Assembly (NCBI GenBank): GCA_020974905.1
Contig: CP087563.1
Span: 124,001 to 188,000, forward strand
Direction: 5' to 3'
Length of the DNA: 64,000 nucleotides
From: Planctomycetes bacterium syqfu
Lineage (GTDB): Bacteria; Planctomycetota; Phycisphaerae; Phycisphaerales; Phycisphaeraceae
Part shown: positions 1-64,000 of the stretch, in pieces
Layout: each line of letters begins with the position of its first letter
Numbering within the stretch: position 1 is the first letter of the stretch
Translations under genes and position numbers: made by a program
Notes under the pieces: model-generated
What the model was told of the DNA's origin: nothing
What the model saw: the letters and a program-made list of their open reading frames with translations, nothing else
Databases searched by the model: none

Positions 1-2
1 GG

Positions 3-476
3 TCACTTCTTAAAATCCCGTTGGAGACTTCCGAACTCAAGTCGTACCCGATGGTGATTTTCTCCGGTGACCTGCGTTTCAAACTCTCCAAAGAAGAGAT
101 GGACAAACTCAAAAGTTACATCGATGCTGGCGGTTTTGTGCTGGCTTCAGCAGGATGTTCCAATGAAATCTGGAATGCCAGTTTCAAGAAAATGATCAAA
201 GCTGTTTACCCTGACAGTGAACTCCAGTCGTTAAGTTTGAAGCACCCGATTTTTCATACGCTTTATGATCTGAATCAGCTTAACTCCACCAAGCCCGGTC
301 GCGTGCCGATTCTGTATGGCCTTGAGATCAAGGGGCGGTTGGCGATGGTGTATTCACCCATCGGCATCAACGACACCGCTCATGCAGGTGGTGAGTGCTG
401 CTGCTGTGGCGGTGAGGAGATCATGCAGGCCCCACTGGTCAACGCCAATATCCTGGCCTATGTGTTGACGCATTGA
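3..476 (+). CDS. DUF4159-type protein, C-terminal part (cut by window edge)
   Basis: The reading frame is open to the left edge, so only the C-terminal part is present. Visible family features are a YPMVIFSGD start, a stretch ending in DAGGFVLASAGC, then LSLKHPIFHTLYDLN. These match my memory of the DUF4159 domain, which is common in planctomycetes and sits at the C-terminus of longer exported or membrane proteins. An unusual cluster of four cysteines (GGECCCCGGEE) lies near the end. No function is established for the family. The TTG at position 21 is probably internal rather than a start. About 140 bases separate this gene from gmd, so they need not share a transcript. Confidence 0.7.
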   Translation, partial: SLLKIPLETSELKSYPMVIFSGDLRFKLSKEEMDKLKSYIDAGGFVLASAGCSNEIWNASFKKMIKAVYPDSELQSLSLKHPIFHTLYDLNQLNSTKPGRVPILYGLEIKGRLAMVYSPIGINDTAHAGGECCCCGGEEIMQAPLVNANILAYVLTH

Positions 477-582
477 ACGTATTGAACGGATTGTCGCGTT
501 CTCGGACTTTGTTGGCCAACGTCTGCTTTGAGTTATCAGCAAAGCTAAACCTTTGTCGAGAATGTGCCGACAGTACAAATGA

Positions 583-1665
<1,083 letters not shown>

Positions 1666-1672
1666 AACAATC

Positions 1673-2614
1673 ATGCTTGATCTGACCCAACAAAAAATTT
1701 GTATCACAGGCGGCGCAGGTTTTCTAGGTCGTCATGTCGTTGAAGAACTCAAAACACGTGGCGTGACGGATAACCAATTATTTATCCCTCGTCGCAAGGA
1801 TTTTGATTTGACGGTTGAAGCGGATGTGGCACGACTGTATGAGCAGGTCAAGCCGGATGTGGTGATTCATCTTGCAGCAGAAGTCGGTGGGATTGGTGCC
1901 AATCGTGAGCATCCGGGTCGGTTCTTTTACGCGAATATGGCCATGGGGATGCATCTGGTGGAGTATGCCCGTCGTCATGCGATCACCAAATTTGTGCACA
2001 CGGGTACGGTCTGTGCTTATCCCAAATTCGCCCCGGTTCCCTTCAAGGAGTCGGACATCTGGAATGGGTATCCTGAAGAAACCAATGCGCCTTACGGTGT
2101 TGCCAAGAAAGCCATTTTCGTGATGCTTGATGGCTACAAGCGTGAGTATGGTTTGGATAGCAGCGTCGTCGTGCCGGTAAACCTGTATGGACCGCATGAC
2201 AATTTCGATCTGCATTCGTCACATGTGATTCCTGCATTGATCCGCAAGTGTGAAACAGCGCGTGTCAACGGTGATGAGGCGATCAGTTGCTGGGGCACCG
2301 GCAGTGCATCACGCGAATTTCTTTATGTCGAAGATGCTGCCAAGGGAATCGTCGAAGCGACCGTCAAGCTTGATACCCCCACGCCAGTAAACCTTGGGAC
2401 CGGTAATGAGATTACCATCAAGAATCTCGTCGAACTCATCGCCAGGTTGGTTGGTTTTGAAGGCGAGATCCAATGGGATGCCAGCAAGCCTGACGGCCAA
2501 CCGCGTCGGCAACTCGATACATCACTGGCCAATGAATTACTCGGCTGGCAGGCGCAGGTTGGATTCGAAGACGGCCTGCAAAAGACCATCGCCTGGTGGC
2601 GTGCCAACGCCTGA
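1673..2614 (+). CDS. fcl: GDP-L-fucose synthase
   Basis: NADPH-dependent epimerase/reductase that turns GDP-4-keto-6-deoxymannose into GDP-L-fucose. The N-terminus carries the Rossmann motif ITGGAGFLG. The catalytic pair is Y141 and K145 (APYGVAKKA), and the VNLYGPHDNF and SREFLYVEDAA segments are family hallmarks. I start at ATG 1673, which leaves 7 bases after the gmd stop and places a GGTGA about 12 bases upstream. An in-frame GTG at 1658 would overlap gmd and is the alternative. Translational coupling with gmd is likely. Confidence 0.94.
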   Translation: MLDLTQQKICITGGAGFLGRHVVEELKTRGVTDNQLFIPRRKDFDLTVEADVARLYEQVKPDVVIHLAAEVGGIGANREHPGRFFYANMAMGMHLVEYARRHAITKFVHTGTVCAYPKFAPVPFKESDIWNGYPEETNAPYGVAKKAIFVMLDGYKREYGLDSSVVVPVNLYGPHDNFDLHSSHVIPALIRKCETARVNGDEAISCWGTGSASREFLYVEDAAKGIVEATVKLDTPTPVNLGTGNEITIKNLVELIARLVGFEGEIQWDASKPDGQPRRQLDTSLANELLGWQAQVGFEDGLQKTIAWWRANA

Positions 2615-2676
2615 AAATCACGATCGTTCAACACGTTCTGTTGTTGGAATTGACCTGTAAAAAAACGAATGCATAC

Positions 2677-2704
2677 TTGACATGTTTGTTCTGTGATATA
2701 AAAT
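2677..2704 (+). promoter_or_regulatory. Sigma70-type promoter for the secreted glycosidase gene
   Basis: TTGACA at 2677-2682 is a perfect -35 box. TAAAAT at 2699-2704 is one base off the -10 consensus, and the spacer is 16 bases. Transcription would start near 2711, giving a leader of about 350 bases before the ATG at 3061. The leader is T- and G-rich, and I see no gene or recognisable riboswitch in it. Confidence 0.6.
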
Positions 2705-3060
2705 GCACACGTGTGCAAAAGTGGCTTTTTGTCTCCACTGGCAGCGGCGATGACGCGCTGCAATGGTGGTCTTGCTTTGCACGCATGCTTCATGTGATCG
2801 ATTGGAGACACATTTTGATTTGTTTTCTATGCAGCCAGTTTGAAATGGGCTGTTGACACGTTTTAAAAATATCGGGCGTTTGATCAAGCAGGGGGCTTTG
2901 GGCTTGCCTGGTTGTTGCTTTGCGCCTTTTTGTCTGAGTTGAATACGACGGGTCGTGTAGTGCTGTTCTGCGCGCTTTTTCTTTGTGGTGTTTTTTTGAC
3001 TGTTTGAATGTCGGGGGGATTTCATCTGGCAAAGTTCATGTCATGGTAAGGAGACAACAA

Positions 3061-6000
3061 ATGACAGAATGCTTGAAAAGGTCATTGTCAAAATCAGTTG
3101 GTTTCATGGTCGCGGTTGCAATGCTTGGTATATGCAGCGCGTTGTGCCACGCGGAGGCGTCGGTGCCGGAGTACGATCCCGAGGGGGTGATTCGTACGAC
3201 CAACGCACGGCTTGAGATGACCAGTAGCGGTGTGATCCAACTCTATGACAAGAACAACGTCAGGCATGATATCCACATGGCCATGACGTATGCAGCAGGC
3301 GGGTGGTTGACCCCCGGCAGTTTGCCTGATTTGCAGATCAGTACCAATTCGCAAACGCGTACCACCATGTGTTCGGGCACACTGTATCCGCCCGCGGGAT
3401 CGGTGGACACCATGCCGATACCCATGCGGTATTGGATGCGATTAATGGACAATGGGAAGGTGCGGATTGGAGCTGAATTTGATACGCCACTGGCGATCAA
3501 TGACATCTTGTCCAGCTGCGACATCAAGGATCATGTCCGCCCACGAACCGCATTTATCAATCATGATGTCAAAGCCGATGGCGTTGCCTATCTCATCACG
3601 GACAATAACCCGGTGTTGGGGACGGTGGTGCTTGAAACCCAACCCATTGACGATATCAGCCTGCTTGATGATGTCGCGGATCAAAAAGTCCAGTTTGAAT
3701 TGGTGTCATCCAGAAATGAATATCTCATTGACCGTGATCTGGCTTCCAATGCACACATTGAAGCCAAGTTTGCGATGCCCAATGGTTATGACAATTTCAT
3801 GGCATGGGATGTGATCATGCCAGAGGAGACACCTGCCATTGAGCCTGCTGCGCCAACCTATCTGGGGGATGGACGTATTGTCTGTGGATCGGCTTTCCTG
3901 CAGATGTATTCCAATGGTCAGGAAATCAAACTCGTCGACAGTAATGGAACAACCTATTCCATTCACATGGCCATGGGATTGATCAACGGTCCGGGCTGGT
4001 TCACCATGAGCTATTCCCAGTATGTTCACGACGGCCAGTTCAACATCGACACGCAGAACAAAAAGACTTCGTATTCAGGCAACATTCAACTGCCCGGTGG
4101 CGGTGAATTGCCGGCGACGTTTTATATGCAGTTGCTGGCAAACAACAAAATTCGCATCGGTGCCGACTTCACTCGAACAGGCTCCATTTTTGATGTGATG
4201 AGTTCCTGTGAATTGCGTGCACACATCCGCCCGCACGATGCATTTGTTGGACATGTGATTGAGGCGGCTGGAACAGATTTTCCCATCATCGCGCAACCCC
4301 CGGTCTCCGGTGGCGTGACACTGGTAGCTGGCAGCATCCCCACGGCACGTTTTATGAAAGACAGTCCGTTGCAGACCATCACCTTCGAGCGGGTGGTTAG
4401 TGATTATCAAAGATTGATTGACTACAACACCACTTCGCCATTATTCGATTTACGGTTCAAGGCCAGTGCATCGAGTAATCATGTGGCTTGGGATATCACC
4501 TTGCCACCCACGGATACCAACCCGTCTCAGGAAGCATATGCTGGAACCGATTTCTGGAAATCTGACGTATTGCGTTTACCTGACTATGACAAGAGTGAAA
4601 ACCTCATTTCCAATCCGAGTTTTGAGCATGGCTTGAATTACTGGCAATGGAGTACGCAGGGATCAGCGACGCAGTCACCGGTGTTCAAGCATTACACGGT
4701 GGACAATACGCAAGCTTATGAAGGCAACAACAGCCTGCGAATCACCGGCAAGCAGGGCCAGGCACCTGGACTGATCTCAACCTTTGCCATGCCTGTTGAA
4801 AGCGGCGAAACCTATACTTTGAGTTTCTATGCCAAGGGCAGTTCCTCTGCCGCCAAATTGTGGATGTCCGGCTATACTTCCAAGCACGGTGAGTGGATCC
4901 CCAACATCCCCAGCACGCTGTACCTGACCACGTCCTGGCAGCGATACATCTACACCTTCACCGTCCCCAACTCCATTGCATCCATCGGCATGACCGTCAA
5001 CGCACCGACTTCCGATTGCTATGCATGGATTGATGCCATGCAGTTGGAAAAGGCGTCCTCTGCCAGCAGTTTTACGCAGCGCGCCTATGCCATGAGTCTG
5101 GTGACAGATGAGGATGACAATCTTTTTGAACCCGGTGACAATCCCAACGCCTCCATTCGTATCACCGGGCCAGCAAGTACGTCGGGCCAACTGACCGTCT
5201 ATCTCCAGGATTTTGCAGGCAAGGAATATCAAGTCCAGCAGGACTATTTCAATATCCCTTCAAACGGTCAGACCACCATCACGCAAAATTGGGATACCAA
5301 CCTCGATCGCGGCCTGTATGTCGTCAAGATGATTGCCACGGTCAACAGCATCGATTACCGGGACTTTGACCGCATCGCCATCATGCCCTTTGCCACCGCG
5401 TCCACACCCGGTCGTCAACTTTTCACCATTCATGGCGGGGCGACGCAGCAACTGGGGGAATGGGATCGCCAATATGACTACTTCACCAAAATGGGTGTCG
5501 GTTCATCCCTGTTTTTCGATCCCGCGCCATCAGGTGTCTACAGCGTGCTTGCCAGTCACAACTTCACCAATCTCAGTTCCATTCTTGATGGCGGACACCG
5601 TGCTGATTCGTTGAGTATCGATTTGAAAGACGATTTTGATTTGACCAGCACAGAGCTTTCCAACCTGCAAACCTATGCCTACAACAAGGCCATGGCCAAC
5701 CCGCAGATTACCCATTGGAAACTGGTCAACGAACCCAACACGTCGCAGTCTTCATCCGCAGAGTTAACCGACATGGTCGAGGCCATAGCAGCGCTGTCTG
5801 CTGGCATCAAACAGGCCAACGCCAACGCCAAGGTCATGACCAACGATCCTTCAAATATGAGTCCGACGGCAGGCATCAATTACATCGATAAACTCCTGGA
5901 ATATGGTGCAGGTTCGTTCTGTGACATCGTGGCGATTCATCCCTATCGCCAGCAACCCGAATCGCCGGACATTGATGCGGACTTTGCAACTTTGATGAGC

Positions 6001-6651
6001 AAGCTTACGGAGAATTCGTTTACCGGTGATGTCTGGCTGACCGAAGGCGTGTATTACAACAATTACATTCTGCCCAATCTGGGATTGAACACACATGTCG
6101 GTTGTTCGACGGACAGTTACCGTGCAGGCGACTTTTCCTATGACATGGGTTGGGGCGAACGGATGAGTGCGGCTTACACCGCGCGGAGTTACCTGGCTGC
6201 CATGAAATATGGTGACCGCGTCAAGCTGTTCGTCGATTGGGGCATGACAACCAACAGCATGTTGGACTATGACCTGACAGCTACCGGCGCAACCTTTGCA
6301 GTCAACACATTGGTTCACACGCTGGGGAATGCTGTCTATGCTGGCCAGCCGGATATTGCTTCAGGCGTGCGTTGTTACGTGTTCACCGACACGCAAAGTC
6401 GACGTGTGGCCGCGATCTGGGCATATGGCTTTGATACAGATAGTGGCAACAAGGAAGCGGGCAAGCTGGATGTGTCCAATCTGCTGAGTGTCTATTCATC
6501 CAGCGATCTGCAACTCATTGATTTTATGGGCAACAGTGCGGTTGTCCCCGAAGAAGTGAAGCTTTATCCCTGGCCGATTTTTATCCGTGCTGAGACAGGC
6601 AGTGCTTCGACTCTGATCAATGCACTGGATCAGGCGACGTACACACCTTAA
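3061..6651 (+). CDS. Secreted multidomain glycosidase (clan GH-A-like) with duplicated N-terminal domain and CBM
   Basis: About 1196 residues. The start is fixed by AAGGAG at 3048-3053, seven bases before ATG 3061; a signal peptide (VAVAMLGICSALCHAEA) follows. Two homologous domains of roughly 220-240 residues fill residues 30-500. Each has an IHMAM segment, a later KIRIGA/KVRIGAEF strand, an SSC segment, HxRP, then AWDIxLP or AWDVIMP at the end; I do not recognise the fold. Next comes a CBM4/9-like jelly roll opening NLISNPSFEHGLNYW. The C-terminal half resembles a TIM-barrel hydrolase with the acid/base motif NEP (E891) and a candidate nucleophile E995 in WLTEG. Spacing of about 100 residues fits clan GH-A, perhaps GH39-like. 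The substrate cannot be read. It probably acts outside the cytoplasm on polysaccharide. Confidence 0.75.
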   Translation: MTECLKRSLSKSVGFMVAVAMLGICSALCHAEASVPEYDPEGVIRTTNARLEMTSSGVIQLYDKNNVRHDIHMAMTYAAGGWLTPGSLPDLQISTNSQTRTTMCSGTLYPPAGSVDTMPIPMRYWMRLMDNGKVRIGAEFDTPLAINDILSSCDIKDHVRPRTAFINHDVKADGVAYLITDNNPVLGTVVLETQPIDDISLLDDVADQKVQFELVSSRNEYLIDRDLASNAHIEAKFAMPNGYDNFMAWDVIMPEETPAIEPAAPTYLGDGRIVCGSAFLQMYSNGQEIKLVDSNGTTYSIHMAMGLINGPGWFTMSYSQYVHDGQFNIDTQNKKTSYSGNIQLPGGGELPATFYMQLLANNKIRIGADFTRTGSIFDVMSSCELRAHIRPHDAFVGHVIEAAGTDFPIIAQPPVSGGVTLVAGSIPTARFMKDSPLQTITFERVVSDYQRLIDYNTTSPLFDLRFKASASSNHVAWDITLPPTDTNPSQEAYAGTDFWKSDVLRLPDYDKSENLISNPSFEHGLNYWQWSTQGSATQSPVFKHYTVDNTQAYEGNNSLRITGKQGQAPGLISTFAMPVESGETYTLSFYAKGSSSAAKLWMSGYTSKHGEWIPNIPSTLYLTTSWQRYIYTFTVPNSIASIGMTVNAPTSDCYAWIDAMQLEKASSASSFTQRAYAMSLVTDEDDNLFEPGDNPNASIRITGPASTSGQLTVYLQDFAGKEYQVQQDYFNIPSNGQTTITQNWDTNLDRGLYVVKMIATVNSIDYRDFDRIAIMPFATASTPGRQLFTIHGGATQQLGEWDRQYDYFTKMGVGSSLFFDPAPSGVYSVLASHNFTNLSSILDGGHRADSLSIDLKDDFDLTSTELSNLQTYAYNKAMANPQITHWKLVNEPNTSQSSSAELTDMVEAIAALSAGIKQANANAKVMTNDPSNMSPTAGINYIDKLLEYGAGSFCDIVAIHPYRQQPESPDIDADFATLMSKLTENSFTGDVWLTEGVYYNNYILPNLGLNTHVGCSTDSYRAGDFSYDMGWGERMSAAYTARSYLAAMKYGDRVKLFVDWGMTTNSMLDYDLTATGATFAVNTLVHTLGNAVYAGQPDIASGVRCYVFTDTQSRRVAAIWAYGFDTDSGNKEAGKLDVSNLLSVYSSSDLQLIDFMGNSAVVPEEVKLYPWPIFIRAETGSASTLINALDQATYTP

Positions 6652-6746
6652 TCAAACATGATCTCATGACGCGTTTGGGCTAAATGGGTAACAGGATCAA
6701 TCGTAACCAGATGGGATAAGGTCTGTCGTGACATTCCAATCATCCC

Positions 6747-7736
6747 ATGAATCGGATATCCTGTTACCCCATGCCCAAAGGCCCAGTCATTACGATCGGC
6801 AATTTTGATGGTGTCCACCTTGGACATCAGGCGATCCTGTCGCGCGCCCACAAGTTGGCGGATGATCTGCATGCCCCCATGTTGGCCATCACATTCGACC
6901 CTCCCCCAGCACATCTGATCCGACCCCAGATGCCCATGCAGTCGCTTGGGAGTATTGATCGACGTGTTGAGAAACTCAAAAAAGCCGGCGCGGATGATGT
7001 GAAGGTGATCACGCCAACTCCCGATTGGCTGCACCAGGCGCCGGATGCCTTTATCCAGAGTCTGCTTGATGAACATCACATGACCGGCATGGTCGAAGGT
7101 GAAGACTTTCACTTTGGCCAGAATCGTCTTGGTGATGTCGCGAAACTCAAAACACTCGGCCAAGACATGGGCTTTGCAGTGGATGTCGTGGAGCCGGTCG
7201 AGGTTCTGCTCAACGATCAATTGGTCACGCGCGTCAGCAGCACACTCACACGCTGGTTACTGGCGCACGGTCGCGTTGCTGACGCGGCCCGATGTCTGGG
7301 GCATGCCTATGAGTTGGAAGCCACCGTCATTCATGGCGAAAAACGCGGTCGGACCATTGGCATCCCGACCGTGAATCTGGATTTAAATCAGGTTTACGGT
7401 CGTGCGTTGCCTGCTGATGCGGTGTATGCAGGTTGGGGGATCTTGTCTGACGGTTCGCAATTTCCCGCAGCAATCAGCATGGGCATGAAGCCGACCTTTG
7501 CAGGGCAGATACGCACACTTGAAGCGCATCTGCTTGGGTATGACGGGGACCTGTATGATCAGACAGTGACGCTGTCGTTTGCCCGTTGGATGCGACATCA
7601 GCAGCCTTTCCCGAGTTTTACCGTCCTCCGCAAGCAACTGGATCGCGACCTGTCTCAGATTCGAGATTGGGTCCAGCGGGATAGTCTTTCCATTAATGAT
7701 ACGAATCAGAAAGCAGTGACATTTGATGAAGTATGA
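6747..7736 (+). CDS. ribF: Bifunctional riboflavin kinase / FAD synthetase
   Basis: Phosphorylates riboflavin to FMN and adenylates FMN to FAD. The N-terminal nucleotidyltransferase half shows GNFDGVHLGH, and the EGEDFHFGQNR segment follows. The riboflavin-kinase half shows RGRTIGIPTVNL and ends after a TVTLSFARWMRHQQPF-like region. At 329 residues it is slightly longer than usual; an ATG at 6771 would remove eight N-terminal residues. It overlaps the next gene by 11 bases, so the two are likely co-transcribed and translationally coupled. The other flavin gene in the window, ribBX at 41.2 kb, is unlinked. Confidence 0.95.
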   Translation: MNRISCYPMPKGPVITIGNFDGVHLGHQAILSRAHKLADDLHAPMLAITFDPPPAHLIRPQMPMQSLGSIDRRVEKLKKAGADDVKVITPTPDWLHQAPDAFIQSLLDEHHMTGMVEGEDFHFGQNRLGDVAKLKTLGQDMGFAVDVVEPVEVLLNDQLVTRVSSTLTRWLLAHGRVADAARCLGHAYELEATVIHGEKRGRTIGIPTVNLDLNQVYGRALPADAVYAGWGILSDGSQFPAAISMGMKPTFAGQIRTLEAHLLGYDGDLYDQTVTLSFARWMRHQQPFPSFTVLRKQLDRDLSQIRDWVQRDSLSINDTNQKAVTFDEV

Positions 7737-8718
7737 ATCCAATATCACCTTGCAGGCTGCGGGGCAGAAATTGCGTGTTGCCAAGAAGATCGTGGTGACC
7801 ACGCACGCCAAACCTGACGGCGATGCCTTTGGCAGTGTCATTGCATTGTGCGAAGTCCTTCGACGTCAGCAGACGGATGTGACCGCGCTGTTCATGCCAC
7901 CCATCCCCGATGGCTTGACGGATATCTGTGGCGAAGTGGCGATCACGCTGTTTGATGATGACTACCAACTGCCTGAAGCCGATTTGTATGTCGTGGTGGA
8001 TACCGGCGCGTGGGCCCAGGTTTCGCCCATCCGTGAGCAGTTGGAAAAACACCTGGACAAGACTTTGGTCATTGATCATCACATCAGTGGTGATATCCAA
8101 GCCGCGTTCAAATTCATTGACTCCAAGGCTGCAGCCTGCGCTGAGATCATCGCGCGGTTTGTCGATGAGTTGATGGCACATGTTTTTGAAGACAAGGTCG
8201 TCTCCAACGCGCTGTATGTCGGCATTGCCACCGACACCGGTTGGTTTAAGTTTTCCAACACCCGCCCGCAAACCCATGAACTGGCTGCCCGACTTATTGC
8301 AGCAGGGGTGGATCATGCAGCCTTGTACGCCAAGTGCGAACAGACCGAGCGCCCTGAAAAACTCAAGCTGATGATCCGGGCGTTATCGAGTCTGGAATTA
8401 CTCAATGATGCCAACGCTGCGGTGATGGTGTTGCGCAAGGCAGACTTCACCGAGACCGGTGCTTTGCCTGTAGAGACCGAACGCTTCGTGGATATCCCGC
8501 AGGTGGTCTCGTCGGTGCAGGTTGTGGTGCTTATCTGTGAAGCGACTGACGGCGGGCCGATCCGTATCAGCTTCCGTTCCAAACCCGGTGAAAACGCGGT
8601 GAATGTCGCGGATTTGGCAGCGAATTTCGGCGGTGGCGGACACGCTCGCGCTGCCGGTGCCAAGGTCGATGGTGATCTGGATCAGACAATCGAAAAAATC
8701 CGCAACTTGCTCAGCTAA
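7726..8718 (+). CDS. nrnA: DHH-family phosphoesterase, NrnA-like oligoribonuclease / pAp phosphatase
   Basis: Probably degrades nanoRNA and/or dephosphorylates 3'-phosphoadenosine 5'-phosphate using manganese. The DHH motifs are in order: THAKPDGDAFGS (H27, D31, D33), VVDTGAW (D92) and VIDHH (D117-H119). GWFKFSNTRP is next, and the DHHA1 domain ends with the glycine-rich GGGGHARAAGAK. About 330 residues is normal for the family. I choose ATG 7726 over the adjacent TTG 7723. It overlaps ribF by 11 bases. NrnA versus other DHH subfamilies is inferred from overall layout. Confidence 0.88.
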   Translation: MKYESNITLQAAGQKLRVAKKIVVTTHAKPDGDAFGSVIALCEVLRRQQTDVTALFMPPIPDGLTDICGEVAITLFDDDYQLPEADLYVVVDTGAWAQVSPIREQLEKHLDKTLVIDHHISGDIQAAFKFIDSKAAACAEIIARFVDELMAHVFEDKVVSNALYVGIATDTGWFKFSNTRPQTHELAARLIAAGVDHAALYAKCEQTERPEKLKLMIRALSSLELLNDANAAVMVLRKADFTETGALPVETERFVDIPQVVSSVQVVVLICEATDGGPIRISFRSKPGENAVNVADLAANFGGGGHARAAGAKVDGDLDQTIEKIRNLLS

Positions 8719-8823
8719 GACTGATTCGCAACACATCTAACCAAAGCCACAACCCCATCATCGGATTCTTTGCTACAATGTTCGCTTCCCGATTTGGAAG
8801 ACGTAACCAAAGGATTCTATGTC

Positions 8824-10530
8824 ATGAGTCAACTCAACAAGTACTCCGCACGTATCACGCAACCCGCCAGCCAGGGCGCCTCCCAGGCCATGCTCTATGC
8901 CACCGGCTTGTCTGCCGAAGACATGAACAAGCCCCAGGTCGGTATCGGCAGCGTCTGGTACGACGGCAACCCCTGTAACATGCACCTCAACGACTTCGGC
9001 ACGAAGGTCAAAACCGGTGTCGAAGAAGCCGGCATGGTCGGCATGCGCTTCAGCACCATTGGTGTCTCTGACGGTATCTCCATGGGCACCGATGGGATGA
9101 GCTATTCGCTGCAATCCCGTGACATCATCGCGGACAGCTTTGAAACGATCATGGCTGCACAGTGGTATGACGCGATGGTCACCATCCCCGGTTGTGATAA
9201 AAACATGCCCGGCACCGTCATGGCCATGGCACGCCTGAACCGTCCTGCCATCATGATCTACGGTGGCACCATCAAAGCCGGTTGTGCGGTCATCGACGAC
9301 AAGGAAGAAAAACTCGACGTTGTCAGCGCGTTCCAGGCCTACGGCCAAGCCATCACCGGCGCGATCACCGAAGATCAACGCAAGACCATCATCAACAAAG
9401 CCTGCCCCGGTGCTGGCGCCTGTGGTGGCATGTACACCGCCAACACCATGGCCTCCTTCATCGAATGCATGGGTTTGAGCTTGCCTTACTCATCCTGCAC
9501 ACCCGCAGAAGACCCCGACAAGGAAGCCGAATGTCTGAACGCTGGTAAAGCGATTTTGAATCTACTTGAGAAAGATCTCAAACCCCGTGACATCGTCACC
9601 AAGCAGTCCTTCATCAATGCCATGGTCTTGACCATCGTCACTGGTGGATCAACCAATGCAGTGCTGCACTCCATTGCCATGGCACGTGCGTTTGATATCG
9701 AACTGACCATCGAAGACTGGCAGGAAATCAGCAACAAAACACCGTTCCTCTGTGACCTCAAGCCTTCAGGCAAGTACGTCATGGAAGACCTCCACGCCAT
9801 CGGTGGCACACCTGCACTGATCAAGATGCTCATCGAAAAAGACATGATCGACGGCTCGCAAATGACCGTCACCGGCAAGACACTCTGGGAAAACGTCAAG
9901 GATTGTCCGACCATCAAGCCCTACGGCGAAGGTGAAGATCAACAGCCCATCGTCAAGCCCTTCGACGCGCCGGTCAAGGAAGACGGACACATCCAGATCA
10001 TGCGTGGCAACTTTGCACCCGGTGGCAGCGTCGGCAAAATCACCGGTAAACAAGGCACATCCTTCACCGGCACGGCTCGCGTGTTCGACTGTGAAGAAGA
10101 TATGCTCAAGGGCCTGGAAGACGGTGAAATCAAATCCGGTGACGTCATCATCATCCGCTACGAAGGTCCAAAGGGTGGACCGGGCATGCCCGAAATGCTC
10201 ACCCCGACTTCCGCGCTGGCCGGTGCTGGCATGATCAACGATGTCGCGCTCATCACCGACGGACGCTTCTCCGGCGGTAGCCACGGATTCATCATCGGTC
10301 ACGTCGTCCCCGAAGCCATCGAAGGCGGCCCCATCGCGTTCGTCAAGTCCGGCGACAAAGTCACCATCGACACCAAGGCTCATGAAATCAACATGGATGT
10401 CAGCGATGAAGAGTTGGCTAAACGCAAGGAAGGCTGGACCGCCCCGGCATACAAGGCTTCCAAAGGCACACTCTACAAGTACATCAAAAACGTCAAAGAT
10501 GCATCACACGGTTGCGTCACTGACGAGTGA
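8824..10530 (+). CDS. ilvD: Dihydroxy-acid dehydratase
   Basis: Iron-sulfur enzyme of valine, leucine and isoleucine synthesis, dehydrating 2,3-dihydroxy acids to 2-oxo acids. Cluster ligands are C51 (DGNPCN), C124 (PGCDKNMPG) and C200 ([12 protein letters not shown]). The GGSTNAVLH and [10 protein letters not shown] segments are also typical. The predicted length of 568 residues is standard for the shorter, 2Fe-2S-type enzymes. The start is ATG 8824 with AAAGGA at 8809-8814; an upstream TTG extension has no support. A strong intrinsic terminator follows the stop, so it is the last gene of its transcript. Confidence 0.97.
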
Positions 10531-10557
10531 TTGACACTTATATAGCAGTATAAAACG

Positions 10558-10590
10558 AAAACACCCATCATCGCGAATGGGTGTTTTTTG
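10558..10590 (+). terminator. Rho-independent terminator of ilvD
   Basis: An 11-base arm (AAAACACCCAT) pairs with ATGGGTGTTTT and is followed by more T residues. It lies about 30 bases after the ilvD stop. Confidence 0.9.
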
Positions 10591-10637
10591 TTTTATTGAC
10601 GATGTCGGAGTTGTTTGTGTCACGAGATAAACTGCTG

Positions 10638-10742
10638 CGCAGTTTCAGCATTGCGTTGCAATGCAGCTATTGTATTTGATCATCAGATCATGTACGACAG
10701 GGTATGAAATAGCTGCGTTGCGACGCAACGCTGATTCGTCGA
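10638..10742. repeat. Palindromic repeat, AGCTATT-hairpin family, inverted pair
   Basis: Two 17-nt hairpins with 7-base arms and 3-base loops face each other at 10648-10664 (GCATTGC/GCAATGC) and 10715-10731 (GCGTTGC/GCAACGC). Each has AGCTATT on its inward side, and CAG or its complement CTG touches the outward side of each hairpin. The two halves differ at paired stem positions, so pairing is preserved. The rest of the 10531-10804 gap, apart from the ilvD terminator, shows no gene. A larger cluster of the same family lies at 42407-42685. Confidence 0.85.
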
Positions 10743-10804
10743 AGACGGATATTTAATCGATCACTGTTACACATCAATGTAAACAGCGCACTCAAACGCG
10801 ACAC

Positions 10805-11725
10805 TTATTTTTCCTTGCGTCGCGGGCGTGCTGCCCAGTTCAGCTTTTTGGCAAGCATTTGCCAATAGGTGATGTCGGGATTCTGCACCAGCATCAAGGC
10901 ATGTTCATAACCGCGAACCAGGAACTGCTGCCCGGCTTTGATACTGATCGAGTCCTGGCCATCGATGACCAGCGTGGTACCTTCGTTGGCACGCATGATG
11001 TGTAACCACACGTTGGACTCGGCATTCACGACAATCGGGCGAAACGCCAGGCTATGCGGGCAAAGCGGCGTGATTGCCATCGCATCAATCCCGGGACTGA
11101 TGATGGGGCCGCCTGCTGAAAGGTTGTAGGCGGTCGAACCGCTGGGCGTCGAAACGATCACACCGTCTGCCGAGAATTGCGTGGTATGCGAGCCATGGAC
11201 TTTGGGGTCGATCGCTAGATCAAGGTCGATCATGCGGTAGGGCGGGCCAGCCATCACCACCACGTCGTTGAGCGCCACCGTCCTCAGGATCGGCTCAAAC
11301 TCCGTCCAAGTCCCATTGCCCCAACGGGGTACGTCTTCGTCATAGACACAAAGCTCAATGAGTAGTCGCCGACTCATCGGGCAGGTCAACTGTGTGACGT
11401 TGTTCCAATGTCGCTTCAAATCCTCAATGGTGAACTCAGCCAGGAAACCGAGCTTGCCGAAGTTGATGCCGATGATTGGGATTTGCTGATCCACGATTTT
11501 GCGAGCCTGGGCAAGCAGCGTTCCGTCACCGCCGAACACCAGCGCCATATCTGCCTTGGGCAATTCGCAGGCATTTTCACGGGTGATCGATTCGATATCC
11601 GGGTCTGCGACAATGTCTGCACGCGACGCAAGCCAGGGCAGGAATTTCTCCAACGCCGTATTGACCTGAACCATCTTGCGATTCGCCAGTATCCAGAGTT
11701 TGGGTTTTGCTTGCTCAGTGGACAT
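10805..11725 (-). CDS. nadK: NAD kinase
   Basis: Phosphorylates NAD to NADP. The diagnostic GGDGT motif is at residues 65-69 and is followed by GINFGKLGFL. The second conserved block TPSGSTAYNLSAGGPI is intact. The 306-residue length is normal. The start is ATG 11725. It lies tail-to-tail with ilvD and the repeat pair, and head-to-head with the alcohol dehydrogenase gene, from which it is separated by about 140 bases that should hold two divergent promoters. I see no clear boxes there. Confidence 0.96.
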   Translation of the reverse strand: MSTEQAKPKLWILANRKMVQVNTALEKFLPWLASRADIVADPDIESITRENACELPKADMALVFGGDGTLLAQARKIVDQQIPIIGINFGKLGFLAEFTIEDLKRHWNNVTQLTCPMSRRLLIELCVYDEDVPRWGNGTWTEFEPILRTVALNDVVVMAGPPYRMIDLDLAIDPKVHGSHTTQFSADGVIVSTPSGSTAYNLSAGGPIISPGIDAMAITPLCPHSLAFRPIVVNAESNVWLHIMRANEGTTLVIDGQDSISIKAGQQFLVRGYEHALMLVQNPDITYWQMLAKKLNWAARPRRKEK

Positions 11726-11864
11726 GCTGCATAGTGTAACGAGTTAAAGTTAATGGTGTGGCGACGTGTTCATGATCAATCGCAATTCGGTCGATGTTGC
11801 ATACAGACACCGGGCAATACGCTACACTCTTAACCATACACTTTGATCTTGACAGGAATCTGCC

Positions 11865-12833
11865 GTGAAAGCATTGGTCCTTCTTGGTAAACAACTCATT
11901 CTCGATAACAACTTCCCCGACCCCAAGCCGCAGGAAGACGAAGCCGTCATCCGGCCGCTGCTCATGGGTGTCTGTTCCACCGATCTGGAACTCTGCAAAG
12001 GGTACATGGATTACAACGGCGTCCTCGGGCATGAGTTCGTCGGCATTGTTGAAGACGTAGCCAACAAGAAAAAGAACAAGCACTGGATCGGCAAGCGCGT
12101 GGTCGGCACGATCAACTGTGTCTGTGGCGAATGCGATATGTGTCAACGCGGTTTGCAGGAACACTGCCGCGACCGCACCGTGTTGGGCATTCAAAATCGG
12201 CATGGCTGCTTTGCAGAGTATTTGAGTTTACCCGTGCGCAACCTGCTGGAAGTCCCAGAGACCGTGGACAATGACCATGCGGTTTTCACTGAGCCGTTAG
12301 CTGCAGCATTTCAGATTCTCCGCCAACTCACCGTCGAAGGTCGCCCGTTTGTCACCGTGCTCGGTGATGGTCGTTTGGGACTACTCTGCGCCCAGGTCCT
12401 CACCCAACTCAATGGCACGGTTCGTCTGCTGGGTAAACATCCTGAAAAAATGGAACGCTGCGAAAAGTGGGGCGTCAAGCATCGCCTCGTCTCCGAAGTC
12501 GGCCTGCGTAACGATCAGGACATCGTCGTGGATTGCACCGGCTCAGCAGAAGGTTTTGAGTTGGCAACGCAAATGGTCCGCCCACGCGGCAAGCTGGTGC
12601 TCAAGACCACCGTTGCAGCAAGCCGCCCCATGAATCTCGCCCCGATCGTCATCAACGAAATCGAAGTCATCGGCAGCCGCTGCGGTCCCTTCCCCGAAGC
12701 CCTATCCGCTTTACGCTCCGGCACCGTGGACGTCATCAGCCTGATCAGCCGCCGCATGAAACTCTCCGACGGCCCGGACATTCTCAGAGCCGCCAAGCAA
12801 CCCGGGGTGATTAAGGTGTTGGTGGAACCGTGA
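11865..12833 (+). CDS. Zinc-dependent alcohol dehydrogenase (MDR family)
   Basis: Medium-chain dehydrogenase with GroES-like N-terminal and Rossmann domains. Catalytic-zinc residues are visible as MGVCSTDLE and LGHEFVG. The four structural-zinc cysteines appear as CxCGECDMCQRG followed by HC. The nucleotide-binding VLGDGRLGLLC lies in the middle. At 322 residues it is a little short for the family. The start is GTG 11865 with AGGAA upstream. The substrate cannot be deduced; candidates include sugar alcohols and threonine-like substrates. Confidence 0.85.
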   Translation: MKALVLLGKQLILDNNFPDPKPQEDEAVIRPLLMGVCSTDLELCKGYMDYNGVLGHEFVGIVEDVANKKKNKHWIGKRVVGTINCVCGECDMCQRGLQEHCRDRTVLGIQNRHGCFAEYLSLPVRNLLEVPETVDNDHAVFTEPLAAAFQILRQLTVEGRPFVTVLGDGRLGLLCAQVLTQLNGTVRLLGKHPEKMERCEKWGVKHRLVSEVGLRNDQDIVVDCTGSAEGFELATQMVRPRGKLVLKTTVAASRPMNLAPIVINEIEVIGSRCGPFPEALSALRSGTVDVISLISRRMKLSDGPDILRAAKQPGVIKVLVEP

Positions 12834-12865
12834 GGTTGTATTTCAGCAAGAAGGTTTAATGTTTA

Positions 12866-13525
12866 ATGTCCAACTTAACTCTGTCATTTTCAAGGCCATG
12901 GAATATTCGTCAACCAATAGTAACAAGGTACCTTGATGAGCGTTTTTTAGATTCATTCATGAATGAAGGTAAATTGAGGCTGTCATCCTTTAAAGCATTT
13001 CGAAGAAATCCCGATGAAGAAAAAGGAGATTTGAGAGAAGGGTTTATCGATATGCAGATTCAACAACCGAACGGGAGTCATACTATTGCTGCATTGAATG
13101 GACAAGAAGCTTATGTGCTTTGTGCAAGCATTGTCGAATCTCAAGACATTGCTAAATATTTTAACACGAATTGTGGTTTTCGAATTTTAGATACACTGAA
13201 ATTTGCGGATATTGTATCACATCACATACCCGGTTTTGTTGGTGGTATTCAAGGCATGTGTTTTTACAGAGATTGTACGTATATTAGAAAAAATAGTTCT
13301 GAATCTATCAGAAATCCTGATGATTTTAATAAACCAGATGAGTATATGAAGTATATTGAAGATTACACGAGAAGACATATACATGACTCTTTCTTTGTAA
13401 AACACAATAGATATGCCAAGCAATGTGAGTTTCGTTTTGTTTGGTTTGCTTCTGGTGTAGAACGAGACTTTATTGATATTGTATGTAAAGATGCAGTTAA
13501 TTTATGCGAGAGAGTAATCGTGTAG
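12866..13525 (+). CDS. AT-rich orphan protein, weakly DUF2971-like layout
   Basis: A 219-residue cytoplasmic protein with no signal peptide or membrane segment. Its DNA is clearly richer in A and T than the neighbours, with many lines near one third G+C, and it uses ATA, AGA and TTA codons rare elsewhere. This suggests recent transfer. The layout RYLDERFLDSF...KLRLSSFKAFR near the start and KQCEFRFVWF near the end recalls DUF2971-type proteins, some of which occur near defence genes. That comparison is from memory and weak. It is a lone gene between the dehydrogenase and uppP, with no partner. Confidence 0.7.
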   Translation: MSNLTLSFSRPWNIRQPIVTRYLDERFLDSFMNEGKLRLSSFKAFRRNPDEEKGDLREGFIDMQIQQPNGSHTIAALNGQEAYVLCASIVESQDIAKYFNTNCGFRILDTLKFADIVSHHIPGFVGGIQGMCFYRDCTYIRKNSSESIRNPDDFNKPDEYMKYIEDYTRRHIHDSFFVKHNRYAKQCEFRFVWFASGVERDFIDIVCKDAVNLCERVIV

Positions 13526-13569
13526 ATGAGATGACGTAATAATAAACATTACCCCTGTTTATTTCCCCG

Positions 13570-14406
13570 TCACATCCACGTCAACACCAATATCACCACC
13601 GCCAACGCGATGCGGTAATAACCAAACGGGGTCAGACCCCGTTTCGTTAGGAACGCGACGAACCATTTCACGGCTAACGCGGCGGACACTGTGGCGGCGA
13701 TGATGCCGAGGGTGAGGTTGACCGGGCCGATGCTGTCCATGATGACCTGATATTCCTTGAGGAGTTTGTAGCCCGTCGCGGCACCGAGGGTGATCAGGCC
13801 CAGCAGGAAGCTGAACTCCGCAGCATCTTTGAGACGCATGCCAAGCAGGACGGCGGTGATGATCGTCATCATGGAACGACTCGTGCCGGGCCACATGGCA
13901 AAGCATTGGCCGATGCCGATGAGCAGGGCGATCTTCCAGGTCGTGTCATCAATGCCAAAGCGTTTGTCATCGTCTTTGCGGATATGTCGGCCCAGCAGCA
14001 CCATCACGACACCGCCGACAAACAGGGCGCCGATGACGGGTAAGTAGCCGTTAAGATACGCTTCGATGCGGTCATCGAGTATCGGGCCGAGCATGGCAGC
14101 GGGCAAAAACGCGAGGATGAGGTTGATGGCCAGTTTCTTGCCGGGGTTGCCTGTGACACCAGGTTCGACTTTACCGATCAGTCCTGTGCACATCTGCGTG
14201 ACGCGTTTGCGATACAGTCCCAGGACTGCAGCGATGGCGCCGACCTGAATGACGATGTTAAACGCGTAGGTCGCCTTCTGGAGTTCTTCGGTCGCGTTAA
14301 GTCCCATGAGCCATGATGCGAGGATCAGGTGCCCGGTGCTGCTGACCGGTAAATATTCGGTGAGACCTTCGATAATGCCGAGAATGATTGCCTGCCACCA
14401 GGTCAT
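13570..14406 (-). CDS. uppP: Undecaprenyl-diphosphatase
   Basis: Integral membrane phosphatase that recycles the undecaprenyl carrier for peptidoglycan and surface polysaccharide synthesis; it also gives bacitracin resistance. The first motif EGLTEYLPVSSTGH is at residues 13-26 and the second, PGTSRSMMT, is in the middle. Several hydrophobic segments follow. I start at ATG 14406 because AGGAA lies just upstream; the longer reading adds 15 polar residues. Length from this start is 278 residues, normal for the family. Confidence 0.95.
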   Translation of the reverse strand: MTWWQAIILGIIEGLTEYLPVSSTGHLILASWLMGLNATEELQKATYAFNIVIQVGAIAAVLGLYRKRVTQMCTGLIGKVEPGVTGNPGKKLAINLILAFLPAAMLGPILDDRIEAYLNGYLPVIGALFVGGVVMVLLGRHIRKDDDKRFGIDDTTWKIALLIGIGQCFAMWPGTSRSMMTIITAVLLGMRLKDAAEFSFLLGLITLGAATGYKLLKEYQVIMDSIGPVNLTLGIIAATVSAALAVKWFVAFLTKRGLTPFGYYRIALAVVILVLTWM

Positions 14407-14452
14407 GGGCGATTCCTGTTTTGGTGTCCTGCGAGATTTCCCAAAAGGCATC

Positions 14453-14475
14453 GGCTCGACACGAGCCGGCTCGCT
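14453..14475. repeat. Short hairpin with ACA loop followed by GGCTCGCT
   Basis: GGCTCG-ACA-CGAGCC is a perfect 6-base stem and is followed directly by GGCTCGCTAAG. A second element at 44313-44331 has the same ACA loop, a different 8-base stem and the tail GGCTCGCTGAG or close to it. It sits just upstream of uppP. Confidence 0.55.
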
Positions 14476-14623
14476 AAGACAGATTGCGGGAGCGTCTATG
14501 GTGTATTGCCAGATGCAATGTCACTCAGATCGCGTAAAATAACCGACTCAGATTAACAGGTCAGCCGTTATGTTGCATCGGTTAGATCCTGTGTTGACTC
14601 AATCCGTACAAGAAGGATCGACC

Positions 14624-15442
14624 ATGTCCACCATTTCAGATCAATTAACAACCATCAACGTCTGGCCATCCCCCGGAAGTGCCCCCGGCAAAATCACAAC
14701 GGAAAAGGAAGAACACATTCTTGGCGAGCGGAATGTAACACGTGCGCATCATGTCAGTGTCCCGCAGTTGACGCTCTATCCAGCCCCCAATGCAAGTGCA
14801 GAGAATCCTGCCCCAGCGGTGATGGTGGCCCCCGGTGGTGGTTACAGCATTCTGGCTTACGATCTGGAAGGTTCGGAAGTTTGTGCGTGGCTTAACGATT
14901 TGGGTTTCACAGCAGTGTTACTCAAGTACCGCGTGCCGGACAATCGGGAGGGGGCGCTCATGGATGCTCAGCGTTCGATGGGGCTGATCCGTCAGCATGC
15001 CAGGGATTGGAACATCGATAGCAATCGCCTGGGCGTCATCGGCTTTTCGGCTGGTGGGCATCTGTCTGCGATGCTGTCGACGAACTATGCTTCGCGCAGT
15101 TATGACAAGTTTGATGCAGCCGACGAATTCTCCTGCAAGCCTGACTTTACGCTGCTGGTTTATCCGGCGTATCTCAATGATGACGATGGCTCACTCAAAG
15201 CAGAATGTCCGGTGGATGGCGACACCCCGCCTGCAATCATCGTCCAGACACAGGATGATCACCTGACGATTGACGGTGCGATTGCGTATTACAAAGCGCT
15301 GGTAGCCAACAAGGTCATGGCCGAGTTACACCTCTATCCCTACGGTGGTCACGGTTATGGTTTGCGTGAAGGCAAACACCCCGTGAGTACCGCCTGGCCC
15401 AAGCTCTTTGGCGCGTGGTTGACCGAGCATTTTGCCAAGTGA
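14624..15442 (+). CDS. Alpha/beta hydrolase, acetyl-xylan / feruloyl esterase-like
   Basis: Serine esterase of the BD-FAE or acetyl-xylan-esterase-like group, probably removing acyl groups from oligosaccharides. The oxyanion-hole segment APGGGYSIL is followed by nucleophile S142 in GFSAGGH. The acid is D211 or D212 (QTQDD) and the base is H243 in YGGHGYG. The start is ATG 14624 with AGAAGGA six bases upstream. There is no signal peptide, so it would act in the cytoplasm on imported fragments. This fits the GH52 xylosidase at 26.4 kb, also without a signal peptide, but they are not in one operon. Confidence 0.82.
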   Translation: MSTISDQLTTINVWPSPGSAPGKITTEKEEHILGERNVTRAHHVSVPQLTLYPAPNASAENPAPAVMVAPGGGYSILAYDLEGSEVCAWLNDLGFTAVLLKYRVPDNREGALMDAQRSMGLIRQHARDWNIDSNRLGVIGFSAGGHLSAMLSTNYASRSYDKFDAADEFSCKPDFTLLVYPAYLNDDDGSLKAECPVDGDTPPAIIVQTQDDHLTIDGAIAYYKALVANKVMAELHLYPYGGHGYGLREGKHPVSTAWPKLFGAWLTEHFAK

Positions 15443-15642
15443 GACAGAAGTTAAATCAGACTGAGGATTTCAATCCTTTGACACAAACGAGTCATGCAAC
15501 TATCATTTAATCCGGATTAATGGATGATCTTCTGCGGCCAAGTGTCACTTGGGATGAGACGTCAGCAGATCATGATTGAAACTTTGGCAATCGCCTGTTT
15601 GCGCAGCGCGATTCGTCACGTGATACAAAGGTAAACTCACCC

Positions 15643-18600
15643 ATGAGCCTGTTTGTCGAACAACTTAAAAAGCGCGTTCTGTTTCTCGATGGTGCCATGG
15701 GTACCTCTATCCACAAGCTTGATCTGGAGCTTGAACGCGATTACATGGGCAAGGAAAACTGCACGGAAGTCCTCCTGCTCACGCGCCCCGATGCCATCCA
15801 GCAGATTCATGAAGACTTTTTGAAGATGGGCTGTGATGCGGTTGAAACCGACAGCTTTGGCTCCAACAAACTCGTGCTTGCTGAGTTTGATCTGACTGAC
15901 AAGACCTACGAACTTAACAAGCTTTCCTGTGAAGTTGCCCGCAAGGCCTGTGACAATTATTCGACACCGGATAAACCCCGTTTCGTCATTGGTTCGGTTG
16001 GGCCGGGGACCAAGCTTGTCACACTGGGGAACACCGACTGGGACACGATGCTCGACTCTTACACCGAGCAGTTCCGTGGTCTGATTGATGGTGGTGCGGA
16101 TGCACTGCTTATCGAAACGTCGCAGGATTTGCTGCAGGTCAAAGTCGCGATCAATGCTGCCCTTGATGCGTTGGCGGAGAAGAATCTCAAGCCTGCAACG
16201 ATGGACGAAGACGGCGATATTCCCATCATGGTGCAGGTCACCATTGAGTCCAACGGCACGATGTTGCTGGGCTCGGATATTGCCACCGCATGCAGCGCGC
16301 TGGCCAACTACCCGATCCTGTCGATCGGTATGAACTGTGCCACCGGCCCGACCGAAATGGCGGAACACATCGGATACCTCGGTAAACACTGGCCCAAAGC
16401 CATCAGCGTGCTGCCCAATGCCGGTCTGCCTGCGATGGTGGACGGTGAAACGGTGTACCCGCTTGAGCCTCAACCCTTCGCCAAAGCCGTCAAACGTTTC
16501 GTCGAAGAGTTCGGCGTGAACATGGTCGGTGGTTGCTGTGGCACAACACCTGAACATCTCAAAGCAGTCATCGATCTGATTGGTGATCAGGCTCCCGTCA
16601 AGGTTGAAAAAGAATTCCCGCCTGCCGGCTGTTCGAGCTTGTACACCACCACGGACTACCGCCAGGATGCATCATTGCTCAACGTCGGCGAACGTCTTAA
16701 CGCTTCGGGTTCCCGTGCGTTTAAGCGACTGCTTGAAGCGGAAGACTGGGACGAAATGGTCTCATTGGCACGTGAGCAAATCCGCGAAGGCTCGCATGTC
16801 ATTGATGTGAATGTGGACTATGCAGGTCGTGACAACGCTGCGGACATGTCCACGTTGGTGAGCTGTCTGGTGCAGCAGGTCAACGCACCCCTGATGCTCG
16901 ACTCCACGCAGCCTGCAACCATCGAAGCAGGTCTGAAAAAGTCCGGCGGCAAATGTCTGATCAACTCGGCCAACCTCGAAGACGGCGAAGAAAAATTCGC
17001 GCTGATGTGTGGGCTTGCCAAGCGATACAACGCGGCATTGGTTCTGGGCACCATCGACGAAGACCCCGAAGAAGCCATGGCAAGAACGGCCGACCGCAAG
17101 CTCGCCATCGCCAAACGCATGTACCAGCTTGCGACTGAAAAATACGGCCTTAAAGCCAGCGACCTGATGTTTGACCCATTGGTCCTGCCGATTTCCACGG
17201 GGATGGAAAAAGACCGTCGTAGCGGCTTGGAAACCATCAAAGGCACGCGTCGCATTGCCGCGGAACTTCCTGAATGTCAGCTGACTTGTGGATTATCCAA
17301 CATCAGCTTTGGTCTGAAACCTGCAGCACGTCAGGTACTCAACAGTGTCTTTCTGTACGAGCTTTCGCAAGCGGGCATGACCAGCGCGATTGTTCACGTC
17401 TCCAAGATTCTGCCCAAGCAGCGCATCGATGAAAAACTCTGGGATGCAGCCTTGGATCTGATCTACGACCGCAAGGCAGCGTCGCCCGTCAAGCTCCAGG
17501 ATGGCAGCGAAACGGTCGAACCGTTGCAAATTTTCGTGGACCTGTTCCCCGATGATGCAACCACCCAATCCATGAAGCAGGACATCAGCGAACTGCCCTT
17601 GGAAGAGCGTTTGCAGAAGCACATCATTGATGGTGAAAAACGCGGCATTATCGAAACACTCGACGCTGCACGCGAAAAATATACACCACTTCAGATCATC
17701 AACGATCACCTGCTTGCAGGCATGAAAGTCGTTGGCGAACTCTTTGGCAGTGGTCAGATGCAATTGCCCTTCGTGCTTCAGTCCGCTGAAGTCATGAAGA
17801 TGGCGGTCGCACATCTTGAACAGTTCATGGAAAAAGTCGACGGCCAAACCAAGGGCTCCATCGTCCTTGCAACCGTCAAGGGAGACGTCCACGATATCGG
17901 TAAAAACCTCGTCGACATCATCCTCTCCAACAACGGGTACACCGTCTACAACATCGGCATCAAGCAACCGCTCGACGCCATCATGGCCAAGTGGAAAGAA
18001 ACCAACGCTGATGCCATCGGACTCTCCGGTTTGCTCGTCAAGTCCGTGAACATCATGGAAGAAAACCTCAAGGAACTTGTTGCTCAGGGTGTGAACGTGC
18101 CGATGTTGCTTGGTGGTGCAGCACTCTCGCGTCACTACTGTGATTGTCATCTCCGTAGCATCTACCAAGGCTCAGGCGGCAAGACCTATCACGGCAAAGA
18201 TGCCTTCGAAGGCCTGCGTATCATGGATCATCTGGCATCGGGCAAACTCGATGATCTTGAAACCGAGATCGAAGCACGCATTGCCAAACGCGAAGATGCC
18301 GAAAACAAAATCGCTGCAACACGCGAGAAAAAGGCTGCCGCAAGTGGTGGGGCGACCGCAACCCTTCCCGTCAAGTCGGACGTGGCAACGGATATCGCAG
18401 TGCCCAAGGCACCGTTCTTTGGTACCCGCGTCATCGAAGATATCAAGCTTGATGACGTGTATCACTTCATCAATCGCATCGCTCTTTACCGTGGGCAATG
18501 GCAGTTCAAGAAAGGCAAGCTCTCCGACGCGGAGTATCAAGCGATGCTCGAAGACAAGGTCGATCCGATCTTTGACCGCTTAGCCAGGCAGTGCAAGGAC

Positions 18601-19194
18601 GAAAACATCCTCGTGCCCAAGGTGGTCTATGGCTATTTCCCCTGTCAGGCTGATGGCGATGATCTGATTGTTTTTGATACTGAGGATCACGATAAGGAAG
18701 TCCAACGCTTTACTTTCCCAAGACAGGAAAAAAGCAAACGTCTGTGTATCAGCGACTTCTTCCGCAGCGTGGAATCCGGTGAAAAAGATGTCATCGGCAT
18801 GAGCTGTGTCACCGTCGGCGATAAAGCTTCCCAAGCCAGCAAGCAACTCTTTGAAGCCAATGAGTATCAGGAGTATCTCTACCTGCACGGCTTCTCCGTG
18901 GAGTGTGCAGAAGGTCTGGCAGAATGCTGGCATAAACGTATGCGACAGGAGATGGGCATTGCGGACGATGACTCCCCGCGCATCCGTGAACTTTTCACCC
19001 AGAAATACCGCGGCAGCCGTTACAGCTTTGGTTACCCAGCATGCCCCGACATGAGTGACCAGGACAAACTCTTTGCACTACTTGATCCCTCCCGCATCGG
19101 CTGTTCATTGACTGAGAACTGGCAGATCGACCCCGAGCAGTCTACCAGTGCGATTATCGTCCATCATCCCGAAGCCAAGTATTTTAATGTCTGA
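15643..19194 (+). CDS. metH: Cobalamin-dependent methionine synthase
   Basis: Transfers a methyl group from 5-methyltetrahydrofolate to homocysteine through B12. The 1183 residues contain all modules. The homocysteine domain has zinc ligands C232, C298 and C299 (GGCCGTTPEH). The pterin domain has NVGERLNASGSRAFK. A cap domain leads to the B12 domain with DVHDIG at 748-753, H750 being the cobalt ligand. The C-terminal activation domain has RYSFGYPACPD. No riboswitch could be recognised in the 200-base gap upstream. Confidence 0.98.
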   Translation: MSLFVEQLKKRVLFLDGAMGTSIHKLDLELERDYMGKENCTEVLLLTRPDAIQQIHEDFLKMGCDAVETDSFGSNKLVLAEFDLTDKTYELNKLSCEVARKACDNYSTPDKPRFVIGSVGPGTKLVTLGNTDWDTMLDSYTEQFRGLIDGGADALLIETSQDLLQVKVAINAALDALAEKNLKPATMDEDGDIPIMVQVTIESNGTMLLGSDIATACSALANYPILSIGMNCATGPTEMAEHIGYLGKHWPKAISVLPNAGLPAMVDGETVYPLEPQPFAKAVKRFVEEFGVNMVGGCCGTTPEHLKAVIDLIGDQAPVKVEKEFPPAGCSSLYTTTDYRQDASLLNVGERLNASGSRAFKRLLEAEDWDEMVSLAREQIREGSHVIDVNVDYAGRDNAADMSTLVSCLVQQVNAPLMLDSTQPATIEAGLKKSGGKCLINSANLEDGEEKFALMCGLAKRYNAALVLGTIDEDPEEAMARTADRKLAIAKRMYQLATEKYGLKASDLMFDPLVLPISTGMEKDRRSGLETIKGTRRIAAELPECQLTCGLSNISFGLKPAARQVLNSVFLYELSQAGMTSAIVHVSKILPKQRIDEKLWDAALDLIYDRKAASPVKLQDGSETVEPLQIFVDLFPDDATTQSMKQDISELPLEERLQKHIIDGEKRGIIETLDAAREKYTPLQIINDHLLAGMKVVGELFGSGQMQLPFVLQSAEVMKMAVAHLEQFMEKVDGQTKGSIVLATVKGDVHDIGKNLVDIILSNNGYTVYNIGIKQPLDAIMAKWKETNADAIGLSGLLVKSVNIMEENLKELVAQGVNVPMLLGGAALSRHYCDCHLRSIYQGSGGKTYHGKDAFEGLRIMDHLASGKLDDLETEIEARIAKREDAENKIAATREKKAAASGGATATLPVKSDVATDIAVPKAPFFGTRVIEDIKLDDVYHFINRIALYRGQWQFKKGKLSDAEYQAMLEDKVDPIFDRLARQCKDENILVPKVVYGYFPCQADGDDLIVFDTEDHDKEVQRFTFPRQEKSKRLCISDFFRSVESGEKDVIGMSCVTVGDKASQASKQLFEANEYQEYLYLHGFSVECAEGLAECWHKRMRQEMGIADDDSPRIRELFTQKYRGSRYSFGYPACPDMSDQDKLFALLDPSRIGCSLTENWQIDPEQSTSAIIVHHPEAKYFNV

Positions 19195-19257
19195 TTGACC
19201 AACTGACACCCCTGAAAGTGTTCGCTAGAGCAGTACAAATAAATAATCTCCACTTTC

Positions 19258-19342
19258 CGTCACTCCCGCGCAAGCGGGAGTCCAGTGAGATATGCAAGCG
19301 TCACCAGAATGCCATTGGATTCCCGCCTTCGCGGGAATGACG
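19258..19342. repeat. Inverted pair of CCCGC hairpins
   Basis: Two 28-base arms at 19258-19285 and 19315-19342 are inverted copies with a few differences. Each is itself a hairpin: CTCCCGC/GCGGGAG and ATTCCCGC/GCGGGAAT. The arm sequence closely resembles the CGTCATTCCCGCG-type palindrome that I remember as widespread in proteobacterial intergenic DNA. It follows metH and may also act as a transcription end. Confidence 0.8.
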
Positions 19343-19423
19343 AGATGAGAAATGGCATGAAGACTAATTATTGGATGTATTCTAGTCGATGCTGACGAAG
19401 AATTTGAAAATATAAAATGACAA

Positions 19424-19452
19424 AGACCACACCTCCGCCTCTGGTGTGGTCT
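19424..19452 (-). terminator. Terminator downstream of NifX-like gene 1
   Basis: AGACCACACC pairs with GGTGTGGTCT across a nine-base loop. On the minus strand the stem is followed by a T-rich stretch. Confidence 0.7.
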
Positions 19453-19488
19453 CTGTCTTTATTGATCCGAGTTGCGCGGATCTTGGAG

Positions 19489-19857
19489 TCAGTGTTTGCA
19501 GTGATGGTGATCGTGGTCATGCCCATGACAGGGATTTTCACGTTCACCATTTGGATCATTGAGGAATTGGTTCAGGACATCCTCAGGGGTGTTGCCGGTG
19601 TGACCGATGCTGTATCGGATGCCGATGCGATCGAGATTGGATTGGGCGCCAGCCCCCATGCCACCGGCCAGGACGAGATCCACCGCCAGTTCGAGTAACC
19701 AGCCGGGCAGACTTTCACAGCCGTTGGCTTGTCGGGGGATCTGTCGATGTTGCTCGACTTTGCCGGTTTGCGGGTCATATTCGCAGAGGTACAAGCCGTT
19801 GCTTTTGCCGAAATGTGAGCCGAAGGCCTGGTCTTGGGTTGGGATGGCGATGCGCAT
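19489..19857 (-). CDS. NifX/NafY-like protein with histidine-rich tail (dinitrogenase FeMo-cofactor biosynthesis family)
   Basis: Small single-domain protein of the NifX/NifB-C family (COG1433), opening MRIAIPTQD and containing SHFGKS, VLAGGMGAGA and a terminal region. The last residues are an extended metal-binding tail (HGHDHDHHHCKH), which suggests iron, nickel or zinc handling. No other nitrogenase genes are visible, so a role in nitrogen fixation is not supported. I choose ATG 19857; a GTG at 19869 is possible, and neither has a clear ribosome site. A paralog lies about 150 bases upstream on the same strand. Confidence 0.8.
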   Translation of the reverse strand: MRIAIPTQDQAFGSHFGKSNGLYLCEYDPQTGKVEQHRQIPRQANGCESLPGWLLELAVDLVLAGGMGAGAQSNLDRIGIRYSIGHTGNTPEDVLNQFLNDPNGERENPCHGHDHDHHHCKH

Positions 19858-20005
19858 TGTTTTCGTCACTTACATATGAAAAGAATCACAAATTCATTGC
19901 GATATCATACTCACCATGACGGTGTTGTGGTGGGGGAATTTTCAGGTGGTCTGCAACTGAGTTGCAACGAGTAAAATGGGAGAGCAAGCAGGGGAGACAA
20001 CCCTA

Positions 20006-20383
20006 TCAGCAGTCATAGTTGCATTGATAATTGGGATTCTGAACACCCGGGCAGATGTTTTCGCGTTCCTTGTCCGGGTTGTGATCGTAGTTGTGAAGCA
20101 CATCCAACGGCGTCTTGCCGGTCATCCCCAGACAGCAGTCGATACCCACACTTTCGAGGTTGGCAACGGTGTTGGGATTCATGCCACCCCCAAGAACCAT
20201 GTCCACGGACAGTTCCATGAGCATGTGCCCCAGGTCATGGAGCTTGGTGCGAGCGGGACGCGTGACAATACGCGGGTTGACCACGACACGGGTTTGAGGA
20301 TTGAACTCACAAATGTAAAGTCCGTCACATTTGCCAAAGTGCGGGCTGAATTGCCCGTCGACGGTAGGAATCGCAATACGCAA
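20006..20383 (-). CDS. NifX-like protein, cysteine-rich tail, TTG start
   Basis: Paralog of the downstream gene, sharing MRIAIPT, HFGKCDGLYICEFNPQT and VLGGGMNPNTVANL. Its tail carries several cysteines (ICPG, QCNYDC) instead of histidines. The only reasonable start is TTG 20383, supported by AAGGA a few bases upstream; an ATG inside that site is in another frame. Members of this family bind iron-sulfur or heterometal clusters. The pair may store or carry a metal cofactor, but the sequence does not show which. Confidence 0.8.
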   Translation of the reverse strand: MRIAIPTVDGQFSPHFGKCDGLYICEFNPQTRVVVNPRIVTRPARTKLHDLGHMLMELSVDMVLGGGMNPNTVANLESVGIDCCLGMTGKTPLDVLHNYDHNPDKERENICPGVQNPNYQCNYDC

Positions 20384-20497
20384 GTGGCTTCATCCTTGAA
20401 AAACTGGACCCCGATTATCCATTATTCTAGGCTTGGTTTGGTGCAGTTTCGACCCTGATTTTCTACAAGTTGAAATTTGTTCTCTAACCAGACACAG

Positions 20498-21400
20498 TTA
20501 CTTGAAAACGGTTGCCCAATAAAGCGATTTGACTGCATCGGCATCCATATCCGTGGTGACCTGAATATGTTTGGCATCACCGCGCAGTAACGTCATCCCG
20601 CGACTGTGTTGGCCACTGGTTTCAATCTCAACGGACTGCTGCTTAAGGGTGTAGTGGTCCAACCCCATCGCCCAGATGAACGGGAAAATGTCATACATCA
20701 CCGGCCCGGGTTTCCAGTGATGCACCGGCAGGAATTTCTGGATCGAATCATACAACGCCTGATGCAAAGCCGAGTCCTGCTGGGCGTAAATCTCGCATTC
20801 ATCCTTGGGGATCACAAACCGCCGCGTCACATCCCACGTCCCCATCACGATCGGTACGCCACTGGTAAAGACAATCTTCGATGCGTTGTAGTCAAAACAG
20901 ATGTTATGCTCCACGCGGTTTAAAGCCGTCTCACCTCCCATCAGCGCAATGGCTTTGATCTTCGAAGCGATCTCAGGTTTGCGACATAAGGCAGATGCAA
21001 TGTTGGTCAGTGGGGCGATGCAGCAAAGCACGATTTCGCCAGCATGCTGCTCCACGGTCTGGATGATCAGGTCCACCGCATCCATGCGAAAGTCGGCATC
21101 TGCCGGATCGTGAGGTTCTGCAAAACAGCGGTGATTCATGCAGTTATCCAGGTCATGCTGACGCTGCTTTTCACCGTCTGACATTGGACGCAGCGGATAC
21201 TGCATACCTGCTGCCACGGGGATGTCCGCCCGATCCAGATACCGGAGCAGACGCTTGATGAGTCGCGCCCGTTGATCCGACGGCCAGGTCACCGTGGTGA
21301 TCGCCTTGATCGCCAACTCCGGTCGCAGCAGGGCGAAGTGGATCGCCAATAAATCGTCGATATCCTGTCCGGGGTCCGTATCAATGAGAATCGGGGGCAT
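20498..21400 (-). CDS. Nucleoside hydrolase (inosine-uridine preferring family)
   Basis: Cleaves the N-glycosidic bond of ribonucleosides in purine or pyrimidine salvage. The calcium-binding aspartate cluster is near the N-terminus as DTDPGQDIDD (D7-D16). The IAPLTNIASAL and LMGGE segments in the middle are typical. There is no signal peptide. I start at ATG 21400; a longer reading begins at 21436. It is divergent from truA, with 99 bases between the start codons. Confidence 0.88.
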   Translation of the reverse strand: MPPILIDTDPGQDIDDLLAIHFALLRPELAIKAITTVTWPSDQRARLIKRLLRYLDRADIPVAAGMQYPLRPMSDGEKQRQHDLDNCMNHRCFAEPHDPADADFRMDAVDLIIQTVEQHAGEIVLCCIAPLTNIASALCRKPEIASKIKAIALMGGETALNRVEHNICFDYNASKIVFTSGVPIVMGTWDVTRRFVIPKDECEIYAQQDSALHQALYDSIQKFLPVHHWKPGPVMYDIFPFIWAMGLDHYTLKQQSVEIETSGQHSRGMTLLRGDAKHIQVTTDMDADAVKSLYWATVFK

Positions 21401-21499
21401 GGGTAAGCCTTTCGGTGCGGATGTGCGGTTTGGCAAGTCTAATTGTTCTCACAACGTATGCAAGCTGTGCTATCATCATGTTTTTGCTACTGGACATTG

Positions 21500-22273
21500 A
21501 TGGAATCTCAACGTTACAAACTCACCATCGCCTACGATGGCACGAATTTTCACGGGTGGCAACGGCAGACCACGCCCGATGGTCAGGTTCTGCGGACCGT
21601 GCAGGGTGAGATGATTATGGCCATGCAGCGACTCTTTGCCCAGCCGATCAATCTCGTCGGCGCCAGTCGCACGGACACCGGCGTGCATGCCATGGGACAG
21701 ATCGGACACTTCGATGCTGCCAGCCGGGTTCCGGTTGAACGTATGGCCAAGGCGATCACCGGCCGACTGCCTGATGACATTGAAGTCCGCAAAGCCGAAG
21801 TCGCACCGCCTGAGTTTGATGCCATTACGGACACCAAAAATAAACAATACCGCTATCGCCTGTTCTGTTCGGATCACCGACCGCTTGGCATGCGTCACAT
21901 GGTTTATCACTGTTTTTATGATCTTGATCTGGATCGCATGAATGATGCAGCCAGGCGCCTCATCGGCACGCATGATGTCGAAGGACTCTCTGCTGCGGGT
22001 CACGGTCGAGCCAACACCGTCCGTACGATTTATGATTGTCAGGTCAGCAAACACGGTGACGAGTTTCACATCGTCGTTCAGGGTAGCGGGTTTCTGTACA
22101 ATATGGTGCGTATCATCGCTGGGACACTCATGGAAGTCGGGCGGGGGCATTTTGAACCAACCGTCATCGACACCATCCTTGAAACCGCAGACCGGCGACA
22201 TGCTGGCCCGACCCTCCCGCCCCAAGGTCTTTGCCTGGAATGGATCTCCTACGACGAGGTAAATCCGACTTGA
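21500..22273 (+). CDS. truA: tRNA pseudouridine(38-40) synthase
   Basis: Makes pseudouridine at positions 38-40 of the tRNA anticodon arm. The catalytic aspartate D59 is in GASRTDTGVHA. The IAYDGTNFHGWQRQ opening and the GSGFLYNMVRIIAGTL segment are family markers. From ATG 21500, with GGA just upstream, the length is 257 residues, which is normal. The next gene starts inside its stop codon (TTGA), so the two are translationally coupled. Confidence 0.96.
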   Translation: MESQRYKLTIAYDGTNFHGWQRQTTPDGQVLRTVQGEMIMAMQRLFAQPINLVGASRTDTGVHAMGQIGHFDAASRVPVERMAKAITGRLPDDIEVRKAEVAPPEFDAITDTKNKQYRYRLFCSDHRPLGMRHMVYHCFYDLDLDRMNDAARRLIGTHDVEGLSAAGHGRANTVRTIYDCQVSKHGDEFHIVVQGSGFLYNMVRIIAGTLMEVGRGHFEPTVIDTILETADRRHAGPTLPPQGLCLEWISYDEVNPT

Positions 22274-23430
22274 CGATTCTGCATATCATCACGCGATTGA
22301 TTCTTGGAGGCGCCCAGAAAAACACGGTGCTTTGCGCCAAGGCACAGGTGGCAGCAGGGCATCGCGTGATCATTGCCTACGGTCCGATCTATGGCCCGGA
22401 AGGTTCACTGCTTGCTGAAGCACAAAAGGCGGGGGTCCAAACGGTGGAACTCTCATCGATGCGACGAGCAATCCTGCCACACCATGATGTGATCTCCTAC
22501 TTCCAACTGCGCAAACTCATCAAACAGACCAAGCCCGACATCGTGCATACGCACTCAAGCAAGGCAGGCATCACCGGACGCCTGGCAGCCTGGCATTGTC
22601 ATGTTCACGGTGTTGTTCATACGGTCCACGGATTGCCGTTTCATGACAAACAACCCCGCTGGGTGCATCAGCTTTATGTCACGCTTGAACGCATGGCAGC
22701 AAAACGCTGTCACAAGATCGTGGGCATTACCCAGGCCATGATCGATGCTTTTGTCGAAAAACACATCGGCAAATCCGAGCAATATGACGTGATCCCCAGT
22801 GGCGTGAGTGTTGACGAATTTCAATCTCCCACCGCTGACCGACATCACACGCGTAAAGCCTATGGCATTCCCGACACCGCGCCGGTCGTGGGGATCGTCG
22901 CCCGACTGGATCCACTCAAGGGGCATCATGACCTGCTGGACATCTTCCCCGAGTTACTTAAACGACATCCTGATTTGAGAATGTTTTTTGTTGGTGATGG
23001 TTGGGACCGCGAACGGATTGAAAAACGCATTGAAGACAAAGGTTGGGATAAGCAGGTCATTCTCGGCGGGTTGGTGCCACCGTCTCAAGTGCCCTCGCTG
23101 CTTGGTGCGATGGACATCATGGCTTTGCCTTCATATCAGGAAGGACAAGGCCGGACACTCGTCGAAGCACTGCTTTGTGATTGTGCGATCGTCGGCTATG
23201 ACGTGGGCGGGATCGGCGAGGTCTGCATCGACAATCAAACCGGGCGACTGGTCAAAGTCGGTGATAAAGACCAACTGATGCATGCCATCGATCAACTGCT
23301 TGAAGACGAACCCCAACGCAAGGCATTGGCAGCAGCGGGTAAGCAGCATGTGATGGAGAACTTCACCGAAGCCGTGATGGTGGAACGGTTGGCAAAATTG
23401 TACGGGCAAATGCTTGGCCACAACGACTGA
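22270..23430 (+). CDS. GT4-family glycosyltransferase
   Basis: Retaining glycosyltransferase with two Rossmann halves. The N-terminal half opens ILHIITRLILGGAQKNT. The linker has IPSGVSVDEF, and the C-terminal half has ARLDPLKGHHDLL and the nucleotide-sugar site EGQGRTLVEAL. TTG 22270 overlaps the truA stop by four bases and has GAGG upstream; the longer reading would run deep into truA. It probably builds a surface or capsular polysaccharide. The acceptor cannot be read. It does not resemble BshA, despite the BshB1-like gene further on. Confidence 0.88.
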   Translation: MTILHIITRLILGGAQKNTVLCAKAQVAAGHRVIIAYGPIYGPEGSLLAEAQKAGVQTVELSSMRRAILPHHDVISYFQLRKLIKQTKPDIVHTHSSKAGITGRLAAWHCHVHGVVHTVHGLPFHDKQPRWVHQLYVTLERMAAKRCHKIVGITQAMIDAFVEKHIGKSEQYDVIPSGVSVDEFQSPTADRHHTRKAYGIPDTAPVVGIVARLDPLKGHHDLLDIFPELLKRHPDLRMFFVGDGWDRERIEKRIEDKGWDKQVILGGLVPPSQVPSLLGAMDIMALPSYQEGQGRTLVEALLCDCAIVGYDVGGIGEVCIDNQTGRLVKVGDKDQLMHAIDQLLEDEPQRKALAAAGKQHVMENFTEAVMVERLAKLYGQMLGHND

Positions 23431-23456
23431 CAGTTGGTAACCTTGTAACAGACGTG

Positions 23457-25541
23457 ATGAGGAAGATTCACACAATTTGGCTGGCAACGCTATGGGCAAT
23501 CCTGTTCAGCCCAATGCTCCACGCACAGGCTCAGGATGCGCCCGAGGTGATCAGTCACTGGACCTTTGCCCGTCCCATGATTCAGCAACTGGATATCCAG
23601 TTGGAGAATCATGCCAACATTCAATACGACAGCCCGGTCAAAGTCATCATCGCCCGATCCAGTATCCGAACCCGTGTCCTGGCGCGTGACCTGCTTGCAA
23701 GTGGCATTTCCGATCCGTCGGATGTCGGCAAAGCCATGGTGTTCTATGGCACGATGATCTACGAACACCTTGATGAACTGGATCGTCTCTTCAAACGCCT
23801 GCCCGATGTCCCGACCATGGAACGTGACGGGGTGGTTCCCACGGAGCATCAACGCCGGATGTTCCTGCTGCTCAAACCGCCTTTGGAACGTTTTGCCCAG
23901 AACCCCATCAGCAAACTCCGGCTCAATGTCCTTTATCCAGGACAGGTTCGCAATCGCGTGTCGTTGGCTTTTGCACCCTTGGCTGATGCGCTGGAAGCGG
24001 CCAATCTCCCAACGATCCGTAATGTCTGGTTACCGGCGAGGGAATCACAGATCACAATCGATCAGGTGGATCAAATCATCGCCCGTTTTGATGCCCTGGA
24101 AATGGATAAGACCCGACTCCCGGTCAAGGACATTTTAAATCGTGTTAAACCTGCTGTGTTGATTCAAGAGTATCAGCCGCTGGTTTTTCAGACCTGTAAA
24201 CTCATGGAGCAGGTGGTCAATACACTTCAGATCATCCAGAAGCATCCCACGGGTTTCATTCTTGCTCGTCCGTTGATCATTCAGCAGTTTGAAGATGGCC
24301 TGGAGAATTACCAGAACCCGCAACGTCGCGCACATGGTGCAGGGCAGTTGAACATGGTGTTGTCGTTTGAGGATGTGATCATTCGCCTAGATCAACTGCT
24401 TGATCAATTGCAGGACACGTTGGTGTACGAGCAACTTTTGGCAAAGACGATTGAGTCCGGTGACAGTGGTCGGATTGAGCCGATGCATCGTTGGTTGCAT
24501 GGCGTATTGGATAACTGGTATCACATCCGTCGTCTGACGCATTCGGTGGATCACGCGTTTGTGCCCTCCGATGACATCCTCGACGGACGCTGGTCAAACA
24601 TCCGGAAAGAACTCGCCAGGATCACGCAGGGCATGATCGAGAATCTGCCTTTGGCGTTAAGCGGTCAGCATCAGCAATGGCTTGATGAATGTGACACGAC
24701 ACGCGGTTTGTTTGAAGACATGATGCACTTGCCGATGCTTATCACGCATCGTTCGCAGGGACTTTTTACCCCGCTGAAAATTCAGGCTCAGAATCTGTTG
24801 GGCTTAACTGGCGCCCGAGCCGGTTCGGTGGTGATGTCATCGCATACACGCTTGATCAGCTTGTCACGACAATGGCGAGATGCGGACATGCTCCTGCGAT
24901 ACCAACCCCGTGGGATATTTGCTGATGACAGTCAGACCATCAAGGACCGGATTGTTACCGATGTGAAAAGTTGGGTGCAGCGTTGGCAGCGCGAAGATGA
25001 ATCTGAACCTCAAGCCGCCGGGGCAATCTTGCAGACGGCTTTGGAATTGGTGGAATCTGCCGAGCAACTCAATGAAGTCATTTTCGCAGCACAGGACCAG
25101 TTGTATCAACGGATGGGGATTCTTGATCTGGATCAGGCGACCTGTGACGAAATGCTCGCACGCATCCCGGTTCACAGCAAGGAAATCATCCGACTCTTTG
25201 CCGATGGCAGTAACCCACAGGACATGAAGCTTAATCTCCAACGCGTGCATGATGACCTGTCCTATCTCGTTGCGCTGGGACGTGTGACAGCCATGTATCG
25301 CGATTACACCCCCACGGATCGTAATGCGCCAGCAAGCATGATTCTCAGTCGATTGATCTGGCAACCAGCCAGCGATGAGTTTGACCCGCAGTTGACGCAG
25401 TTGTGTACCGCGCTGTGTCTGACGGCACGTCAATGGACATTCGAACGCAAGCAGGATGATCCCAAACACCGTCGTGAATTGGTCAACCAAATGCGCGACC
25501 TTGGGAATAAAATCAATGCCCGTCTGGATGAATTGAAGTAA
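23457..25541 (+). CDS. Large secreted protein of unknown function
   Basis: A protein of 694 residues with a clear signal peptide (TIWLATLWAILFSPMLHAQA) and an otherwise soluble, mostly helical mature part rich in leucine, aspartate, arginine and glutamine. I recognise no catalytic motif, repeats or transmembrane segment. It starts 26 bases after the glycosyltransferase stop, so it may be co-transcribed with truA and that enzyme. GTG 23454 is an alternative start. A periplasmic role is inferred only from the signal peptide. Confidence 0.75.
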   Translation: MRKIHTIWLATLWAILFSPMLHAQAQDAPEVISHWTFARPMIQQLDIQLENHANIQYDSPVKVIIARSSIRTRVLARDLLASGISDPSDVGKAMVFYGTMIYEHLDELDRLFKRLPDVPTMERDGVVPTEHQRRMFLLLKPPLERFAQNPISKLRLNVLYPGQVRNRVSLAFAPLADALEAANLPTIRNVWLPARESQITIDQVDQIIARFDALEMDKTRLPVKDILNRVKPAVLIQEYQPLVFQTCKLMEQVVNTLQIIQKHPTGFILARPLIIQQFEDGLENYQNPQRRAHGAGQLNMVLSFEDVIIRLDQLLDQLQDTLVYEQLLAKTIESGDSGRIEPMHRWLHGVLDNWYHIRRLTHSVDHAFVPSDDILDGRWSNIRKELARITQGMIENLPLALSGQHQQWLDECDTTRGLFEDMMHLPMLITHRSQGLFTPLKIQAQNLLGLTGARAGSVVMSSHTRLISLSRQWRDADMLLRYQPRGIFADDSQTIKDRIVTDVKSWVQRWQREDESEPQAAGAILQTALELVESAEQLNEVIFAAQDQLYQRMGILDLDQATCDEMLARIPVHSKEIIRLFADGSNPQDMKLNLQRVHDDLSYLVALGRVTAMYRDYTPTDRNAPASMILSRLIWQPASDEFDPQLTQLCTALCLTARQWTFERKQDDPKHRRELVNQMRDLGNKINARLDELK

Positions 25542-25578
25542 CCCATTTTTTCAAAGCGAAGTATCCAAGGAGCCAATC

Positions 25579-26259
25579 ATGGCCAACATACTTGTCGTCG
25601 GCCCACACCCGGATGATCAGGAACTGGGGATGGGGGGCACCATTCTCAGCCTTGCTGCACAGGGACATAACATCCTGCTTCTGGATATGACCAATGGCGA
25701 ACCCACACCGCTGGGATCACCGGAACAACGTGAAATCGAATGGACCAAGGCAGCGGAGATTCTTGGCGTCAAGCGTCGACTGCTTGGACTTCCCAATCGT
25801 TTTGTGACCCATAGCGTTGAAGCAAGACACAAGGTTGCTGGCGTGATTCGTGAGCATCAGGCGAGTATTGTGTTCCTGCCGTACTTCGAAGATGCACATC
25901 CGGATCATGTTGCAGTGACGCGCATCGTCGAAGACGCGCGCTTTGATGCCAAGTTGTCCAAGATCGATTTACCCGGTGATCCGATTTATCCCAAGTGGAT
26001 GATTTACTATTACTGCACGCATTTGAGACACGTTGCCAACCCGAGCTTTTGTCTGGATATCTCGCCGTACATGGATAAGAAGATCGAAGCGATCGAGGCG
26101 TATGAAACTCAATTCGTTTTGCCGGAGAAAAACCGCAAGGTGGTTGCCTGGTTACGACAGATGAACGGCTATATGGGTTCGCGCATCGGCGTTGAATATG
26201 CTGAGCCGTTTTTCATGCGTGAACCGTTGGGCCTCAATTCGCTGGACGCTCTGGCGTAG
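25579..26259 (+). CDS. PIG-L/LmbE-type N-acetylglucosamine deacetylase, BshB1-like
   Basis: Zinc deacetylase. The metal motif is HPDDQE (H10, D12, D13) and a second cluster AHPDH lies at 106-110. The C-terminal MGSRIGVEYAEPFFMREPLGL is very like the bacillithiol enzyme BshB1, which deacetylates GlcNAc-malate. Length of 226 residues fits. A bacillithiol role is plausible, but no bshA or bshC is in the window, so another GlcNAc conjugate is possible. GGAG lies about ten bases before the ATG. Confidence 0.88.
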   Translation: MANILVVGPHPDDQELGMGGTILSLAAQGHNILLLDMTNGEPTPLGSPEQREIEWTKAAEILGVKRRLLGLPNRFVTHSVEARHKVAGVIREHQASIVFLPYFEDAHPDHVAVTRIVEDARFDAKLSKIDLPGDPIYPKWMIYYYCTHLRHVANPSFCLDISPYMDKKIEAIEAYETQFVLPEKNRKVVAWLRQMNGYMGSRIGVEYAEPFFMREPLGLNSLDALA

Positions 26260-26393
26260 CTGTCACCCAGGTTCTGGCGGTCACCCAATATCCCAACCAA
26301 TCCCGACATAAAGCGCTCTGGACAGTTGCAGGTGGACTTGCTATTCTCATGGACTGACAATTAGTAATTCACTGTGACAAAATAAAGTCCATC

Positions 26394-28514
26394 ATGAAAA
26401 ATCAAGTCACCACCACGCACAGTTACAACGCACAGCATTCACCTGCTGGCGCATTTTTCAGCTTCACCTGCGGGAAATTCGGGAGTCAAGGCGGGATCGC
26501 TGCTGAATCAGGCGGGCCGGCCAATCAGGATATTCACATCGGTTACAAAGTCGGCAAGCCAAGTGATCCGGGCCAACTGATGTGTCTGCCATTCTTCGAA
26601 GGTGCGGACTCCGACGAAGCTGCACGTTTTGATGTTGAAAAAGAATCCAATTCGGATAAGCCGATCAGCGTCCGCGCTATCGAACCCAAGTTGATCGGTC
26701 GTGACTATCAACTACTCCAAGATGTCTGGCAGACCGGGCCGATGACGCTGAGCATCCATACGCCATGTCCGTCGATTCCCGATCCTGAGTTTGCCACCAC
26801 GCAGGAGCTTCGCAAAGCCTTGCGTCCTGCGGTCACATCAACGTTGACATTGGATAACTCGAAAAATGATCAACCGATGACGCTGGTCTTTTCCATGGCT
26901 TTTGGACATGGTGCAGCAAAGATTCATGATGGGCTTGGTGACAAGCGAGTCGGTTTTTCAATTCTCCAAACCATGGGTCTTGCTTTTGAATTAGCTGATG
27001 AGAACGCTTGTCTGACGCCGTTCCAACACTTCACCGTTGAGTCCGGGCTAGCTGCCAAGGCTCAGCCGGTCTTTGGGCTTGGTGGCACGATTGGCGTTTT
27101 CGTGACCGTCGAAGCAGGGCAGAAGACGCAACTCAACATCGCTTTGGCAAGTTACAATTCAGCCATAGCCACCACCGGCATTGAAAGTCGGTATTACTAC
27201 ACACGTCTGTTTGCCAACCTCACCGATGTGCTCAATGATGCACTGGATCACATCGACGAACCCCTGGCAATCGACCCGGCCTACCAGCAGGCCTACGACA
27301 AACTCACCAGTCAACAGCAGTGGCTCATCGCTCATGCCACGCATAGCTACTTCGGTTCGACCCAATTAATGGATGTGGCAGGTAAGCCGTATTGGATCGT
27401 CAATGAAGGCGAATACTGCATGATCAACACGCTGGATTTAAGTGTCGATCACCTGTTTTTTGAACTCAAACAAAACCCGTGGGTCGTACGCAATGTCCTG
27501 GATCGGTTCCTGGAACACTACAGCTATTTCGACGAAGTGACGTTGCCCGGAACAGACGAAACATGGCCCGGCGGGATCAGCTTCACCCATGACCAGGGCG
27601 TGTTTAACAACTTTACCCCCAAAGGTACATCCAGTTACGAGGTCACCGAAGAGCCCGGTTGTTTCAGTCACATGACCCAGGAACAGCTTTGCAACTGGTC
27701 ACTGATGGCAGCAAGCTACGTCAGCCAAACCAACGATCAAAACTGGCTTCAAGCCAATCGTCATGTGATCCTTGCCTGTCTCCAATCAATGCTTAACCGC
27801 GATCATCACGACCCTGCCAAGCGCACCGGCGTGATGCAATTCGACTCCTCACGCTGCGGGAAGATGGGGCAGGAGATCACCACCTACGACTCACTGGATC
27901 ACTCGCTGGCGCAGTCGCGAAATAATCTTTACATCGCCATCAAGGGTTGGGCGACCTACCTGGGATTGGCCATGCTCCTTGGAGAACTCGGAGAAGCGAT
28001 GTCCAACGAAGCTGAGGCTGCTGCCAAGCGCGCCGCTGCGACGGTGATCAAACAGGTTCAGCCCGATGGCACATTACCTGCGGTCTTCGAAGCTCAGAAC
28101 CCCGGCCATGTCTCAAGGATTTTACCAGCCATTGAGGGGTTGGTATACCCAATGCACTGGGGCAAGTCCGGCCAGGCGGTGTTGGATGCCAATGGACCGT
28201 TTGCCGAATTACGCAAGGTGCTCAAGACGCACACGCAAACGCTGCTGAACTCAGGCAAGAACCATTTCCCGGATGGTGGTATCCGACTTTCGAGCACCAG
28301 TGCCAACAGTTGGCTGAGCAAGATCAGCATCTTCCAGCACGTTGCAAACCGACTCTTTGAAATCGACACCACGTCATCCGATGCATCCCATATCAACTGG
28401 CTCACCGGTGAGCAAAGCTCGTATTTTGCAATGAGTGACCAGTTTGTCGATGGCGTTGCCAAAGGTAGCAAGTACTACCCGCGAATCGTCACCAACTGGC
28501 TTTGGCTGGACTGA
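26394..28514 (+). CDS. GH52 beta-xylosidase
   Basis: The 706-residue protein aligns by eye over its whole length with the Geobacillus GH52 beta-xylosidase. Shared segments are HSPAGAFFSFT, GKPYWIVNEGEY, GGISFTHDQGV, CFSHMTQEQL, TTYDSLDHSL, ISIFQHVANR and GSKYYPR. The nucleophile is most likely E338 (VNEGEY) and the acid/base D499 (TTYDSLD). It has no signal peptide, so it should hydrolyse imported xylo-oligosaccharides in the cytoplasm. GH52 is a small family. No transporter or regulator flanks it. The 134-base gap upstream has no clear promoter. Confidence 0.93.
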   Translation: MKNQVTTTHSYNAQHSPAGAFFSFTCGKFGSQGGIAAESGGPANQDIHIGYKVGKPSDPGQLMCLPFFEGADSDEAARFDVEKESNSDKPISVRAIEPKLIGRDYQLLQDVWQTGPMTLSIHTPCPSIPDPEFATTQELRKALRPAVTSTLTLDNSKNDQPMTLVFSMAFGHGAAKIHDGLGDKRVGFSILQTMGLAFELADENACLTPFQHFTVESGLAAKAQPVFGLGGTIGVFVTVEAGQKTQLNIALASYNSAIATTGIESRYYYTRLFANLTDVLNDALDHIDEPLAIDPAYQQAYDKLTSQQQWLIAHATHSYFGSTQLMDVAGKPYWIVNEGEYCMINTLDLSVDHLFFELKQNPWVVRNVLDRFLEHYSYFDEVTLPGTDETWPGGISFTHDQGVFNNFTPKGTSSYEVTEEPGCFSHMTQEQLCNWSLMAASYVSQTNDQNWLQANRHVILACLQSMLNRDHHDPAKRTGVMQFDSSRCGKMGQEITTYDSLDHSLAQSRNNLYIAIKGWATYLGLAMLLGELGEAMSNEAEAAAKRAAATVIKQVQPDGTLPAVFEAQNPGHVSRILPAIEGLVYPMHWGKSGQAVLDANGPFAELRKVLKTHTQTLLNSGKNHFPDGGIRLSSTSANSWLSKISIFQHVANRLFEIDTTSSDASHINWLTGEQSSYFAMSDQFVDGVAKGSKYYPRIVTNWLWLD

Positions 28515-28532
28515 TTGGTTACTGAATGACAA

Positions 28533-28574
28533 CAAAAAATCCTTGAGCATCAGATTGATATGACGCTCAAGGAT
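28533..28574 (-). terminator. Terminator between convergent genes
   Basis: ATCCTTGAGC pairs with GCTCAAGGAT across 16 bases. On the minus strand it is followed by six T residues, so it mainly ends the methyltransferase transcript and may also serve the GH52 gene. Confidence 0.8.
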
Positions 28575-28609
28575 GATTGATTTTGGAACTTGATTTGGTT
28601 TGTCGCGTA

Positions 28610-29476
28610 TTACGCAGCTATGCGTGTGGGCTGGGTGGTTTCCTGTGCCATGGGTTTTCGGCAGACAAACAAGCCGATGTCGCCAAGACGTTCGTAGGTC
28701 TTGCAGCGTTTCATGATTTCATAATCCGCACGCTGGAGTTTCCAGACCATATTCCACATTTTGCGTGGCAACAGGCGATAGAACCGTTGCAACACCGAAA
28801 AGCGACGTTCGGATTGGACTTCAAACGTATCGCGGATCAGGTTGATTTCTTCAAGCGTGAGTTTGCGTTCGTCTTCGGTGATGTGCACGTGATCGTCCTG
28901 CGATGAATCTCGCGGCGCGATCTTGAGCAGTAACTTGGATTCACGAATGCGTTCGAGAATGGTGTCGCCCAGGGGTTCTTTGAAGATGGCAACACCGCCG
29001 GGCTTGAGCACGCGGCTGAGTTGATCGAGCACTGCTGGGATATCCACATGATGAAGAATGTCCACGCCGGTGACGACGTCAAAGGTGTTGTCTTCAAAAG
29101 CCAGATTCTCACCGGGCATCACGTGAAATTCACAGCGGTCTTGAAGATCGCATTGGGCAGCGAGCTTGCGGGCCACGCGACAGTTGCCTTCGGAGATGTC
29201 AATGCCGGTGACATGAAAGCCGACCTTGGCAAGGACAACGCTGGCTGTCCCCATCCCGCAACCGAACTCCAGGAGTTTCTGCCCGCTGTGCTGATACACA
29301 TTGCGGACTTCGCGAATCAGAGACCAGTACGGACTCCAGGGACGCAGTTGATCACTGGTGGCTGGGGCAAAGTCGACTTTCTGCAGTTCATGCGTGGTCG
29401 AATACTGGTCATAGTATGCGGCTTCGCGCTTCTGACGGTCGGTGAGTTCGCCTTTTAGCTCGGTGGTTTGATCCAT
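28610..29476 (-). CDS. Class I SAM-dependent methyltransferase
   Basis: The SAM-binding glycine motif is LLEFGCGMGTASVVLAK, followed by GIDISEGN and the VDILHHV segment. The C-terminal 100 residues are basic and aromatic (FYRLLPRKMWNMVWKLQ), which may be a substrate or membrane-surface region. The substrate is unknown; lipid, quinone or sugar methylation are all possible. The start is taken at ATG 29476, with a longer reading possible from 29512. It is a single gene with its own terminator. Confidence 0.85.
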   Translation of the reverse strand: MDQTTELKGELTDRQKREAAYYDQYSTTHELQKVDFAPATSDQLRPWSPYWSLIREVRNVYQHSGQKLLEFGCGMGTASVVLAKVGFHVTGIDISEGNCRVARKLAAQCDLQDRCEFHVMPGENLAFEDNTFDVVTGVDILHHVDIPAVLDQLSRVLKPGGVAIFKEPLGDTILERIRESKLLLKIAPRDSSQDDHVHITEDERKLTLEEINLIRDTFEVQSERRFSVLQRFYRLLPRKMWNMVWKLQRADYEIMKRCKTYERLGDIGLFVCRKPMAQETTQPTRIAA

Positions 29477-29685
29477 AATGTAAATCCCGTTTTGATCTCG
29501 GACTTGATGCAAAATAACGTGTCAGTTCTCAAACATCACAACTGATACATTCTGCTTATTCGGCATAATCGGAATCCGGCTTGATTCAAATTGGAAGTGG
29601 GATGTGCATTTAGGGCTGATAACCGTGGTGGGACACATGAGATAAGGCAGGGGGATTCATAAAATGAGAAATTCTTGATTGGGAT

Positions 29686-29714
29686 TTGCAATGTCCAAAA
29701 AACTTTGGCATAAT
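29686..29714 (+). promoter_or_regulatory. Promoter of rpsU
   Basis: TTGCAA at 29686-29691 and CATAAT at 29709-29714 are separated by exactly 17 bases, about 50 bases before the rpsU start. Confidence 0.7.
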
Positions 29715-29767
29715 ACGCGACTCGACATGGATTTGTTACTTTTACCCATCAGGAATGGTGAAAACTT

Positions 29768-29971
29768 ATGGCAATTCGGATTAAAGCTCGTCCAGGTGAA
29801 TCAGCACAGCAATTGATGCGTCGTTTCAAAAAGCTCTGTGAAAAAGAAGGTCTCACCAAGGACGTCAAGCGTCGCGCCTACTATGAAAAGCCCTCCGAAC
29901 GCAAGCAACGTGCAGTCCGCAAAGCTGCCAAGCGCGTTGAAACCGGTGGCCGCTCAACCAAGCGCCGCTAA
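29768..29971 (+). CDS. rpsU: 30S ribosomal protein bS21
   Basis: A 67-residue, very basic protein of the small ribosomal subunit, needed in early translation initiation. It shows the family pattern: an N-terminal strand, a central RRFKKLCEKEG-like helix, then a Lys/Arg-rich tail (KRRAYYEKPSERKQR). AGGA and GGTG precede the ATG. It is monocistronic, between a good promoter and a strong terminator. Confidence 0.95.
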   Translation: MAIRIKARPGESAQQLMRRFKKLCEKEGLTKDVKRRAYYEKPSERKQRAVRKAAKRVETGGRSTKRR

Positions 29972-30036
29972 TACGCAAGCAGACTCACTGATTGCCTGTT
30001 GATCAAATCGGCAGGGCAGTCAGACACACATATACT

Positions 30037-30081
30037 GACCAGGCGAAGTCTTTGAATCAAAGATTTCGCCTGGTCTTGTTT
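30037..30081 (+). terminator. Strong terminator of rpsU
   Basis: GACCAGGCGAA and TCTTTGA pair, with one mismatch between them, to their complements around a single-base centre; TTGTTT follows. The stem is about 18 base pairs. Confidence 0.88.
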
Positions 30082-30152
30082 GTATGGGAGGGGGAAGGCG
30101 ACGCGTTGCAGTCTCGTGCTGGTCGTATACCTGATGATCGCATGAGGATTAT

Positions 30153-30284
30153 TGCATTTTTCACTCAAGTGTCGCGTCGACGGATGACGCACGAGCTGTC
30201 AGCTCACGGCTATTGAATTGGTTTTTCATTAAAGACGCACACAGACATGATCGCGTCAGACGCTACATTTGAGTGAAAAATGCA
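30153..30284. repeat. Long-arm inverted repeat
   Basis: Arms 30153-30182 and 30254-30284 match at about 28 of 31 positions, the outer 16 without a mismatch (TGCATTTTTCACTCAA), and enclose about 70 bases. No protein frame is convincing within it. It lies in the 860-base gap between rpsU and hppA, which also holds the rpsU terminator, a 22-nt repeat hairpin and an A/T stem. Confidence 0.75.
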
Positions 30285-30419
30285 CTACGAGCCGCACACG
30301 AAGTAAGCGGTTGCCTTGGTTTGGCTTTTGATGACGGTGGAAGTGATCGTTTAAGCGGTCAGTGGTCAGTTGGACAATACCCGCTGACTTCCTGCGCGTC
30401 TCGTATTATGTTCTTAAAC

Positions 30420-30452
30420 AGAGACCCGTGTCCCGGGAGGGACGCGGCTTTT
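30420..30452 (-). repeat. 22-nt hairpin repeat (AAAGCC...GGGT family), copy 1
   Basis: Read on the minus strand it is AAAAGCC-hairpin-GGGT with a 22-nt hairpin, the same length as the copies at 37560, 37622 and 63519. Its plus-strand T run would let it act as a terminator. Confidence 0.7.
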
Positions 30453-30580
30453 AAACGTCCGGTCATCGAAAACGATTCATCACCATCTCCGAGATACAAA
30501 CGATTGTTTCATAAATGCAAGTGTAGTACGCCAAACGGTAGAGTTATCCACAATTGGGTGCTCCGGTCGTATCGGTACGA

Positions 30581-30625
30581 GTGATTTTTTGATTGAATCG
30601 GAAAAAATCACTTTTGTTCTTTTGA
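30581..30625 (+). terminator. A/T-rich stem with T tail
   Basis: GTGATTTTTT pairs with AAAAAATCAC and is followed by TTTTG and further T runs. It could end any transcript crossing the rpsU-hppA gap. Confidence 0.5.
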
Positions 30626-30831
30626 TTAATAGATTATGGTAATACAAGGTCTTAAAGTGTTTTGTGTTCAGTAACAAAACTGTCACGGCGGATAAACCGG
30701 AGAAAATGCATCTTAATTTATGACACTTTTATCCGATATTCGCTAAACTATTCGCGACCCGCTACTGACCGGAGAAGGTCTCCGGCCGGAAATCCTAAGT
30801 TTTTTCGCTCAACATGGAGCATGGAAACACT

Positions 30832-33249
30832 ATGAAACGGAACATGGGGACGTATTTGTTGGCCGCTGGCACCATCGGGACGATGGCCAGTTCGGTCTTG
30901 GCTCAGGAAGATGCTGTCGAGACAGCCGCTGCAGGCGCTGGTCTGCCCGGTTTGTTCTGGATTGCTCCGATTGGTGCCGTCGCTGCCCTGGTGATGGCAT
31001 TTGTTTTTTACAAGGGCTTCATGGCCACCTCGGAAGGCGACGAAAACATGGCGAAGATCGCCAAGGCCGTCCGCGAAGGTGCCTATGCCTACCTCGGTCG
31101 TCAGGCCAAGGTGGTTTACGCAGTGGTTGCTGTTCTGGCAATCGTTTTGGCCATCATGGGGCAGACCGGTCTCCAGGAAGAAATGACTTTCGTGGGCGTG
31201 ATCGTTGCTTCAGTGCTCTCGGGTTTCTGCGGATTCCTGGGGATGAAGACTGCAACCAACGCTTCGGCTCGTACGGCCAATGCTGCCAAGAACTCACTGA
31301 ATGACGGCCTGAAGGTCGCCTTCCGTGCCGGTGCAGTCATGGGGCTGTGCGTGACAGGTTTTGCTCTGGCTGACGTGAGTGTTTGGTTTATTATTTTGTC
31401 CAAGTGGAAGGGCCTGGGCGATCCGATGACGCTTTCGAGCATCACCACGCTGACCCTGAGCTTTGCCATGGGTGCATCGCTTCAAGCTCTGTTTGCACGC
31501 GTCGGTGGTGGTATCTACACCAAGGCTGCTGACGTGGGTGCGGACCTCGTCGGTAAGGTCGAAGCTGGCATTCCTGAAGACGATGCCCGTAACCCTGCAA
31601 CCATCGCTGACAACGTCGGTGACAACGTCGGTGACGTGGCTGGTATGGGTGCTGACCTTTACGAATCCTACTACGGCTCGATCCTTGCTGCGATGGCGCT
31701 TGCTGCCGCCGCTGCGATTCAGTTGAACATGGACGCGGCTCATGCTGTGAAGCTGATCATTGCAGCTCCGTGTCTGGCGGGTCTTGGTATTCTCTGTTCG
31801 ATCTTCTCGATCTTCTGCGTTCGTGCCAAGGAAAACGCCACGTTCGCACAACTGCTCAAGTCCCTGCACGCCGGTGTGTGGATCAGCTCTGCTCTGATCA
31901 TCGCTGGTTCGTTCTTCATCCTCAAGAGTCTGCTCGGTGACCTGCCTGCTGAAGAAATCTCCGCAGTCGGTATCTGGGGTGCGATCATCTCCGGTCTGGT
32001 TGGCGGTCTTGTCATCGCCTGGGGCACGGAACTCTACACGTCCTACGAACACAAGCCCACGCAGCGTATCGCTGAACAGGCCAAGATGGGTCCTGCGACC
32101 GTCATCATCTCCGGTATTGCTGAAGGTATGATTTCGACCTGGATTCCTTTGATCACCGTTGTGGTCGCCATCATGTGTGCATTCACCTTTGCTGGTGGCA
32201 ACGAACACTTCCTGCTGGGCGTCTTTGGCGTCGGCATCGCTGCTGTGGGTATGCTCTCGACTCTGGGCATCACTCTGGCAACCGACGCTTATGGCCCGAT
32301 CGCTGACAACGCTGGTGGTAATGCTGAAATGACCCATCAGCCCCCGCACGTCCGTGAACGCACTGACATGCTTGACTCCCTGGGTAACACCACGGCTGCA
32401 ACCGGTAAGGGCTTTGCCATCGGTTCGGCTGCTCTGACCGCCTTGGCGCTGTTGGCAGCTTATGTCACCACCGTCCAGGCTCAGATGATCAACATCTATC
32501 AAGTCGACCCGGCAGCTTATGGCGGCTTTAACCCCGGTGAAGCCACCATCAAGGAATTGATGACTTACCTGAACATCACCCTGATGAACCCGATGGTTCT
32601 CTGCGGTCTGTTCATCGGCGTGATGCTGGTGATGGTGTTCTGTGCCATGACCATGAACGCCGTGGGCCGTGCTGCATTCGCCATGATCGACGAATGTCGC
32701 CGCCAGTTCGGCATCATGAAGGGCGGCTTCAAAGCCAACGGTATGAGTGATGAGGACATCGCTGATCCGATGAAGTGGCCCATGGAAGTCAAAGTCGATG
32801 GCAAGAGCTATCCCGACTACGCCAACTGTGTGGCCATCTCCACCGGTGGTGCACTCAAGGAAATGGTCATCCCCTCACTGTTGGCCGTCATCGTGCCGAT
32901 TGCCGTAGGCCTGGTCCTCGGCGTCCCCGGTGTCATGGGTCTGCTCGCGGGTACACTCGTCGCAGGTTTCGCCATTGCCATCTTCATGGCCAATGCCGGT
33001 GGTGCCTGGGACAACGCCAAGAAGTGGATCGAAACCGGCCAATTCGGCGGCAAGGGTTCGGACGCTCACAAGGCAGGTGTCGTCGGTGACACCGTCGGTG
33101 ACCCCTTCAAGGATACCTCCGGCCCGTCTCTGAACATTCTGATTAAACTGGTGAGCGTCGTCTCCGTCGTCTTCGCTGGCCTGATCGTCAAGTTCAGCCC
33201 GGTCATCATGGAAGCCATTGGTTTGGCTGACAAGATGGCTGACAAATAA
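30832..33249 (+). CDS. hppA: Membrane-bound ion-pumping pyrophosphatase
   Basis: Couples hydrolysis of inorganic pyrophosphate to H+ or Na+ transport across a membrane. The substrate site shows [14 protein letters not shown] and the [10 protein letters not shown] repeat; the C-terminal [14 protein letters not shown] is also intact. The segment [14 protein letters not shown] carries alanine where K+-independent enzymes have lysine, so this is the K+-dependent subtype. Ion choice is not readable. About 16 hydrophobic segments follow a signal-like N-terminus. I start at ATG 30832; ATG 30814 is possible but has no ribosome site. A stable hairpin (CCGGAGA/TCTCCGG at 30769-30785) lies in the leader. 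Confidence 0.96.
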
Positions 33250-33297
33250 TCAAGTGAATTTATAAGACCGGATCGTTCATCGGTCAGTACTTGAACC

Positions 33298-33331
33298 AAA
33301 GGACGGCTGTTTTCCGGCAGCCGTCCTTTTT
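33298..33331 (+). terminator. Terminator of hppA
   Basis: AAAGGACGGCTG pairs with CAGCCGTCCTTT around a short loop and ends in five T residues, about 50 bases after the stop. Confidence 0.92.
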
Positions 33332-33385
33332 CATGCGCGGGTATCATCCCAATCGAATCTGGTTATGATTTGAATATTCACAACC

Positions 33386-33421
33386 AAGCCGCCAGATGAG
33401 ACATCGTCGAATCTGACGGGT
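33386..33421 (+). repeat. RAYT-type REP element, diverged copy
   Basis: AAGCCGCCAGATGAG followed by GAATCTGACGGG matches the REP at 55570 almost exactly, with a few extra bases in the loop. The stem is CCGCCAGA/TCTGACGG with one mismatch. It lies about 30 bases upstream of the GyrI-like gene. Confidence 0.75.
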
Positions 33422-33452
33422 ATCAAATCTTTGTCATTCAAGAAACCATCTC

Positions 33453-34094
33453 ATGAACAAAACCGACTTCAAGAAAACCGACCCCGAGCTTTACAAAGGT
33501 AAGGCAGGGCGATTCGATGTGATCGATGTCCCCGCCTTGCCGTTTCTCATGATCGATGGCAAGGGCAATCCCAACACCGCATCAGAGTATGTTGACGCAG
33601 TGAGTGCCTTGTATCCACTGGCCTACAACATCAAGTTTCACAGCAAAATCAAACTTGAAAAGGACTATGTCGTCCCGCCGTTGGAAGGTCTCTGGTGGGC
33701 CGATGACATGTCCGCTTTTTGCAACGATGATAAAGACCAATGGCAATGGACGATGATGATCCGCCAACCCGATTGGATCACCGCCGACATCGTTGAACAA
33801 ATGAAGCAACAGGTCTTGGCCAAAGATGTAAAGAAAAAGGATTCGGAACTGAATCCCGATGCGTTGGCTTCAATCCGTTTTGAGACCTATCACGAAGGTT
33901 TGTCCGTGCAGGTGCTTCACATTGGACCCTACAGCGACGAAGGCCCGATCCTCAAGCAATTGCACGAACAGTTCGTCCCCGACAACGGCTACACCATGAC
34001 CGGCAAGCATCACGAAATCTATCTCAGTGATCCACGCAAGACGTCTCCTGAAAAACTCAAAACAATTCTCCGTCAACCCGTGCAGAAAGTTTGA
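33453..34094 (+). CDS. GyrI-like small-molecule-binding domain protein
   Basis: A 213-residue cytoplasmic protein of the stand-alone GyrI-like type (COG4832-like). The FDVIDVPALPFLMIDGKGNPN opening region, WTMMIRQPDWIT, and the C-terminal HIGPYSDEGP and KHHEIYLSDPRKTSPEKLKT are characteristic. Such domains bind small aromatic or drug-like ligands, often in regulators, but there is no DNA-binding domain here. The role is unknown. Confidence 0.85.
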   Translation: MNKTDFKKTDPELYKGKAGRFDVIDVPALPFLMIDGKGNPNTASEYVDAVSALYPLAYNIKFHSKIKLEKDYVVPPLEGLWWADDMSAFCNDDKDQWQWTMMIRQPDWITADIVEQMKQQVLAKDVKKKDSELNPDALASIRFETYHEGLSVQVLHIGPYSDEGPILKQLHEQFVPDNGYTMTGKHHEIYLSDPRKTSPEKLKTILRQPVQKV

Positions 34095-34103
34095 ATAAGG
34101 CAA

Positions 34104-34160
34104 CCGAGTCAAGATGACTCGGCTAAATAGCCCGGTCATCTTGGCCGGGTTCTCGTTTGA
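34104..34160. terminator. Paired hairpins between convergent genes
   Basis: CCGAGTC/GACTCGG at 34104-34122 and CCCGG/CCGGG at 34131-34149 stand in tandem between the convergent GyrI-like and htpX genes. Their inner parts AAGATGAC and GTCATCTT are complementary to each other, so an alternative long pairing also exists. Confidence 0.6.
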
Positions 34161-35015
34161 TTACGCCACCATGTCGCGCAGCTTGGCGATGCGTTCTTCG
34201 GTTCTCGGGTGCGTGCGGAACAGGCCAGCCAGGGACTTGCCGATAGCGGGACTGACGATGAACATGTGACTTTGCGACGGGTCGGCACCACGCAGGGGCA
34301 TCTTGCTGGAGACGGATTCGAGCTTCTGCAAGGCGGAGATCAGGCCGTAAGGCGTGCCGGCAATTTTCGCACCGTCATGATCTGCCACAAACTCGCGACT
34401 TCGGCTGACCGCCATCTGGATCATCACCGCAGCGATGGGGGCAAGGATAATCATCAGCAGTTGTCCCAGCGCATTGCCGTTTCGGTCATTGCCACCAAAA
34501 CCACCGAAGATCAACGCCCACTGCGCCATGTTGGCAACCATGGTGATCACACCCGCCAGTGTTGCGACAACACAACTGGTGAGGGTGTCACGGTTCTTGA
34601 CGTGTGCCAATTCGTGTGCCATCACGCCTTCGAGTTCTTCGTAACGCAGAAGCTTTAGAGCACCATGTGTCACAGCCACAGCAGCGTTTTGTGGGTTACG
34701 TCCCGTAGCAAAGGCATTGGGCGCTTCCTGTGGGCAGATGTACACCTTGGGCATGGGCAGGTTGGCATTGGCTGCCAGGCGTCCAACCATGTGATAGAGA
34801 TCCGGTGCGGAGTGTTGATCAACTTCCTGCCCGCGCATGGTGGCAATGGCAATCTTGTCGGAGAAAAAGTACGCACCGACATTCATCACCAAGCCAAAGA
34901 TAAATGCGATCATCAATCCTGCCTGACCACCGAGTCGGGCACCAATGGTCAGAATCAACACAAACAACAGCGTCAGTAAGAACGTCGTCTTGAGATTATT
35001 AAAAAACCGAGTCAT
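34161..35015 (-). CDS. htpX: HtpX-type membrane zinc metalloprotease
   Basis: Membrane quality-control protease. N-terminal hydrophobic segments (residues 11-52) precede the zinc motif HELAH at 134-138, with NPQNAAVAVTHG before it and further membrane segments after it. AAGGAGGTG just upstream fixes the start at ATG 35015, giving 284 residues, the usual length. The longer reading from 35099 would run through the ribosome site and is rejected. Confidence 0.94.
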   Translation of the reverse strand: MTRFFNNLKTTFLLTLLFVLILTIGARLGGQAGLMIAFIFGLVMNVGAYFFSDKIAIATMRGQEVDQHSAPDLYHMVGRLAANANLPMPKVYICPQEAPNAFATGRNPQNAAVAVTHGALKLLRYEELEGVMAHELAHVKNRDTLTSCVVATLAGVITMVANMAQWALIFGGFGGNDRNGNALGQLLMIILAPIAAVMIQMAVSRSREFVADHDGAKIAGTPYGLISALQKLESVSSKMPLRGADPSQSHMFIVSPAIGKSLAGLFRTHPRTEERIAKLRDMVA

Positions 35016-35188
35016 GGCGGTAACACCTCCTTGGGGTTGCAAGGTATTACCGCAAGACGCGTGCCGGAGTTGCATGGGCTGTAAAGCTTGTGAAAACATG
35101 ATTTTGAGGTTTTGTGTGATATGCGTTCCGACTGTCTATATGGCAATGCAGGTGATGAATGCTCATGAATTGGCAGGAATGTTGAGAT

Positions 35189-35218
35189 AAAAAAAACACC
35201 AGTGTTGGACTGGTGTTT
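35189..35218 (-). terminator. Terminator of the hspQ-like gene
   Basis: AAACACCAGT pairs with ACTGGTGTTT; on the minus strand the stem runs into eight T residues. Confidence 0.88.
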
Positions 35219-35245
35219 GGTAGGTTCAAATCAAAATTGAAAGTA

Positions 35246-35623
35246 TTACCAACCCGGCCAGACCTCATCATTACGGTGATAGGCTTTGGCTTGTTGGGGA
35301 TAGCCGTCGAAGTATTGGCTGACCAGCGGGTGTTGCACCGGGGTCAGATCCTTCTCGTGCATCAGGTATTCCTGGGCGGCATAGGTCGTGGCATGAGAGC
35401 CATCCACCAGCAGGTGATACCAGGGTTGCTCACGGTCAGGGCGGGTTTGATTGGAGTAATACCACTCGTCATCGGCACGACATGCCATGTCGAAATCGAC
35501 CACGATCGCGCGGTAGCGATAGCGCTTATGGCGAACGATCTGACCGACCTTAAATCGCGGCATCTCAAAGGGCAGATAGTCGGGAATCTTGTAATGTTCA
35601 GGCAGCGGGTCGTTGGCACTCAT
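35246..35623 (-). CDS. HspQ / YccV-like hemimethylated-DNA-binding domain protein
   Basis: Residues 20-110 match the YccV-like domain: RFKVGQIVRHKRYRYRAIVVDFD, then PWYHLLVDG and TYAAQEYL. In enterobacteria HspQ modulates Lon proteolysis, and the domain was first described for binding hemimethylated DNA; neither role can be assigned here. The start is ATG 35623, giving 125 residues. The longer reading from 35755 adds 44 residues without family match. Confidence 0.82.
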   Translation of the reverse strand: MSANDPLPEHYKIPDYLPFEMPRFKVGQIVRHKRYRYRAIVVDFDMACRADDEWYYSNQTRPDREQPWYHLLVDGSHATTYAAQEYLMHEKDLTPVQHPLVSQYFDGYPQQAKAYHRNDEVWPGW

Positions 35624-35867
35624 GATCGTTGCTCTCTGTTGCGTCTCCGTACTTGGCAGACAAGCAGTCTCATATTCGATACAGACGATACAGGTAACTT
35701 CCCTAATCGTCACAAACACTACAATACGTACTTTCAGACGTACGTCAATACTCATTCATCGGTTATTGACGAATCAAACCCGGAATTTATTGAGATGAAA
35801 GACTCTGCTGAGAAGCTGGGTAAAATAGGCAAAATGACAGGCGGAAAATGTCTTCACGCGATGCCGA

Positions 35868-36371
35868 TCAAATAATGCTTGGACCGTCGCCTGTGCCGTT
35901 TGATTGGGTGTCTGAACGGGTGCCGGTGTGACCGAAACCGCCTTCGCCACGTGCGGTTTCGTCAAGGTGCGAGACGACTTCCCAACTCACGCGTGGCACT
36001 GGTTTGATGATCATCTGGGCGATGCGCATACCGCGTTGGATCGGAAACGGGTCTTTACCATGATTGATCAGCGGGACTTTCACTTCGCCACGATAGTCCG
36101 CATCAATGGTGCCCGGCGTGTTGGGCATGGAGATACCATGTTTCACTGCCAATCCAGAACGTGGGCGAATCTGCGCTTCGTAACCAATCGGGACAGCCAT
36201 GCGAAAGCCTGCTGGGATCAGTGCAATCTCACCGGGCTCGATCACCACGGTTTCTTCAACCGCTGCACACACGTCCATCCCTGCTGCATGTTCCGACTGA
36301 TAGGCCGGCAGGGGAATGTCTGATTGGCCTTCGAGAATTTCAATAGCGACTTTGATTTCGTGACTGCTCAT
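35868..36371 (-). CDS. dut: dUTP diphosphatase
   Basis: Hydrolyses dUTP to dUMP, keeping uracil out of DNA. All five trimeric dUTPase motifs are present: [38 protein letters not shown] and the C-terminal [11 protein letters not shown]. The start is ATG 36371; a longer frame begins at 36422. It is divergent from the gamma-glutamylcyclotransferase gene. The 244-base gap downstream, to the hspQ-like gene, shows nothing recognisable. Confidence 0.95.
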
Positions 36372-36563
36372 GGTGACATGATACGACAGGGCGGGTGCGT
36401 TTTCGAATCCGATCTGACACACAACATTGATTCTCGCAGAGGACTCCCAAACTGCACATTAAAGCCCTGGGGTTTTAACCCCAGGGACCTTGGGCGAACT
36501 GTTTACCTGAATCATCCCCATACACCATTTGCATACACCAAACCAACAACAGAAAATACCAAC

Positions 36564-36962
36564 ATGAAAACACGCCTGTTTGTTTATGGCACACTCAAAT
36601 CCGATCAGTCCAACCATCACCGTATGGCAGGACAAACCTTCATCACCAAAGTACGCACCACCCCCGACTATCGCCTCTTTGAAATCGAAGGGCGTTTTGA
36701 TTCGCTGGGCAAATATCCCGCACTCGTGAAGCTGCCTTACCCGGACGTTGAAGGTTCGGGCGTCAGTGTCGAAGGTGAGATATGGGACGTTGATTCGGAC
36801 TGCCTGGCCATGCTTAATGCCTATGAGGATTTGGACAGCGGGGAATATGTGATTGGGCCAATCTCGATCATGGATTTAGCCGATAGTGTCAAAGTATACG
36901 GGTATCTTTATAATTGGTCTGTTGTGGGCATGCGGGATTCAGGGCAAACGTGGTCTTTATGA
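36564..36962 (+). CDS. Gamma-glutamylcyclotransferase-like (AIG2/GGCT) protein
   Basis: A 132-residue GGCT fold with the substrate loop YGTL at residues 8-11 and a probable catalytic glutamate E88 in LNAYEDLDSGEY. Such enzymes release 5-oxoproline from gamma-glutamyl amines or peptides. The start at ATG 36564 is placed by the domain itself; upstream in-frame codons overlap dut on the other strand. The ribosome site is weak. Confidence 0.88.
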   Translation: MKTRLFVYGTLKSDQSNHHRMAGQTFITKVRTTPDYRLFEIEGRFDSLGKYPALVKLPYPDVEGSGVSVEGEIWDVDSDCLAMLNAYEDLDSGEYVIGPISIMDLADSVKVYGYLYNWSVVGMRDSGQTWSL

Positions 36963-36994
36963 CCGGACCAACTCCGATCAAACGGAGGGGTGCG

Positions 36995-37402
36995 ATGAAA
37001 CATGCCTTGCTCTTCATTTCAATGTTTTTGCTGACTGCATGCGGTCAAGGTGGGGCTCCGCCCGGCCAGATGTCCGAACGTGACAAACGCGAATACGCCC
37101 AGATGCAAAAAGAGATCGGCCAGACCTTCATCCAGATTCTGCCCAGTCAATGGCAATCGGCCACACTCATGCTCAAAGCCCCCGAAGCCGGTTTGGATGT
37201 CGGCGAAGTGATCCCCAATATCATCGCACCAGGCAGGCAGAAGGAAGCCATCTTCCCGAGTATGGCCTTGATCAATGTCATCAAGGAGTTTCAGCTGCTA
37301 AGTGTCAAACACAAACTCCACTGGAAAAAAGCCCGCTTCAGTGTCTTCCGCAATGGAGACGAATGGGTGATCGACAACCAACTCTATTTTGAAGACAGGT
37401 AA
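36995..37402 (+). CDS. Small lipoprotein of unknown function
   Basis: The N-terminus MKHALLFISMFLLTAC is a lipoprotein signal with the acylated cysteine at residue 16, followed by GQGGAPPG. The mature part is about 120 residues, soluble and mixed charge, with no domain I recognise. GGAGGGG eight bases before ATG 36995 fixes the start. It begins 32 bases after the GGCT gene, probably in the same transcript. Confidence 0.8.
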   Translation: MKHALLFISMFLLTACGQGGAPPGQMSERDKREYAQMQKEIGQTFIQILPSQWQSATLMLKAPEAGLDVGEVIPNIIAPGRQKEAIFPSMALINVIKEFQLLSVKHKLHWKKARFSVFRNGDEWVIDNQLYFEDR

Positions 37403-37445
37403 TACCAACTTATATCAATTCTGGTAATAACTCGTGCTTGAATGA

Positions 37446-37467
37446 GCACCGGATGTCAATCCGGTGC
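37446..37467. repeat. GCACCGG hairpin repeat, copy 1
   Basis: GCACCGGA and TCCGGTGC are the ends of a perfect palindromic hairpin when read with the loop TGTCAA. The same sequence occurs inverted at 44459-44480. Confidence 0.8.
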
Positions 37468-37494
37468 CCGTTGTGTATACGTTCATCCCAAGGG

Positions 37495-37516
37495 GCACCG
37501 GGTTGACACACGGTGC
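37495..37516. repeat. GCACCGG hairpin repeat, copy 2
   Basis: GCACCG and CGGTGC flank GGTTGACACA; the TTGACA loop is shared with the copy at 44459. It lies 27 bases after copy 1, in opposite loop orientation. Confidence 0.75.
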
Positions 37517-37559
37517 TCAATTAATTCAAACGCACGCGTTATAAATGGGATTGGTATTA

Positions 37560-37659
37560 AAAAAGCCGTATCGCTCCTGCGGCACGGGTTGCCTTGCGAC
37601 TTCACAGACACACATACATACCAAAGACAACCCGTACCCTGGTAGGGACACGGCTTTTT
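37560..37659. repeat. Two 22-nt hairpins (AAAGCC...GGGTTG family) as an inverted pair
   Basis: The left arm at 37560-37596 and right arm at 37622-37659 are inverted copies: AAAAAGCC, a 22-nt hairpin, GGGTTG. The flanks are conserved while the hairpin centres differ. Together with the GCACCGG hairpins it fills the gap between the lipoprotein and dehydrogenase genes, where no gene is visible. Confidence 0.8.
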
Positions 37660-37695
37660 GTGTTGATGCGTGACGTCACATTCATTTTGTAACAC

Positions 37696-37735
37696 CAACA
37701 AAAAAGCGTCGAACCGTAGTCCGACGCTTTTGTTG
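37696..37735. terminator. Bidirectional terminator
   Basis: CAACAAAAAAGCGTCG and CGACGCTTTTGTTG pair. T runs on both strands suit it to end the minus-strand dehydrogenase transcript. Confidence 0.82.
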
Positions 37736-37756
37736 ATTTGGAGTTGTTTACTGTGA

Positions 37757-39067
37757 TCAGGCGTTAACGATGTGATCACGCTTGCCGGTCACTTCACGCA
37801 GTGCGCCGCGGGAGTCGATGACCAGTTGTGCGTTGTCAGCAATCATCTGCCAATCGTAAGCTTCATGGTTGGTTGCAATGACCACGCAATCGTATTGCTT
37901 GATGGTGTCCGCGGTGAGTTCGACACTTTCCATCTGCAGGTCATACTCACGCATTTTGTGTGTCGCGGGGACATGCGGGTCGTTGTAGTAAACATCGCCA
38001 CCAAGTTCCTGAAGCTTTTCGATGATCTCAAAGCTCGGACTTTCGCGGATATCATCGACATTGGGCTTGTACGCCAGCCCCAGGACAAGAATCCTGGATG
38101 CTGCGACAGCCTTCTTGTTCTTATTCAGCGCGAGCATGGTCTTGTTGACGACATAGTCGGGCATGGCATGATTGACTTCACCTGCCAGTTCAATGAACCG
38201 CGTGGTGTGTCCGACTTCGCGGGCTTTCCATGTCAGGTAATACGGGTCGATGGGAATGCAGTGTCCGCCGAGTCCGGGGCCGGGATAAAATGCCTGGAAA
38301 CCAAAGGGCTTGGTGGCAGCGGCATCGACGACTTCCCATATGTCAATGCCCATCGCGTCGAGCACGACTTTCATTTCGTTGACCAACGCGATATTCACAC
38401 TGCGATAAATGTTCTCAAGCAGCTTGGCTGACTCGGCGACTTCCGCACTGGAGACGGGGATGGCTTTACTCACGGCAGCGGCATAAAGTTCCAACGCCAT
38501 TTTGCCAGCTTCTTCACCGATACCGCCAACGAGTTTGGGGATGGTCTGCGTGTTGAAGTTCTTGCGTCCCGGATCTTCACGTTCCGGTGAGTAAGCAAGG
38601 AAAAAGTCTTCGCCACATTTGAGGCCGGTCTTTTCGAGGACGGGTTGCATGACCTGGCGCGTCGTGCCGGGATAGGTGGTCGATTCGAGCACCACGAGTT
38701 GGCCTTTGCGCAGCGTCTTGGCGATCGCTTCGGTGGTCACTTCCACGTAGGAGAGATCCGGTTCAAGGTGCTTACCCAACGGGGTGGGCACACACAGCAG
38801 CAGGGCGTCGGCTTCACCGAGTCGATCAAAGTCGGCGGTGGCGTCGAAGCTATCAGCCTGACTCATTTCCGCGATGAAATCTTCACCGAGATGTTTGAGG
38901 TAGTTTTCGCCCTTGTGAATCTTTTCGATTTTGGCCGGGTCCACGTCATAACCAATCACCGGATACCCCGCCTTGAAAAAGGCGCGCATCAGCGGCAAGC
39001 CAACGTAACCCAGACCAATAATGCCAACTTTGGCTTTCCGTTCAGTGATGAGTTGCTGGAGCGTCAA
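37757..39067 (-). CDS. Nucleotide-sugar 6-dehydrogenase (UDP-GlcNAc/ManNAc type)
   Basis: Oxidises C6 of a UDP-sugar to the uronic acid with NAD. The N-terminal Rossmann motif is GIIGLGYVGLPL; the catalytic cysteine segment is GPGLGGHCIPIDPYYL; and the C-terminal domain has LGLAYKPNVDDIRESPS. The GGHCIPIDP form points to UDP-N-acetylhexosamine rather than UDP-glucose enzymes. GGAGG lies eight bases before TTG 39067, which I take as start; a TTG at 39082 would place that site inside the gene. It probably supplies a uronic acid for surface polysaccharide. Confidence 0.9.
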   Translation of the reverse strand: MTLQQLITERKAKVGIIGLGYVGLPLMRAFFKAGYPVIGYDVDPAKIEKIHKGENYLKHLGEDFIAEMSQADSFDATADFDRLGEADALLLCVPTPLGKHLEPDLSYVEVTTEAIAKTLRKGQLVVLESTTYPGTTRQVMQPVLEKTGLKCGEDFFLAYSPEREDPGRKNFNTQTIPKLVGGIGEEAGKMALELYAAAVSKAIPVSSAEVAESAKLLENIYRSVNIALVNEMKVVLDAMGIDIWEVVDAAATKPFGFQAFYPGPGLGGHCIPIDPYYLTWKAREVGHTTRFIELAGEVNHAMPDYVVNKTMLALNKNKKAVAASRILVLGLAYKPNVDDIRESPSFEIIEKLQELGGDVYYNDPHVPATHKMREYDLQMESVELTADTIKQYDCVVIATNHEAYDWQMIADNAQLVIDSRGALREVTGKRDHIVNA

Positions 39068-39349
39068 ACTCAAATCCTCCAAAGATGATTAGGATGTAGG
39101 AACACATAGTTTATCGGGTATTTGCTGGCAGGTCTTTTGTCCTTGCCGGTTGGATGATGGATTTAATTATCAGACGTAACGTTGCAGGACAGATCAAACT
39201 CTGGAATAATTCCAATTTCCAGCAGATTAGGCTCAATACCAACATCGGGCTGACACAGGGTTTGCCCGTAACAGACGATCCGCATAGAATCGCGGTCTTG
39301 AATCATTGTTAAACGCCTACTCAAGCGAAACACCATAAGGAGCCTCGGC

Positions 39350-39682
39350 ATGGCATCGGAAGCAGTTCTGCAAATTACGGATGACAATTTCGAACAGGAA
39401 GTGATGAACAGCGACGTCCCGGTTCTCGTGGACTTTTGGGCTGAATGGTGCATGCCTTGCCGTATGCTCGGTCCGGTTATCGATGAGATCGCCGCCGAGT
39501 TCGATGGCAAAGCCAAGGTCGGCAAGGTCGACACCGATGCCAACCGCGAAGTCTCACTGAAATTCGAAATCTCCGCCATCCCCACCGTCCTGCTGATTAA
39601 AGACGGTCAGATCGTTCAGAAGTTCGTCGGTGTTAACGGCAAACAGGAATACGTCGACGCCCTGAACAATGCCATTGGCTAA
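39350..39682 (+). CDS. trxA: Thioredoxin with WCMPC active site
   Basis: A 110-residue disulfide reductase. The active site is W33-C34-M35-P36-C37, with methionine replacing the usual glycine. The cis-proline segment SAIPTVLLI and the KDGQIVQKFVG strand are normal. AAGGAG lies just before ATG 39350. The substituted residue should shift the redox potential or partner choice. I remember WCMPC in other planctomycete thioredoxins, but cannot check this. Confidence 0.93.
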   Translation: MASEAVLQITDDNFEQEVMNSDVPVLVDFWAEWCMPCRMLGPVIDEIAAEFDGKAKVGKVDTDANREVSLKFEISAIPTVLLIKDGQIVQKFVGVNGKQEYVDALNNAIG

Positions 39683-39696
39683 TTGTGCTTTGCACA

Positions 39697-39800
39697 GGGA
39701 TTAGGGATTAGTGATTAGGGAATAGGGCAAGACACGCAAGCGTGTTACATTGCCTTGATTGCCATCTCCCTGATCCCTAATCCCCAATCACTAATCCCTA
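39697..39800. repeat. Inverted GGGATTAG/CTAATCCC repeats
   Basis: The left arm (39697-39727) is a run of GGGATTAG-like units and the right arm (39768-39800) is its inverted counterpart. The right arm ends five bases before the M16 peptidase ATG, so a hairpin would reach the translation start. A related run of CTAGTCCC units lies at 53818-53846. Confidence 0.75.
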
Positions 39801-39805
39801 CCTCT

Positions 39806-41029
39806 ATGGCTATCCAATTCAAACAAACCACATTGTCCAACGGTCTGACGATTCTCGCGGAAGTCTCCGACGATGCTCGTACGTCTGCTGTTGGTTTTTT
39901 CGTCAAAGCCGGTACGCGTGATGAAGACCTGCCTGAAATGGGCGTCAGTCACTTTCTTGAGCACATGATGTTCAAGGGGACCGACCGTCGCACGGCTGAT
40001 GATGTCAACCGTGAGTTCGACGAGATCGGTGCGGATTACAACGCGTTTACCTCGCATGAAAAAACGGTGTATTACGCGCATGTGCTCCCTGAGTTTCTGC
40101 CCCATGCGGTGGACCTGCTGGGTGACATGCTCCGACCTGCACTGCGCGAAGACGATTTTGACATGGAAAAAAATGTCATTCTCGAAGAGATCAGCATGTA
40201 CGAAGACCGCCCGCAATGGCGTCTGCAGGACACGCTGCTCGAAAAGTACTTCGCGGATCACGCACTGGGTTACCGCGTGTTGGGCACCAACGATTCGATC
40301 AAAGCTTTGACCGCATCCCAGATGCGAGGTTACTTTGACCACCGTTACAGCCCGGACAACATCGTGGTCTCGGCTGCAGGTCAGATCGACTTTGACAAGC
40401 TGGTTGCGGACGTCGAAAAAATCGCTGGTCACTGGAAGGCCACCGGCGCCAAACGCAACTACGCAACGCCCAACACCGTTCCCGGCAATCACGTGATGAC
40501 CGACGCCAAACTCAGCCGACACTACATCGGCATGATCAGTCCCGGCCCGTCGCAGCAGGATGAATCCCGCTATGCCGCTTCGGTGATTGCGGACGCCATC
40601 GGTGACACCGACGGTTCCCTGCTCTACTGGGCATTGGTCGATCCGGGCCTGGCTGACGAAGCAGACATCTCGCACATCGGCATGGATCAAACGGGTTGTT
40701 ACCTGGCATATGCTTCATGCGATCCAGAACGCAAACAACAGGTCCGTGAGTTACTGCTTAAGACGATTGACCAAGCCGTCAACAACATCACCGAGCAGGA
40801 TGTCCAGCGAACCAAGAACAAACTTGCAACGCAGGCAACACTCCACGGTGAGAGTTCAGCAGGGCGCATGCGTGCGTTAGGTAGTCAATGGCTAAACCTC
40901 GGCAAGTACATCTCACTTGCAGAGGAAGTCGAAAAAATGATGGCCGTCACCATGGATGACATCCAGAAACATCTGGCAGAAAAACCCTTCGCCCAACGAT
41001 GCATCATCGAACTTGGGCCGGGGGAATGA
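39806..41029 (+). CDS. M16-family zinc peptidase
   Basis: A 407-residue pitrilysin-family peptidase related to mitochondrial processing peptidase. The inverted zinc motif HFLEH is at 49-53, with the third ligand about 75 residues on, at E127 or E128 (ILEEISMYEDRP). The second, inactive-type half carries the family's SAGRMRALG segment. There is no signal peptide, so it should be cytoplasmic. The start at ATG 39806 lacks a ribosome site because repeat DNA occupies that position. Confidence 0.9.
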   Translation: MAIQFKQTTLSNGLTILAEVSDDARTSAVGFFVKAGTRDEDLPEMGVSHFLEHMMFKGTDRRTADDVNREFDEIGADYNAFTSHEKTVYYAHVLPEFLPHAVDLLGDMLRPALREDDFDMEKNVILEEISMYEDRPQWRLQDTLLEKYFADHALGYRVLGTNDSIKALTASQMRGYFDHRYSPDNIVVSAAGQIDFDKLVADVEKIAGHWKATGAKRNYATPNTVPGNHVMTDAKLSRHYIGMISPGPSQQDESRYAASVIADAIGDTDGSLLYWALVDPGLADEADISHIGMDQTGCYLAYASCDPERKQQVRELLLKTIDQAVNNITEQDVQRTKNKLATQATLHGESSAGRMRALGSQWLNLGKYISLAEEVEKMMAVTMDDIQKHLAEKPFAQRCIIELGPGE

Positions 41030-41062
41030 ATTGCTTCGTTTTAATTCATTACAATCAACTCA

Positions 41063-41182
41063 CGCTCGCTTCGCTCAAGACGCAAAGACGCGAAAAAACA
41101 AAGAACTTTGCGACTTGGCGTCTTTGCGTGAGGTAATGTCTTTTATCTGTGTTCATCTGTGTTGATCTGTGGTTAAAATGCC
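41063..41182. repeat. Dispersed low-complexity repeat (AGACGC / TCTGTG type)
   Basis: It contains CGCAAAGACGCGAAA, then CTTGGCGTCTTTGCGTGAG, then ATCTGTGTTCATCTGTG, ending GGTTAAAATGCC. Related strings occur at 51797-51826 and 52353-52410, the latter ending GGTAAAAATGCC. I see no gene. Confidence 0.65.
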
Positions 41183-41213
41183 TTGAGCACAGTTGTCCAC
41201 GACAGGAAGTTTC

Positions 41214-42392
41214 ATGCACAGCATTCCAGAAATTCTCCAAGACCTTAAGCAAGGCAAGATGATTGTTCTTGTGGATGATGAAGACCGCGAGAACGAGGGC
41301 GATCTGGTCTGTCCTGCACAGTTCTGCACGCCCGATGCGATCAACTTCATGTTGCGTGAAGGTCGAGGCATGCTCTGCGTTGCGCTGTCCGGCGGGATTT
41401 GTGACAAGCTGGAACTCTGGCCGCAGTCGATCATCAATACCTCCGAACGCACCACCGCCTACACCATCACCGTCGATGCCCACAGCAAGTTCGGCATCAC
41501 CACCGGTGTCAGTGCCTTTGACCGCAGCACCACCATCAAGCGACTGGTCGAAGATGATGCTGTCCCGACCGACTTTGCCCGCCCTGGACATATCCCACCA
41601 CTGCGTGCACGCAAGGGCGGTGTTCTCGTGCGTGCCGGTCAAACCGAAGGCTCCGTGGACCTCTGCCGTCTTGCAGGACTCAAGGAAGGCGCTGCCATCA
41701 TCGAGATCATGGAAGACGATGGCACGATGGCGCGTCGCCCGAGTCTGGAAAATTTCTGTGCTAAGCACAACATCAAAATGTGTTCCGTCGCAGACCTTAT
41801 CCAGTATCGTCTCGAAACAGAACAACTCGTTCAACGATTGGCTGAAGACACCATCGAAACCGAGTTTGGCATGTTCAAACTCATCGCCTATCGCAACGGC
41901 TTTGACCCACTGGCTCACGTGGCTTTGATCAGTGGCAACATCGGCAAGCTGGATGTCGAAGGCAAACCTATTCCCGTTGATCACCCCGTGCTTGTCCGCA
42001 TGCACTCACAGAACCTGCTCGGTGATGTCTTTGGTGATCTGAAAACACCGTCGGGCAAAACACTGCAAAACGCGTTGAAAATCATCGCTGAACATGGCGA
42101 AGGTGCCTTGGTGTATCTGCGTCACGAGAGTGCAGGGCGTGGCATGTTACAGCAACTCCAAACACTGAACCTGCCCCCCGAAGCACAACGTGAACACTTT
42201 GCCCCACAACTGGGCATGCAGCATCCGACCCCCGGCACGATGCCACCGGTGAATAAGGGCGCATATGGTATTGGCTGCCAAATCCTGCGCGATCTTGGGA
42301 TTCGTCAGATCAATCTGCTGACCAATCATCCCTTCCAACCGTCGGACCTCGATGGCTATGGCTTGAGTATTGAGTCATTTGTGAATCTGTAG
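41214..42392 (+). CDS. ribB: RibBA-like protein with degenerate GTP cyclohydrolase II half (RibBX-like)
   Basis: The N-terminal 3,4-dihydroxy-2-butanone-4-phosphate synthase half has [12 protein letters not shown], but in the second block the usual GHTE is GQTE ([11 protein letters not shown]), replacing a metal-binding histidine. The C-terminal GTP-cyclohydrolase-II half keeps [13 protein letters not shown] and the GRGM loop but lacks all three zinc cysteines: the usual CDC region reads KTPSGK. It resembles the RibBX arrangement described in proteobacteria, where the second domain does not make the GTP product. A separate GTP cyclohydrolase II would then be needed elsewhere. AGGAAG precedes ATG 41214. 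Confidence 0.85.
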
Positions 42393-42406
42393 TTTGCAAG
42401 GCATCA

Positions 42407-42685
42407 GCGACACGTGGTGTCGCAGCTATTTCTACTCTTCAAAAACTACTTTGCAGTTTCAGCGTTGCGTCGCAACGCAGCTATTATTCTAGATATCAAG
42501 AATCAATCGTATCACAGCTATTTTGAATCAGTATTTATACTCAAGTGAAATAGCTGCATTGCGACGCAATGCTGTATCGCGGAAGCGATAAATAAAGCTC
42601 TATTTTAAAAGCAGACATAAAAAAACTGCACGCTTTAAAACGTGCAGTTTTATTTATTTTCAATAGCTGCGACACCACGCATCGC
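42407..42685. repeat. Cluster of four AGCTATT-tailed 17-nt hairpins
   Basis: Hairpins with 7-base arms and 3-base loops lie at 42407-42423 and 42462-42478 (plus orientation) and 42556-42572 and 42669-42685 (minus orientation). Each has the tail AGCTATT on the same relative side. Stem sequences differ (GCGACAC, GCGTTGC, GCATTGC, GCGATGC) but still pair. Two related hairpins are at 10648 and 10715. Confidence 0.87.
42621..42660. terminator. Bidirectional terminator
   Basis: AAACTGCACG pairs with CGTGCAGTTT across eight bases; T runs follow on both strands. It lies inside the repeat cluster, between convergent ribBX and glyQS. Confidence 0.85.
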
Positions 42686-42699
42686 TGAACTTCCGGGGC

Positions 42700-44217
42700 T
42701 TACCCGTTGATCTTTTCATCCAGGAATTGGCCGACCTTATCCAACGCGATGGAGGTCTGTTCCAGGGTGTCACGATCGCGGATGGTGACGGTTTGCTTCT
42801 CAGCGGTGTCACCGTCGATGGTGATGCAGTAGGGGGTGCCTGCTTCGTCCATGCGGGCATAGCGCTTGCCGATGTTCTGTTTGACATCGAGTTGGACGAC
42901 GTGTTTTTCACGCAGTTGCATGTACAGCTTCTGGGCGATCTCCGGCATGCCGTCCTTGTTGACCAGCGGGAAGATACCTGCCTTGATTGGAGCCATACGC
43001 GGGGTGAATTTCATGATGGCCTTGGCACCCTTGCGATCCGGCGTTGGCGTGTAGGCTTCGCAGAGCAGGGCAAGCGTGCCACGGTCGGCACCGGCGGAAG
43101 GCTCGATGACATGCGGGAAGTAACGCTCGTTTTTCTCCTGATCGAAGTACTGCATCTTGTCACCCTTGCCACAGGTGTTGGCATGCTGCGTGAGGTCGAA
43201 GTTGCCACGATGAGCAACACCTTCAAGTTCACCAAAGCCAGGCGCGGTGAACGGGAAGCGATATTCAACATCACAGACACCGGCGCCAGTCTTGGCATAG
43301 TGAGCAAGTTCAGCGGTGTCATGCTCGCGGAGTGTCAGGTTCGCGCCCGCGAGTCCGACGTTCTGCCACCATTGGTAACGCAGGTCACGCCAGTAGGCAT
43401 ACCAGTCGTTGGCCTCATCGGGATGGATGAAAAACTCAATTTCCATCTGCTCAAACTCACGGCTACGGAAGGTGAAGTTACGCGGGGTCACTTCGTTGCG
43501 GAAGCTCTTGCCCATCTGCGCCATGCCGAAGGGGACTTTCACACGGCTGGTGTCCACGGTGTTCCAGAATTGGGTGAAGATGCCCTGAGCGGTTTCAGGA
43601 CGTAGGTAAGCTTTGGCATCGTCGTTACGAATCGCACCGCAGTAGGTTTCAAACATCAGGTTGAACTGGCGCGGTTCGGTGAGTGTGCCAGGCTTGTCGG
43701 TGTCGGGACCGATGATGTCCGCGAACTCTTCGACGGGGACTTGTTCAAGGTTGGTCACCGTGCCGTCTTCGAGCTTCACACCACCAGCTTTTTTGAGTTT
43801 CTTGCTGATGTAGTCCGGATCTCCCTGGGGGAATGCCCAGCGACCTTTACCTTCGACGGTGAGGACTTCGACCTGATCCAAGCGGTAACGGCTTTTGGTT
43901 TCCTTACAGTCCACCATCGGATCATTGAACCCACCCACGTGACCGGAAGCTTCCCAGACGCGGGGGTGCATGATGATGGTGGTGTCGACGGGGACGATCT
44001 GGACGGGGTTGCCATCGGAACCGGGGGGCGGGCAGGTGATGGTGTCTTTCCACCACGCGTCCTTGAGGTTCTTTTTGAGTTGAGCGCCCAGCGGGCCGTA
44101 GTCCCAGAAGCCGTTGATACCGCCGTAGATTTCGGAGGATTGCCAGATAAAACCACGACGTCGGCAAAGTGCGACGATGTCATCCATGTTCTTGACGGTA
44201 TTCGCTTGATCGCTCAT
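42700..44217 (-). CDS. glyQS: Glycyl-tRNA synthetase, alpha2 type
   Basis: Charges tRNA-Gly. This is the single-chain class II form found in archaea, eukaryotes and some bacteria. Motifs are RRGFIWQSSEIYGG and GFWDYGPLG near the start, FRNEVTPRNFTFRSREFEQME (motif 2 region) and the C-terminal anticodon-binding domain with GTPYCITIDGD. The start is ATG 44217, giving 505 residues. It ends close to the repeat cluster. Confidence 0.95.
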   Translation of the reverse strand: MSDQANTVKNMDDIVALCRRRGFIWQSSEIYGGINGFWDYGPLGAQLKKNLKDAWWKDTITCPPPGSDGNPVQIVPVDTTIIMHPRVWEASGHVGGFNDPMVDCKETKSRYRLDQVEVLTVEGKGRWAFPQGDPDYISKKLKKAGGVKLEDGTVTNLEQVPVEEFADIIGPDTDKPGTLTEPRQFNLMFETYCGAIRNDDAKAYLRPETAQGIFTQFWNTVDTSRVKVPFGMAQMGKSFRNEVTPRNFTFRSREFEQMEIEFFIHPDEANDWYAYWRDLRYQWWQNVGLAGANLTLREHDTAELAHYAKTGAGVCDVEYRFPFTAPGFGELEGVAHRGNFDLTQHANTCGKGDKMQYFDQEKNERYFPHVIEPSAGADRGTLALLCEAYTPTPDRKGAKAIMKFTPRMAPIKAGIFPLVNKDGMPEIAQKLYMQLREKHVVQLDVKQNIGKRYARMDEAGTPYCITIDGDTAEKQTVTIRDRDTLEQTSIALDKVGQFLDEKING

Positions 44218-44312
44218 TGTTGTTAACCTCAAACCATCATGACATTGATATCGATGCGCTTTGGGTTGGTGGGAATCATCCCTGTCTTTCGTGCCAGGCT
44301 AAGGCGCCCGGA

Positions 44313-44331
44313 CCGGGGTGACACACCCCGG
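44313..44331. repeat. CCGGGGTG hairpin with ACA loop
   Basis: CCGGGGTG-ACA-CACCCCGG is a perfect 8-base stem followed by CTCGCTGAG. It resembles the element at 14453. Confidence 0.6.
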
Positions 44332-44458
44332 CTCGCTGAGGCATCGCGTGTCAATGTCCATATTTTCAAAGAGAGGTATGGTAACATGTTCCGTGGTTTT
44401 TTGCTGGAATAGTACGATGCTTTGACAGGTAGTTCATACGTAGACGTTGTCAGGACCT

Positions 44459-44480
44459 GCACCGGATTGACATCCGGTGC
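44459..44480. repeat. GCACCGG hairpin repeat, copy 3
   Basis: GCACCGGA-TTGACA-TCCGGTGC is the exact inverse of copy 1 at 37446. It lies about 30 bases before the arsS start, so it is probably in the arsS leader. Confidence 0.8.
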
Positions 44481-44510
44481 TCAAGAGTTGGTTTGCTCAA
44501 GGGGGCATTG

Positions 44511-45542
44511 ATGTCTCAAAGTGTGTCGTTGCCGATAGCCGAGGAATTTGACCCGTTTGCTGCCCGGTTGGAGGCTGATGGTCAGGTGTTGGAGCGCGCG
44601 AGCCTTGAGACTTTGCAGATCAATGTCGGGAAGATGTGCAATCTGGCATGTCATCACTGTCACGTGGAAGCAGGTCCCAATCGCACGGAGATCATGCCTG
44701 CGGACGTGATGGATCAGATACTGGGATGGATTGATCAGTACCGAGATGCGATGGCTTTAAAGACGGTGGACTTAACAGGGGGTGCGCCGGAGATGAATCC
44801 TGAGTTCCGCCGATTTGTCACTGAGTTGACGGATCGCGGACTGCATGTGATTGACCGCTGTAATCTCACGATTCTACTGGAGGATGGTTATGCGGATATG
44901 CCTGCGTTTCTGGCTGAGCATCAGGTTGAAATCGTTGCGTCTCTGCCTTGCTATCTGGAAGACAATGTCGATAAGCAGCGTGGGCAGGGCGTTTATGACG
45001 AGTCCATCGAGGTACTCAAACAACTCAACACGGTCGGGTACGGCATGCCGGGGACCGGGTTGAAGTTGGACTTGGTCTACAACCCCGTTGGCTATGGTTT
45101 GCCGCCTGAGCAAGCACCGTTGGAAGCGGATTACAAACGCGAGTTGGCAGCGCGATTTGGTATCCAGTTCAACCAGCTTTTCACCATCACCAACATGCCG
45201 ATCAAACGCTTTGAGCATGCATTGAATCGGGATGGGAAGATGGAGCAATACATGGGCAAACTGATCAACGCGCATCATGCTGTCAATGTCGAATCGGTGA
45301 TGTGTCGAAGCCTGGTGAGTGTCGGCTGGTTGGGGACGGTTTACGATTGTGACTTCAACCAGATGATGCAGATGCCGCTGGAAGGGGAGGATGGCCCGGA
45401 TGAATATGCGGTGGAATCACAGGGGCGTAAACTCTGGGACTGGACACCTGCCCAATTGATCAATCGCCGCGTCCGCACCGCCCGACATTGCTTTGGCTGT
45501 ACCGCCGGCTCGGGATCGAGTTGCACCGGTGCCTTGGGCTGA
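44511..45542 (+). CDS. arsS: Arsenosugar biosynthesis radical SAM protein
   Basis: Radical SAM enzyme of the ArsS family, joining a 5'-deoxyadenosyl group to methylated arsenic in arsenosugar synthesis. The cluster motif is C43-C47-C50 (CNLACHHC), followed by HVEAGPNRTE. TGGAPEMNPEFR, LVYNPVGYGLPP and the cysteine-rich end CFGCTAGSGSSCTGALG are family features. GGGGG precedes ATG 44511; the longer reading from 44493 adds six residues. No arsenic methyltransferase or ars regulator is nearby. Function follows from family resemblance only. Confidence 0.9.
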   Translation: MSQSVSLPIAEEFDPFAARLEADGQVLERASLETLQINVGKMCNLACHHCHVEAGPNRTEIMPADVMDQILGWIDQYRDAMALKTVDLTGGAPEMNPEFRRFVTELTDRGLHVIDRCNLTILLEDGYADMPAFLAEHQVEIVASLPCYLEDNVDKQRGQGVYDESIEVLKQLNTVGYGMPGTGLKLDLVYNPVGYGLPPEQAPLEADYKRELAARFGIQFNQLFTITNMPIKRFEHALNRDGKMEQYMGKLINAHHAVNVESVMCRSLVSVGWLGTVYDCDFNQMMQMPLEGEDGPDEYAVESQGRKLWDWTPAQLINRRVRTARHCFGCTAGSGSSCTGALG

Positions 45543-45577
45543 TCGTGATCATTGGCTCTGATGCGCATTAAAAAGGC

Positions 45578-45631
45578 CACCTCGGCTGATGGCTAGTGGG
45601 GGGTCCAGGTAAACTATAACCAGCCGAGGTG
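45578..45631 (+). terminator. Long stem after arsS
   Basis: CACCTCGGCTG pairs with CAGCCGAGGTG across 32 bases. There is no good T tail, so it may be a repeat rather than a terminator. The rest of the 45543-45867 gap shows nothing else. Confidence 0.5.
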
Positions 45632-45867
45632 ACCAGGATTCATCTAGGTCGTATCAAACTCATGCTTGGATGAGTGGTTTGGTGAGTTGCTTGGTCCGAT
45701 GTTGTTTCGTTCGGCAGACTCAAGGTCGAGATGAGCATAAAGGCGTTTATTCCCATTTCAATACATTTATCGTCCATTTTTGAACATTGTATACATCGGG
45801 CAAATACCTGATTTTGATGCAATTGGGGCAAAAATCTTCAAAAAAAGACAAAAAGGTATACTCAATT

Positions 45868-46527
45868 TCAAGGTTTGGAGATTTGTTCACGGATGGCAAA
45901 GCGGGTGAGTTCCACGCGATTGTGCAAATCGAGCTTGGTCATCAGCTTGGTGGTATGGCTTTCCACGGTTTTGGCGCTGATATTCATGACAGTGGCTATT
46001 TGCTTGGTACTCTTTCCCTGAGCGATGTAGGCGAGAACTTCCAGTTCGCGAGGAGAAAGACTACTTAAGCGTGTTTTGGTCTTAGTTGTGTCTGCAGCCT
46101 GCTTTTTGTCGATGACCAGGCGATCTTTGACTTGTTCGGAGAAGTAAACGTTGCCATCCATGACCTGTCTGATGGCTTGGATGACCGTCTGGATGGAATC
46201 CGATTTGCTCAAATAGCCTTTGGCACCGACCGCCAGGACCGAGTCAATGTAGTGATCGTAGACAAAGGCGCTAAGGAAGATGATACGAATGGATTTGACC
46301 AGGCTCATGATCCGGGTGCTGGCATCAAAGCAGTTGAGATTGGGCATATCGATATCCATTAACAGGATATCCGGCTGCAGTTCCATTGCTTTATCAATGG
46401 CTTGGCTGGCATCCTCCGCCACGCCGACGATGACCAGATCGTCTTCCAAGTTCAAACGATCAGCCAATGCCTGGCGAACCAAAGCATGATCATCTGCCAG
46501 TAGTATCCGGACTGTATCAGAACGCAT
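45868..46527 (-). CDS. NarL/LuxR-type response regulator
   Basis: The receiver domain has the acidic pair in LLADDHAL, the phosphoacceptor D58 (LLMDIDMP) and the GYLSKSD lysine. The C-terminal LuxR helix-turn-helix has LSPRELEVLAYIAQGKSTKQIA and SAKTVESHTTKLMTKL. It binds DNA when phosphorylated. The upstream kinase at 46810-49368 is on the same strand, 282 bases away, and is the obvious partner. A TATAAT -10 box lies 68 bases upstream, so it may have its own promoter. Confidence 0.93.
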   Translation of the reverse strand: MRSDTVRILLADDHALVRQALADRLNLEDDLVIVGVAEDASQAIDKAMELQPDILLMDIDMPNLNCFDASTRIMSLVKSIRIIFLSAFVYDHYIDSVLAVGAKGYLSKSDSIQTVIQAIRQVMDGNVYFSEQVKDRLVIDKKQAADTTKTKTRLSSLSPRELEVLAYIAQGKSTKQIATVMNISAKTVESHTTKLMTKLDLHNRVELTRFAIREQISKP

Positions 46528-46594
46528 TACAGACTCGAGACTCTACCCCCATGTCAGATTCAAACCCTAAAAACGCGACATTGCTCCCATGTTC

Positions 46595-46600
46595 ATTATA
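46595..46600 (-). promoter_or_regulatory. Probable -10 box for the response regulator gene
   Basis: A perfect TATAAT on the minus strand, with TTGACA only nine bases upstream, which is too close to serve as its -35. No better -35 is visible. Confidence 0.4.
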
Positions 46601-46809
46601 CTGGCGCGATGTCAAAATCTGCAGGGATTTTAAATAGTCAGAGCATGGCATTGTAGGCACATCAAATGCAGGTGTCCAAGCATTCGATTGATCCCTTCAA
46701 ATCCGACGGGCATAAAGCGTATCAGATATTGCACTGTGTCGAATGGATAAATCAGATAAAAAAGATTAAGCCTTGGATGTGGAAAACTAAAATTGGGGAA
46801 CCGGGGAAT

Positions 46810-49368
46810 TCATGCAGCTTCCTGGGCATCAATGTCAGAGATGTGCTTTTGTCCTGCCCACTTGGCAACCAATTCACGCAGTTGATCAATCTTGATCGGT
46901 TTGCTCAGATAATCAGACATACCAATCTTAAGACACTTCTCGCGATCACCTGCAAGAGCGTTGGCGGTGATCGCGATCACGGGTAACTGGGCTTTGTCAT
47001 TGGATAACTTACGAATCTGTTGAGTGGCTTCAAAGCCGTCCATCACAGGCATCTGGCAGTCCATCAAGACCAGGTCGTATTCGTTGGCAAGAATCATATC
47101 CAGTGCTTCCTGACCATTACCTGCTAAATCAGCCGTGAGATCCAAACGTGCGAGAATGCGCAGACAGACCATCTGATTGACTTTATTGTCTTCAACGAGC
47201 AGGATTTTCAAATCATCGGATGGCTGATCTTCTTCCTGGACTTGATGACTTGTAGCATCTGTTTCAAGAAGTTTGTTCTCATGAGCGATCTTGAGTTGAT
47301 CCTGTTGCTTAAAGCTACGTTGCAGGGCGGTGGACAGGCTAACAGGGGTGATCGGATGAATAATGATATCACTGATAGCCAGTGATTTTTGCGTGTCCTC
47401 GTTGGGACGTTTACCGAAGCTGCATGTGAGAATGCATGCCGTGTCGATTGGCTGCGTAACATTGCGAATTTGTTTGATGATATTGATGCCCGAATGATCA
47501 TCCATGCTTTGGTCGATAAGGATGGCAGCAAAGGGCTGATTGATCTGTGCGGTCTTATGCACAAGATCAAGTAAGTCCTCACTGTCAGATACCAATTGGC
47601 AACGTAAACCCATGATCTGGATTTGATGCTTGAGCGTTTGTCGGATTCGGTGATTGGGATGGCCGATGAGAACTGATTTTCCCGACCAGTTGGCAAGTTT
47701 GTTTTGCCATGATTGATTTTCGTTGGCTGAAACATGTAAGGGAATTTCAAACCAGAACCGGCTTCCCTTGCCCAGATGACCTTCAGCACCGATCTGGCCG
47801 TTCATCATTTTCACAAGTTTTCGTGAGATGGCCAGCCCTAATCCTGTGCCGCCGAATTGTCGCGTGGTTGAGCCGTCAGCCTGAGTGAATTCTTCAAATA
47901 AACGTTCTGCAGTCTTGGGATCGATGCCGATGCCGGTATCTTCAACTGAAATATGCAGTCGCTCGTTTTTACCAGCACGTTTGGGCAGGACTTCAACATG
48001 AACCGTGACCTGGCCTTTTTCAGTGAATTTGATGGCATTACTCAACAGGTTCAGCAGGATCTGACTTAAGCGCGTCGGATCGCCATACACCATTGCAGGC
48101 ACGTCCGGGCTCAACTCAAGGCAGCAGTCCAGTTGTTTGCTGGCAAGACGTTCGGAGACCATCGAGAGCACATCGCTGAGATGTCGATGCAGATCAAATT
48201 CGATTCTTTCCAGTTCGACCTTACCCGCATCAATCTTGCTCAAATCCAGAACATCATTGACCAGACTGATGAGAGTTTCGCCTGCACGATGGATGACCTG
48301 AGACAGTTCGCGTTGATCCGTGTTGAGTTCACTTTCCAACAGCAGTTGGGTCATGCCCATAATCGCATTAAGCGGCGTACGTATTTCATGGCTCATGTTG
48401 GCCAGGAATTCAGACTTGGTTTTTTCACTGCGCGCAGCCTTGATCGCCAGTTCGTTGGCGACCTCAACCGAATTTTCCAATTCCAGATTTGCCGCTACCA
48501 ACTCACGACTGCTGCGCTCAGCCGTTTCCTTGGCCAATCGCAGTTGTTCATCCATTCGTTTGGCATCTGTGATATCACGCAAAATGCCGGTGAAAAAAAC
48601 TTCACCATCCAGTTCAAACTGTCCGACCGACAGACTGAGCATAAATCGACTGCCGTCTTTACGAATACCTTCGACTTGGCGTGTTGCATGTAAATGTACT
48701 GTTTCGTGACGACGGACTTGTTTTTGAAGACTTTGATGATGCCTGGCGTTCATGTCCTGAGGCATGAGGATATTGATATTCTGTCCCATCAACTCATGGC
48801 TTTCATAGCCAAAAAGTTTTTCAGTCGCAGGATTGGCATACTGGATGATGCCCTGGTGATTAATGGTGATCACACTATCGACCAGTGTATTGACCAGTGT
48901 CAGGAATTTTCGATGATTGGCCTGATTGGCGTTGGAGATCAGGGCGCTTTCCTGGAGGACTGTTTCCAGTTCCTGATTACGACTTTCAAGTTGCTCGTGG
49001 GCCTGCTTGAGGTTCTGAGACATCAAATTGATGCTTTGAGCAATCAAGGCGAATTCGTCATCTTCACTAATTGCGATGGGCTGATCAAACTTTTCATCGC
49101 CAACGCGTTTGATGCCGTTGATCAGATTGTTAACACTACCTCTGATACTGCGGTTGAGTAACCAGATCCAGACACCACCATAGATCGCGGTCTGGAGCAC
49201 CATGCTGAGCATGACAATGGGGACGATATTACTCGGAGTGACAACCTTCTCCAGACCCTGGAGATTATGCAATAGCAACCAGGTCACCATGGAACTGACC
49301 AGCAGAATCAGCAGGATGGTACCGTATGCGATGCCAAGTTTTCGACCAATGGTCAAAATCAAAATCAC
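46810..49368 (-). CDS. Hybrid sensor histidine kinase with PAS and two receiver domains
   Basis: Two transmembrane segments (about residues 9-34 and 46-70) without a large periplasmic sensor are followed by HAMP, a coiled coil, a PAS domain (about 155-275) and a second coiled coil. HisKA has H327 in SHEIRTPLNA. The ATPase shows NLLSNAIKF, DTGIGID and GTGLGLA. The first receiver (about 560-680) retains D619 but lacks the acidic pair and the lysine, so it looks degenerate; the second (about 710-840) is complete, with D770. GTG 49368 is the listed start; TTG 49362 suits the nearby GGGG better. Confidence 0.92.
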   Translation of the reverse strand: MILILTIGRKLGIAYGTILLILLVSSMVTWLLLHNLQGLEKVVTPSNIVPIVMLSMVLQTAIYGGVWIWLLNRSIRGSVNNLINGIKRVGDEKFDQPIAISEDDEFALIAQSINLMSQNLKQAHEQLESRNQELETVLQESALISNANQANHRKFLTLVNTLVDSVITINHQGIIQYANPATEKLFGYESHELMGQNINILMPQDMNARHHQSLQKQVRRHETVHLHATRQVEGIRKDGSRFMLSLSVGQFELDGEVFFTGILRDITDAKRMDEQLRLAKETAERSSRELVAANLELENSVEVANELAIKAARSEKTKSEFLANMSHEIRTPLNAIMGMTQLLLESELNTDQRELSQVIHRAGETLISLVNDVLDLSKIDAGKVELERIEFDLHRHLSDVLSMVSERLASKQLDCCLELSPDVPAMVYGDPTRLSQILLNLLSNAIKFTEKGQVTVHVEVLPKRAGKNERLHISVEDTGIGIDPKTAERLFEEFTQADGSTTRQFGGTGLGLAISRKLVKMMNGQIGAEGHLGKGSRFWFEIPLHVSANENQSWQNKLANWSGKSVLIGHPNHRIRQTLKHQIQIMGLRCQLVSDSEDLLDLVHKTAQINQPFAAILIDQSMDDHSGINIIKQIRNVTQPIDTACILTCSFGKRPNEDTQKSLAISDIIIHPITPVSLSTALQRSFKQQDQLKIAHENKLLETDATSHQVQEEDQPSDDLKILLVEDNKVNQMVCLRILARLDLTADLAGNGQEALDMILANEYDLVLMDCQMPVMDGFEATQQIRKLSNDKAQLPVIAITANALAGDREKCLKIGMSDYLSKPIKIDQLRELVAKWAGQKHISDIDAQEAA

Positions 49369-49635
49369 ATCCCCGAATCATACCAAACCAGTGGGTCATG
49401 AAAATCGATCAGCCCAAACTGGAGCACACTGGAGTTAGGTTTACTCAGATAGGGTTGAAACATGATTCTCTAGCCGATCTGTCGATAAACCTGTTAACCG
49501 AACCCCATTGTGAGTAATGATCGGGTAAAATGAGACCCAGCTTGATCGACATTTTGCGCGCGATAAATATCCTGCTCGTCCATCAAGTGTCCATCCGTGA
49601 TTACTCGGACGTCAAGAATCGGAATTGAAACACCT

Positions 49636-51783
49636 ATGCAACAGGTTCATATCGTCGTCACCACAGTCTTTGGCCTGGAAGCCGTCGTTCGACGTGAACT
49701 GGAGCAACTTGGGATAACCAACATCTCAATACGAACGGGGCGTCTGGATTTCGATGCGCCGATTCAGACAGTCATCGCCTGCAATCTCTGGCTGCGTTCT
49801 GCCGAGCGTGTTTTTATCAGTCTGGCTGAGTTTGAAGCCCGCGACTTTGGCGTGTTGTTTGATACGGTGAACGCCATCGACTGGGAGAAGTGGATCGACG
49901 AAGGTGGTCGCTTCAACGTCTCGAACCGCAGTGTCCAATCCCAGTTATCCAGCGTGCCTGCCTGTCAGAAAATCGTCAAGAAAGCCATCGTCGAAAAACT
50001 CAAAGCCCAACGCGGCGGAGAGTGGATCGAAGAAGGGGACGAAGAATACCCTGTCGATGTGGTACTTTTCAAAGACCATGTTTCAATCTTATTGGACACT
50101 TCAGGCAGTGGTCTGCACAAACGCGGCTACCGTACATGGATCGGTCCGGCACCGCTCAAGGAAACACTGGCAGCAGCGCTCGTCCAACTCTCCTTCTGGC
50201 GTGGGGATGACCGACTGCTCGTCGATCCCTTCTGTGGTAGTGGCACGATTCCCATCGAAGCAGCCATGATCGCCCGAAACATCGCTCCCGGACTTTACCG
50301 TGAGTTCTGCTCCGAGGAATGGTCCTATCTCCCGCAGGAACTCTGGGATCAGGCACGCAAAGAAGCCATGGACGCCATCAAACCTAATCTGGAGCAGCGC
50401 ATCCTTGGCTATGACATTGATGGTTTTATCATTGATCATGCCCGTGAACATGCTGAAAATGCTGGTGTCGGTGAAGACATTCACTTCCAGCAACAGGCAT
50501 TCGAACAGCTCTCCAGCAAGCGTCCGCATGGCGTGATCATCACCAACCCGCCCTATGGTGTCCGTCTGTCCGATGCGCCGGAGATTCGTGATCTGTACTC
50601 GCAAATGCCACGTGTCTTTGCAGAGTTACCCACATGGTCGTTCTTCGTCTTCACCGGTTTTGAAGACTTTGAAGGTCTCATCCAACAGGAAGCGTCACGA
50701 CGTCGCAAACTCTATAACGGTCGGCTTGAATGTCAGTATTACCAGTTTCACGGCCCGTCACCGGATGATGGTCGCATCGCACGTGAACAGGGCGTTGAAG
50801 TCAAACAGGTCTTTGGTGGCTTGCCCGAACGTACCGACGAACAGGCTCAGATTTTTGAGAACCGTTTAGCCAAGATGGCAAGACACATGCGCAAGTGGCC
50901 GACCAAACGCGGTATCACCTGTTACCGACTTTATGACCGCGACATTCCCGAGGTGCCGTTGGTGGTCGATCGCTATGACGATCACCTGCATATCGCTGAG
51001 TACGAACGCCCCAACGAACATACTTTGGCGGAACATGAAACGTGGTTGGAACACATGGCCAAGATTGCAGGTAATGTTCTGGATGTGCCAGAAGCTAAAA
51101 TCTTCGTCAAACACCGTGGTCGACAGCGTGGGACGCAGCAGTACACACCTGTTGCCAACGATGCCCATTGCTTTGATGTCCAGGAAGCAGGACTTACCTT
51201 CCGTGTGAACCTGTCAGACTACATCGACACCGGCTTGTTTCTGGATCACCGTATCACGCGCGGCATGGTCCGCGACGAAGCCATGGGTAAGCGCATGCTC
51301 AACCTTTTCGCCTACACCGGCAGCTTTTCCGTCTACGCCGCAGCAGGGGGCGCGAGTTCCACCACCACCGTGGACCTGTCTCACAACTACGTCGACTGGT
51401 CCAAATGGAACATGCAAGCCAACGGCTTTACCGAGAAGCAAGGCCACCGCTTCATCCGCTATGACGTGATGGCTTTTCTCGATGACCTCGAACCCGGCGA
51501 CACCTTCGACCTGGCCGTCGTCGACCCACCGACGTTTTCCAACAGCAAGTCCACCGAGAACGATTGGGACGTGCAAAAGGATCACGTGAGTTTACTGGCC
51601 AAACTTCACAAGGTGATGGACACGGCAGGCGTGGTCTACTTCTCCAACAACTTCCGCCGTTTCAAACTCGATGAAGAAGCACTCAAGGGAATGTACGACA
51701 TCCGCGAGATCAGCAAGCAGACAGTGCCGGAGGACTTCCGCAACAAACGCATCCACCGTTGCTGGCGGATGGTGGTGAAGTAG
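49636..51783 (+). CDS. rlmKL: Fused 23S rRNA methyltransferase RlmK/RlmL
   Basis: Modifies 23S rRNA: N2-methylation of G2445 by the RlmL half and N7-methylation of G2069 by the RlmK half (E. coli numbering). An N-terminal THUMP domain (about 1-150) precedes the first methyltransferase with DPFCGSGTIPIEAAM and the catalytic NPPYGVR. The second methyltransferase has NLFAYTGSFSVYAA and VVDPPTFSNSK. At 715 residues it is the full fusion. The start is ATG 49636 with GGAA upstream. The 267-base gap before it shows no gene. Confidence 0.95.
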   Translation: MQQVHIVVTTVFGLEAVVRRELEQLGITNISIRTGRLDFDAPIQTVIACNLWLRSAERVFISLAEFEARDFGVLFDTVNAIDWEKWIDEGGRFNVSNRSVQSQLSSVPACQKIVKKAIVEKLKAQRGGEWIEEGDEEYPVDVVLFKDHVSILLDTSGSGLHKRGYRTWIGPAPLKETLAAALVQLSFWRGDDRLLVDPFCGSGTIPIEAAMIARNIAPGLYREFCSEEWSYLPQELWDQARKEAMDAIKPNLEQRILGYDIDGFIIDHAREHAENAGVGEDIHFQQQAFEQLSSKRPHGVIITNPPYGVRLSDAPEIRDLYSQMPRVFAELPTWSFFVFTGFEDFEGLIQQEASRRRKLYNGRLECQYYQFHGPSPDDGRIAREQGVEVKQVFGGLPERTDEQAQIFENRLAKMARHMRKWPTKRGITCYRLYDRDIPEVPLVVDRYDDHLHIAEYERPNEHTLAEHETWLEHMAKIAGNVLDVPEAKIFVKHRGRQRGTQQYTPVANDAHCFDVQEAGLTFRVNLSDYIDTGLFLDHRITRGMVRDEAMGKRMLNLFAYTGSFSVYAAAGGASSTTTVDLSHNYVDWSKWNMQANGFTEKQGHRFIRYDVMAFLDDLEPGDTFDLAVVDPPTFSNSKSTENDWDVQKDHVSLLAKLHKVMDTAGVVYFSNNFRRFKLDEEALKGMYDIREISKQTVPEDFRNKRIHRCWRMVVK

Positions 51784-51796
51784 TCAAGGCAATTTT

Positions 51797-51826
51797 TTTG
51801 AACCGCCAAGACGCCAAGGGCGCCAA
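51797..51826. repeat. AGACGCCAAG dispersed repeat
   Basis: A run of CGCCAAG units (GAACCGCCAAGACGCCAAG, then GGCGCCAAG) directly before the AT-rich orphan gene, similar in kind to the string at 41063. Confidence 0.55.
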
Positions 51827-51840
51827 GTTAAGAGAGATTA

Positions 51841-52275
51841 ATGAGGACATTAATGAGTTCTTGTGTCAAATATTACGACAAGTATTTTTGGGCTAAAGAT
51901 CTAACGTTGATGGCTTGGATGATATTCATAGTATGGGAAATCGACCATCTGGAATCTCAGCCAAATTGGCTTAGACAGTTACGTGATGAATGGTATATTC
52001 AAGCAACCGAAAGACCTAATGGAACCGGGACAGTTGATCCCAATTTGGATGAGTATCTTACCAGTTCATGTAGATGCCAACTGTTAATTAAAATTGCTCA
52101 GCACTCATTGAGAACTCTTGAAAATCAGGGAGATACGTTAACTAAAGAGTGGTTAAACAATATGTACGACGATGTTAATGGCTATCGATTTGATGTCCCA
52201 AGAAAAAACTTTGATCCAATATACATTGATTTTATTGAGTTGCTGAGACATGGTTTGAAATATAAACCAAGCTAA
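51841..52275 (+). CDS. AT-rich orphan protein
   Basis: A 144-residue protein I do not recognise. It has one moderately hydrophobic stretch (MAWMIFIVW, about residues 24-32), too short to be a confident membrane anchor, and three cysteines. The DNA is markedly A+T-rich compared with rlmKL and accC on either side, like the orphan at 12866. GAGAG precedes the ATG; a second ATG follows four codons later. It is bracketed by dispersed repeat strings on both sides, suggesting an insertion. Confidence 0.6.
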   Translation: MRTLMSSCVKYYDKYFWAKDLTLMAWMIFIVWEIDHLESQPNWLRQLRDEWYIQATERPNGTGTVDPNLDEYLTSSCRCQLLIKIAQHSLRTLENQGDTLTKEWLNNMYDDVNGYRFDVPRKNFDPIYIDFIELLRHGLKYKPS

Positions 52276-52311
52276 TACATATAACCAAACTCAAGGATTT
52301 ATGACTCCAAT

Positions 52312-52350
52312 AAAAAAACACCGCATGGCCAAAACCGCGCGGTGTTTTAA
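52312..52350. terminator. Bidirectional terminator
   Basis: AAAACACCGC pairs with GCGGTGTTTT across 14 bases, with A and T runs outside. It separates the orphan gene from accC. Confidence 0.8.
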
Positions 52351-52352
52351 TT

Positions 52353-52410
52353 TAAAATTCTTCTCTGCGAACCTCTGCGGTTCTCTGCGTCTCTGCGGTA
52401 AAAATGCCTT
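52353..52410. repeat. CTCTGCG dispersed repeat
   Basis: Five CTCTGCG-like units (CTCTGCGAAC, CTCTGCGGTT, CTCTGCGTCT, CTCTGCGGTA) end in AAAATGCC, touching the accC stop. The final motif is shared with the repeat at 41063. Confidence 0.65.
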
Positions 52411-53764
52411 AACCCGGCTTGTGTTCGAGCAGACGCTCCACGAAGTGGATGTCGATGTCGCTGCGGCGGAAGTTGCCGTTGACCATCAGGTCTTGATGCA
52501 GCGGGATTGTCGTCTTGATCGGCTGCACGTTGAACTCACGAAGACTGCGACGAATGCCGAGGATGGCTTCTTCGCGGGTTTCCTTGTGGACGATGAGCTT
52601 GGCGATCATGGAGTCATAGTTGGGTGGTACGACATAGCCACCGTAGCAGTGGGTATCGACGCGGACGCCGGGGCCGCCGGGGGGATCGAAGTTGGTGATC
52701 TTGCCGGGTGATGGCGTGAAGTTGCGTGCCGGGTCTTCGGCATTGATACGCACTTCGATGGCGTGGCCGTTACGCTTGATCTGCTTCTGGGTGAAGGGCA
52801 GTTTTTCACCGGAGGCTACGCGGATCTGCATCTTGACGATGTCGATGCCGGTGATGGCTTCGGTGACGGGGTGTTCGACCTGCACGCGGGTGTTGACTTC
52901 CATCAGGTAGAACGTTCTGCTCTTACCATCCATGAGGAACTCAACGGTGCCGGCACCTGCGTACTTGGCTGCACGACAAAGACGCGCTGCAGCAGAGCAA
53001 AGGTCCTTGCGTTCATCGTCGGTGAGGATGGGACACGGTGCTTCTTCGATGAGTTTCTGGTGACGACGCTGCATGGTGCAGTCACGCTCCCAGAGATGAA
53101 CCACGTTGCCATGCTCGTCACCCATGATCTGGACTTCGATGTGGCGGGCCTTTTCGATGAATTTTTCGACGTAGACGGTCGGGTTACCGAAAGCAGCCTG
53201 GGCTTCCTGCTGAGCCTGTTGGAAGGCCTTGCGGAGTGCGATGTCGTTATGAGCAACACGCATCCCGCGACCACCACCGCCTGCAGCGGCTTTGACGATG
53301 ACGGGATACTTGATTTGCTTGGCAATCTTGAGTGCTTCGTCTTCGGAATCAATCGCACCCTTGGAACCAGGCGAGGTCGGCACCTTCTGCTTGATGGCCA
53401 ACTGCTTACAGGCAACCTTGTCACCAAGCAGGTGCATACACTCGACCGACGGGCCGATGAATTTGATGTTGCATGACGCACAGACTTCAGCGAAGTGTGC
53501 GTTCTCTGCAAGGAAACCGTAGCCGGGATGGATCGCATCCACGTTGGCGACTTCGGCAGCAGAGATAATCCGCGGGATGTTCAGGTAACTCTCGGATGCG
53601 ACCGGTGGGCCGATGCAGATGGCCTGATCAGCGAGTCGGACATGCGAGGAGTCTTTATCAGCAGTGGAGTAGACGGCAACGGTTTCGATGCCCATTTCAC
53701 GGGCCGCACGAATAATGCGGACCGCCACTTCACCACGATTAGCAATGAGTATGCGTGAAAACAT
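52409..53764 (-). CDS. accC: Biotin carboxylase subunit of acetyl-CoA carboxylase
   Basis: ATP-dependent carboxylation of biotin on AccB, first half-reaction of fatty acid synthesis. The N-terminus has ILIANRGEVAVRIIRAARE; the ATP-grasp region has KAAAGGGGRGMR and HIEVQIMGDEHG; the active site has FLEVNTRVQVEHPVTE in its usual form (here LMEVNTRVQVEHPVTE). The 451-residue length is standard. The order pepP-accB-accC on the minus strand is a widely conserved operon. Confidence 0.97.
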   Translation of the reverse strand: MFSRILIANRGEVAVRIIRAAREMGIETVAVYSTADKDSSHVRLADQAICIGPPVASESYLNIPRIISAAEVANVDAIHPGYGFLAENAHFAEVCASCNIKFIGPSVECMHLLGDKVACKQLAIKQKVPTSPGSKGAIDSEDEALKIAKQIKYPVIVKAAAGGGGRGMRVAHNDIALRKAFQQAQQEAQAAFGNPTVYVEKFIEKARHIEVQIMGDEHGNVVHLWERDCTMQRRHQKLIEEAPCPILTDDERKDLCSAAARLCRAAKYAGAGTVEFLMDGKSRTFYLMEVNTRVQVEHPVTEAITGIDIVKMQIRVASGEKLPFTQKQIKRNGHAIEVRINAEDPARNFTPSPGKITNFDPPGGPGVRVDTHCYGGYVVPPNYDSMIAKLIVHKETREEAILGIRRSLREFNVQPIKTTIPLHQDLMVNGNFRRSDIDIHFVERLLEHKPG

Positions 53765-53817
53765 AGCTTAATCAGGGAGGCAAGACCATAGATTTCGGGG
53801 ATGACAAATGTCTTGCC

Positions 53818-53846
53818 CCTAGTCCCTAGTCGCTAGTCCCTAGTCC
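53818..53846. repeat. CTAGTCCC tandem run
   Basis: Four CTAGTCCC/CTAGTCGC-like units between accB and accC, related in style to the inverted runs at 39697-39800. Confidence 0.65.
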
Positions 53847-53849
53847 CTT

Positions 53850-54320
53850 TTAGTTAGGCTTCACTTTGAACAGAGGCTGGCCAAATTCGACAGCCTGACC
53901 ATTTTCAACGAGCACCTTCTCGATGGTACCCTTGACTTCGGACTTGATTTCGTTGAAGACCTTCATGGCCTCGATGATGCAGACCACGCTGTCGGCGGTG
54001 ACCTTGGAGCCGACTGCCACAAACGGCTTGGCGTCGGGGCTTGAGGCTTCGTAGAAGGTACCGACGGTGGGGCTGGTGATTTCCAGAAGACCGTCGTCTT
54101 CGTTGGCAGCCGGGGCCGGGGCAGCGGCGGGAGCAGCAGCGGGTGCGGCGGCGGCAGCCGGGGCCGGGGCAGCGACCGGTGCGGGGGCAACCACAACCGG
54201 CTGGTCCTGGCCAGCTCGCTTGAGTTTGATGTGTTCGGCTTCATCCTGAAGGTCAACTTCGGCGATGTCGTTATCAACCATCAGTTTGACCAATTCACGC
54301 AGCTTTTTCAGATCAACCAT
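53850..54320 (-). CDS. accB: Biotin carboxyl carrier protein of acetyl-CoA carboxylase
   Basis: Carries biotin between AccC and the carboxyltransferase. An N-terminal segment of about 45 residues is joined to the biotinyl domain by an Ala/Pro linker (about 46-75). The biotinylated lysine is K120 in IIEAMKVFNEI; the usual AMKM is AMKV here, a common variant. I start at ATG 54320, preceded by GGAAC; a TTG lies two codons upstream. Confidence 0.96.
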   Translation of the reverse strand: MVDLKKLRELVKLMVDNDIAEVDLQDEAEHIKLKRAGQDQPVVVAPAPVAAPAPAAAAAPAAAPAAAPAPAANEDDGLLEITSPTVGTFYEASSPDAKPFVAVGSKVTADSVVCIIEAMKVFNEIKSEVKGTIEKVLVENGQAVEFGQPLFKVKPN

Positions 54321-54386
54321 TGACAAAGTTCCGTGTTAAATTTCAATGTGGGCGGCTACAATCCATTGCCCGCTTCGTATCGAGCG

Positions 54387-55517
54387 TTAAATGATCGTTG
54401 ATTCGAGCGTTTTAGGCAAGTCCGACAGAACTTTTTTGCCCCCCCCGGAAGATGAATCGGTGACCAAAACGTCATCTTCGATCCTTACCCCACCAATACC
54501 CGGCAGGTAGATCCCCGGTTCCACGGTCACGATATGACCCGGTTCGAGCACGCCCTGAGCACGCGATGCCAACACCGGTTGTTCGTGGATATCAAGCCCG
54601 ATTCCATGCCCCAGTGAATGTCCGAACTGCTTGCCATATCCGGCTTTAGTGATGATGTCCCGAGCCACGGCATCGACGTCCGCCAGTTTGATCCCCGGCT
54701 TGATGGCGTCGATGGCAGCCATCTGGGCATCCAGGCAGATTTGATAGATTTCCTTGATCCTGGCGGGCATTTTCCCAATCGCAACCACGCGTGTGAGGTC
54801 CGAACAATAACCGCCAAACTTGGCACCCCAGTCGATGAGAATGATCCCACCCTTGCGGACTTTCTTCTTGCCGGGGATGGCGTGGGGCAATGATGCATTG
54901 GCGTCGGCTGCGACGATACTCGGGAAACTCGTCCCGTCAGCGCCCAGTGATCGCATCTGATATTCCAGATACGCAGCGATCTGATACTCGGTCATGCCCG
55001 GCTCGATGTACTCACAGGTTCGCCTGAAAGCTTCCTGTTGAATGTCCAGCGCTTTGAGAATGGGTTTGACTTCGGTTTTGTCCTTGACCGCACGTTGCAT
55101 GAGCAGGCCATCGTCAATCGCTTTGACAGCAGAGCGCCCAAGTTCCTTGCTGATGGTTTTGGATTGGGCGATCGTGAGATCATCCTGCTGCATGCCGATC
55201 TTTTCGAGCTTGCATTTGTCCACGAGCTTTTTGAGTTCCTTGGACAAGGTGGTCTTACGCATGATCGCCTTGGCATGGGGGGCTTCGTTGGCAATCTGCT
55301 CATCAAACCGGAAGTCCGAGAGGATGTGGACGATGCTGCTGCCACTGCGGACAAGTAACCAACTGTCATCACCGACGAAACCGGTGAGGTAACGGATGTC
55401 CACAGGATTACTCACCAACAAGCCATCAAGGTTGGCATCTTTGAGTCGTGCTTGGAGCGACTTGATCCGGGCTTTGAGATGATCGGGTGTCGTGACGGAT
55501 TTTTTCTTCTTGCTCAT
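54387..55517 (-). CDS. pepP: M24-family Xaa-Pro aminopeptidase
   Basis: Metallopeptidase removing an N-terminal residue before proline. The N-terminal creatinase-like domain precedes the catalytic domain, which shows the metal ligands in LIDWGAKFGGYCSDLTR (two Asp), GHSLGHGIGLDIHE (His) and VEPGIYLPGIGGVRIEDD (two Glu). From ATG 55517 it has 376 residues. It heads the accB-accC operon; elongation factor P, often found here, is absent. Confidence 0.9.
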   Translation of the reverse strand: MSKKKKSVTTPDHLKARIKSLQARLKDANLDGLLVSNPVDIRYLTGFVGDDSWLLVRSGSSIVHILSDFRFDEQIANEAPHAKAIMRKTTLSKELKKLVDKCKLEKIGMQQDDLTIAQSKTISKELGRSAVKAIDDGLLMQRAVKDKTEVKPILKALDIQQEAFRRTCEYIEPGMTEYQIAAYLEYQMRSLGADGTSFPSIVAADANASLPHAIPGKKKVRKGGIILIDWGAKFGGYCSDLTRVVAIGKMPARIKEIYQICLDAQMAAIDAIKPGIKLADVDAVARDIITKAGYGKQFGHSLGHGIGLDIHEQPVLASRAQGVLEPGHIVTVEPGIYLPGIGGVRIEDDVLVTDSSSGGGKKVLSDLPKTLESTII

Positions 55518-55569
55518 GGTTGGACATGATAAACGCAGATGGTGCAAAACCCAATCACATCATCACGGA

Positions 55570-55606
55570 ACACAAGCCGCCAGATGAGTGAAACGAATCT
55601 GACGGG
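55570..55606 (+). repeat. RAYT-type REP element (left of pair)
   Basis: ACACAAGCCGCCAGATGAG, then GAATCTGACGGGG: the same plan as the REPs at 57190 and 57862, with base changes in both stem arms. Confidence 0.82.
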
Positions 55607-55626
55607 GCCTCGGTGATTGTGAAGAA

Positions 55627-55673
55627 CCCGTCAGATTCATTCCCTTTGGTCATTCGTCTGACGGCTTGTGTTT
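55627..55673 (-). repeat. RAYT-type REP element (right of pair)
   Basis: Inverted partner of 55570. Read on the minus strand: ACACAAGCCGTCAGACGA, loop, GAATCTGACGGG. Its stem CCGTCAGA/TCTGACGG is perfect. The pair lies between pepP and the hexomutase gene. Confidence 0.82.
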
Positions 55674-55679
55674 GATGAA

Positions 55680-57047
55680 TTACAATCCCATGGCCTTGGC
55701 GCACTTGTCGATGAGTTCACGACAGGCTGCTTCATCCGGCGCTTCAGCAATCAACCGCAGGATCGGCTCGGTGTTACTCGGGCGGACATGCACCCAGCGG
55801 TCTTCCCAATCCACGCGGACACCGTCCTGGGTATCAAATGCTGCATCACCAAACGCGCTGCGCAGCGAAGGCTCGATGGTGTCACTCATACCCGGTTTGA
55901 TGTCGACCTTGTCCTTGACGATGGCATAGCTGGGGATCGTGGCAACAATCTCACTGAGTGGTTTTTCCTGCATGGCAAGCATCTCCAGCATCAGGCCGAT
56001 CCCCACCAGTGAGTTACGGACGTAGCCAATCTTGGGCCAGATGATCCCGCCATTGCCTTCACCGCCGACCACGGCTTTTTTCTCCTGCATGAGTTTGGCA
56101 ACATTGGCTTCACCGACGGCACTGCGGTGCACCATGCCCTCAAACTTCGCTGCAATGTCATCAATCATGCGACTGGTCGACAGGTTGGCAACGGTGACCT
56201 TGGGCCGACATTCTTCCTGCATGAACAGGTGCAGGACACAGAGTGCCAGCGTGTATTCTTCACCGATGTAGGTTCCGTTTTCATCGACAATCGCCAGGCG
56301 GTCCGCATCGGGGTCCTGCGCAAATCCGATAGCAGCTCCGTGCTCCTTGACCGCTGCTGCAAGTTCAGTGAGATTTTCTTTGGTCGGTTCAGGCGTATGC
56401 GGGAAAAGTCCGGTGGGTTCAGCATAAAGATGCACCAACTCCACGCCCAGGTGATCCAGCAATTCCACCGTCTCCGGCGCACCAGCTCCATGCACCGAAT
56501 CGAGCACCACCTTAATCCGGCGACGACGAATCAAATCGGTATTGATGTTCTGTTCAATCACCTGCATGTGAACCAATGGCAAGGTGTCGTTGAAAGTCGT
56601 TTCAGGAATCTGAGCCGGTTCGACATACTCGGGGTTAAAGTTCTTGAATAAGTCAATGATCTGCTGGGCTTGTTCGGGAGCAGGAGCCACGCCGTCATGA
56701 CGCAGGACTTTAATGCCGTTCCATTGGATGGGGTTGTGGCTTGCGGTGATGACGATCCCACCATCAGCATGCAGTCGGCCAATCATCAGAGCAACACCGG
56801 GCGTGGTGGCAATGTCGAGCGTGACCACTTTACAGCCGACCGAACTCATCCCCGAGACAAAGGCATTTTGAATCATCTCACCTGAAGGCCGACTGTCACG
56901 ACCGACGACGATCTTGGGCGTTTTGACTTGTGTCTTAAACCACATGCCAACCGCAGCACCATATTGCGCAGCGACCAACGGCGTCAGCGACTTGCCAATC
57001 AAACCACGAAGACCACTGATACTAAGCATAAGCGGAGCGTCGGACAT
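55680..57047 (-). CDS. glmM: Phosphohexomutase, GlmM / phosphomannomutase type
   Basis: Four-domain alpha-D-phosphohexomutase interconverting sugar 1- and 6-phosphates. The phosphoserine loop is ITASHNPIQWNG, the metal loop DPDADRLA and the sugar-binding loop GEGNGG; the phosphate-binding end is VRPSNTEPILR. Phosphoglucosamine mutase for peptidoglycan is the likeliest role, but a mannose or glucose enzyme feeding gmd cannot be excluded. AAAGG supports ATG 57047, giving 455 residues. The longer reading from 57131 has no support. Confidence 0.85.
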   Translation of the reverse strand: MSDAPLMLSISGLRGLIGKSLTPLVAAQYGAAVGMWFKTQVKTPKIVVGRDSRPSGEMIQNAFVSGMSSVGCKVVTLDIATTPGVALMIGRLHADGGIVITASHNPIQWNGIKVLRHDGVAPAPEQAQQIIDLFKNFNPEYVEPAQIPETTFNDTLPLVHMQVIEQNINTDLIRRRRIKVVLDSVHGAGAPETVELLDHLGVELVHLYAEPTGLFPHTPEPTKENLTELAAAVKEHGAAIGFAQDPDADRLAIVDENGTYIGEEYTLALCVLHLFMQEECRPKVTVANLSTSRMIDDIAAKFEGMVHRSAVGEANVAKLMQEKKAVVGGEGNGGIIWPKIGYVRNSLVGIGLMLEMLAMQEKPLSEIVATIPSYAIVKDKVDIKPGMSDTIEPSLRSAFGDAAFDTQDGVRVDWEDRWVHVRPSNTEPILRLIAEAPDEAACRELIDKCAKAMGL

Positions 57048-57101
57048 GTGAGTGAACCTTTCGGTAAAAACTGTGCAGTTCAAGTCAGAGCAGTAATGTA
57101 T

Positions 57102-57145
57102 GACGGCCCGTGCAGAATCGCAAAGCCTCATCTGCAGGCTTGCGT
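57102..57145 (-). repeat. REP element 1
   Basis: Minus-strand reading: AAGCCTGCAGATGAG, then GCGATTCTGCACGG. Slightly diverged from REP 2. Confidence 0.85.
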
Positions 57146-57189
57146 ATTTGAAGCACCTCTACACATTCTTAACAATGATCACATTTTTA

Positions 57190-57232
57190 ACACAAGCCCA
57201 CAGATGAGCCTTGGCGATTCTGTGGGGCAGTC
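57190..57232 (+). repeat. REP element 2
   Basis: ACACAAGCCCACAGATGAG, then CGATTCTGTGGGGC. Stem CCCACAGA/TCTGTGGG. It lies 13 bases before the transposase ATG and is identical to REP 4. Confidence 0.9.
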
Positions 57233-57245
57233 TTAAAATACCCCC

Positions 57246-57779
57246 ATGCCTCTTCCCGGGAAACAATGGCGTCATCTGACCTTCGGCACACACAACAGTT
57301 GGCTTCCCGGCGATCCGCGCGGTTTTCGAGACCGCAATCACCAATTGCATAGTTCCGGTGATCATCGCAATCCTCCGCCTGCTGGTGAATACGAAAAGCT
57401 CAATGAGCATGCCAGGCAAATAAGTGGCCAACCGATTGTCATCAGGCAATTTGACCGGTTGATTGTCCTACGCATTCTCTGTGAAAAAATAAATCAACTG
57501 GATCATCGCTGTCTTGTGATTGTGTGTTGTGCAATGCACGTGCACATTCTGGTTGAACTGCCGAACTACCTGCCAGAGATGAAAAAGGTAACAGGGAAGT
57601 TGAAACGATCTGCTTCCACCGCATTACGGGAACAAATGCCCGGGCGGATTTGGGCGCGGGGTGGGAATTATGAACCGGTTGAAACGAAAGCCCATCAACG
57701 GGCGGTATATCAATACATTCTCAGGCATCGGAAAGCGTGGGTTTGGTCCTACAATGACGGGGAGTTTTACAATGATTGA
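57246..57779 (+). CDS. REP-associated tyrosine transposase (Y1/HUH family)
   Basis: A 177-residue single-strand endonuclease-type protein related to IS200/IS605 TnpA. The HUH motif is H98-V-H100 (MHVHILVEL), and the catalytic tyrosine is Y155 or Y157 in VYQYILRH. The N-terminus HLTFGTHNSWLPGDPRGF matches proteins I remember from other planctomycetes. RAYT proteins cut and join REP palindromes in vitro and are thought to disperse REPs without moving themselves. The gene looks intact and lies between two REP pairs. Confidence 0.87.
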   Translation: MPLPGKQWRHLTFGTHNSWLPGDPRGFRDRNHQLHSSGDHRNPPPAGEYEKLNEHARQISGQPIVIRQFDRLIVLRILCEKINQLDHRCLVIVCCAMHVHILVELPNYLPEMKKVTGKLKRSASTALREQMPGRIWARGGNYEPVETKAHQRAVYQYILRHRKAWVWSYNDGEFYND

Positions 57780-57791
57780 AAACTTTCAGGG

Positions 57792-57835
57792 GACGGCCTG
57801 TGCAGAATCGCCAAGCCTCATCTGCAGGCTTGTGT
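57792..57835 (-). repeat. REP element 3
   Basis: Minus-strand reading: ACACAAGCCTGCAGATGAG, then CGATTCTGCACAGG. Nearly identical to REP 1. Confidence 0.87.
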
Positions 57836-57861
57836 ATTTGATCCACAACGACACATTTTTA

Positions 57862-57904
57862 ACACAAGCCCACAGATGAGCCTTGGCGATTCTGTGGGGC
57901 AGTC
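57862..57904 (+). repeat. REP element 4
   Basis: Identical to REP 2 over all 43 bases, as far as I can see, including the final GGGGCAGTC. Confidence 0.9.
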
Positions 57905-57930
57905 TGCGCTGATCACATATCAATCCAAAC

Positions 57931-57967
57931 AATAAACCCTCGTCGGTTTCCCAACGAGGGTTTTATA
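57931..57967 (-). terminator. Terminator of sat
   Basis: AAACCCTCGT pairs with ACGAGGGTTT, with T-rich flanks on both strands. It lies 28 bases beyond the sat stop. Confidence 0.82.
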
Positions 57968-57994
57968 TTTTCATTCAATCATGTGTGAAACAGA

Positions 57995-59251
57995 TTACTG
58001 CTTCATGGCGGCAGCGAGGATGGCGCTGGTGCTTGGACGCATGATGCGGGGGTCAACCTGTTCACCTGCCTGCAAGGTTGCACGAACCTGTTTGCCCGAG
58101 ATGAAGACGGGTTTTTCATCGCTGTGGTTTTCCATGAGGTCAACGCGCCCCAGGGATTCGTAGTATGCAGCAAAGCCGACGTTGACGGGCTGGATGAGCA
58201 ATTCACCATTGAGCTTGGTGAAGATTTCCTGTGCGTCAAAGTCACCCCAGATGGCGGTACCATCAGCAAACGGGGCGTCAGCGTGCTTACGACCAATGAT
58301 GATGTTGGTGTAGCCCATGTTCTGACGGTAGATGGCATGCATCACGGCTTCGGAAGGTCCGCCGTAGAACATCTTGATGTCCAGACCGAGCAGGGCAACG
58401 CGATCGGGAACCGATTCGCCGAGTTTGTTCCACAGTTCCTTATCACTGTCACCTTCGCCCATTTCGCCATCAGCGATGAGTTTTTCGTAGGTCTGCATAC
58501 GGATTTCAGCGGACACGTCATCGCCCTTGGTTTCACCGACCAACGGGTTGAGAACAGCGCCAGCATTCTTGCCTTGCTTAAGCAGGGTTTCCAAACCGTA
58601 GACCAAAGCATACTCGTGTGCACGGTGAAGCGGGTTACGCGTCTGGAAAGCGACGACAGCATCCCAGCCCTTATCAGCGATGAAGCTGCGGACTTCGCGG
58701 GGGGTGAGGACGTACTTGCCAAAGGCATCATTCTTGGGTTGGGGGAGGGCCTGAAGTTCACCACCAATGAGATGGCTCTTGTCGGCATCCTTGACCAGTA
58801 CCATGTCAGCACCGGGGTGATCGGTACGGTCGGTACCGTAGACTGCCTTGAGGTAACGGGGCTTATCCCATTCAAAGACATCAGCAATATCGAGGATGGC
58901 AACGTCATCGCCAGCTTCGTTGGTCAACGCAACCTTGGTGCCGGCCTTGAGGGTTCCAGCCAGATCGGCGGTGACGGGCAGGCTCAGGGGAATGGTCCAG
59001 GCATAATCTTTGCCGTTGGATGCGATGACCTTTTCGTCCAGCACGCGGTCGAAGACGTCTTTGGTCATCGGGCCGGTCAGGGGGCTGAGGGTACCGTCAG
59101 CAATGCGGTAGACCGTTGACAGGTCGGCGGCGGAGACGGGCACCTTGGGGAGGCTGGCGGCTTCGGTCTTGAACGCGTCGATCTTGTCGGCGGGGACGGT
59201 GCGGCAAACCGGGGCTTGGAGTCCACCATGCGGGGCGATGAGGTCAGTCAT
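57995..59251 (-). CDS. sat: Sulfate adenylyltransferase (ATP sulfurylase)
   Basis: Activates sulfate to adenosine 5'-phosphosulfate for assimilation or, in reverse, makes ATP during sulfur oxidation. The ATP site is [12 protein letters not shown], with GRKHADAP further on. At about 418 residues this is the single-chain type without an APS-kinase domain. AAGAAGG touches an ATG at 59263, so ATG 59251 is the better start. No other sulfur genes are adjacent; the unlinked DHH phosphoesterase could recycle pAp. Confidence 0.95.
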
Positions 59252-59566
59252 GAGATTTTTCATCCTTCTTGTAAGTCAATGAGGCATCAAGTTTCAAAAG
59301 CGTTTACTGTCCGTTTTATCCCGTTGGGAGACATACAGGTCGTCCAAAATTGGGATAGAAGGCGGATCGTAGCGGAGGGGCGGGCAGATGACAAGTGCTA
59401 CATTGCCGCAGAGGCATATTTGCGTGGTGATTTTGACCTGTTCGATCATACCTATACCAACTAAGACGCTTAAAACGCCGAGTTTCCCGTTCCAGAATCG
59501 ATTAAGTCTCTATTTTAGAATTGTTCTTATGTCCAAAATATTTTTGACAAAACCCAGGATACCTTG

Positions 59567-59594
59567 TTGACGTTTCTGAATGAGACTCTAATAT
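59567..59594 (+). promoter_or_regulatory. Promoter of the outer-membrane protein gene
   Basis: TTGACG and TAATAT are separated by 16 bases; transcription would start near 59601, about 40 bases before the ATG. The rest of the 390-base gap (59252-59641) shows no gene. Confidence 0.55.
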
Positions 59595-59641
59595 CTGCAC
59601 TTGAATCTAAGTCTCAATAGCATTTAATGGAGCCACATCTC

Positions 59642-60439
59642 ATGATTCGCACTTTATCCAGCATGACTCGTCGTACCCGCAAGACCGCGTCTTTGCTTTT
59701 GGCGGTGTTTGCCTTTTGCCTTATTGCCAACCAGGCATCTGCCGGGACCCGTAACTTCACCTATGTCTACGAAACCACCACGCAGCCCAAGGGTGCCTGG
59801 GAATATGAGCAGTGGGTCACCTGGAAGACCGACAAAGACTCAGACCCGGAATACGACCGCATTGAGTTTCGTCACGAGTTGGAATTCGGCGTGACCGACA
59901 AGTTCCAACTTGGTTTGTATCTCTCGGACTGGCGTTACACCGATGGCGCCTCCGTGAGCAACGATGGCACGGAATGGCGCACCTTTGCCATCGCAGGCAT
60001 CTACAATCTCACCAATCCCACCACCGACTTCTTGGGCTCAGCCCTGTACGGTGAGTTTCTCTTTGGTGATGAAAAGCTGGCTGTTGAAGCCAAGCTGCTT
60101 CTCCAGAAGAAAATCGACAACTGGAACTTTGCCTACAACCTCGTCTACGAAGCCGAATGGGAAGGCAAAGACTTCAACGAAGAAAAGGGCGTCTTTGAAC
60201 AGACCTTTGGCGTCAGCTATCAAATCAATCCGTCTATCTCAGTTGGTTTTGAAGGTCTTCACGAAATCGAATACGAAGACTTCACCGAAGCCGGTGATGA
60301 CGTGGTCTACTTCGGCCCGAACTTCGCCTATCGCTCCAAGAGCAATTGGTGGTTCACCGTCACCGGACTTTTCCAGGCCACATCAGTCGATAGCGAACCC
60401 AACATCCAGACGCGTTTGCTTGTCGGCTTTGACTTTTAA
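59642..60439 (+). CDS. Outer-membrane beta-barrel protein
   Basis: A signal peptide (SLLLAVFAFCLIANQASAG) precedes about 225 residues of alternating strands rich in Tyr, Trp, Phe and acidic residues. The last strand ends in LLVGFDF, with the terminal phenylalanine typical of BAM-inserted barrels. A run of tight turns (KDSDPEYD, DEKLAVEA) fits a 10-12-strand barrel. No ligand is evident. GGAG nine bases upstream supports ATG 59642. The haem lipoprotein gene follows after 26 bases. Confidence 0.8.
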   Translation: MIRTLSSMTRRTRKTASLLLAVFAFCLIANQASAGTRNFTYVYETTTQPKGAWEYEQWVTWKTDKDSDPEYDRIEFRHELEFGVTDKFQLGLYLSDWRYTDGASVSNDGTEWRTFAIAGIYNLTNPTTDFLGSALYGEFLFGDEKLAVEAKLLLQKKIDNWNFAYNLVYEAEWEGKDFNEEKGVFEQTFGVSYQINPSISVGFEGLHEIEYEDFTEAGDDVVYFGPNFAYRSKSNWWFTVTGLFQATSVDSEPNIQTRLLVGFDF

Positions 60440-60465
60440 TTGAACCGTTAAACGAACTTTTTCTC

Positions 60466-60852
60466 ATGAGACAGATGATTCAAAACTGTCAACTGTTTGC
60501 CAATCGAGCCCTGCCGATGCTGTTTCTGGTGTCGGCAGGCTTATTGGTAACCGCCTGTACCGACAACCTGATCACGCGCTTCCCGCCACCGGATGTCGTG
60601 TTATTGCAGCAAGCTCAACAGGATGACCCAACGATCACCATGACTGATCTGGATCACGGTCGGAAGCTGTATCTGACCAACTGCACCGCCTGTCATTCGG
60701 CTGAACCCATCGAGCGCTATTCGCTTGTGGATTGGCAGGTCATCCTGCCGGACATGAGTGCCGAGTCCAAGTTCAATGCCAGGCAGGAGCGTGACGTTTC
60801 AGCCTACGTGCTGAGTTACCGCCGGATGCTTGCACAACAATCGACGCCGTGA
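60466..60852 (+). CDS. Small c-type cytochrome lipoprotein
   Basis: The N-terminal segment ends in a lipobox, VTAC with C31. Haem is bound through C73-T-A-C76-H77, with M97 in LPDMSAES as the likely sixth ligand. The 128 residues contain a single haem site. It would sit on the outer face of the inner membrane or in the outer membrane, as an electron carrier or sensor. It is 26 bases after the barrel gene and probably co-transcribed with it. Confidence 0.83.
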   Translation: MRQMIQNCQLFANRALPMLFLVSAGLLVTACTDNLITRFPPPDVVLLQQAQQDDPTITMTDLDHGRKLYLTNCTACHSAEPIERYSLVDWQVILPDMSAESKFNARQERDVSAYVLSYRRMLAQQSTP

Positions 60853-60981
60853 TTCTGATCCAGCGAGAGATAATCTGCTGAAAATATCCGACTTATTGCT
60901 GGTAAATGTTGTTGAGGACCGATAATCCTCATATCATAGTCAGTGAAACTTTGGCCTTGCCACCAATAGGGAGGATCGCCC

Positions 60982-62193
60982 ATGTCATGGATGACGCGTC
61001 GGGCTCATGTGACTTGTCTTCTGGTCACATTCGTTCTCAGTTTGATCACCGTTCCTGCACAGGCACAGATTGATGCCGATGCCCAGGAAATGCTTGATCG
61101 CATCTCAACTGCGTATCTCAATACCCAGACTTATCAGGCTACCGTTCAGTTCATCAAATCGGAACATGGTGGTCGTTGGCAACTCATGCAGCAGTTGCAT
61201 GTCGCTTTTGACCGGTCCTCGGGCAACCTGCTTTTTGATCGGCCGGACATGCAACTGGTCAGCAGTGAAGGCTACCTGCGTTATCGCAGTGACATGATTC
61301 CCGGTCGTCATCTCCAAACCAAGCTTCAGCGCCCGATTGATGATGAATTGCTCAAGACCAAGGCGCCGTTCCTGATTCGACAGGTCATGCCGGACGTGCG
61401 ATTCCTGCTCGGTGGTAATCCCATTGACAACGGTGTGTTGGTTCGTACGCTTTCCCCGGATTCCATGGGGCGACCGGGCTTGCAGTGGCAAAGTCGCAAG
61501 GGCCTCGTGAAACTGCGCATTGATCCGAACACCGCCTTGATTCAGACCATGACCATCGAGCGTGACGCCATTGTGCAGCGCGCTAGTCATGTCGGTCCTG
61601 CAACGTACAGCTACAACATCACCGTCAACCGACACAACGAACAGTTTGAACGTGAATGGTTTGCCTTTGACACCAGTAACTCTCAGCCGGTCAATAGCTG
61701 GTCGAATTTGCTTGGCACCAATGATGTCGATGCCCTGAGTATGCAGGAACAGACTGCACCATCTATATCACTGTCGGATCGTCAGAGCAACATGTATCTG
61801 TTATCCCGAGATGAGTCGGATGTGCAGGTTTTGTTTTTCTGGGCTTCGTGGGGTGGTCCGCCGGTGTATCAGGCTTTACCGGTGATGCAGGAACTTTCGG
61901 ATTGGGCGATGCGTGAAGGTAAATCCGTCAGCGTCAAGACCGTGAACATGCGTGAAGACGAACAGACCATTGCCCAGGTTTGGCAAGTCAAGCAACTGAG
62001 TCTTCCCGTTCTCATGGACACACAGGCCAAGGTCGCTCATGCCTATCGCGTGGGTGCGATCCCGCAGACGGTGATCATTGCCAACGGCATGGTGCGCCAT
62101 GTCCATGTCGGCAATCCGTCGGACTTCCAGACGGTGCTACGTGCCCAGATCAATGATCTGCTTGGTCCGCCTGTTTCAATCACACGGAAATAA
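60982..62193 (+). CDS. Exported LolA/DUF2092-like plus thioredoxin-fold protein lacking both active-site cysteines
   Basis: A signal peptide (LLVTFVLSLITVPAQAQ) precedes an N-terminal domain of about 240 residues resembling LolA or DUF2092 barrels (RISTAYLNTQTYQA, then strand-rich). The C-terminal thioredoxin/TlpA fold has FFWASWGGPP at the active site: residues 291-294 are GGPP instead of CGPC. The cis-proline loop (GAIPQTV) is intact. It cannot be a dithiol oxidoreductase; a binding or partner role is inferred. The next gene is a paralog with intact cysteines. GGGAGG precedes ATG 60982. Confidence 0.82.
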   Translation: MSWMTRRAHVTCLLVTFVLSLITVPAQAQIDADAQEMLDRISTAYLNTQTYQATVQFIKSEHGGRWQLMQQLHVAFDRSSGNLLFDRPDMQLVSSEGYLRYRSDMIPGRHLQTKLQRPIDDELLKTKAPFLIRQVMPDVRFLLGGNPIDNGVLVRTLSPDSMGRPGLQWQSRKGLVKLRIDPNTALIQTMTIERDAIVQRASHVGPATYSYNITVNRHNEQFEREWFAFDTSNSQPVNSWSNLLGTNDVDALSMQEQTAPSISLSDRQSNMYLLSRDESDVQVLFFWASWGGPPVYQALPVMQELSDWAMREGKSVSVKTVNMREDEQTIAQVWQVKQLSLPVLMDTQAKVAHAYRVGAIPQTVIIANGMVRHVHVGNPSDFQTVLRAQINDLLGPPVSITRK

Positions 62194-62299
62194 ATCACTC
62201 TCGCCACAGATTGATTCAATGGGAAATGCATCCCAAAGATGTCGCTGATAGTAAAGCCTGTCACGCGAGATCGTTCGTTATCCAATTGAAAGTTACACA

Positions 62300-63529
62300 A
62301 TGCGCATCAAGTTTCAATCGTCTTATGTTTTGTTGGCCATGTTACTGCTCAGCCTCGCAGCCCTTGTTCATGCACAGCAAACCCCGCAGGCAGAACCGTT
62401 GAGTATTTCACAGTGGCAACAGAAGATCATTGATACCTACAAGGATTTGGATCGCTACAAAGTCCACAAGACCATCAAGATCACCCAGACCATTGATGCG
62501 GTCAGCGAGCATGATCAAGTCGAAATCGACATCGCGCTGGACCGCACGAAGAAACAGATCATGGTCCAGGCCGACCGACTTCGTATGGTGGGTAAGGACA
62601 ATATTCTTCGCACGCAGATGGTCCCTGCCAGCACGTCACATCTGCACATGGACAATGTCGATCCGCTGGACCCAGCAACCATTCAAAAGGCTTGGCCGAT
62701 GTTCCCGGTCTGGCTGTGGGTACCTGATCTGTCGCTTTATCTGGGGACCGAGGTGCAACTGTACATCAAGAGTGATGACTTCAAATTTTCGATGCGTGAT
62801 ACCAAACTGCCTGATTCTCAGATCGAATTTGAAACCCAACTCGGTGGCTTGAAAATGTATCTCACCGTCATCAAGAAAACCGCGATGATCCAAAAAGTTC
62901 TGTTGGTTGCAAAGAACCAAACCCCTGAAGGCAAGCCGGTCACCACCGAGATGGATTACGACATCAAGTTCAGCCAGCCCGAGTCATGGGATGCCAAGAC
63001 CTTTGCAATGGATGTCACCAACAGCAAGCCGGTGCAGACGGTTTCTCAAATGATTGAAGATGCCCAGTCGCCCAAGGCATTGCAGGGGAGCGATGCGCCG
63101 CCTGTCGTGCTCAAGACACTCAAGGACAACAAGACGGTTGACATTGCCAAACTCAGCAACAAAGTCATCGTGCTCGACTTCTGGGCAACGTGGTGTGGTC
63201 CCTGTCGCCGCGCTATGCCGGAGTTGATTGCCTTTGACAAATGGGCCAAGGAAAACAAGCTGGATGTCGCGGTGTTTACGGTGAACATCGAAGAGGAAAA
63301 AGAGCTTGTTCAGCAATTTGTTGATCAGCAGAACATGACACTGCCCGTGCTCATGGACACCGACAGTAAAGTGACCGCAGCCTATCGAGCCTACTCCATC
63401 CCCCAGACCGTCTTTATCGTTGATGGTAAAATTCAGCGTATTTTCCAGGGCTTTTCACCACGTGTCGCAGACGAGTGGCGCAACGTCGTCAATGATGCAT
63501 TGGGTGTCGATCCATCAACAAAGCCGTGA
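62300..63529 (+). CDS. Exported LolA/DUF2092-like plus TlpA thioredoxin-fold protein
   Basis: Same plan as the upstream gene: a signal peptide (VLLAMLLLSLAALVHAQ), a beta-rich N-terminal domain of about 240 residues, and a C-terminal TlpA/ResA domain. Here the redox site is intact, C299 and C302 in WATWCGPCRRAMPEL, with cis-Pro in SIPQTVFIVDG. It should reduce periplasmic disulfides, for example in cytochrome c haem-attachment sites, which fits the haem lipoprotein upstream. The hairpin repeat at 63519 overlaps its stop codon. Confidence 0.86.
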   Translation: MRIKFQSSYVLLAMLLLSLAALVHAQQTPQAEPLSISQWQQKIIDTYKDLDRYKVHKTIKITQTIDAVSEHDQVEIDIALDRTKKQIMVQADRLRMVGKDNILRTQMVPASTSHLHMDNVDPLDPATIQKAWPMFPVWLWVPDLSLYLGTEVQLYIKSDDFKFSMRDTKLPDSQIEFETQLGGLKMYLTVIKKTAMIQKVLLVAKNQTPEGKPVTTEMDYDIKFSQPESWDAKTFAMDVTNSKPVQTVSQMIEDAQSPKALQGSDAPPVVLKTLKDNKTVDIAKLSNKVIVLDFWATWCGPCRRAMPELIAFDKWAKENKLDVAVFTVNIEEEKELVQQFVDQQNMTLPVLMDTDSKVTAAYRAYSIPQTVFIVDGKIQRIFQGFSPRVADEWRNVVNDALGVDPSTKP

Positions 63530-63554
63530 CTCTCCAAAGTCACGGGTTGCCTTG
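63519..63554. repeat. 22-nt hairpin repeat (AAAGCC...GGGTTG family), copy 4
   Basis: CAAAGCC, then CCGTGACT/AGTCACGG as a 22-nt hairpin, then GGTTGCCTTG. Flanks match the left arm at 37560. The stop codon of the upstream gene lies inside it, and it may serve as terminator on both strands. Confidence 0.8.
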
Positions 63555-63606
63555 ATAATGATTGGGCATGACACATGTCTTTGGATGTCGCGTGATTTTG
63601 ACATTA

Positions 63607-64000
63607 TTAAACGTCAGCGATCTGCGGTTTCCTGATCACACGACAAACCATCGCGCTGAACAATAAACCAATTGTCCAACCCACGATCACATCACTTGCA
63701 TAATGCGCCCCGACAAAGATGCGACTTATTGCAATAAGCAATCCCAAACACAACCACAGCCATCGGAACCGTGGCATGAATTGGCAGGCCAGTATCATCA
63801 ACGCCGCAGCCGTGGCCGAGTGACCTGACGGGAATGAGTGGACCATGTAACCATGTTCAAAGAACGCAAAGCCGAATTGATCCTTGGTCAGTAACATCGG
63901 CGGGCGATACCGACCGAAGATCCATTTGAACAGATTAACGACTAAACCACTGCCACCAATGCAGGCCACGATCAACCAACACCGCCAGGCAATCATCGCG
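63607..64000 (-). CDS. PAP2-family membrane phosphatase, C-terminal part (cut by window edge)
   Basis: The three PAP2 motifs are present in order: KWIFGRYRP, FPSGHSATAAA and SRIFVGAHYASDV. Hydrophobic segments alternate with them. The frame is open to the right edge, and family members have further N-terminal membrane segments, so the start is outside the window. Substrates could be undecaprenyl diphosphate, phosphatidylglycerol phosphate or another lipid phosphate. It ends by converging on the TlpA-like gene. Confidence 0.88.
   Translation of the reverse strand, partial: AMIAWRCWLIVACIGGSGLVVNLFKWIFGRYRPPMLLTKDQFGFAFFEHGYMVHSFPSGHSATAAALMILACQFMPRFRWLWLCLGLLIAISRIFVGAHYASDVIVGWTIGLLFSAMVCRVIRKPQIADV

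Follow-up and report, generated by a model that had tools for sequence, protein, structure and literature searches.

The REP-transposase systems closest to the one described here are known from E. coli and from other planctomycetes. The E. coli TnpA-REP (group 2) needs a GTAG foot and a mismatch in the middle of the REP stem, with the upper half of the hairpin serving as an unspecific structural part, and group 3 enzymes work on stems without mismatches (PMC8266576). This recognition code was established with REPs that carry a GTAG foot, from E. coli, Stenotrophomonas and Marinomonas (PMC8266576). RAYTs in the sense of Nunvar 2010 carry an NP(L/V)(R/K)xG motif and an invariant Thr near the N-terminus (PMC2817692). 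GTAG REPs have also been reported in Planctomycetes, where Rhodopirellula baltica has many Y1 genes with flanking repeats, and some TIRs bear a GGGGWSAS motif (PMC3733652). TnpA-Y1 class 3 (Quentin et al. 2018) is mainly planctomycete and non-GTAG (PMC6006769). The original prediction had taken RAYT-REP systems to be described mainly in proteobacteria, which is over-stated, since planctomycete GTAG REPs and the non-GTAG class 3 are both in print (PMC3733652, PMC6006769).

The locus described here lies in a window of 64,000 nucleotides from a genome (G000) of 7.38 Mb in a single contig, and was compared with three genomes of the same genus, G048 and G049 among them. The nearest named genome is Phycisphaerales UBA7800, in agreement with the planctomycete host suggested at first. 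The planctomycete HUH-Y1 transposase and its genus-specific CAAG-footed hairpins are a distinct variant of the REP-transposase systems. Its new features are the CAAG foot and a tandem G.A mismatch, with planctomycete REPs and non-GTAG systems already in print. The lineage keeps the REP architecture of foot, lower stem, mismatch in mid-stem and free tip, with a foot and a mismatch of another sequence. Judged from sequence comparison, the system is probably REPtron-like, consisting of a domesticated HUH-Y1 transposase, specific for single strands and inherited vertically, and a non-autonomous, genus-specific population of hairpins (REPs).

The transposase gene of the window (L001, 57246..57779, plus strand) encodes a RAYT-like HUH-Y1 protein of 177 aa, and the intact Y1/HUH gene between two inverted palindrome pairs, as originally predicted, was recovered with H98 and H100 in place and both pairs located. 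In an alignment of 41 sequences (L001 and 40 relatives) H100 and Y157 never vary and H98 hardly does, whereas Y155 is not conserved. Thus, of the two tyrosines first proposed as catalytic, Y157 is taken as the catalytic residue and Y155 is discarded. H161, four residues after Y157, is nearly invariant and is followed by an Arg at the fifth position; the profile alignment of the 41 sequences sets it at the position of Q131 in IS608. T15 is invariant in 41/41 sequences and is a putative counterpart of the N-terminal Thr of RAYTs, and W19, G22-D-P-R25, R28 and D39 in the same N-terminal region are likewise invariant.

The protein is weakly known to sequence models, as its match to PF01797 (19.1 bits, cut-off 23) and to the NCBIfam RAYT model NF047646, REP_Tyr_transpos (18.6 bits, cut-off 80), both fall below the cut-off. 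A phmmer search of the PDB with the single protein gave no match, unlike a search with the profile of 41 sequences, which did. The AlphaFold2 model built from these sequences (pLDDT 88) is structurally similar to IS608 TnpA (Z 12.6) and to TnpA-REP of E. coli (4er8, Z 11.2). The HUH motif, the catalytic Tyr and the predicted TnpA fold together place the protein in the HUH-Y1 superfamily (IS200/IS605 and RAYT). The NP(L/V)(R/K)xG motif was not found beside the Tyr in the 41-sequence alignment, where L001 reads YILRHRKAW; with this motif missing and the NF047646 score far below its cut-off, the name RAYT does not apply in the strict sense.

Comparison with the described systems shows a mixture of shared and divergent features. 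The locus resembles the E. coli TnpA-REP/REPtron with its y, z1 and z2 REPs in the HUH-Y1 fold and in the REPs bracketing the gene (PMC2817692, PMC8266576), but L001 differs from the E. coli enzyme in the missing NP(L/V)(R/K)xG motif, the His four residues after the Tyr and the conserved N-terminal GDPRG region. With class 3 it shares occurrence in Planctomycetes/Acidobacteria, extended N-terminal conservation and many non-GTAG REP-like hairpins (PMC6006769). As described, however, class 3 has Y----Q and a CnGA foot, against Y157...H161 and CAAG here; the paralogs L005 and L006 do carry YIRRQ. The class 3 CnGA could conceivably correspond to the inner foot CTGA of our hairpins. Rhodopirellula baltica likewise has many Y1 genes with matching repeats (TIRtrons), and TIRs, some of them self-complementary, are dispersed singly or in pairs; a GTAG tag is described there (PMC3733652), unlike the hairpins here, in which none was seen. 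By its anatomy, the system appears to work like both RAYT and class 3 systems, although it has neither the RAYT motif and GTAG head nor the Y----Q and CnGA foot of class 3.

Four REPs surround L001. REP 1 (57102..57145, minus strand) has its CAAG foot at 57142-57139 and its hairpin at 57138-57109, and REP 2 (57190..57233, plus) has the foot at 57193-57196 and the hairpin, with a GA/GA internal loop, at 57197-57226. REP 3 (57792..57835, minus) lies past the 3' end of the gene and is followed by REP 4 (57862..57905, plus), which has the same sequence as REP 2. The hairpin pairs bracket L001 as direct repeats. Of the inverted pairs, called almost identical at first, the plus copies are identical across 54 nt (57180-57233 and 57852-57905) and the minus sides share 88% identity over 73 nt. 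The identity of the two plus REPs could also stem from gene conversion. Three further copies in the window were confirmed, with matches at 33385(+), 55570(+) and 55671(-), whereas the position 55627, formerly given for a copy, marks the other end of the minus copy at 55671. The REPs at 55570..55607 (plus) and 55627..55671 (minus) form the left and right halves of a heads-out (TT) pair, the right one with a long tip and two tandem G.A motifs. The REP at 33382..33421 (plus; match at 33385) is single and unpaired; in the matching intergenic gap G048 has a TT pair, and G049 has a single REP with another tip.

Hairpin anatomy was analyzed in 104 copies, comprising the 68 parsed copies of G000 (two of 70 matches were unparsed) less three with fewer than six paired positions, and 39 rows from 20 stretches of G048, where the model found at least 80 places. 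The places were found with a covariance model (R2) built from seven window copies. A CAAG foot stands immediately 5' of the stem in 96/104 copies, and tandem G.A then A.G mismatches occupy stem positions 10-11 in 90/104 (the next most frequent, A.A/A.G, in 7), both counts being partly circular because R2 and, in G048, the search pattern hold the foot and the left-hand GA. No GTAG was found among the eight non-CAAG feet of these copies, the search model itself containing the foot, which agrees with the original observation that these REPs have no GTAG-type head. The nine-position outer stem usually reads CCGCCAGAT/ATCTGACGG, its fourth position being a C.A mismatch.

Further in, the stem covaries. 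Copies with a 14-position arm have G-C (22) or A-T (17) at position 12, with 39/41 paired against 20.8 expected for shuffled partners. The arm-16 class has C-G (8) or T-A (7) at position 14 (15/15 paired, 7.5 expected), and at position 16 of the arm-18 class 26/32 are paired (13.0 expected). In 17 of the 32 arm-18 copies the tandem G.A/A.G occurs again two pairs closer to the tip, and the commonest triloops of the arm-14 class are GAA (11) and GCA (9).

E. coli REPs also have a tetranucleotide directly 5' of an imperfect hairpin, a 2x2 mid-stem mismatch, an upper half without a sequence role and an intergenic spread; they differ in having the GTAG foot and an AA/GC mismatch in place of CAAG and tandem G.A/A.G. 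By evolution alone, the planctomycete REPs appear to show a similar division of labour. In the mechanism that we propose, a REP made single-stranded, for example in the lagging-strand template, would fold into a hairpin, and the enzyme would read the CAAG foot together with the lower stem and its G.A platform. Y157 would then cut near the hairpin, and single REPs or heads-out pairs elsewhere between genes would be moved or replaced by the enzyme, with the tip acting as a structural cap only.

Tandem G.A mismatches between T-A and G-C can form sheared pairs. We suggest, tentatively, that this planctomycete HUH-Y1 clade may read a different REP code, consisting of a purine-rich NA[AC]G foot and a tandem sheared G.A platform in single-stranded DNA, in which tips are exchanged while foot and platform stay fixed. 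If so, specificity would be determined by a non-canonical DNA motif, and this motif and the enzyme would coevolve. A literature search, with most subscription journals outside its scope, found no paper treating REPs together with G.A mismatches.

The REP copies expected elsewhere in the genome are present. R2 found at least 70 places in G000 at E<=10 and at least 55 at E<=0.01, numbers that are lower bounds because 150 of 911 first-look candidates were scored. The three congeners have at least 80 (G048), at least 28 (G049) and at least 30 places, whereas 15 genomes from other genera of the family gave at least one place in total (E 0.0034), so that the REP family looks genus-specific. An open frame of at least 150 codons spans 7/26 REP copies, against 44/52 control points 750 nt away. 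The copies thus tend to be extragenic, as dispersed REPs should be, and they far outnumber the transposase genes.

Singlets and inverted pairs, whose tally had been suggested as a check, were counted in G000 and G048. Among the scored matches 46 in G000 and 34 in G048 are unpaired, and the scattered pairs (10/10 in G000, 21/21 in G048) are all heads-out, their model matches lying 10-25 nt apart. The four heads-in (HH) pairs all stand beside transposase genes. With these orientations, L001 lies inside a widened heads-out pair, formed by a plus REP before the gene and a minus REP after it, and one additional REP flanks this pair at either end.

The congeners provide a natural comparison of REPs and transposase genes. 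G049, the closest of them, is 91-93% identical to G000 around the L001 region, but L001 and all four flanking REPs are missing from their place, within one contig; the alignment runs to the outer edge of REP 1, is interrupted by about 58 unaligned nt, and resumes at the terminator before sat. No close relative of L001 or of L101, the second transposase of G048, was found in the G049 assembly (88% complete), and yet G049 retains at least 28 REPs. Gene loss in G049 would be the simpler reading, because the gene occupies this position in G048 too, which is the more distant relative. Occurrence of the palindrome in genomes without this RAYT had been regarded as evidence against a link between the two; G049 provides such a case at least in part, and gene loss explains it better than independence does.

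Twenty G049 REP loci, representing 22 of its 28 matches, were compared with G000, and 14 of these match G000 REP loci; of the six without a counterpart among them, two were followed. At the 14 orthologous sites the number of edits per base is 0.05 for the arms, as compared with 0.33 for the tip and 0.32 for the flanks (30 nt each side), the conservation of the arms being biased because both copies were found with a model needing arms. Tip length differs at seven of the 14 sites and some tips are replaced wholesale, with foot and outer arms nearly unchanged (e.g. L243/L042, L249/L035, L251/L014 and L261/L062), as if hairpin tips had been exchanged between copies. Presence differs at three inspected sites: the 55570 pair is found in G000 and in neither G048 nor G049, and a TT pair and a single REP of G049 are absent from G000. 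The 55570 pair was considered as either a fresh insertion or a loss or replacement elsewhere, the direction being ambiguous because the G048 and G049 sites hold other short sequence. REP turnover is thus real but slow, most examined sites being common to G000 and G049. The earlier description of the system as recently active was too strong and is weakly supported, with 14/20 REP loci common to G049, even though three sites differ.

L101 is 61% identical to L001 and is flanked by the REP subtype that dominates the scattered copies. The subtypes are told apart at stem position 9, where 90/104 copies have T-A, as in the L101 flanks, and 11 have T.T, including the four REPs that flank L001. No L101-like gene was found in G000, whose corresponding site has neither gene nor REPs. 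L001 may therefore not be the mobiliser of the scattered copies, since most of them are of the L101 subtype. The dispersed REPs could instead be orphans spread by a lost L101-type transposase, with L001 acting on its own four flanking REPs only, an explanation to which we give somewhat less than an even chance. The T-A majority, the failure to find an L101-like gene in G000 and the persistence of REPs in G049, where a close relative of neither gene was found, all favour it. However, three dispersed G000 copies (986379, 1543825 and 3892623) have L001-like stems, and in E. coli three REP subtypes, as well as the REPs of another REPtron, are substrates of TnpA-REP (PMC8266576), which makes cross-action of L001 plausible.

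In G048, L101 and REPs of the dispersed subtype (L206, 2351-5083 of C20) stand beside a 679-aa ORF, which we take to resemble an ankyrin-repeat protein, and this stretch is missing in G000. Loss of L101 from G000 by a REP-bounded deletion was considered, but the missing part is a larger stretch that includes the ankyrin-repeat gene, so that its boundary is uninformative on such a deletion. In a further genome, G050 (contig C49, 10465-12540; L114/L077), the orientation of the transposase with respect to glmM is opposite to that in G000 and G048, as recombination between inverted REPs would give.

The G048 ortholog of L001 is 82% identical and has the same place between glmM and sat. The dN/dS of this pair is 0.10/0.92 (ratio 0.11), close to the values of the neighbours sat (0.047/0.64) and glmM (0.117/1.41) in the same comparison, which shows that the transposase gene is under purifying selection. 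Relatives at E<=1e-10 are encoded in 26/51 genomes of the family, G000 included. G000 itself has six related genes, and its Y1 places rise to a total of 12 when the Pfam profile is used as well; ten of 11 inspected Y1 genes have, by eye, palindromes on both sides with a sequence of their own for each gene, the exception being L195, which bears NPVRA. The Y1 genes at positions 22598, 1441437, 1188221 and 4268335 of G000:C1 (L197, L199, L201 and L203) are each bracketed by their own palindromes (by eye).

An ordinary IS200/IS605-like insertion sequence or a TIRtron with hairpin ends, moving as a whole, would account for the fold and catalytic residues of IS608 TnpA and for the direct repeats of hairpin pairs around the gene. 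IS608 and ISDra2 TnpA are indeed the best structural matches and use a hairpin with a 5' guide tetranucleotide. The left guide of IS608 is AAAG. Such units are recognized by several near-identical copies, which were not found here: G000 has one copy of L001, and its paralogs are 24-40% identical and have hairpins of their own. The gene also keeps its glmM-sat place in G048, the many non-autonomous hairpins far outnumber the genes and form scattered pairs of opposite orientation, and the 177-aa protein has a conserved N-terminal region. Altogether, this explanation is very unlikely.

The wider family was represented by 80 loci kept of 134, with titles mostly from Planctomycetota, one from Vicinamibacteraceae and a few others. 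Hairpins were counted around 88 distinct loci drawn from these, from the related genes of G000 and from those of the family genomes, after excluding nine of the 80 named loci, L077, L081 and L093-L100, and removing eight duplicates. Hairpins starting with CC numbered 302 near the genes and 42 at 900 nt, where somewhat less sequence was available. The 4-mers preceding the 302 near hairpins were most often AAGC (38, that is AAG before CCC stems), AAAG (34), AACG (22), CAAG (17) and GAAG (12); GTAG or GTGG feet were found in 0/302. A strict scan gave NN[AC]G-footed hairpins on both sides of 24/88 loci, on one side of 19 and at none of the remaining 45. NN[AC]G feet are equally frequent near (106/302) and far (15/42) and hairpin density alone differs, so that it is the inspected REPs, and not the near/far contrast, that support the foot consensus.

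GA/GA loops made up 35/115 of the symmetric 2x2-loop hairpins near the 88 genes, against 3/98 distal and 0.6/68.6 after shuffling, in counts where the same hairpin may appear repeatedly (L101 gives nine of the 35). By locus, they occur near 10/88 genes (that of L114 looks like chance) and at 2/88 distal positions, which rules out a tandem G.A in the REPs of all relatives. On a tree of 86 transposases (12 labelled G.A-core, 31 plain and 43 unlabelled; two of the 88 loci had short or broken frames and were left out) the G.A core clusters in one region, where two plain rows stand between the 12. The label changes three times, as compared with a mean of 10.7 for shuffled labels (0/500 as low), some labels (e.g. 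L079) coming from a loose regular expression. The proposed comparison of transposase phylogeny with REP sequence thus shows that G.A-core hairpins cluster. That the hairpins are terminators or mRNA-stabilising elements kept by selection, with the transposase incidental, agrees with their intergenic tendency and with arms conserved above flanks at orthologous sites (a comparison biased by the search model) but is most improbable, as palindromes with a sequence of their own flank each of six related G000 transposase genes (by eye), hairpin type clusters on the transposase tree, and REP presence varies between close species.

The system offers one genome with ten palindrome-flanked Y1 genes (by eye) and relatives that supply a natural gene loss and shared and unshared REP sites. 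With the altered foot and mismatch, the many Y1 genes and a relative that has lost the gene, both the reading of REP sequence versus shape and the survival of REPs after loss of the enzyme are therefore testable.

Other repeats share the intergenic space of these genomes. A GCAGAG-rich repeat, separate from the REP family, is found in the window (~52360-52425), at L266 and at L252, in intergenic gaps of G000 and G049. A palindrome unlike the REP family, present in the window at 42397-42430, stands in the glmM gap of G048 (L193) where G000 has the REP pair, and it seems that a given intergenic site may be occupied by different REP families in turn.
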